A stretch of DNA of 25,601 nt from a virus, in IMG/VR virus record IMGVR_UViG_3300035698_014733, positions 1-25,601 of that record. One strand, written 5' to 3'. Both the position numbers and the translations under genes were made by a program. Positions 1 to 25,601 of the stretch are shown one piece after another. Position 1 is the stretch's first letter, and each line of letters begins with the position of its first letter. The notes under the pieces were generated by a model. That model searched no databases, was not told the DNA's origin, and worked only from the letters and a program-made list of their open reading frames with translations.

Positions 1-620
1 TGAAAACTTTAATAGGAATTGACTTTTCTATAATAAAACCAGCAGCTTGTATACTCCATAAAAATAAATATTCATTTATTAGCTGGCCTCGAAATAATGT
101 TTCACTATTATATCAAGAAAATGATGTAAAAATAGTCAAAAGAACAGATGAAAAAGGATCTTTTGCAGATTTATCAGAAAAAATGCGCTTTGAAACGAAT
201 AATGCCATTTATCTAGCTGATTTAATCTGTAATTCTTTACTACCTTATTTAACTAAAAATACTTATATATCCTTAGAAGGATTATCATATGGTTCAGGTG
301 GTGATAGAGTCATTCAATTAGGAGGTTATAAATATGTTCTAATGAATAAGTTAATGGCAGATGTTCCTTTAATAAATATGTTCACATATGCACCCATAAC
401 TATTAAATCTACAGCAGGATGCGCTAAAAAAGGAATGGGTAAATCTGAAATGATTCAAGCATTTATTGATAAGAAGATAGATCATACTCTTTGCAAAACT
501 CTTAATGAATTTCCAGAAACATTCAAGAAACGAGGTGGGAAAAACTGGATTGATTTGTTAGATGATTTAGCTGATTCCTTCTGGGCTATAGAAACATTAA
601 AGAGAAAAGAGAATCTTTAA
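1..620 (+). CDS. RuvC/RNase H-fold Holliday-junction resolvase-like nuclease (5' end just outside window)
   Basis: The frame is open from base 3 and the first two bases (TG) are probably the end of an ATG whose A lies just before the window, giving about 206 residues. Seen: an RNase H-fold first strand LIGIDFS (Asp at about residue 8), an acidic residue after a second strand (YISLEG, Glu at about 93), and a C-terminal acidic cluster DDLADS (Asp at about 188-192). That spacing of D, E and D/D is the RuvC-type catalytic layout. RuvC-like nucleases in large phages resolve branched DNA before packaging, a role filled by gp49 in T4. An in-frame ATG at 183 exists, but starting there would delete the first catalytic Asp. 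The gene stands alone, followed by a 157-base gap. The fold call is fairly safe; the exact substrate is inference. Confidence 0.7.
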   Translation, partial: KTLIGIDFSIIKPAACILHKNKYSFISWPRNNVSLLYQENDVKIVKRTDEKGSFADLSEKMRFETNNAIYLADLICNSLLPYLTKNTYISLEGLSYGSGGDRVIQLGGYKYVLMNKLMADVPLINMFTYAPITIKSTAGCAKKGMGKSEMIQAFIDKKIDHTLCKTLNEFPETFKKRGGKNWIDLLDDLADSFWAIETLKRKENL

Positions 621-671
621 AAATCTTATTAAATTACATACTTTCACAAACGCTCAAGTATATATTTTATG

Positions 672-690
672 CTTTTCTCTAGAAAAGTTT
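672..690 (+). terminator. weak hairpin, possible terminator after the RuvC-like gene
   Basis: CTTTTC and GAAAAG can pair around a 4-base loop and are followed by TTTTG. The stem is short and AT-rich, so the call is tentative. The same TTTTCTAGAAA core recurs near 16337-16346 in another intergenic gap, which would fit a regulatory site equally well. Confidence 0.2.
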
Positions 691-755
691 TGTAAAAATT
701 GTTAAGAAAATATTAATTTTTTTGAATTTTTTATTATTGATCTATAAAAAAAGTA

Positions 756-771
756 GATATATAAATAAAAT
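756..771 (+). promoter_or_regulatory. late-promoter-like box GATATATAAATAAAAT
   Basis: This lies 6 bases before the ATG at 778 and contains TATAAATA, the consensus of T4 late promoters. Closely similar boxes precede genes at 6473, 9224, 12150, 13995, 16382, 17407 and 21826. The recurrence only at first genes of apparent transcription units is what supports a promoter. An A-rich translation-enhancing leader, as used by Bacteroidetes, could overlap it. Confidence 0.45.
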
Positions 772-777
772 AAAATT

Positions 778-1121
778 ATGGATAACAGTAAAGTATTTCT
801 TAACAATATAAAAGATAAAATTGAATACGGTGAATTTGATGATATTCTTGTAGCGCCTTTCATGACTCGGGAACTATTATATACAATAGTAAAAGATAGT
901 ATAGAATCTAAGATTAAAGCTGATCGTACTCCTTCTTTATCTAATACAGAATTAATATAATAGATGATATTAGAGAAACATCAAACATAACATTCGCTAT
1001 CTTTTGTAAATTAAATATATTAGAAAGAACTGATGAAGGATATCAATTATCTGAATCAGGAAAAAAATTAATTAGGTTGCAAAATTTGATTACTTTACAA
1101 GAAGAATTAATAATGGGTTAA
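778..1121 (+). pseudogene. small winged-helix protein gene split by an apparent -1 frameshift
   Basis: The first part (778-960, 60 residues) stops at TAA, but another frame opens at about 945 and continues without interruption to the TAA at 1119-1121. Joining them at about 954 gives one protein of roughly 112 residues. Its second half reads as the end of a winged helix: a helix with FCKLNILERT, then the wing strand pair YQLSESGKKLI. The same Y-x-L-S-x-x-G-K-x-L pattern occurs in the N-terminal domain of the acidic protein at 21826. The TAA overlaps the ATG of the next gene (TAATG), as expected if the second part is translated to its end. The cause may be one missing A (sequencing or true mutation) or programmed frameshifting; I see no classical slippery heptamer. 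Function unknown, possibly DNA binding. Confidence 0.55.
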
Positions 1122-1426
1122 TGCGAATAGTTAGAGAAACTTTAGATTTTGAAAGAGGTAGAGATCCAAAAGAAATTCTGGGTATAGGATTGAGAGCAGA
1201 GTTAGATGAAATGTTAAAAAAACTTAATTCAGTTTATGGTATTGTATATTTTTATATTAAAGATGAATGGTTTATAGTAGATACTTGGGCAGCTGTTAAT
1301 TCTATATATGTAGATAAAGAAATAAAAAATATAGGATTAGATGAATTTCTTATTCTAAATGATACACAGAGCTGGTCTCCACCTTATAAATATAGAATAA
1401 AAAATAAAGAATTATGGCAGAAATAG
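1121..1426 (+). CDS. small FERG-tagged phage protein
   Basis: This is a 101-residue protein of unknown function. Residues 10-23 carry the tag FERGRDPKEILGIG, preceded by MRIVRETLD. The remainder (acidic/aromatic, alpha-beta in character) is unrelated to the other tagged proteins at 2114, 17407, 19518 and 21363. The ATG overlaps the stop of the frameshifted gene before it, and the 3' end overlaps the endolysin start by 13 bases, so it is translationally coupled on both sides. The tag is probably a localisation or processing signal, but this is inference. Confidence 0.8.
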   Translation: MRIVRETLDFERGRDPKEILGIGLRAELDEMLKKLNSVYGIVYFYIKDEWFIVDTWAAVNSIYVDKEIKNIGLDEFLILNDTQSWSPPYKYRIKNKELWQK

Positions 1427-2109
1427 AAGAAATAACAGTTTATGGATCAAATCATTGGTCTAATCTTAAGCCTTTAGAACTGGATGATGAAGATCTAGTA
1501 CAAATTGATTGGCTAAAGTATTATAAAGATAAATTCAAGAAAAAACAAATTACTCTCCATCATACAGTTAGTGGTCCAGGTATTTATGGTGATTTATCTC
1601 ATTGGAAAACTTTTGATTCTCATATAGCAGTATGTATTATAATTGGAAGAGATGGAACTATTAATCAACTTTTTTCATCTAGATATTGGGGATATCACTT
1701 AGGTTGCGGAAAGTCTTGGTTGGATAAAGCATCTATTGCAGTTGAATTAGATAATTGGGGCCAACTTGAAGAAAGAGAAGGTAACCTTTTTGCGACTTAT
1801 GGAAATAAAGTAGATGTTCCTGTTGTACATTATCCTAAAGGTTTTAGAGGAGAACAAATTTTTGAAGCTTATCCTATAGAACAATTAAAGGCTTTAGGAG
1901 AACTTTTATTACTTTGGAACAAAACATATGACATACCTCTTGATTATAATGAAGATATGTGGGATGTTTCTGAAAGAGCTTTAGGTGGTGATCCAGGAGT
2001 TTGGGCACATGTATCATACAGACCATGGCCAAGTAAACGTAATAAGTGGGACGTGCATCCTGACCCGAACTTAATTTCAATGATAAAAACTGTATCAAAT
2101 TTAGTATAA
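1414..2109 (+). CDS. N-acetylmuramoyl-L-alanine amidase endolysin (Amidase_2 type)
   Basis: At 231 residues it is slightly larger than T7 lysozyme (151). It should cleave the amide bond between MurNAc and L-Ala in host peptidoglycan at lysis. Seen: the zinc-ligand strand ITLHHTVSG (His49/His50), an SSRYWGYHLG stretch matching the substrate loop of the family, the conserved core strand SIAVELDNWG, and the late zinc-ligand region HVSYRPWPSKRNKWDVHPDP near residue 205-224. No signal peptide or transmembrane segment is visible, so release would need a holin. No obvious holin is adjacent, but the hydrophobic protein at 2831 is close by. It sits between two FERG-tagged genes. Confidence 0.85.
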   Translation: MAEIEEITVYGSNHWSNLKPLELDDEDLVQIDWLKYYKDKFKKKQITLHHTVSGPGIYGDLSHWKTFDSHIAVCIIIGRDGTINQLFSSRYWGYHLGCGKSWLDKASIAVELDNWGQLEEREGNLFATYGNKVDVPVVHYPKGFRGEQIFEAYPIEQLKALGELLLLWNKTYDIPLDYNEDMWDVSERALGGDPGVWAHVSYRPWPSKRNKWDVHPDPNLISMIKTVSNLV

Positions 2110-2113
2110 AATT

Positions 2114-2401
2114 ATGAGAGCACAATCAGTAGATTTCGAAAGAGGACAAGATCCAAAAAGGGTTTTAGGAGTTGGAATGAAAATATATTATAAAGATATT
2201 TTAGAAATTCTAGTTGATAGTGATATATTTAATGGAGAATCAATATGGGATAAAACAGAGATTTTTGTTAACGATATTATCTTAGATACAATTTTGAAAG
2301 AACATCCTGTTATGGATGTAGAAGATCTTAGAGAAGCTTGTACAAAAATGGTAGGAGAAATAATAGATACTTGGGCACAAACAACAGAATATGGACAATA
2401 A
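2114..2401 (+). CDS. small FERG-tagged phage protein
   Basis: This is a 95-residue protein of unknown function, starting 4 bases after the endolysin stop. Residues 8-21 are FERGQDPKRVLGVG. The body is mostly helical and acidic with no motif I recognise. The stop codon shares its last base with the ATG at 2401. Unlike the other tagged proteins, the stretch before the tag (MRAQSVD) has no hydrophobic-x-Glu site. Confidence 0.8.
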   Translation: MRAQSVDFERGQDPKRVLGVGMKIYYKDILEILVDSDIFNGESIWDKTEIFVNDIILDTILKEHPVMDVEDLREACTKMVGEIIDTWAQTTEYGQ

Positions 2402-2841
2402 TGAGGGCTAAATTTATAAATGAAAGTCAGAAACAAGGATCATTATTTCGTAATACATCAGTCAAGACAACTTTGGTGATATAGTTATTGAATTTGATGA
2501 AAAAAAAGATATTTGATCAAGGTGCAATCGAGATTTATTATGAACCAGAATTTTTTGAAGAATATCCAGATATATCAAGATATGTATTAGCATTTTATAC
2601 AGAAGATGAATATTATAATAATTTAGGATATGAAGATGAAAATGAGGCTAATAAAAATTTAGAATTAGGATGGGATCAATACATCGAAGGTTATGATCAT
2701 GAAGAAGAAATAGTTACACGTAAAATTATAATGGAACCAGGTTTGATAAAGCATGTAGAATTTGAAATTGATCATTCTGATGATATAGAGTTAAAAATAT
2801 TATTAAAGAAAAATAAAATATCATATTCTTATGCCTCTTAA
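2401..2841 (+). pseudogene. small acidic protein gene interrupted by two compensating frameshifts
   Basis: The ATG at 2401 overlaps the previous stop and begins MRAKFINESQKQGSLFRNTS, but a TAG follows at 2482-2484. A second frame is open from about 2454 and reads QDNFGDIVIEFDEKK. The first frame then resumes past an eight-A run at 2500-2507 and runs cleanly to 2841 as a 110-odd residue acidic domain rich in Tyr (EIYYEPEFFEEYPD onward). Joining the three segments gives one protein of about 145 residues with the INES motif at its N-terminus. If the frame is taken literally, translation would have to start at TTG 2488 or ATG 2497. The A-run strongly suggests an indel, either real or a sequencing error. 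Function unknown. Confidence 0.5.
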
Positions 2842-3889
2842 TTGGAGAACAACTAAAACATACCATTATGTAGATAAAAAAAACTATATGATGAATATGA
2901 AAAATCCACCATGGAATCCCGGAGGTGATAATGGACAAGGTGATGCTATTGGTGGAAATATGGATGCTTATCTTGCTTATGAAGATCCAAGATTTATAGA
3001 AGGAATAAAACGATGTTGGACAAAAATATATTGTCCAATTAAATTATTTAATATTATCCCTATAAGAAAATATCGTTATGTAGGTAAACGATATCCTACT
3101 TCTACTAGAACAGATTTATCAAGAGATCATGTAATTAATACTGTATCAGCATATAAAATGTCAGGTATGCCAGAGAAAGAATTAAAAGAATTTGTTAAAC
3201 ATATTCCATGGAGAATAAGTGAAAAATTCACCTTTACTATTGATGCTTGGTTATCCATTAGAGTTATAGCAGGAATTAAATGGGCTAGATTTTTCTTTTA
3301 TTTAATAGAAATTCCTTTAATGTTTTTTACAATGTTATGGAATAAATATATTTATAAGAAAGCTGAATTTGAAGATGAAGTTCCTCAATATGAGCATATC
3401 CATATCCCTAATGACCAAAAACGACTAGAATTTTGGATTTATCATAAAAAAATATTTCCAGTATATGCACTAGGGAATTTATGCACACAATTATATCTTT
3501 CAAAAGATACTTGGGCTAAAGAAATTTTAAGAAAAATTTTAAGAAAAATGGTCTTAAAACATAATTATTTCCAAAAAATGTTACTTAAAGACTTAAAATT
3601 TAAGCCTTCTATCGAAAACCAAGCACTAATATATGAATATAAGTCTATGAAAGGTGGAAGATGGTCAACATCTTTAAATGAAGTTAATGATAGACATTTA
3701 GTTATATTATCTCCTGAATTAGCAAAATATAATGCTATTGATGTAGACATAATCAGAAAATTATACGAAAAGCACAAAGAATTATTTAATGAAAACAAAG
3801 AACAGAATAATAGTATTATTTCCAGGATCTTTCAAACCAATGCACGATGGGCATACAAACTTAGTAGAAAGATATTCCAAAAATCCTAA
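2831..3889 (+). CDS. unknown 352-residue protein with a hydrophobic segment
   Basis: I do not recognise a family. Visible: a Gly/Asn/Pro-rich start (NPPWNPGGDNGQGDAIGG, residues 25-42), a basic middle, a strongly hydrophobic aromatic stretch at about residues 145-170 that could be one membrane span, and a charged helical C-terminus. The start overlaps the previous gene by 11 bases; ATG codons at 2888-2897 just before the NPPWNPGG stretch are plausible alternatives. The 3' end overlaps the next gene by 101 bases in another frame, which is unusual here and may mean that the true C-terminus is shorter and a frameshift has extended it. Membrane association and a lysis role next to the endolysin are possible but unproven. 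Confidence 0.65.
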   Translation: MPLNWRTTKTYHYVDKKNYMMNMKNPPWNPGGDNGQGDAIGGNMDAYLAYEDPRFIEGIKRCWTKIYCPIKLFNIIPIRKYRYVGKRYPTSTRTDLSRDHVINTVSAYKMSGMPEKELKEFVKHIPWRISEKFTFTIDAWLSIRVIAGIKWARFFFYLIEIPLMFFTMLWNKYIYKKAEFEDEVPQYEHIHIPNDQKRLEFWIYHKKIFPVYALGNLCTQLYLSKDTWAKEILRKILRKMVLKHNYFQKMLLKDLKFKPSIENQALIYEYKSMKGGRWSTSLNEVNDRHLVILSPELAKYNAIDVDIIRKLYEKHKELFNENKEQNNSIISRIFQTNARWAYKLSRKIFQKS

Positions 3890-4379
3890 AGTTAAAGAAA
3901 TAAAAATACTCATTGGGCCAGGTATTCGTGATGGAATAACTCAGAAAGATGCAGTAAATATTTCTAAATTTCTTCTAAAATCTCTTAAAAATGTTTCTAT
4001 AGAACCAGCAGGTTATTATTCACCTGTATTGACTGCATACAAATTTATTGAAACTGCTCCCAAAGGAATATATGCTTTAGCATCTTCTTCAAAGGATAAC
4101 GATTATAGAAGAATTCAAGAATTTACATCTCAGCACCAGAAAAATGGAAAATATTTTGGATTAATTCCATCCGGAGTTAAAGTTGTAGAATTAGCAGATA
4201 ATATTTCTCCTATACAATATTCGAAAACTTCAATCCGAAAAGGCATTCCTATTTCTGCTACTCTTTTACGAAATGATATTTTAAATAAAGATTTTGAAAA
4301 CTTTACATTAAATTATCCATACCAAGATACTAAAACGATTAAACTTATTTGGAAGAAATTAAAACATGAAAGCAGTTAA
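3789..4379 (+). CDS. HxGH-type nucleotidylyltransferase (cytidylyltransferase/NMNAT-like fold)
   Basis: At 196 residues it has the size of single-domain enzymes of the cytidylyltransferase superfamily, which transfer a nucleotide monophosphate from ATP or CTP. Seen: the nucleotide-binding start IIVLFPGSFKPMHDGHTNL, with the HxGH signature at His19-Asp-Gly-His22, and the second signature S-x-T-x-I-R in SKTSIR (residues 145-150), corresponding to ISSTxxR of NadM, CoaD and related enzymes. The substrate cannot be read from the sequence: NMN, phosphopantetheine, glycerol-phosphate and FMN enzymes share these motifs. The start cannot move downstream without losing HxGH, so the 101-base overlap with the preceding frame is forced on this side. 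It overlaps the next gene by 14 bases. Confidence 0.8.
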   Translation: MKTKNRIIVLFPGSFKPMHDGHTNLVERYSKNPKVKEIKILIGPGIRDGITQKDAVNISKFLLKSLKNVSIEPAGYYSPVLTAYKFIETAPKGIYALASSSKDNDYRRIQEFTSQHQKNGKYFGLIPSGVKVVELADNISPIQYSKTSIRKGIPISATLLRNDILNKDFENFTLNYPYQDTKTIKLIWKKLKHESS

Positions 4380-5160
4380 AGATTACGCACCAATGAATAT
4401 TGCTGAGGCAGAGGCTAATTATGCTTTTGTCTTAAGATATATTATTCCAAAATTAGTTAAGAATGATTCTGATTATCTTCCAATTGGTTCTTTTCGTAAA
4501 AAATCAATTATTAGAGATTTAGATATTGCTATTATACATGATTCAGTTGATGAAGTGGCAGAAGTATTGAAAGATCTTGGATATGAACCAATTATAATGA
4601 GAGGGTTTAATCAAGTTACTATCTCAATTCCTTTTTTCCAAGAAAATAAGATTGCTCAGGTAGATTTAATGTTAACTAAAAATTTAGATTGGAGTGAATG
4701 GACTTATTATTCTGCAGAGAATACCAATTCTATATACAAGGGAATTTATAGAACTGCATTTCTTAGTTCAATTTTTTCTGAAATGGACAAAGAATTTAAA
4801 TTAAGAGATGAGGATGGAGAAATCGAAGAATATGAACATACTGTTTTAAGATTACATTCAGGTATCTGGAAAGTTAAAAAAACTTATCAAGGTAAAAAGG
4901 GATTAGTTAAAACTCCAAAAATAATTGAAGAAACGTTTATAACAAATAGTCCATCTGTGGCCAGAAAAATTTTAAGAATTAACGATATTAGCATAACATT
5001 AACATTTGAAAAATTATGGAGTTGGTTTATAAGCGATTCTTTTCCATTTAAAGATAAAAGATATCTAATGCTTTCTAAATTTAAACATCATTTGGATAAT
5101 GCTAAAGCATATTACCCAAAAGAAATATTATCAGACAAAGAATATAATCACCAATTTTAA
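4366..5160 (+). CDS. Pol-beta-fold nucleotidyltransferase
   Basis: This is a 264-residue protein with the minimal nucleotidyltransferase signature: G41-S42 in PIGSFRKK, followed by D51-L-D53 in RDLDIAI, and a third carboxylate D100 in AQVDLML. These are the metal-binding residues of the DNA polymerase beta / poly(A) polymerase / CCA-adding superfamily. The C-terminal half contains a helical region (KLWSWFISDSFPFKDKRYLM) as in substrate-binding domains of such enzymes. It lies in tight overlap between the HxGH enzyme and the ligase-like enzyme, so a joint role in end repair, tRNA repair or a nucleotide modification is plausible but inferred. Confidence 0.72.
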   Translation: MKAVKDYAPMNIAEAEANYAFVLRYIIPKLVKNDSDYLPIGSFRKKSIIRDLDIAIIHDSVDEVAEVLKDLGYEPIIMRGFNQVTISIPFFQENKIAQVDLMLTKNLDWSEWTYYSAENTNSIYKGIYRTAFLSSIFSEMDKEFKLRDEDGEIEEYEHTVLRLHSGIWKVKKTYQGKKGLVKTPKIIEETFITNSPSVARKILRINDISITLTFEKLWSWFISDSFPFKDKRYLMLSKFKHHLDNAKAYYPKEILSDKEYNHQF

Positions 5161-5173
5161 AATATTTTAGAAC

Positions 5174-6343
5174 ATGAGTGGAAGTGCAGGACATTTAAAG
5201 AACATTTGGGAAGATAGAGATTTAACATTTCAAGATTTAAGAACAATCGTTAAAAAATCTCTTAATGGAACATTAGTGGCAACAGAAAAATTAGATGGGC
5301 AAAATCTAATGGTTACTTTTAAGGATGGAAAAATTTTAGGGGCAAGAAATACTACTCATTTGAAAAATTATGGAGAAAATGCATTAGATATTGAAGCAAT
5401 GAAGTTGTATTTCAAAGAACGAACAGTTTTAGCTGATACTTTTACTGAAGCAATGAATGCATTAAAACAACCTATTTTAGAAATGTATGGAAAATATTTT
5501 TCTGATTCTCGAGATAATGTTTGGGTAAATTTAGAAATAATTGATAATTCTTTACAAAATGTCATTCCATATTTTACTAATGAATTAAGAATACATAATT
5601 TTCAGAGAGTTAATAAAGATGGAAAAATTTTAAAAATATTCAAACCAGATAAATTAAAGAATTTATTCTATAATACACCATACAAGTTTAATAAAGTTAT
5701 AGCAACTAATGATGTAACAATAAACGAAGATAGATCAAATGTTAAAAAGAGATTATTATTTGATTTAGATTATATGCCATCAGCATTTAATATGTCTAAA
5801 AAAAGTACTATTAGAGATTATATTGCAAAATGTATTGAAATCAAATTAGATAATTTAGAAGGAATATCTGAAGAAACAATTGAAGATTTTAAAGATAGAT
5901 GGGCTTATGGGGATAAAACAATACATATTAACCATTTACTTAAAAAAATAGAGAGTACTTATTTAAAAGAATATGTACGAGAAATGAATAGAAATATTGA
6001 ATCTATTATAAATGAAGAATTTACTAAAAGAATAGAAAATATATTTTTAGAATTAGGAACAACTGTTTTAGAAAATACTGAACAATTGTTAACATATAAT
6101 GCTTTAGCTAGTAAAATGATCATTAAAGAAAAAATCAAAAAAGCTATTGATGATCTTTATAAAAACGAAAAATCTAATAAAGAATTATTACAAAAGCACT
6201 TAAAACGAATAGAAGTTTGTGGTGGAATAGATAGGATATCTCCTACAGAAGGTATAGTATTTACGTATAAAAATCATCTTTTAAAATTAACTGGGACATT
6301 TGGACCTGTGAACCAGATATTAGGCCAGATAAAGTATAAATAA
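5174..6343 (+). CDS. DNA/RNA ligase-superfamily enzyme
   Basis: At 389 residues it carries the nucleotidyltransferase signature of covalent-lysine ligases. Seen: motif I TEKLDGQN with the presumptive adenylated Lys39 (KLDG), an ARN triplet downstream as in phage ligase-like proteins (motif Ia region, about residue 58), NLEII as a candidate motif III, EGIV at residues 359-362 (motif IV), and KLTG at 371-374 (motif V). The spacer between motifs III and IV is unusually long and helical (about residues 200-340), an insertion relative to T4 RNA ligase 2. The reaction would be ATP-dependent strand joining through an AMP-lysine intermediate; whether the substrate is RNA or DNA cannot be told. It begins 13 bases after the Pol-beta-type enzyme. 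Confidence 0.75.
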   Translation: MSGSAGHLKNIWEDRDLTFQDLRTIVKKSLNGTLVATEKLDGQNLMVTFKDGKILGARNTTHLKNYGENALDIEAMKLYFKERTVLADTFTEAMNALKQPILEMYGKYFSDSRDNVWVNLEIIDNSLQNVIPYFTNELRIHNFQRVNKDGKILKIFKPDKLKNLFYNTPYKFNKVIATNDVTINEDRSNVKKRLLFDLDYMPSAFNMSKKSTIRDYIAKCIEIKLDNLEGISEETIEDFKDRWAYGDKTIHINHLLKKIESTYLKEYVREMNRNIESIINEEFTKRIENIFLELGTTVLENTEQLLTYNALASKMIIKEKIKKAIDDLYKNEKSNKELLQKHLKRIEVCGGIDRISPTEGIVFTYKNHLLKLTGTFGPVNQILGQIKYK

Positions 6344-6407
6344 ATGATGGCCAATAAGAAAATTAATTAAATTTAACACATTTTGGAAAAACTTTGTATC
6401 TTTTAGT

Positions 6408-6425
6408 GAATATATAATATAATAA
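6408..6425 (+). promoter_or_regulatory. late-promoter-like box GAATATATAATATAATAA
   Basis: This is a match to the recurrent GAWATATAAAATAAAAT box, 47 bases before the gp32-like gene at 6473, in the 129-base gap that separates the nucleotidyltransferase genes from the replication module. It is weaker than the copies at 9208 and 21788. Confidence 0.35.
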
Positions 6426-6472
6426 TAGTTACTAAAAGTACTAAATTTCTAAAACTAAAATTCTAAAAAACT

Positions 6473-7441
6473 ATGAGTGAAAAAGAAAACTACGATGCTC
6501 TATTCAATCCTGAAATAGAGATGACAGATTCTTCAAAGAAGAATTTCGATGATTACAAACCAACAGCAGACAAAGGTACAAACAGTGTATATGAATCAGT
6601 GATTCGATTTGTCCCTTGGTATGAAAAACCAAAAGAATCTATAATTGAGAAATGGGTATCATGGCTAGTGGATCCTGTTACAGACAGGGGACGTTACGTT
6701 GATTGTCCTTCCTCAGTTGGAAAAGATTCTTTACTCCAGAATATTTACTGGAAATTAAAGAAAAGTGAATCAGTGGAAGAACAAAGAAAAGCTGATGTTT
6801 TTAGCAGACGCCACGATTTTACATGTTTAATTCAAGTTATTAAAGATGAAAATCAAAAAGATCTTGAAGGTAAAATTCTTTCATATCGTTTCGGTAAGAA
6901 AATATGGGAAAAAATTAACGCAGAGTTAAAACCAGTAATTGGAGATCCACATAATCCGTTTGATATTCTTAAAGGGAAATTATTTGTTCTTAAAATTACA
7001 AAGGTTTCTGGATTTAACAACTATGACCAGTCAAAATTTGTTGACAAAGTTATTCCACTTTGTATTCCTGATTCTGATGGTAAATTAATTCCTATTACTC
7101 CTGACACAGATAAATCTGTTGTATTAAATTTTCTAAAAGATAATAGTCCAGATCTTAAAAGATATGCGTATAAAGATTGGGATGATGAAACTTTCGAATA
7201 TGTGAATCATGTTATTACATCTGTAACGGGACAGGCTGCAGTTTCAAAGACTTATGCTTCAGTTAGTGAAACAACTCAGGGGTCATCTCCAGTAGAGACA
7301 TCTGATGTTATTTCATCTGAAGAAATAACTCTTGATACAGGAGTTGGAGATTTGGATATTAACAATATAACAATGCCAGATTTACCAAAAACTGATCAAG
7401 GTCTAGGTGGAGACATTGAAGAAGCTTTAGCAGGACTATAA
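6473..7441 (+). CDS. 32: gp32-like single-stranded DNA-binding protein
   Basis: At 322 residues (T4 gp32 is 301) it has the family layout: a short basic/acidic N-terminal cooperativity region, an OB-fold core, and an acidic, flexible C-terminus. Diagnostic stretches are IRFVPWYEKP, FGKKIWEKI and ITKVSGFNNYDQSKF, all typical of gp32 homologues in marine T4-like phages. The last 80 residues are Ser/Thr/Asp-rich and end in an acidic tail (GGDIEEALAGL), the part that in T4 recruits other replication proteins. The T4 zinc site is not evident: only one Cys (in DCPSS) lies in the equivalent region. It coats single-stranded DNA in replication and recombination. The stop (TAATG) overlaps the primase start, so the two are probably made together. 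Confidence 0.88.
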   Translation: MSEKENYDALFNPEIEMTDSSKKNFDDYKPTADKGTNSVYESVIRFVPWYEKPKESIIEKWVSWLVDPVTDRGRYVDCPSSVGKDSLLQNIYWKLKKSESVEEQRKADVFSRRHDFTCLIQVIKDENQKDLEGKILSYRFGKKIWEKINAELKPVIGDPHNPFDILKGKLFVLKITKVSGFNNYDQSKFVDKVIPLCIPDSDGKLIPITPDTDKSVVLNFLKDNSPDLKRYAYKDWDDETFEYVNHVITSVTGQAAVSKTYASVSETTQGSSPVETSDVISSEEITLDTGVGDLDINNITMPDLPKTDQGLGGDIEEALAGL

Positions 7442-8553
7442 TGAATACTAATGAACAACAAGAGATGAATCTATTTGATTCATCTCTTTTTGATTCTATA
7501 GATACAACATTAACTCTCCAAGAATATTCTGAACGACTTATAGAATTATTACAACCTATTCTCAATGAAAGATTCTCTGAACCACCTAAACGAGAAATTC
7601 ATCCTGCACATAATCGTATAAATTTTGCGTGTCCATACTGTGGCGATAGTATGAAAAATAGCTATGCTAAAAGAGGAAATTTCATTTTAGCAGGAAAATT
7701 TGCAAATTATTATAAGTGTCATAATTGTACAGAATTCAAAAGAATTGATTATTTCTTTAAAGATTTTAAGGTTGAATTAAAATTAGACGCTATAAATTTT
7801 ATAGCAGATAATTTAGGAGATTTTAGTTCATATAAGGGAGCTAAATATGATATGTCTTTATTATTGGATATGGAATCCATTGAAAAATATGCAATAGATA
7901 GAGATGTATTAAAAAGCAAATTTAATTTAATAGAAGTAAAGCATTCAAAAATTTGGCTCTGGCTGACAAATAGATTACAATTTCAAGAAGATAAATATTT
8001 GTATAATTCAGCAAAAAACTATCTTCTCATTCTTAATTTAACACAAGAAGGAAAAATATTAGGTGCTCAAAAAAGATTATTTAGAACATATAATAATTTT
8101 AATACTCTTAATTTAGGGAAACTTTATGAATATTCCGGATTAAAACTTGATGTGAATGAAGAACAATTAGAATATTTGAATACTCTTTCTATGATTTTTA
8201 ATATCTGTTTAATAGATTTTAATAAGCCTATTTCTTTATTTGAGGGTCCAATGGATGCTTTTTTGTTTAAAAATTCTATTGCTAATTCTGGTGCAAATAA
8301 GGAATTTCCATTAGATATTCCTGTTAGATTTTTCTTTGACGATGATGAAACAGGTCGATCAAGGAGTATCAAACGATTAGAAGAAGGTGGCGAAGTATTT
8401 TTATGGGAATTATTTAGACATGATATGGAAATGCCTTATAGAAAAAAATGGGATTTAAATGATGTACTGCTTTGGTCAAAACAGAATAATAAGCAATTAC
8501 CATTATTAGATAATTATTTTTCAAATGACGCCTTGGACATGATTAATATATAA
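7441..8553 (+). CDS. DnaG-type DNA primase
   Basis: This is a 370-residue primase with an N-terminal Cys4 zinc ribbon (Cys64, Cys67 in CPYCGDS and Cys93, Cys96 in CHNC) and a Toprim catalytic domain: Glu268 in SLFEGPMDAFL and the acidic cluster Asp300-302 in FFFDDDETG. These are the zinc-binding template-recognition module and the metal-binding centre that make RNA primers for lagging-strand synthesis, as T4 gp61 does. The helicase-binding C-terminal domain of bacterial DnaG is absent. It starts on the stop codon of the gp32-like gene and is followed 5 bases later by a tiny gene, in one apparent operon. Confidence 0.82.
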   Translation: MNTNEQQEMNLFDSSLFDSIDTTLTLQEYSERLIELLQPILNERFSEPPKREIHPAHNRINFACPYCGDSMKNSYAKRGNFILAGKFANYYKCHNCTEFKRIDYFFKDFKVELKLDAINFIADNLGDFSSYKGAKYDMSLLLDMESIEKYAIDRDVLKSKFNLIEVKHSKIWLWLTNRLQFQEDKYLYNSAKNYLLILNLTQEGKILGAQKRLFRTYNNFNTLNLGKLYEYSGLKLDVNEEQLEYLNTLSMIFNICLIDFNKPISLFEGPMDAFLFKNSIANSGANKEFPLDIPVRFFFDDDETGRSRSIKRLEEGGEVFLWELFRHDMEMPYRKKWDLNDVLLWSKQNNKQLPLLDNYFSNDALDMINI

Positions 8554-8558
8554 TTTAA

Positions 8559-8717
8559 ATGAAACGAAAACTTTCCCCAAAAATTCAATTTGAATTCGAA
8601 GAAGCTGATCCGCTTCCAGAATTAAATTTTGAAATTAATTTGAAACCTGAAACAAAATCAGACATAAAAATAACAAAGGCAGTATTTAAGAAAAATGTAA
8701 GTACAGGATTATTTTAA
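8559..8717 (+). CDS. small unknown protein (52 residues)
   Basis: This is an uninterrupted frame from ATG 8559 to TAA 8715-8717, filling exactly the space between the primase and the UvsY-like gene with 5 and 1 base gaps. The peptide begins MKRKLSPKIQFEFEEADPLP and is charged, with alternating hydrophobic and acidic residues and a basic C-terminus. Position and packing support it as a real gene; the function is unknown. Confidence 0.55.
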   Translation: MKRKLSPKIQFEFEEADPLPELNFEINLKPETKSDIKITKAVFKKNVSTGLF

Positions 8718-8718
8718 A

Positions 8719-9153
8719 ATGAGCAATGATATTTTTGATACAGGATTAGTTGAAGAAGAATCTTTAGAAGAAAAATTCAAAAAAGAAAGAATAGAGTGGT
8801 CTAAAAAGATATCTGAACTATCAGCTAAGATGAAGAAAGTAATGGATATTCCGTCATTAATGATAGATATTTATACTGAACGTCAACGATGTGTTGAATA
8901 TCATCATTATCTTATATCTCTTCTTATAAAAATAAATAAAGATTACAGAAAGCAATATAATGATCGGCATGAATATTGGACTAATAAATCACAAGTAAGA
9001 TATCCGAATGAATCATCTAAGAATACGAAAATATTAAATGAGTTAGCAGAAATATTAGAAAAAAGAGAAATGTTAGACAACCATGCGAAATTTATATCAG
9101 AAACAAAAAATAGTATAGATCATATTATTTATGCAATTCCAAAAAGAATTTAA
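8719..9153 (+). CDS. uvsY: UvsY-like recombination mediator
   Basis: At 144 residues it is close to T4 UvsY (137) and almost wholly helical and charged, as that family is. Features typical of UvsY homologues in distant T4-like phages are a central YHHYLISLL helix, a YRKQYNDRHEYWT stretch, and a C-terminal helix SIDHIIYAIPKRI. UvsY loads the UvsX recombinase onto gp32-coated DNA, so its place after gp32 and primase and before UvsW fits the assignment. The similarity is judged by eye and is modest; another helical DNA-metabolism accessory protein is possible. A GIY-YIG endonuclease gene follows directly. Confidence 0.5.
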   Translation: MSNDIFDTGLVEEESLEEKFKKERIEWSKKISELSAKMKKVMDIPSLMIDIYTERQRCVEYHHYLISLLIKINKDYRKQYNDRHEYWTNKSQVRYPNESSKNTKILNELAEILEKREMLDNHAKFISETKNSIDHIIYAIPKRI

Positions 9154-9207
9154 GTTGAAAAAATATCAACAGGGAGTATATAACTGTTTTATTTATAAAT
9201 TTAGTAT

Positions 9208-9223
9208 GAATATATAAAATAAA
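9208..9223 (+). promoter_or_regulatory. late-promoter-like box GAATATATAAAATAAA directly before a homing endonuclease
   Basis: The box abuts the ATG at 9224. Its first 16 bases are identical to the copy at 21788-21803. It suggests that the endonuclease has its own promoter rather than depending on the interrupted operon, as is common for T4 homing endonucleases. Confidence 0.45.
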
Positions 9224-10141
9224 ATGAATTTCATATATCTAACAACGAATTTATTAAATGGTAAGCAATACATAGGATCGCATAAAGGTGATATAGATGA
9301 TAGTTATTTAGGAAGCGGAAAAATTCTTTTAAAATCATTAAATAAAAATGGTAAAAAAAATTTTGAAAGAAAAATAATAGAATTTTGTGATCCATCTTTA
9401 AATCTTATTTTAGAAGAAAAATATATTAAAGAATACAATACTTTAGTTCCAAATGGATATAATATAAGTCCAACTGGTGGTCATGGATTAAATGGTATAA
9501 TGCATGAAGAAACAAAAAGAAAAATAAAGAATAAACAAAAAGGGAAGAAAAAAATAGAATATTTTATTGAAAAATATGGAAATGAAGAAGGAAATATCAG
9601 ATATAAAAAGTGGATAGAAAAAATAAAATTTCCTAAAGGAAATATTTCTTGGATGAAGGGTAGAAAACATTCAAAAGAGACAAAAGAAAAAATAAGTAAA
9701 AGTAAAAAAGAAAAACCAAATTTAAAATTAAGGGGTCAAAAATTTTCTGATGAACACAAGAAAAAAATAAGTGAATCTCATATAGGTTTAAAACAATCAA
9801 CAGAAACGATAGAAAAAAGACGATTAAAACAAATAGGCAGAAAACACACAGAAAAAACAAAAAGAAAAATGTCAATTACTGCAATAGGTAAAAAGAAATC
9901 AAAAGAACATATTAAGAATTTAACAGAGGCACAAAGAAAATTTTCTATTGACGTGGGCACAATAGAAACCATCAAAAGTTTAAAACGGAGTGGTTTACTT
10001 AATAAAGAAATACATGAGAAATATTCTCAATATTCTTATTCTACTATAAATAGAATAATATCTGGAAGTTATGATTCAGGAATTTATAAACAAGATATTC
10101 CCAAAAGAATAGAAATAGAACAAATAAGTAGAGGAAAATAA
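9224..10141 (+). CDS. free-standing GIY-YIG homing endonuclease with NUMOD3 repeats
   Basis: This is a 305-residue protein. Its N-terminal GIY-YIG nuclease domain has IYLTTNLLNGKQYIG (residues 4-18), the YLGSGK element, and a catalytic Glu in the LEEKYI helix. About residues 95-230 hold four or more NUMOD3-type DNA-binding repeats (HEETKRKI, SKETKEKIS, SDEHKKKISESHIG, TEKTKRKMS). The C-terminus (about 240-290) looks like a helix-turn-helix of the endonuclease-repeat kind. Such genes cut a homologous site in a phage lacking them and spread by repair. It sits inside the replication operon after the UvsY-like gene with its own promoter-like box, and is very Lys- and A-rich compared with its neighbours, signs of a mobile gene. 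Confidence 0.88.
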   Translation: MNFIYLTTNLLNGKQYIGSHKGDIDDSYLGSGKILLKSLNKNGKKNFERKIIEFCDPSLNLILEEKYIKEYNTLVPNGYNISPTGGHGLNGIMHEETKRKIKNKQKGKKKIEYFIEKYGNEEGNIRYKKWIEKIKFPKGNISWMKGRKHSKETKEKISKSKKEKPNLKLRGQKFSDEHKKKISESHIGLKQSTETIEKRRLKQIGRKHTEKTKRKMSITAIGKKKSKEHIKNLTEAQRKFSIDVGTIETIKSLKRSGLLNKEIHEKYSQYSYSTINRIISGSYDSGIYKQDIPKRIEIEQISRGK

Positions 10142-10183
10142 AATGAAGAAATTGAACGAATTAGAAAATTAAAACAAAATATT

Positions 10184-10492
10184 ATGAAACCATTTTTTAT
10201 ATTAAACAATACAAATATTAATTTTATCTTTAATTATTTAAATGAAAATAAATTTAGATATGGATATGGAGAATTAGAATCTTCTTATGATAATAATCAT
10301 ATAAGAAAAGATATAAAAATAGAAGAATTTCCTACATCAATGGAAAATCATGCTGGAAAAAAACCTGATGAATATGTAGATTGTCAAGGCATTAAATTTA
10401 TTGAAATAGATGAAGAAAGAAAAAGATATATGCTTTATACAAAATGGACTATAAATGAAGATAATATTAGTTTTATTAAAATGGCTGGCTGA
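10184..10492 (+). CDS. unknown 102-residue protein
   Basis: This is an uninterrupted frame with no recognised motif. It is alpha-beta in appearance, Asn- and Tyr-rich, and ends in WTINEDNISFIKMAG. It is placed in a run of small genes between the GIY-YIG endonuclease and UvsW, a typical site for accessory phage genes. Its start lies 42 bases after the endonuclease stop. Confidence 0.6.
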   Translation: MKPFFILNNTNINFIFNYLNENKFRYGYGELESSYDNNHIRKDIKIEEFPTSMENHAGKKPDEYVDCQGIKFIEIDEERKRYMLYTKWTINEDNISFIKMAG

Positions 10493-10498
10493 CTAGTT

Positions 10499-10654
10499 AT
10501 GAATTTTTTAAAAAAAAACAAAATTATGAAAGAACCTAATTACAAAAAATTTGGAGAAACTGTCGAAGATTGGGAAAAAAATGGAATCCCATATGGCAGA
10601 AAAGACCTTGTTAATAGATCTATAAATAAATTATATGAAAATGAGTTAAAATGA
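10499..10654 (+). CDS. small unknown protein (51 residues)
   Basis: The frame runs from ATG 10499 to TGA 10652-10654; an inner ATG at 10526 (MKEPNYKKFG) is a possible start after a poly-A stretch. The peptide is basic, with FGETVEDWEKNGIPYGRKD in the middle, and reads like a natural protein. Its stop overlaps the next start as ATGA, which supports real translation. Function unknown. Confidence 0.5.
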   Translation: MNFLKKNKIMKEPNYKKFGETVEDWEKNGIPYGRKDLVNRSINKLYENELK

Positions 10655-10830
10655 TAGATATAGACAAAGCAAATCATGAAGAGCTATTAAATGAGTATGA
10701 AGAATGCCAAATCCAATGGGGTCGATATTCTTGCGATTGTTTTGGGTTTTATTTGAAAGCTCTTCACTCAAAAATTGTTAAATTAGCAAAAGAGTGTAAT
10801 ACTCCTATAATTAAAAGAAATGAATTATGA
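10651..10830 (+). CDS. small Cys-containing unknown protein (59 residues)
   Basis: The frame runs from ATG 10651 to TGA 10828-10830, with ATGA overlaps at both ends. The peptide begins MIDIDKANHEELLNEYEECQ and continues with RYSCDCFGFY. Four cysteines (in EEC, SCDC and KEC) could bind a metal, though the spacing matches no family I know. Function unknown. Confidence 0.55.
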   Translation: MIDIDKANHEELLNEYEECQIQWGRYSCDCFGFYLKALHSKIVKLAKECNTPIIKRNEL

Positions 10831-11129
10831 ACAAAATTAAAGAACGAGTAGAAGATTGTTATGCAATAATAAAGGTTGCAGAAGACGAATTAAGAAAAAT
10901 TAGAACTGAGTGTAAACATCACAAAACAGAGCTTGTAACTTATTCATGGGCACCTGGACATTTAATGCCTGATACTGAGGTGTGTTCAGATTGTGGAGAA
11001 GTAATTCAAAAACATGGCTGGACAGCTGAAGAACATGCTAAATATGAAGTTACAGTTAGTAGTAATGGAGATGATGAACAATTTATTGATGTTCCAGGAT
11101 TCGGTGGAAAAAAACCAGGTAGTTGGTAA
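10827..11129 (+). CDS. small zinc-finger-like protein
   Basis: This 100-residue protein has an N-terminal charged helix (residues 1-28), followed by a probable zinc site: Cys29 and His31/32 in ECKHHK, paired with Cys53 and Cys56 in VCSDCGEVI. The C-terminus contains Gly-rich FGGKKPGSW. It is coupled by ATGA to the preceding small gene and ends 3 bases before UvsW, so it is expressed with the helicase. The role is unknown; metal binding is inferred from the Cys/His pattern only. Confidence 0.65.
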   Translation: MNKIKERVEDCYAIIKVAEDELRKIRTECKHHKTELVTYSWAPGHLMPDTEVCSDCGEVIQKHGWTAEEHAKYEVTVSSNGDDEQFIDVPGFGGKKPGSW

Positions 11130-11132
11130 AAT

Positions 11133-12137
11133 ATGCGTCTAAAAGTATCAGAGGATAGAGATTTTTTAGTTGTTGTGGATTGTACTGCAAATGAGTTGGA
11201 ACAGCTTGAGTATAGTTTTACAAAAAAACTGGACAATTGGTTTATAATCAAGAAAAAGATAAAATCGGGTTGGGATGGTGAAATTAAATTTATAGATCAG
11301 TTTCATAGAATTCCTTTAGGACTTTGGAATGAAGTAATAAAACTATCAAAAAAATTTAAATTTCCATTAGAAATCGATGGACAAGAATTTCTCTTTGATA
11401 AAACTTATGATCAATCTAATTTCATAGAATGGTCAAATGATTATTTTTTAGAATCTAAGATTACTCCTTATGACTATCAAATTGAAGGATCTAGTCGTAT
11501 TCTAAAATTTAAAAATTGTACAGAAGAAATATCTACAGCTGGCGGTAAAACTTTAATGGCTTTTATGATATTTAAATACCTTCTTGATAAGAAAATAATC
11601 AAGAAGATGCTTTATGTTGTTCCTAATATAAATCTTGTAACTCAAACAGAAGAAAAATTCTATGAATATGATGATGGGTGTGGAAACAAACCTAATTGGA
11701 AATCAGATTGTGTTTTTGGTGGAAGAAAAGAAATTCATGATAATTCGAATATTATCTTTGGAACTTATCAGTCATTAACAAAGAAAGATTCAACCTATTT
11801 TGAAAAATTTGATGCAGTATGTATCGACGAATGTTTACATCCAAATTCTTTAATAACTATGGCCAATTTTTCAAAAAAGAAAATTAAAGACATACAAAGA
11901 GGTGAGATGGTATGGACGAAAAATGAAAAAACAAAAAAATTAGAAATAAAAGAAATAGATTTTGTGTATAAAAATTTATCTAAAGCTCAACAAATGTTTG
12001 AATTAGAATTAGAAAATGGAGATATTTTAAAAATAACTGGAAACCATAAAGTTTTATTAAAAAATAATATATGGAAAAGAGTAGATGAATTGAATGAAGA
12101 AGATGACATAATTAATTTTAATATGGTGGATATATAA
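11133..12137 (+). CDS. uvsW: UvsW-type helicase, N-terminal half fused to an N-intein
   Basis: Residues 1-233 are the N-extein: the UvsW N-terminal domain (to about 105), a Q-motif-like TPYDYQ (111-116), Walker A STAGGKT (134-140), and helicase strand VCIDE ending at Glu233 of the DExH motif. Residue 234 (Cys, codon 11832-11834) starts an intein: CLHPNSLITM is block A, and the TGNHKVLL stretch is block B with its T-x-x-H; the protein then stops after 101 intein residues. On its own this half lacks helicase motifs II (half), III, V and VI and cannot be active. It must be joined to the product at 12961. UvsW unwinds branched DNA and R-loops in T4, controlling the switch from origin- to recombination-dependent replication. 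Confidence 0.88.
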   Translation: MRLKVSEDRDFLVVVDCTANELEQLEYSFTKKLDNWFIIKKKIKSGWDGEIKFIDQFHRIPLGLWNEVIKLSKKFKFPLEIDGQEFLFDKTYDQSNFIEWSNDYFLESKITPYDYQIEGSSRILKFKNCTEEISTAGGKTLMAFMIFKYLLDKKIIKKMLYVVPNINLVTQTEEKFYEYDDGCGNKPNWKSDCVFGGRKEIHDNSNIIFGTYQSLTKKDSTYFEKFDAVCIDECLHPNSLITMANFSKKKIKDIQRGEMVWTKNEKTKKLEIKEIDFVYKNLSKAQQMFELELENGDILKITGNHKVLLKNNIWKRVDELNEEDDIINFNMVDI

Positions 12138-12143
12138 AATAAA
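12129..12143 (+). promoter_or_regulatory. late-promoter-like box GATATATAAAATAAA before the intein endonuclease
   Basis: The box is identical over 15 bases to the copy at 16354-16368. It straddles the stop codon of the N-intein half (GAT ATA TAA) and lies 6 bases before the endonuclease ATG at 12150. It would let the endonuclease be transcribed separately from the helicase. Confidence 0.45.
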
Positions 12144-12149
12144 CACACT

Positions 12150-12971
12150 ATGTCAAAACAAGAAATTTATAACTTTCTTTGTAAAAATGTTTTTAGAATT
12201 TTTACAAAGAAGGGTGGAGTATTGAATATTAAAAAACATTCAATATATAATGAATTAAATTATGATTTTAAAGATGCTGAAGATTTATATGATTATCTAC
12301 ATGATCTAACTAAATCTGACTTGAAATGTAAATTAGATTCATGCCAGAATAAAAGAAAATTTAACAGTTTTACAACAGGGTATAAAATATTTTGTTCTTT
12401 AGAATGTAATAATAAATGGCTATCAATTTCTAGAAGGGGAGCAGGAAATCCTATTCATAGAATATCAGAAAAAAACAGGATAAAATGGAAAAAAACACTT
12501 TCAACAAAAGTTAAAGAAAGAATTAAGAATGGTTCTTGGACACCAAATGTGACTAATTCTTGGTGTCATTCAAGATATAAAATAAAATTTAAAAGAAATA
12601 AAATCATAATTGAACAAAATGTTAGATCATCATGGGAAGCTTTTTTTCAAATAATGAATACAGATTATTTGTATGAAAAATTGAGAATTCCTTATATGTA
12701 TAATAATGAATGGCATAATTATATAGTAGATTTTATTAATAATACTGATAAAATAGTTATAGAAATTAAACCAAAGGGAGAATACAAAAAAACTATAAAT
12801 AAAATTAAAGAAAAAGAATTAATAAAGTGGTGTAAAAATAATAATTATACATATAAAAAAATAAATGAAGATTATTTCAAAAATATTCTATGGAATGATA
12901 ACATACTAAAGGACCAACCAGATAAAGAACGGTTAATGAAATTTAAAACATATTTCAAAAATGAAAATTAA
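12150..12971 (+). CDS. Vsr-like (PD-(D/E)XK) homing endonuclease lying between intein halves
   Basis: This is a 273-residue free-standing protein. It has an N-terminal charged region, then a zinc-finger-like Cys4 (Cys60, Cys65, Cys82, Cys86 in KCKLDSCQ and FCSLEC), a basic linker, and a C-terminal nuclease domain from about 155: SSWE (Glu163), YEKLRIPYMY (175-184), YIVDF with Asp194, and IEIKPKG with Glu205 and Lys207. The E...Y-x-V-D-F...E-x-K arrangement is that of the Vsr-related homing endonucleases found between split-intein halves and in phage introns (I-Bth0305I group). It should cut intein-less uvsW at the DExH codons. Its last 11 bases overlap the ATG of the C-terminal helicase half. 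The closest function call is firm in class, not in target. Confidence 0.82.
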   Translation: MSKQEIYNFLCKNVFRIFTKKGGVLNIKKHSIYNELNYDFKDAEDLYDYLHDLTKSDLKCKLDSCQNKRKFNSFTTGYKIFCSLECNNKWLSISRRGAGNPIHRISEKNRIKWKKTLSTKVKERIKNGSWTPNVTNSWCHSRYKIKFKRNKIIIEQNVRSSWEAFFQIMNTDYLYEKLRIPYMYNNEWHNYIVDFINNTDKIVIEIKPKGEYKKTINKIKEKELIKWCKNNNYTYKKINEDYFKNILWNDNILKDQPDKERLMKFKTYFKNEN

Positions 12972-13908
12972 AACTATAAAAACTATAAATTATTCTGGAG
13001 ATGTTTATAATCTAAGAATTAAATCTAACGGAACAAATCATAATTATTTTGCTAATAATTTATGTGTTTCTAATTGTCATCACGGAAAGACTAAATCTAT
13101 TCAAGAAATACTCATTAAATGTCATAATGCTAAATATAAATTTGGATTAACTGGAACTCTTCCTCCAGAAGATAGTTGTGATTCTTTTCATATTCAAGCA
13201 TATTTAGGACCTAAAGTTTATACAATTACATCAGCAGATTTGATTAGTGCTGAACATGCAACTCCTGTATATGTAATAGGAATTGAATTAGATTATTTAG
13301 ATAATGAAACTAAGAAAAAGCTTTATGATTTACGTAATGTAAAGGCAGAAGAAAAGGATGGAGTTAAACTTCTTAATTTAGAAAAAAATATTCTTAGATC
13401 TAATAGAAAACGATTATTATATGTTACAAACAAAATAGCTAGTACTACTAAAAATTCATTAGTATTATTTGCAGATATTAAAAATGAATATGGGAGAACT
13501 ATTTATAATTGGTTGAGAGAAAATACAGAAAAAACAATTTATTATATTGATGGTTCAACAGATAACGACAATAGAGATTATTATAAAAAACAAATGGAAG
13601 ATAATGAAGATGTAATAATTGTTGCATCTGTAGGAACGTTTAGTGAAGGTATTGATATTCTTAACGTTCATAATATTTTTATTGTTGAATCTCATAAATC
13701 AGAATATATTGTTAGACAAATTCTTGGACGTGGTATGAGATTAATGAGTGGAAAGGAAAGAATAACTGTTATAGATTTTAGTGATAATTTTGAATATGGA
13801 ACAGGATATCAACGTCCCAATTATTTAATAAGACATTCTAATACTAGAGCAGGAATTTATAAAAGAAAAAAATTCCCATATAAACGATTCAAGGAAATTC
13901 TTTCTTAA
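12961..13908 (+). CDS. uvsW: C-intein fused to the C-terminal half of UvsW-type helicase
   Basis: Residues 1-38 are a C-intein: block F around GDVYNLRI and NHNYFANN, ending LCVSN, with splice junction N38|C39 and Cys as the +1 nucleophile. The penultimate residue is Ser rather than the usual His. From C39 the extein continues CHHGKTKS (completing the DExH box), GLTGTLP (motif III, 62-68), the second RecA-like domain with FADIKNEYGR, SEGIDI (motif V), and VRQILGRGMR (motif VI with the arginine fingers, 251-260). It has no helicase Walker A, so it depends on the product of 11133. The ATG lies within the last codons of the endonuclease gene, so translation is probably coupled. Followed by an 86-base AT-rich gap. 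Confidence 0.88.
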   Translation: MKIKTIKTINYSGDVYNLRIKSNGTNHNYFANNLCVSNCHHGKTKSIQEILIKCHNAKYKFGLTGTLPPEDSCDSFHIQAYLGPKVYTITSADLISAEHATPVYVIGIELDYLDNETKKKLYDLRNVKAEEKDGVKLLNLEKNILRSNRKRLLYVTNKIASTTKNSLVLFADIKNEYGRTIYNWLRENTEKTIYYIDGSTDNDNRDYYKKQMEDNEDVIIVASVGTFSEGIDILNVHNIFIVESHKSEYIVRQILGRGMRLMSGKERITVIDFSDNFEYGTGYQRPNYLIRHSNTRAGIYKRKKFPYKRFKEILS

Positions 13909-13959
13909 TTTTTTCTTAACATTAATTCTTTTTAAAATCAACAAATTTTTTTAATTTTA

Positions 13960-13975
13960 AATATATAAATTAAAT
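13960..13975 (+). promoter_or_regulatory. late-promoter-like box AATATATAAATTAAAT
   Basis: A variant of the recurrent box, 19 bases before the ATG at 13995, in the gap after uvsW. It marks a likely new transcription unit. The G at the first position is replaced by A. Confidence 0.35.
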
Positions 13976-13994
13976 AGTTATAAATTTAGAAAAA

Positions 13995-14240
13995 ATGGAA
14001 AGCACAATTAATGCTATTGCCGATAAGTCTGGTTTTCCACGACATCTTTATAATGTCATTCCTGGAGATAATTCTACAAAAATTCACATAAAAAATTCTG
14101 GAGACAATTGGATGAAAAATAGCGAAGAATTTCAAATTTTTCAGACATTTAAACAAAACATAGAGGATAGATTTGATCTTAAACATGTATTTGGATCAAT
14201 CAATGAATTAGACGAAACCGTTATAACTATAATTTTTTAA
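13995..14240 (+). CDS. unknown 81-residue protein
   Basis: No family recognised. The peptide has a short helical start (MESTINAIADKSGFP), a basic centre, and ends in a hydrophobic strand ELDETVITIIF. It is first in a two-gene unit that ends at the terminator at 14671. Confidence 0.6.
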   Translation: MESTINAIADKSGFPRHLYNVIPGDNSTKIHIKNSGDNWMKNSEEFQIFQTFKQNIEDRFDLKHVFGSINELDETVITIIF

Positions 14241-14258
14241 AATAAAATAAAAAATATT

Positions 14259-14642
14259 ATGGGGAAAATTAAAGAGTATCTTGTAGATTTGAGTGAAATT
14301 GTGGGAGATTTACTTTGGGATGGAACAAAATTCACAGATTTAGATAGTGAAATGGAAATAACACTAGATAATGACGAAGCATATCAATTTTATCTTGAAA
14401 ATAAAGATAGTATATTAGAATTTACGTTTGATGAAAATGCAAATTCTGAAATTCGAGTAGTAGTTGATGAAAATTCAGATTCATTAGAATCTATTTTAAA
14501 TACATTAAAAGATAATTTTAAAGATGTTTTACATGTGCCAGGTACTGGCATAACGATTAAAAACGAAACTGTAGCAGATGTATCAAATATTCTTTATGAA
14601 TTTATAAAAAATGGAACTGTAATAACTGTTGATGATGTTTAA
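14259..14642 (+). CDS. unknown acidic 127-residue protein
   Basis: No family recognised. It is strongly acidic throughout (DLSEIVGDLLWDGTKF, then repeated D/E/N-rich strands) with no Cys and no membrane segment. It begins 18 bases after the previous gene behind an A-rich leader, and ends 29 bases before a strong intrinsic terminator. An acidic, compact phage protein of this kind could be a DNA mimic, but nothing in the sequence proves it. Confidence 0.62.
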   Translation: MGKIKEYLVDLSEIVGDLLWDGTKFTDLDSEMEITLDNDEAYQFYLENKDSILEFTFDENANSEIRVVVDENSDSLESILNTLKDNFKDVLHVPGTGITIKNETVADVSNILYEFIKNGTVITVDDV

Positions 14643-14670
14643 AAAATCCTTGTTCGACAGATAAGTGTAA

Positions 14671-14695
14671 GGGAGATAATTTATCTCCCTTTTTT
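14671..14695 (+). terminator. Rho-independent terminator
   Basis: GGGAGAT and ATCTCCC pair around AATTT (extendable to a 9-base stem), followed by six T. It closes the unit 13995-14642. The minus-strand gene at 14694 ends within its T-run, so the hairpin may also stop transcription from that side, although the T-tract on that strand is poor. Confidence 0.85.
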
Positions 14696-15506
14696 ATCTT
14701 TTTCTTGGTGATGAACTTGATGATCTAGGAGTTGCAGAACTTCTAGAAGTCGAACTTGAAGATGACCTATAAGAACTTGAACTCCTTGATGTAGTACTTG
14801 GCCTATAAGAACTTGAACTCCTTGAAGTAGAAGATTTATATGTAGTTGAATTCCTTGGAGATGTTGATCTGTATGTACTTGAACTAGGATTATATTCTGG
14901 TCTCTTTGTTCTTGGACTAGAATATGATGGAGTATATGTTTTTCTGCTATTTGAAGTATTTCTTGTTCTTGAATTAGTATGTTTTGTTGTTACTAATTCT
15001 GAATTAGATCTTGTCGTAGTATAGTGATTTGAATTACCTGCCCTGGGTTTTCTTACATTATGAGTTCTATAATCTTGATAACAATTTTGATTATAGTAAC
15101 GATTTTGATTATAGTAACGATTATAAGAGTAGTAATTATAAGATCTAAAATACCATGGAGTATAATACCAAGAGTGGTAATTATTATACCAGGGACTATA
15201 ATCATAATAAGGATCATACCAGAAACTATTATATGGACTATAATAATGCCCGAAATATAAACGAAATCTTATAGGACGATTGTTCCATTCATCTTCTTCA
15301 TAATAATTATTTATTTGGTTTGTTTCAATAAATATTGTATCTCTTATATAAATGGTATCTTGTTTATATGTGTCAGATAGAGTTGGATGTTCTTCCAATT
15401 CTTTTTGAATTCTATATTTCTCATAATTACTAAGTTCTTCTTGTCCAAATGTCATGCTAAACTCTAATAAGAGAATGGCTATTAAAAGTATTATAAATTT
15501 TTTCAT
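14694..15506 (-). CDS. secreted Tyr-rich and Ser/Arg-rich protein, host-like
   Basis: The only minus-strand gene in the window (270 residues). Residues 1-21 are a signal peptide (MKKFIILLIAILLLEFSMTF, cleavage near FGQ). Next come an acidic charged segment and an IRDTIFIE strand, a Tyr/Trp/Asn-rich low-complexity region (about 80-145, many YY and WYY steps), and a basic Ser/Arg/Thr-rich tail ending SPRKR. Secreted proteins of this composition, with DTIYI-type strands before Tyr-rich sequence, are common in Bacteroidetes chromosomes. It would act in the periplasm or at the cell surface. It is bounded by a terminator and preceded by a Bacteroidetes-type promoter, so it looks like a self-contained moron acquired from a host and expressed in its own unit. 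Function unknown; a surface-altering or exclusion role is inference. Confidence 0.8.
   Translation of the reverse strand: MKKFIILLIAILLLEFSMTFGQEELSNYEKYRIQKELEEHPTLSDTYKQDTIYIRDTIFIETNQINNYYEEDEWNNRPIRFRLYFGHYYSPYNSFWYDPYYDYSPWYNNYHSWYYTPWYFRSYNYYSYNRYYNQNRYYNQNCYQDYRTHNVRKPRAGNSNHYTTTRSNSELVTTKHTNSRTRNTSNSRKTYTPSYSSPRTKRPEYNPSSSTYRSTSPRNSTTYKSSTSRSSSSYRPSTTSRSSSSYRSSSSSTSRSSATPRSSSSSPRKR
14766..14830 (-). repeat. tandem 36-base repeat in the Ser-rich tail
   Basis: A 29-base segment at 14766-14794 recurs with one mismatch at 14802-14830, a 36-base period that encodes a 12-residue Ser/Arg/Tyr unit. It is a coding repeat caused by duplication, likely to vary in copy number. Confidence 0.7.
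15080..15130 (-). repeat. tandem 18-base repeat in the Tyr-rich region
   Basis: Two full copies of AACRATTTTGATTATAGT (15080-15097, 15098-15115) and a degenerate third follow each other. They encode repeats of Tyr-Tyr-Asn-Gln-Asn type on the minus strand. Confidence 0.7.
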
Positions 15507-15556
15507 AAGTTATGTTTATTTTATTAGATATATATTATATAGTATAAAAACTATGC

Positions 15557-15585
15557 CAAACTTTATTCTAGAGAAACTTTAACAA
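15557..15585 (-). promoter_or_regulatory. Bacteroidetes-type promoter for the secreted protein
   Basis: On the minus strand, TTG (15585-15583) is followed after 17 bases by TAAAGTTTG (15565-15557), close to the Bacteroidetes -33 TTG and -7 TAnnTTTG elements (one extra base or one mismatch). It is about 50 bases from the ATG at 15506. This differs from the TATA-type boxes in front of plus-strand phage genes and suggests transcription by unmodified host polymerase. Confidence 0.4.
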
Positions 15586-15601
15586 AACTTTAACATAAAT
15601 A

Positions 15602-16309
15602 TTGAAAAAACAAAGGAAAATATTATTTAAAAAGTATCATTATGTTTATATCACAACTAATTTAATTAACGGGAAACAATATGTTGGTGATCATTCGACT
15701 AATAATCTTAATGATAATTATTTAGGAAGCGGAACAATTTTAAATAATGCTGTAAATAAAAGAGGTAGAGAAAATTTTAAAAGAGAAATATTAACTTATT
15801 GTGATTCTAAAGAAGAAGCATATATACTTCAAGAAAAATACATTAACGAATATAAAACGCTTTCTCCAAATGGATATAATATTCATAAGAAAGGAGGAAT
15901 AAATCCTGTTCCATTTCCTGATTCACCCACAAAAATCATTAATTATTTAAAACATTTAAAAAAATATTTTAATTCTAATAATACCAATTTAACTATTCAT
16001 ATTAATAAAAATCCAAACATTAATCGCAAGAATACTAATGAAAATAATATAATTGATACTATCAAAAGCGTTCAACAAGAGATAAAAGATAAAGAAATAC
16101 AAGCCAAATTAGAAAAAGAATTTAAAATTAAAGTAACAATTACTTTCAATTCATATAATATATCTGAAAATAAAAATTTTAAAAAACTATATCTATCAAA
16201 AGAAAGTGAAAATCTTTTTTTATATCATAACGATGATTTATTAATTAAATCAAGTAATATGAATGAAATAATGAAAATATTAAAAAGTTTTAATAAAATT
16301 CTGCGTTAA
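15602..16309 (+). CDS. GIY-YIG homing endonuclease without NUMOD3 repeats
   Basis: A 235-residue protein. Its GIY-YIG domain is clear at residues 13-95: YVYITTNLINGKQYVG, YLGSGTILNNAV, and the catalytic-Glu helix LQEKYINEY, followed by LSPNGYNIH. It is closely similar in this domain to the endonuclease at 9224, but its C-terminal half has no NUMOD3 repeats and is a Lys/Asn-rich region of unknown fold. No ATG precedes the domain: TTG at 15602 (or ATA at 15599) must serve as start, or the 5' end has been lost. Inserted between the minus-strand secreted protein and the head genes. Confidence 0.8.
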   Translation: MKKQRKILFKKYHYVYITTNLINGKQYVGDHSTNNLNDNYLGSGTILNNAVNKRGRENFKREILTYCDSKEEAYILQEKYINEYKTLSPNGYNIHKKGGINPVPFPDSPTKIINYLKHLKKYFNSNNTNLTIHINKNPNINRKNTNENNIIDTIKSVQQEIKDKEIQAKLEKEFKIKVTITFNSYNISENKNFKKLYLSKESENLFLYHNDDLLIKSSNMNEIMKILKSFNKILR

Positions 16310-16353
16310 GAGTTTGTTAAATGATAAGTATAAATCTTTTCTAGAAATATATA

Positions 16354-16368
16354 GATATATAAAATAAA
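16354..16368 (+). promoter_or_regulatory. late-promoter-like box GATATATAAAATAAA
   Basis: The box is 13 bases before the ATG at 16382, at the head of the putative head-protein unit. It is identical to the box at 12129-12143 before the intein endonuclease. Confidence 0.45.
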
Positions 16369-16381
16369 TCAAATTAGCATT

Positions 16382-17341
16382 ATGAAAAAATTTAATGTAG
16401 TCTATAAGCAAAAGCAAGAATTAAGTAATAAATTACATGAAGATAAGGTTATATCAGACTTTAGAGAAGTATATTATGCACTATTAGAACACACTAATAT
16501 TGTAAGTATTCATGATCTTGATGATGAACATCAAGTTTCATTTCTATCTGAATTAAATGAATATTGGAGTGAATCTGGCGGATTATCAGATAAAGGTAGA
16601 AATTTTCTAACAAAACGTTCAGTGCTATTAACTGAAAAATCAACATTAATCCAAAAGAAGAATTATCTCAAGAATAAAACAACTGTCTTGATTAATGAAA
16701 TACTGCGCCAAGCTGATGTAAAATTCCAAATTTATGATATAATTGACGAAATGTATAGACAAATTAATAGTTCTAAATTAACTGACGTATTATCGCCGGA
16801 AATTATAACGGAATTAATTAATGAATCATTTACAAACGCTGGAAACGAATTAGTTGAAAATATAAATGAAGAATTATCTGAAAGCGTTAAAGAATTAAAT
16901 GAAAGAGAAATTAAAACACAGCAAAGAAAAAATATGGCTAAATCAGGAACTGCCTTACCAGATGGATCATTTCCTGTTGCAAATAAAAAAGATTTGAAAA
17001 ATGCTGTAAAGACATTTGGTAGAGCAAAAGATAAAAGTAAAGCTAAGAGGCATATAATTAAAAGAGCTAGAGCATTAAATGCAGTTGGAAGTTTACCAGA
17101 TTCTTGGAAAGTTAATGAGTCAGTTAAGGTAAAATATATCATAAAGAAAAGAGCTAAGACTTTATATGAAAATTTAGCTGAACAAGACAGACAAGAAATT
17201 ATAGATGCTGTTGTTGATATGGGTTTAGAACCAGGACAATTAACTGAAGGAGATGTTGAATTATTCTTAGATGCTATGATGCCAACTAAATATGCTGGTA
17301 ATCCTGATGCATATAACTTTGTTCATTCACTACAGGCATAA
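16382..17341 (+). CDS. head-associated protein with DUF6582-type domain
   Basis: A 319-residue protein. Residues 1-180 are helical and charged. Residues about 185-242 hold a conserved phage domain: AKSGTALPDGSFPVANKKDL, then FGRAKDK, RHIIKRARAL and LPDSW, matching DUF6582-type sequences that occur in or next to prohead protease and capsid proteins of many phages. Immediately after it comes KVNESVKV and later LYENLAEQ, both of hydrophobic-x-E form like T4 prohead-protease sites. The end is an acidic helical region. It opens the 16382-23985 unit behind a promoter-like box and is followed by a strong terminator, so it is made as a single-gene transcript or with attenuation. Internal head or scaffold role is inference. 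Confidence 0.65.
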   Translation: MKKFNVVYKQKQELSNKLHEDKVISDFREVYYALLEHTNIVSIHDLDDEHQVSFLSELNEYWSESGGLSDKGRNFLTKRSVLLTEKSTLIQKKNYLKNKTTVLINEILRQADVKFQIYDIIDEMYRQINSSKLTDVLSPEIITELINESFTNAGNELVENINEELSESVKELNEREIKTQQRKNMAKSGTALPDGSFPVANKKDLKNAVKTFGRAKDKSKAKRHIIKRARALNAVGSLPDSWKVNESVKVKYIIKKRAKTLYENLAEQDRQEIIDAVVDMGLEPGQLTEGDVELFLDAMMPTKYAGNPDAYNFVHSLQA

Positions 17342-17360
17342 AATAAAAAATACTTTATTC

Positions 17361-17387
17361 AAAGGAGCTTAATTAAGCTCCTTTTTT
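17361..17387 (+). terminator. Rho-independent terminator
   Basis: AAAGGAGCTT and AAGCTCCTTT form a perfect 10-base stem around AATT, followed by a T-run to 17387. It ends the transcript of the DUF6582-type gene 20 bases after its stop, and is followed at once by a promoter-like box. Confidence 0.88.
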
Positions 17388-17393
17388 ATTGTA

Positions 17394-17406
17394 GATATAT
17401 AATAAA
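17394..17406 (+). promoter_or_regulatory. late-promoter-like box GATATATAATAAA
   Basis: It lies between the terminator at 17361 and the ATG at 17407, which it abuts. Terminator-box-gene order supports a promoter function, although a leader this short would leave little room for an untranslated region. Confidence 0.4.
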
Positions 17407-17688
17407 ATGAAGATAGTTAACGAAAATATAGATTTTGAACGAGGAAGAGGTCCTAAAGAAGTTCTTAATATTGGTGAGGATCAAAAAGTTAAGAAATTTC
17501 TGAAAATTGTTTCAGAGGGTATAGATGAATGGTGGTCATTTTCAGAAGATTATATAAAAGAATATGATTTAGATCTGAATACTCTGGCACGATATATATC
17601 CCAACACCCAAATGAATTAAATGAACTTGACATACATCTACATCAAATTGTATTTAAAAGAAATTCTGTACGTCCAAATAGATATTAA
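17407..17688 (+). CDS. small FERG-tagged phage protein
   Basis: A 93-residue protein of unknown function. The tag is FERGRGPKEVLNIG (residues 10-23), the most divergent copy (D to G, LG to LN), preceded by MKIVNENID with a V-N-E site. The body is acidic and helical, with WWSFSEDYIKEYDLDLNTLA, and ends in a basic tail. First gene after a terminator and promoter-like box; followed by the ligase-like gene 12 bases later. Confidence 0.8.
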   Translation: MKIVNENIDFERGRGPKEVLNIGEDQKVKKFLKIVSEGIDEWWSFSEDYIKEYDLDLNTLARYISQHPNELNELDIHLHQIVFKRNSVRPNRY

Positions 17689-17700
17689 AATAAATAAAAT

Positions 17701-19521
17701 ATGCTTAATACAGTAAATCAAATCTTAGAAACAAGAGGACGCGATTACATAGATAGAATATTATCTGATGATCTAGTAATAACTGAAAAAATTGATACAT
17801 TCAGAATCCTTTTTGAAAAGAAAAATGGAGAATTAATATTCTATAAAAAGGATAATACTCCAATAACACTAATTGAGAGAACTCTTACAGATATCTGGGA
17901 AGATGCTTTAACAGAAATCCCTATTATAGTAGAGCATGCTGATATTCCAGAAAATCTAAAATTTGGTCTTTATTACACTCCTGTTGAAAGACCTCTACGA
18001 ATTCCTTATAAAAATCTCCCTAAATACATCTTAACTGATGTAACAAAATATGGCTTATCTAAAAAAGACATAGAATACTTTAACTATGATAAAGTTACAG
18101 AATGGGCAGGAGTATTATGTATGGGCAGACCTCCTGTTTTATTTCAGGGAAAATTAAATGAAGAACAAAAGAATAAGTTAATAGATTATGATGTAAGAGA
18201 ATATCATGGCGATGAATTGAATTTCTCACAAATGATTGAAAAAACATTAAACAATCTATATTCAAAAGAAAGCGTAATAGAAGGAATTGTTATACAATCA
18301 AATCACAAATTGTCACAAATTATTTCTTATGAATTTGATCTTTTAAATGAAGCCTATCAAAAGGCTCATGCATCTAGAGATTTTTATGATATTACAATAT
18401 TAAGTATAAATTCCTTTATGGAAAAATATAATTTTCCTGTTTTAGAATCAGAAACAACAGATGAAATGTATATTGATATAGTCAGTGATATATTCAATAA
18501 ATACTGCGCATTAAATAATATTAGTGAATCTTTAGAACCTAAATTTTTAACACCTCCACAATATGGTCATGCTGGAAAATTAAATACAAAATTCATTAAA
18601 AATCCAGAAACATTAAAATATTTGACAAAAGCTCCTATATATGAAGCTCTATTTAAAGTAATTTTATCTTCTTTCAGAAAATTTAAAAAACCTTATGGAT
18701 TATTAAATGAATCTATATGCGAAAAATTTAATACATACGTCTATTTAATTAAAGATAAGATTAATGAAGAAATTAATACAGTTGAAAGTACAAACAATTA
18801 TATAGAAACTGTAACTAAATTACATGAAGTTCATTCTGAAAATGCTGCAATTGATTCAATTAAGAAAAGAAGAAGAAATGATGTAGATAATATGAGAGTT
18901 ATCGCTTCTATTCAAAAGGCATTTGAACCGGAAATTCCAGAAGTTATAAGAGGAGAACAAAAATGTGCAATCTATATCACAACATATCTTCCTTTTACAA
19001 ATTCTCAGTTTGAAAATATACAACAAATAAATAATACTTGGAATACTCCAGTTATCGTTGCAGCAGTAAGTAATAAGTATAAAATAAAGGGGAAAGAATT
19101 TCATTTGTCAGATAATTTAGTGAAAGCTCAAATGAAAACATTAGTGGACTCAAACAAAAATCTAATTACAGGATTTATGTTGTTAGATTCTTGGGATTTA
19201 ACAGAAATATTTGAATATGCTCGTCCAAAATTTGAACCTATTATTATTATAACTGATACAAATCGTAAATCAGAAATTGCTCTGCAATTGTTTTTTGAAG
19301 AGGAAGTAACAGGGGGAAGAATAAACGTTGAATCAGATTTTAATATTGGAGAAATGGAAAATAAAGATGAATTATCTGCGTTTAGATCAATTGAAGATAG
19401 TAATGGATCGTTATTTATGGAAATGACACCACAACCAATCCATAGTTTGTTTGATAATATAACATCTGAGTATAAAGTTTGGAATGGTTCAGTCTTAGAA
19501 CAAAATAACAAAATGTTATGA
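17701..19521 (+). CDS. ligase-superfamily enzyme fused to a degenerate HxGH domain
   Basis: A 606-residue two-domain protein. The N-terminal part (to about 260) is ligase-like: ITEKIDTFRILF with presumptive nucleophile Lys30 in K-I-D-T (Thr for the usual Gly), a FYKKDN stretch, and IEGIVIQ with Glu194-Gly195 (motif IV). A long helical centre follows (about 260-410). The C-terminal part (about 421-560) resembles a nucleotidylyltransferase Rossmann fold, CAIYITTYLPFTNSQFENI, but where family members have G-H the sequence reads S-Q, so the HxGH catalytic histidines are missing. The ligase half may be active; the second domain may only bind nucleotide. I infer RNA or DNA end processing. It overlaps the next gene as ATGA. 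It is the second ligase-like enzyme in the window; the other, at 5174, lies beside separate HxGH and Pol-beta genes. Confidence 0.68.
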   Translation: MLNTVNQILETRGRDYIDRILSDDLVITEKIDTFRILFEKKNGELIFYKKDNTPITLIERTLTDIWEDALTEIPIIVEHADIPENLKFGLYYTPVERPLRIPYKNLPKYILTDVTKYGLSKKDIEYFNYDKVTEWAGVLCMGRPPVLFQGKLNEEQKNKLIDYDVREYHGDELNFSQMIEKTLNNLYSKESVIEGIVIQSNHKLSQIISYEFDLLNEAYQKAHASRDFYDITILSINSFMEKYNFPVLESETTDEMYIDIVSDIFNKYCALNNISESLEPKFLTPPQYGHAGKLNTKFIKNPETLKYLTKAPIYEALFKVILSSFRKFKKPYGLLNESICEKFNTYVYLIKDKINEEINTVESTNNYIETVTKLHEVHSENAAIDSIKKRRRNDVDNMRVIASIQKAFEPEIPEVIRGEQKCAIYITTYLPFTNSQFENIQQINNTWNTPVIVAAVSNKYKIKGKEFHLSDNLVKAQMKTLVDSNKNLITGFMLLDSWDLTEIFEYARPKFEPIIIITDTNRKSEIALQLFFEEEVTGGRINVESDFNIGEMENKDELSAFRSIEDSNGSLFMEMTPQPIHSLFDNITSEYKVWNGSVLEQNNKML

Positions 19522-19823
19522 AAATTATAAAAGAATCATTAGATTTTGAGAGAGGTCAAGATCCTAAAAAAGCTTTAGGCGTAGGTAAGATTGCTTTAAA
19601 TGTGTCAGCTGAAGGAGAAACACAGCAAGGTTTATTACGTCTTTATATGGAACATGTTAATATGACAGGTGGACCAGATTATTATGGATTTGGAAAATGG
19701 CTTGCAGAAGATGTAATCGATTTATTCACAGGAGCAACATATGGAGATTATCCAGTTGAAGATGCACAAGATGATTTAGAAGAATGTATCAAAGGATGGA
19801 ATTCAGTTAAAAAAATAATATAA
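19518..19823 (+). CDS. small FERG-tagged phage protein
   Basis: A 101-residue protein of unknown function. Residues 10-23 are FERGQDPKKALGVG, preceded by MKIIKESLD, which has an I-K-E site. The rest has a Gly-rich turn (MTGGPDYYGFGKWLAEDVID) and an acidic helical end. It is coupled by ATGA to the ligase-like gene and ends 1 base before the next ATG. Confidence 0.82.
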   Translation: MKIIKESLDFERGQDPKKALGVGKIALNVSAEGETQQGLLRLYMEHVNMTGGPDYYGFGKWLAEDVIDLFTGATYGDYPVEDAQDDLEECIKGWNSVKKII

Positions 19824-19824
19824 T

Positions 19825-21366
19825 ATGAAAAAATTAAACGAAGATATAACTATATTAGATCCAACATTAGCACAGCAATACGCTAATGCTCAAAAACAAA
19901 TATTAGATAAAGATAAGCAAATTAATAATCTTCAAAAACAAGTTAATAATCTTGAGTCTCAAAAAGTTCAATTACAACAAGCTATGGTAGCTATTGAACA
20001 AAAAGCTGCTCAAACCCAAGAACAACCCGTTAAAACTGGTGAGCATGTTCCTACATCTGAACCTGCTCAACAGGGCCAACAGCAACAAACTTCTGAATCA
20101 GTAACCAGCTATGAAGATATTTTGTTTGTTAATGAAGATGAATCAGAAATTGAAACTAATACTCAAATAAATATGAAAAAACTTAGAGAAGACGAAGAAG
20201 AACCAAGATTTACTGGACAGTTTATACGTCACGGTAAAGAACTTCACCTTGGTGGACAACATGTTGGAAGAGAACAAACAAATTACATTCCAAATAAGGA
20301 TAAGGCTGATACTAAGCGAGAATCAGAATTAGAAGATTTAATTCAAGATAAAGAAGATGATATAAATGTTCTTAAAGATCAAATTGAAAGTATCACATCT
20401 AAATTCGAATCACCAAAATATGAAGGTATTGAAATGGAAATTGAAGATTTCTTAGGTTCTATGAGCCATGATGCTAGAGAAATTCTTATGTCAGGTGTAT
20501 ATGTAAGTGATCCAGAAATGATGATAGATGAATTATCAAACGCTGGAGTAAAAGATCCTGTAAGTACTATGGAAAATTATTATCATTACTATCCAGAGAA
20601 TGATCCTAAAATGGTGCAACCCAGAAAAGATGCAGAAGCAGAGGTAGTAAAAATAGAAGAAGAAATATTATTAAAAGAGAAGGAACTAACTGAATTAAAA
20701 CTTGAATGGAAAGAGGTAGAATCTTTAGGATATGATGAACAAAAGATATTTATATCAAATAAAGCAATGGAAAGTAATCCAGCATCTTATAAGAATTTTT
20801 GGAATATAAACGAAGATGTAGATGAAAAAAAAACTAGGGAAGACTACCTAGATACATCATATCTGTTTTATGTTAAAATTGTTGAATATGGAGAAACTTT
20901 TATAGGCAAGATATTCAAAATTAGTCCTGATTCAGATTGGTCAGGTGTTGTTAAAGTTGGTGAATCAGCTACATTTGAAAAAATGGCATATGAACCAGAA
21001 TATGATGAAACGGATATAATTGAATTCTTAAGAGATAATTACGAAGAAGTTGAAATTATAGATAAAGAAGAATATAATGAATATTTTATAGAAGATGAAG
21101 CAGATGAAATAATTGAAAACGTTAATCAAGGAACTGCATTAAATATAGAAAAAATAAAAGATAAAATTACTCTTTTTGATAAATTAGTAAGAGAATCAGC
21201 AGATGATAATTTGAATTTTATGTATATCTTTGGAGAAACAGGTCCCGAAATTCATGAAGCTTACTTAAAACAGGATTCATTCGAAGCTTTTTGGGAATCT
21301 TTAAATATAGACCAGCAGTATGAATTATATAATTGGTTAGAACATACAAATTTTATGAATGAATGA
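19825..21366 (+). CDS. coiled-coil, multi-segment protein with repeated targeting-like motifs
   Basis: A 513-residue protein of unknown function, apparently built of several segments. Residues 1-6 are MKKLNE. About 12-65 form a Gln/Leu coiled coil, then a Gln/Pro/Thr-rich linker. YEDILFVNED (96-105) precedes a second start-like MKKLRED at 117, followed by a compact FTGQFIRHGKELHLGG stretch. A second coiled coil lies at about 165-195 and again near 275-300. YKNFWNINED (322-331) precedes a beta-rich SH3-like stretch (GETFIGKIFKISPDSDWSG), and the end is acidic. The repeated Y-x-x-[IF]-...-N-E pieces resemble the T4 internal-protein targeting peptide, so this could be a polyprotein processed in the prohead (inference). 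It overlaps the next gene as ATGA. Confidence 0.6.
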   Translation: MKKLNEDITILDPTLAQQYANAQKQILDKDKQINNLQKQVNNLESQKVQLQQAMVAIEQKAAQTQEQPVKTGEHVPTSEPAQQGQQQQTSESVTSYEDILFVNEDESEIETNTQINMKKLREDEEEPRFTGQFIRHGKELHLGGQHVGREQTNYIPNKDKADTKRESELEDLIQDKEDDINVLKDQIESITSKFESPKYEGIEMEIEDFLGSMSHDAREILMSGVYVSDPEMMIDELSNAGVKDPVSTMENYYHYYPENDPKMVQPRKDAEAEVVKIEEEILLKEKELTELKLEWKEVESLGYDEQKIFISNKAMESNPASYKNFWNINEDVDEKKTREDYLDTSYLFYVKIVEYGETFIGKIFKISPDSDWSGVVKVGESATFEKMAYEPEYDETDIIEFLRDNYEEVEIIDKEEYNEYFIEDEADEIIENVNQGTALNIEKIKDKITLFDKLVRESADDNLNFMYIFGETGPEIHEAYLKQDSFEAFWESLNIDQQYELYNWLEHTNFMNE

Positions 21367-21734
21367 ACGCAAAATTTATATATGAAGAAATAGGATTTGA
21401 AAGAGGACAAGATCCAAAGGATGTTTTGGGCGTTGGAAAAATACCTTATTATTATCATAAATTAAATCAGCTAGCAAATGAATTAGGATTTATGGAAGCG
21501 CAACATTCTAATACTCTTAATGCATCTGGATCTGGAAAAACTATTGCAAAATGGATTGATAGACGTGGTTCTAAAGTTCTTTTTTATGCTGGTGATAAAA
21601 ACAATATAAAAGATACTTTAGGAATCTATGCTTATAAACCAGATGCAGGTTATCAATTCTATGATGATTTCTTTCCTGTAGATTTATGGCTTAATAGACA
21701 AGAATGGATTAAGTTTTTTAAATTAAAAGAATAA
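21363..21734 (+). CDS. small FERG-tagged phage protein
   Basis: A 123-residue protein of unknown function, the longest of the tagged set. Residues 12-25 are FERGQDPKDVLGVG, preceded by MNAKFIYEEIG. The C-terminal body has a basic SGKTIAKWIDRRGSK stretch (the SGSGKT here is not a P-loop in context) and an aromatic end. The start is coupled by ATGA to the preceding gene. A 91-base gap with a promoter-like box follows. Confidence 0.82.
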   Translation: MNAKFIYEEIGFERGQDPKDVLGVGKIPYYYHKLNQLANELGFMEAQHSNTLNASGSGKTIAKWIDRRGSKVLFYAGDKNNIKDTLGIYAYKPDAGYQFYDDFFPVDLWLNRQEWIKFFKLKE

Positions 21735-21787
21735 TTTGAAGGAAGAATGATGTTACAGTTAAGTATCAAAATGTTTAAAAATCAAAT

Positions 21788-21805
21788 GAATATATAAAAT
21801 AAAAT
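21788..21805 (+). promoter_or_regulatory. late-promoter-like box GAATATATAAAATAAAAT
   Basis: The fullest copy of the recurrent box, 20 bases before the ATG at 21826. Its first 16 bases equal the copy before the endonuclease at 9224. It should drive the acidic protein and the genes after it. Confidence 0.5.
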
Positions 21806-21825
21806 TTAAAATAAATGTTACTATT

Positions 21826-23355
21826 ATGAAAAATTACGTACCAACAACGTTGGGCCAATATTTAAATGAAAGTAAATCTATTACATTAAGACGAAAGTAC
21901 GGAGATAAAAAACCTGTAACAGTAGGAACTAATGCTCCTTTAAGAAATCAGATATTATCTTATGTATCTGAAAGCGTAAAGGTAAGTAGATCAAACTTAA
22001 GAAAATTTATTGTGGGCTTAAACGAAGGCAAAGCAAATTCTGCTGCAGCAAGTATGTGGATAAAAAGGAATGCTAAATATTTTGATATTTTTGAAAGTAA
22101 AACTAATAAAGTTGTTTATTATAAACTTTCAAAATTAGGAAAAACATTAGTAGGAAGATTTGCTCCATTAGTTGAAAATGAAGAAAATGAAAGAAAATTA
22201 CTTGGTGAAAAGGCTAAGTATGATTTCGTAGATAAAGGAAAACCTGGAATCTTTGATGAAGATTCAGAAGAAGAACTTGATGAAGATGAAGAACTCGCTG
22301 AATCTAAAAAAGAAAAAATTAAGAGAATCGTTGAAAATATCAGAGCTAATAATAAATTATCTAAGAATATACTTCTTGAAGCTAAGGATGACGATGACGA
22401 AGAAGATAAAGATGATGACGAAGATGAAAAAGATGAATTATCTGATGAAGATTTAGATTCTGATGATGAAGCTGCTGATGATGAAGCTGCTGATGCTACT
22501 GATGACGAAGTAATTGACGATGACAATGATGTTCCAGATGGTGCTGAACATGTTGATTCAGATGTTGATGATGAAGAAAGAGTAGAAATAACTGAATTTA
22601 TTATTACTGTTGATGATCCCGAATCAGCAATTGCTGAATTAGGAGAATTAGGAGTTGATGCTGAAAAAGTTACTGCTGAGGATAGCGAACTTGAAGGTGG
22701 AGATTCAGATTTAGAAGGTGATACTTTAGGCGATGATCTAGAAGGTGGCGATTTAGAAGATGTTGATGTTGACGGAGCTAATTTAGGCGATGAAGATGAA
22801 TTTGATTTAAGCTTAGATGGTGAAATTGAAGGTGAAGAAGAACCAGTTGGAGAATTAGAAGGTGAAGTTGAAGAAGCAGAAGATGAAACAGATGAATTAA
22901 TTGATGTTGAAGATGTTGAAGATACAGAAGGCGGCGCTAAACCTGCTGATGAATTAGTTGATGTTGGAGATGATGAATTAGAAGATATAGAACCTGATAT
23001 GGTAGACGATGAACCAGCAATAGATGCTGAAGAATCAGATGATTTAGGTGGTGAAGAATTTGAAGAAGATCAAATTAAAGTTTCGGCTGAAAATTGGGAT
23101 GTTCTAAGAGGATGGCTAGAAGATAAAGGAGTTGATATTGCTGATTTATTTGGTGGAGATATTGAAGTAGAAGGCGAAGAAGGAGAAGTAGAAGACGATA
23201 TCAATTTTGATGATCTAGAAGATATGGATTTAGATGATGAAACTGGTGATGACGATGTCAAAACAGATGATGACGATGATGCAGATAAGGACGAAGATGA
23301 TGCAGATAAGGATGATGACGAAGATAAGGACGAAGATGATGACAAGGATGAATAA
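21826..23355 (+). CDS. hyperacidic protein with N-terminal winged-helix domain
   Basis: A 509-residue protein. Residues 1-20 contain TLGQYLNES, another targeting-like N-E motif. About 35-110 form a winged-helix-like domain: helices LRNQILSYVSES and SNLRKFIVGL, then the wing VYYKLSKLGKTLVGRF. From about 140 to the end the protein is dominated by Asp and Glu, with a short structured island at about 250-280 and another near 420-445, ending in a nearly pure D/E/K run. Acidic, low-complexity proteins made in the head region act as scaffold in T4 (gp22) or as charge-balancing internal proteins. Scaffold is plausible, while a DNA-binding head with an acidic tail is an alternative. It stands directly behind the best promoter-like box. 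Confidence 0.65.
   Translation: MKNYVPTTLGQYLNESKSITLRRKYGDKKPVTVGTNAPLRNQILSYVSESVKVSRSNLRKFIVGLNEGKANSAAASMWIKRNAKYFDIFESKTNKVVYYKLSKLGKTLVGRFAPLVENEENERKLLGEKAKYDFVDKGKPGIFDEDSEEELDEDEELAESKKEKIKRIVENIRANNKLSKNILLEAKDDDDEEDKDDDEDEKDELSDEDLDSDDEAADDEAADATDDEVIDDDNDVPDGAEHVDSDVDDEERVEITEFIITVDDPESAIAELGELGVDAEKVTAEDSELEGGDSDLEGDTLGDDLEGGDLEDVDVDGANLGDEDEFDLSLDGEIEGEEEPVGELEGEVEEAEDETDELIDVEDVEDTEGGAKPADELVDVGDDELEDIEPDMVDDEPAIDAEESDDLGGEEFEEDQIKVSAENWDVLRGWLEDKGVDIADLFGGDIEVEGEEGEVEDDINFDDLEDMDLDDETGDDDVKTDDDDDADKDEDDADKDDDEDKDEDDDKDE
23278..23352 (+). repeat. 21-base tandem repeat in the acidic C-terminus
   Basis: The unit GATGCAGATAAGGACGAAGA is repeated with changes from 23278 and 23299 and a degenerate third copy to 23352. 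It encodes Asp/Glu/Lys repeats. Such runs vary by slippage. Confidence 0.6.
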
Positions 23356-23364
23356 TACAGAAAT

Positions 23365-23985
23365 ATGGAAAGTAGAAAATGTCCTTTTTGCGAATATGAT
23401 GAAGCTTGGCCTAAAACTAATTCTGAGGGAAAACACGTTATAAAGTGTAAAGTATGTAATGCAGAAGGACCTCCAGCAAATACTTATGAGGCAGCAGTAA
23501 CAAAATGGAATGGATTATTATCTGAATTAGAAGGTGATGAATTTAAAGAAAGATTAGATGAATTTGTTAATCCATACGACAAAATAGGTGAAATGATGTT
23601 AAAGAAAATGAAAGTTCCTTTATTATTCAAAAAAGGAAAAACGAAGGATGAAACAAATCAAAAAGATGTTGAAAAAATGAAAACTGGACGAATGAAGGTA
23701 ATGGATTATAAAGAATATGCTAATTTAACTGAAAATGCTGTTGGTGGAGTAAGTGCTCCAATGGCTACATTGGCTAATACACCGGGTGTAGGAAGTGCTG
23801 TTCCAGCGCAAGGAAATATGACTGATACAGGTTCAGGTGATTCTTGGGGCACAGTTAATAAAAAACCTTATACTCAAGGAAAAGAAGAAAAGAAAAATGA
23901 AACTAAGAAACAGAAAAAAGAGAAAGGAAAAAAGAAGAAATATCGTATAGCTTCATATAATGAATTTGCCAATAAAATAAATTAA
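23365..23985 (+). CDS. Lar-like zinc-finger protein with basic, targeting-like C-terminus
   Basis: A 206-residue protein. Residues 4-50 are a Cys4 zinc ribbon: Cys6 and Cys9 (CPFCEYDEAW), Cys28 and Cys31 (CKVCNAEGPPANTYEAAVTK), then W48-N49. The CPFC...C-x-x-C-x-x-x-GP...EAV...WN layout is that of the Lar restriction-alleviation family of phage and prophage proteins. Residues 113-124 include DYKEYANLTEN, a hydrophobic linker rich in Ala/Gly/Pro follows, then a very basic stretch (about 165-195), and the end reads SYNEFANKIN. Both flanking motifs resemble the T4 capsid-targeting peptide (MKTYQEFIAE). A head-packaged, injected antirestriction protein is a reasonable hypothesis but only inferred. 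It starts 9 bases after the acidic gene and ends 4 bases before the tail-fibre gene. Confidence 0.65.
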   Translation: MESRKCPFCEYDEAWPKTNSEGKHVIKCKVCNAEGPPANTYEAAVTKWNGLLSELEGDEFKERLDEFVNPYDKIGEMMLKKMKVPLLFKKGKTKDETNQKDVEKMKTGRMKVMDYKEYANLTENAVGGVSAPMATLANTPGVGSAVPAQGNMTDTGSGDSWGTVNKKPYTQGKEEKKNETKKQKKEKGKKKKYRIASYNEFANKIN

Positions 23986-23989
23986 TAAC

Positions 23990-25601
23990 ATGCATAAAGA
24001 ATATACAAACAAATTTGTTTCGGATAAAGTTGATGTAGCACTAACTTATATAGATTCATATATAGATTCTAACATTTTAGAAGAACTTGTAGAAAGATCT
24101 ATTTATATTGAAACAACTGGATCAGATAAAACAGGAGATGGAAGTATAACTAATCCATTTGCAACACTAAAAAGGGCTATACAGGATATAAAGAAAAATA
24201 TAAAAGCAGATATTTATATTTATATTGGTGCTGGAACTTATACATATAATGGAGATTTAAAAGAACTTCAAAATAAGATATTTTTTGATAATTCTGGATT
24301 AAAAATTTATGGTACTATGACTAATGTAGTATCTGGATTAACTATTAATGGAGCTGGTGGAGATCATTGGTGGCATTATGATATTGATGTTTCTGCTTGG
24401 ATAGATGACCAGTATTCAGGTTTATTGTTTGGAAAAACTAATATAGTTGATGAAGCTGCATATCCTATTATATCTAATGATGCATCTACACTAAAGATTC
24501 CGGCAATATATCAAACTACAGAGACTGATATTTGGGATTGGGAAACAGTATTTACAGTAAGCGGAAGATATAATATAGATAGTTTAAATATTCCGGGTAA
24601 TGGAAGAGTAACAATAATTAATTGTAGTTTTAATATAGTTGATGAATTTCAAAATTTAGGAAGAAAAACTTTTGGTGTTGAATTAAGATGGGTAAGATGT
24701 AAATTTTACACAGAAGTTAATAAAGAAATACATAGCTCATATACAGATGATAATTCAGAATATTGTAGATTTACTACATGTGTATTTGATACATCTTTAG
24801 GATCTTCTGCTCAACCTCCAATAAGATCTGATAATGGGAAAATGTTTAATTGTTTAGTTAGATGTGTAACTACTCCTACATCCAATAATACAGGAATAGT
24901 GGTAAGAGGAGATACGATGCAATTAATAAACTGTGCAGTCAAAAATTTTGCTAGAGGGGTAACTCCTATATGGGATGGGATATTATCATTGGCAGGAACT
25001 TTAGGAACATTTGATTGCGGAACAGCATTATCTTTATCTGATTCTGGGTCAATATTTTTAGTTGAAACTTTTATATTAGATAACGTTGATTATTTATTTA
25101 ATAGTAGTTTAGCTATTAAAAGAATTAATATTAATATTCCTACAGCCTTTATACTTTCAGATTTAAATAAAACATATAGAGTTCCTATTGCTGGGGGTAC
25201 TTGGGATAAATATTCTATGAGTCTTGGTACTAATACATTAGGAAATACTGTACAAGATATTGATGATGAAGTTCTTATTTTATTACCTAACGAATATTTG
25301 AACAGAGAATATAGTAAAAAAGCTACTTTAATAAATGATGCTTCAACTGCTATCGCTATTGGTAATAAAAATATGAATACATCTTTAAATTTATCTTTTA
25401 ATTGTGATAGAGGAGCTGATTCGTTAAAGGGCTCAGTATCAATACTTAATAAAAATGGTAATGATTTTGTATTTACAGATACAAGTTTAGGAGACGATAT
25501 TGGTTTAACATATGAACCTTCAACAAATGGAGATCATATTACTTTAGTATGTACTTTAGATAGTACTGGAACTGATGCATCAATGTCTTATGATATTGAA
25601 A
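23990..25601 (+). CDS. beta-helix tail fibre or tailspike (3' end outside window)
   Basis: The frame is open from ATG 23990 to the window end (537 residues seen). After a short helical N-terminus, residues 48-68 contain the SDKTGDGSITNPFATLKRAI signature that opens pectate-lyase-like parallel beta-helix proteins in many phages, followed by IYIYIGAGTY and further strand-turn repeats (LKIYGTM, LTINGAGG, VTIINCSF, MQLINCAVKN). Such trimeric helices form receptor-binding or polysaccharide-degrading spikes. No catalytic residues can be assigned because enzyme and fibre classes share the scaffold. The last part (about 460-537) looks like an Ig-like or jelly-roll domain. It is the first obvious virion surface gene after the internal-protein genes. 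Confidence 0.72.
   Translation, partial: MHKEYTNKFVSDKVDVALTYIDSYIDSNILEELVERSIYIETTGSDKTGDGSITNPFATLKRAIQDIKKNIKADIYIYIGAGTYTYNGDLKELQNKIFFDNSGLKIYGTMTNVVSGLTINGAGGDHWWHYDIDVSAWIDDQYSGLLFGKTNIVDEAAYPIISNDASTLKIPAIYQTTETDIWDWETVFTVSGRYNIDSLNIPGNGRVTIINCSFNIVDEFQNLGRKTFGVELRWVRCKFYTEVNKEIHSSYTDDNSEYCRFTTCVFDTSLGSSAQPPIRSDNGKMFNCLVRCVTTPTSNNTGIVVRGDTMQLINCAVKNFARGVTPIWDGILSLAGTLGTFDCGTALSLSDSGSIFLVETFILDNVDYLFNSSLAIKRININIPTAFILSDLNKTYRVPIAGGTWDKYSMSLGTNTLGNTVQDIDDEVLILLPNEYLNREYSKKATLINDASTAIAIGNKNMNTSLNLSFNCDRGADSLKGSVSILNKNGNDFVFTDTSLGDDIGLTYEPSTNGDHITLVCTLDSTGTDASMSYDIE

What the first reader, a model, noticed from the sequence alone, without database searches (positions are those of the whole stretch)
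11832..13074. Split intein with intervening Vsr-like endonuclease in the DExH motif of UvsW helicase
The helicase gene is in two pieces. The first ends with a Cys-initiated N-intein (block A CLHPNS, block B TGNH), the second begins with a C-intein ending SN|C, and a stand-alone PD-(D/E)XK endonuclease lies between. Joining the exteins gives VCIDE|CHHGK, restoring the catalytic motif with no extra or missing residue, and about 510 residues in all. Split inteins with this gene order ('fractured genes') are known from metagenomes in gp41 helicase, IMPDH and NrdJ; I know of no described case in UvsW at this site. If active it would be a new, naturally split, possibly fast intein for a recombination helicase.
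Basis: partly seen in the sequence, partly recalled or inferred. Interest (0 to 1): 0.92.

Follow-up and report, generated by a model that had tools for sequence, protein, structure and literature searches.

The report
Split-intein-interrupted phage UvsW helicase gene
A phage DNA-repair helicase gene is broken in two at its ATPase motif by a mobile split intein with its own DNA-cutting enzyme, so the two protein halves are probably stitched together after translation; the arrangement is real, widespread in phages and visibly mobile, but belongs to a known kind of element.

Summary
UvsW is encoded in two pieces. The first ends in a 101-aa N-intein (from 11832), the second begins with a 38-aa C-intein (to 13074), and a 273-aa nuclease ORF lies between. 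The fused 139 aa align end to end with a mini-intein; the joined exteins (510 aa) align with T4 UvsW and with uninterrupted phage relatives without a gap at the junction.

It is not unique. The same site is occupied in Salmonella phage S16, Proteus phage PM2, Prevotella phages Lak-B2/B4/B7/B8 and about 33 non-redundant IMG/VR loci. Lak-B2 against the empty Lak-B1 shows an exact 1,654-bp insertion with a roughly 105-bp divergent (co-converted) tract in otherwise near-identical DNA: strong evidence of homing. All parts are under purifying selection, and the +1 residue is Cys in every occupied allele but mostly Thr, Ala or Val in empty ones.

Correction: the nuclease is closest to TnsA, not Vsr. 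Related nuclease cassettes sit after the Walker-B 'DE' of several P-loop ATPases.

Verdict: an active-looking trans-splicing, mobile 'fractured gene'; a new variant of a known kind. Splicing and cleavage are inferred, not measured.

The parts
11133..11831 (+). UvsW N-extein (233 aa): UvsW N-terminal region and helicase domain 1 up to motif II 'VCIDE'
   Evidence: ResIII 8.3e-17; PHROG_16259 over residues 2-328 including the intein part; T4 UvsW 2OCA; AF2 model matches 1RIF/2OCA
11832..12134 (+). N-intein (IntN, 101 aa): Cys1, TGNH block B; TAA stop 12135-12137
   Evidence: Pfam/NCBIfam intein models; 4O1R alignment; invariant residues in 16 aligned loci; model matches mini-inteins
12150..12971 (+). 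Free-standing TnsA-like PD-(D/E)XK endonuclease (273 aa); Cys-rich N-terminal part, catalytic domain about residues 141-245, D194, E205-x-K207 invariant
   Evidence: PHROG_15427 endonuclease 1.8e-26; alignment A1; TnsA-like_N in relatives L016 and L004; AF2 pLDDT 81, TnsA Z 8.7
12729..12770 (+). Predicted catalytic residues of the nuclease: D194 (12729-12731), E205 (12762-12764), K207 (12768-12770)
   Evidence: invariant in the 14-sequence alignment A1; catalytic role inferred from the PD-(D/E)XK pattern
12961..12971 (+). 11-nt overlap of the nuclease stop with the IntC start (ATGAAAATTAA), probable translational coupling
   Evidence: overlap present in 39 of 42 non-redundant loci, median 11 nt
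12961..13074 (+). C-intein (IntC, 38 aa), ends NHNYFANNLCVSN
   Evidence: Intein_splicing C-terminal model positions, weak on its own; alignment with 15 other loci; 4O1R
13075..13905 (+). UvsW C-extein (277 aa), starts Cys+1 'CHHGK': rest of motif II and helicase domain 2
   Evidence: Helicase_C 8.5e-8; PHROG_9690 1.5e-51; 2OCA

Best explanation
A mobile three-part cassette (N-intein, endonuclease, C-intein) is inserted between the Glu and Cys codons of UvsW motif II (DE|CH). The phage makes three polypeptides: UvsW-N+IntN, the endonuclease, and IntC+UvsW-C, the last probably by translation re-initiation at the nuclease stop. IntN and IntC associate and splice in trans (Cys1, TGNH His, terminal Asn, Cys+1), giving an unscarred 510-aa helicase. 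The TnsA-like nuclease probably cuts empty uvsW alleles near the site, and recombination copies the whole cassette in. Shown: sequence anatomy, whole-intein homology, selection, cassette-wide mobility in relatives. Inferred: actual splicing, cleavage, coupling.
For: Whole-intein match to 4O1R; N-fragment model matches T4 UvsW and mini-inteins including Npu DnaE and NrdJ-1. Gapless junction against uninterrupted homologues. Cys1, TGNH, NHNYFAN, terminal Asn and Cys+1 invariant in 16 aligned loci. dN/dS of window against L001/L002/L004: IntN 0.22-0.32, nuclease 0.25-0.44, IntC 0.17-0.28. +1 residue: Cys in 42/42 occupied loci against 6/30 empty ones (T15, A6, V3), Fisher p 7e-14 without phylogenetic correction. 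Lak-B2 against Lak-B1: exact 1,654-bp insert; flanks 100% identical upstream to about -22, 62% identical in the first 60 bp downstream, 95-100% beyond about +86. Nuclease family placed between intein halves at DE|CH in 42 non-redundant IMG/VR loci.
Against: No splicing or cleavage data. The penultimate residue is Ser, not the usual His, although this holds in nearly the whole clade. IntC alone scores weakly in Pfam. The +1 Cys count is not corrected for shared ancestry, and occupied and empty sets were fetched with different queries. No empty allele closer than about 70% to the window itself was found, so homing is shown for Lak phages, not for this phage.
Confidence: 0.92

Rival explanations
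1. The intein parts have decayed; the two helicase halves assemble non-covalently, as in 'genes in pieces' ribonucleotide reductase, or helicase function is lost.
For: Penultimate Ser instead of His; no direct splicing data.
Against: All splicing residues conserved and under purifying selection; Cys+1 fixed only in occupied alleles; the break lies inside motif II, where unspliced intein tails would be expected to disrupt ATPase action (inference).
Confidence: 0.05
2. A self-splicing intron or other RNA-level element removes the insert.
For: Fractured genes and introns both carry homing endonucleases in phages (general knowledge).
Against: No Rfam match in 11000-14000 even at E 1; both insert ends encode intein sequence in frame with the exteins.
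Confidence: 0.01
3. Assembly artefact or chimeric contig.
For: The window is a 25.6-kb metagenomic virus record.
Against: Same three-part order in isolates S16 and PM2 and in dozens of independent contigs.
Confidence: 0.01

Closest known systems
'Fractured genes' with split inteins and a free-standing homing endonuclease (Dassa et al. 2009; gp41, NrdJ, IMPDH split inteins) - from general knowledge, paper not readable here
   Same: Enzyme gene broken by a naturally split intein with a separate endonuclease ORF between the halves; phage setting; split at the usual homing-endonuclease position.
   Different: Host gene is UvsW at motif II; nuclease is TnsA-like rather than Vsr-related; nuclease stop overlaps the IntC start. 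I could not check whether UvsW is among the host genes of that paper.
Salmonella phage S16 gp114/gp114.1/gp115 (NC_020416) and Proteus phage PM2 KNT71_gp180-182
   Same: Identical site (DE|CHLATGK), IntN, nuclease and IntC in the same order.
   Different: Annotated only as DNA helicase / hypothetical / DNA helicase; IntC ends AHN instead of VSN.
Prevotella phages Lak-B2/B4/B7/B8
   Same: Same site, VSN-like C-intein (ISN|CHH), same nuclease family.
   Different: TAG read as Gln inside nuclease and IntC; near-identical empty relatives (Lak-B1 and others) exist.
TnsA of Tn7 (1F1Z, 1T0F)
   Same: Nuclease-domain fold (VIA-align Z 8.7 over 111-122 residues) and a Pfam TnsA-like_N match in relatives.
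   Different: About 10% identity; no TnsB/TnsC partners seen; setting is an intein.
I-Bth0305I and Vsr (EDxHD / Vsr-like nucleases)
   Same: Same broad PD-(D/E)XK-like fold (Z 5.6 and 5.2).
   Different: Lower than TnsA; no Vsr Pfam match; motif D...ExK.
Npu DnaB mini-intein (4O1R) and NrdJ-1 split intein (8UBS)
   Same: Whole-length or partial sequence match of the fused halves.
   Different: Different host proteins; penultimate Ser here.

Membership tests
Split intein (class 1, Cys1/Cys+1) | Cys1, block B T-x-x-H, C-terminal Asn, Cys/Ser/Thr +1 | tested here: met
Split intein (class 1, Cys1/Cys+1) | Two separate ORFs that together make one complete HINT domain | tested here: met
Split intein (class 1, Cys1/Cys+1) | Protein trans-splicing activity | not testable with these tools
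   needs co-expression
Split intein (class 1, Cys1/Cys+1) | Penultimate His (usual, not obligatory, so not a defining feature) | tested here: not met
   Ser here and in nearly all of the clade, Ala in L013; His in S16 and PM2
Fractured-gene arrangement | Free-standing endonuclease ORF between intein halves of a conserved enzyme gene | tested here: met
Fractured-gene arrangement | Vsr-related endonuclease (recalled as present in about half of the described loci, so not obligatory) | tested here: inconclusive
   TnsA-like_N in relatives, no Vsr Pfam match; Vsr only Z 5.2 against TnsA 8.7
UvsW helicase | Full-length collinear match to T4 UvsW with contiguous halves | tested here: met
Homing element | Precise insertion into an empty allele with flanking co-conversion | tested here: met
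   in the relative pair Lak-B2/Lak-B1; not in this phage itself
Homing element | Site-specific cleavage of the empty allele | not testable with these tools
   needs purified nuclease

The most novel reading that the evidence does not exclude
A distinct lineage of mobile split inteins, driven by TnsA-like nucleases, specialises in DNA encoding the Walker-B / motif-II 'DE|C' of phage P-loop ATPases (UvsW, a Rad3-like helicase, PhoH, terminase, probably a clamp loader), hops between these families, brings its own +1 Cys by co-conversion, and ties production of the C-terminal half of the host enzyme to translation of the nuclease.
Probability: 0.4. Interest if true: 0.68.

Novelty: new variant of a known kind. 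Interest (0 to 1): 0.52.

Why it matters
It adds UvsW motif II as a well-populated, traceable home for naturally split inteins, with cultured phages in hand, and gives dozens of new split-intein pairs to test as protein-ligation tools. The Lak-B1/B2 pair is a clean natural before-and-after record of a fractured-gene cassette moving as one unit, which bears directly on how split inteins arise and spread. A TnsA-like nuclease as the driver would widen the set of nucleases known to power homing.

Tried and rejected
Vsr membership of the nuclease: no Pfam Vsr match and lower structural score than TnsA; the absence of other folds from the list proves nothing. Intron: no Rfam match. Read-through of the nuclease in the host frame: tested by synonymous shuffling, no stop-codon deficit in the window, L001, L002, L016 or S16. 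Literature for a UvsW intein, S16 intein, Lak intein, TnsA-like homing nuclease: nothing relevant found; Dassa 2009 is not in the library. The Foldseek E-values for the nuclease were weak (best 0.042), so its TnsA label rests mainly on Pfam in relatives plus Z 8.7. The second-helicase cassettes group among UvsW cassettes in the intein tree with weak support (0.46) and are not monophyletic in the nuclease tree, so no direction of transfer is claimed.

Full report
OBSERVATION. The three ORFs are as described. 11133-12137 encodes 334 aa: 233 aa of UvsW ending VCIDE, then 101 aa beginning CLHPNS with TGNH. 12150-12971 encodes a 273-aa protein. 12961-13908 encodes 315 aa: 38 aa ending VSN, then CHHGK and the rest of UvsW.

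IS IT AN INTEIN. Pfam Intein_splicing and Hint, and NCBIfam intein_Nterm, find the N part. Fusing the two parts gives 139 aa that align with the Npu DnaB mini-intein from residue 5 to 139 (E 1.6e-9). An AlphaFold2 model of the N fragment (mean pLDDT 73) matches T4 UvsW (1RIF, 1.7e-10) and, separately, mini-inteins including Npu DnaE and NrdJ-1.

IS THE HOST UvsW. The joined 510 aa align with T4 UvsW 2OCA over 10-503, E 2.6e-43, with 'idech' running straight through the junction. Five uninterrupted relatives of 509-512 aa, 65-70% identical, align with no gap at the junction.

RELATIVES. The nuclease search of IMG/VR returned 73 loci. After removing duplicates, 42 carry IntN before and IntC after the nuclease, 33 in UvsW-like genes and 9 in a second helicase (ResIII + Helicase_C_2, Rad3/DinG-like), all at DE|CH. 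The query came from such loci, so this is not an unbiased host census, and a few of the 33 match UvsW only weakly (for example L095, L100). Cultured phages S16 and PM2, and Lak-B2/B4/B7/B8, hold the same arrangement. PHROG_16259 and PHROG_9690 already cluster such half-proteins, intein parts included.

MOBILITY. Lak-B1 is empty and Lak-B2 occupied. With the flanks lined up, the 1,478 bp upstream of about -22 are identical; from about -21 to +86 the sequences differ (62% identity in the first 60 bp downstream); beyond that they are 95-100% identical. The insert is 1,654 bp and lies exactly between DE and C. This is what repair from a diverged occupied donor after a break at the site would leave. 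In the window family, synonymous divergence also tends to be lower in the cassette than in the exteins (window against L001: dS 0.57-0.74 against 0.81-1.22), as expected if the cassette is younger in these lineages; this is only suggestive.

FUNCTIONAL CONSTRAINT. dN/dS is well below 1 for IntN, nuclease and IntC in all pairs. Cys1, TGNH, NHNYFAN, the terminal Asn and Cys+1 are invariant in 16 loci. Empty UvsW alleles have Thr 15, Cys 6, Ala 6, Val 3 at the motif-II position that becomes +1; two further pattern hits (E, G) are not motif II and were left out. Occupied alleles have Cys in 42 of 42. Shared ancestry is not corrected for.

NUCLEASE. Alignment A1 shows invariant D194, E205 and K207. 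Relatives L016 (4.4e-7, above the cut-off) and L004 (1.7e-5, just below it) match TnsA-like_N. The model (pLDDT 81) matches TnsA at Z 8.7, I-Bth0305I at 5.6, Vsr at 5.2; Foldseek E-values were weak. It is therefore best called a TnsA-like PD-(D/E)XK nuclease.

EXPRESSION. The nuclease stop lies inside the start of IntC (ATGAAAATTAA, 11 nt). In 39 of 42 loci the two ORFs overlap, median 11 nt. I infer re-initiation coupling; such overlaps are common in phages and this was not tested against a background.

A COMMON SITE. The same nuclease family also interrupts PhoH in Campylobacter phage CPt10 (VDE|C ... N|CQN) and the large terminase in Yersinia phage phiR1-RT (IDE|C ... HN|CAF, with a much shorter N-intein), and apparently a clamp-loader-like gene in L114, L122 and L124. 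In each, the break follows the Walker-B 'DE'. This is my reading of the sequences; the last three hosts were not checked further.

VERDICT. A real, almost certainly functional, mobile split-intein fractured gene. It is a new variant of a known kind. No experiment on splicing or cleavage was available.

Noticed in passing
IMG/VR loci L024, L025 (2859-6041 / 4192-5019), L026, L028 (2070-6068 / 4165-5013), L029 and L030, L031, L036 and L037: SNF2-type helicase genes with a contiguous DE|CH intein, where a DUF559 (Vsr-like) homing endonuclease of about 203-352 aa is encoded in a different frame over the same DNA. The host frame has no stop over 600-1050 nt; synonymous shuffles of the nuclease expect 12-15 and never reached 0 in 5000. 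Fractured control loci L038 and L039 show no such deficit. Dual coding inside an intein; the nearest precedent found is the out-of-frame HNH of the ShiLan element, which has no intein (PMC11855218).
   Followed up: partly
L032 (3717-6044): Same SNF2 intein with the overlapping nuclease ORF cut down to 83 aa while the host frame stays open.
   Followed up: no
L015-L023 and L067, L075, L082, L083, L086, L087, L098, L099, L113: A second phage helicase (ResIII + Helicase_C_2) fractured at DE|CH by the same intein and nuclease family.
   Followed up: partly
L049 984-3959 (Campylobacter phage CPt10): PhoH gene annotated as disrupted/pseudogene looks like a split-intein fractured gene with a TnsA-like nuclease.
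   Followed up: partly
L050 2058-4907 (Yersinia phage phiR1-RT) and similar T4-like phages: Terminase large subunit in two pieces with the same nuclease family; the N-intein part is only about 45 aa, an unusual early split.
   Followed up: partly
window 9224-10141 and 15602-16309: Two PHROG_314-type homing endonucleases (GIY-YIG-like), so the region is rich in homing elements.
   Followed up: no
window 12150-12971 and L001 1895-3001: The nuclease N-terminal region is Cys-rich (C60, C65, C82, C86 nearly invariant), probably a zinc finger; some relatives have longer N-termini.
   Followed up: no
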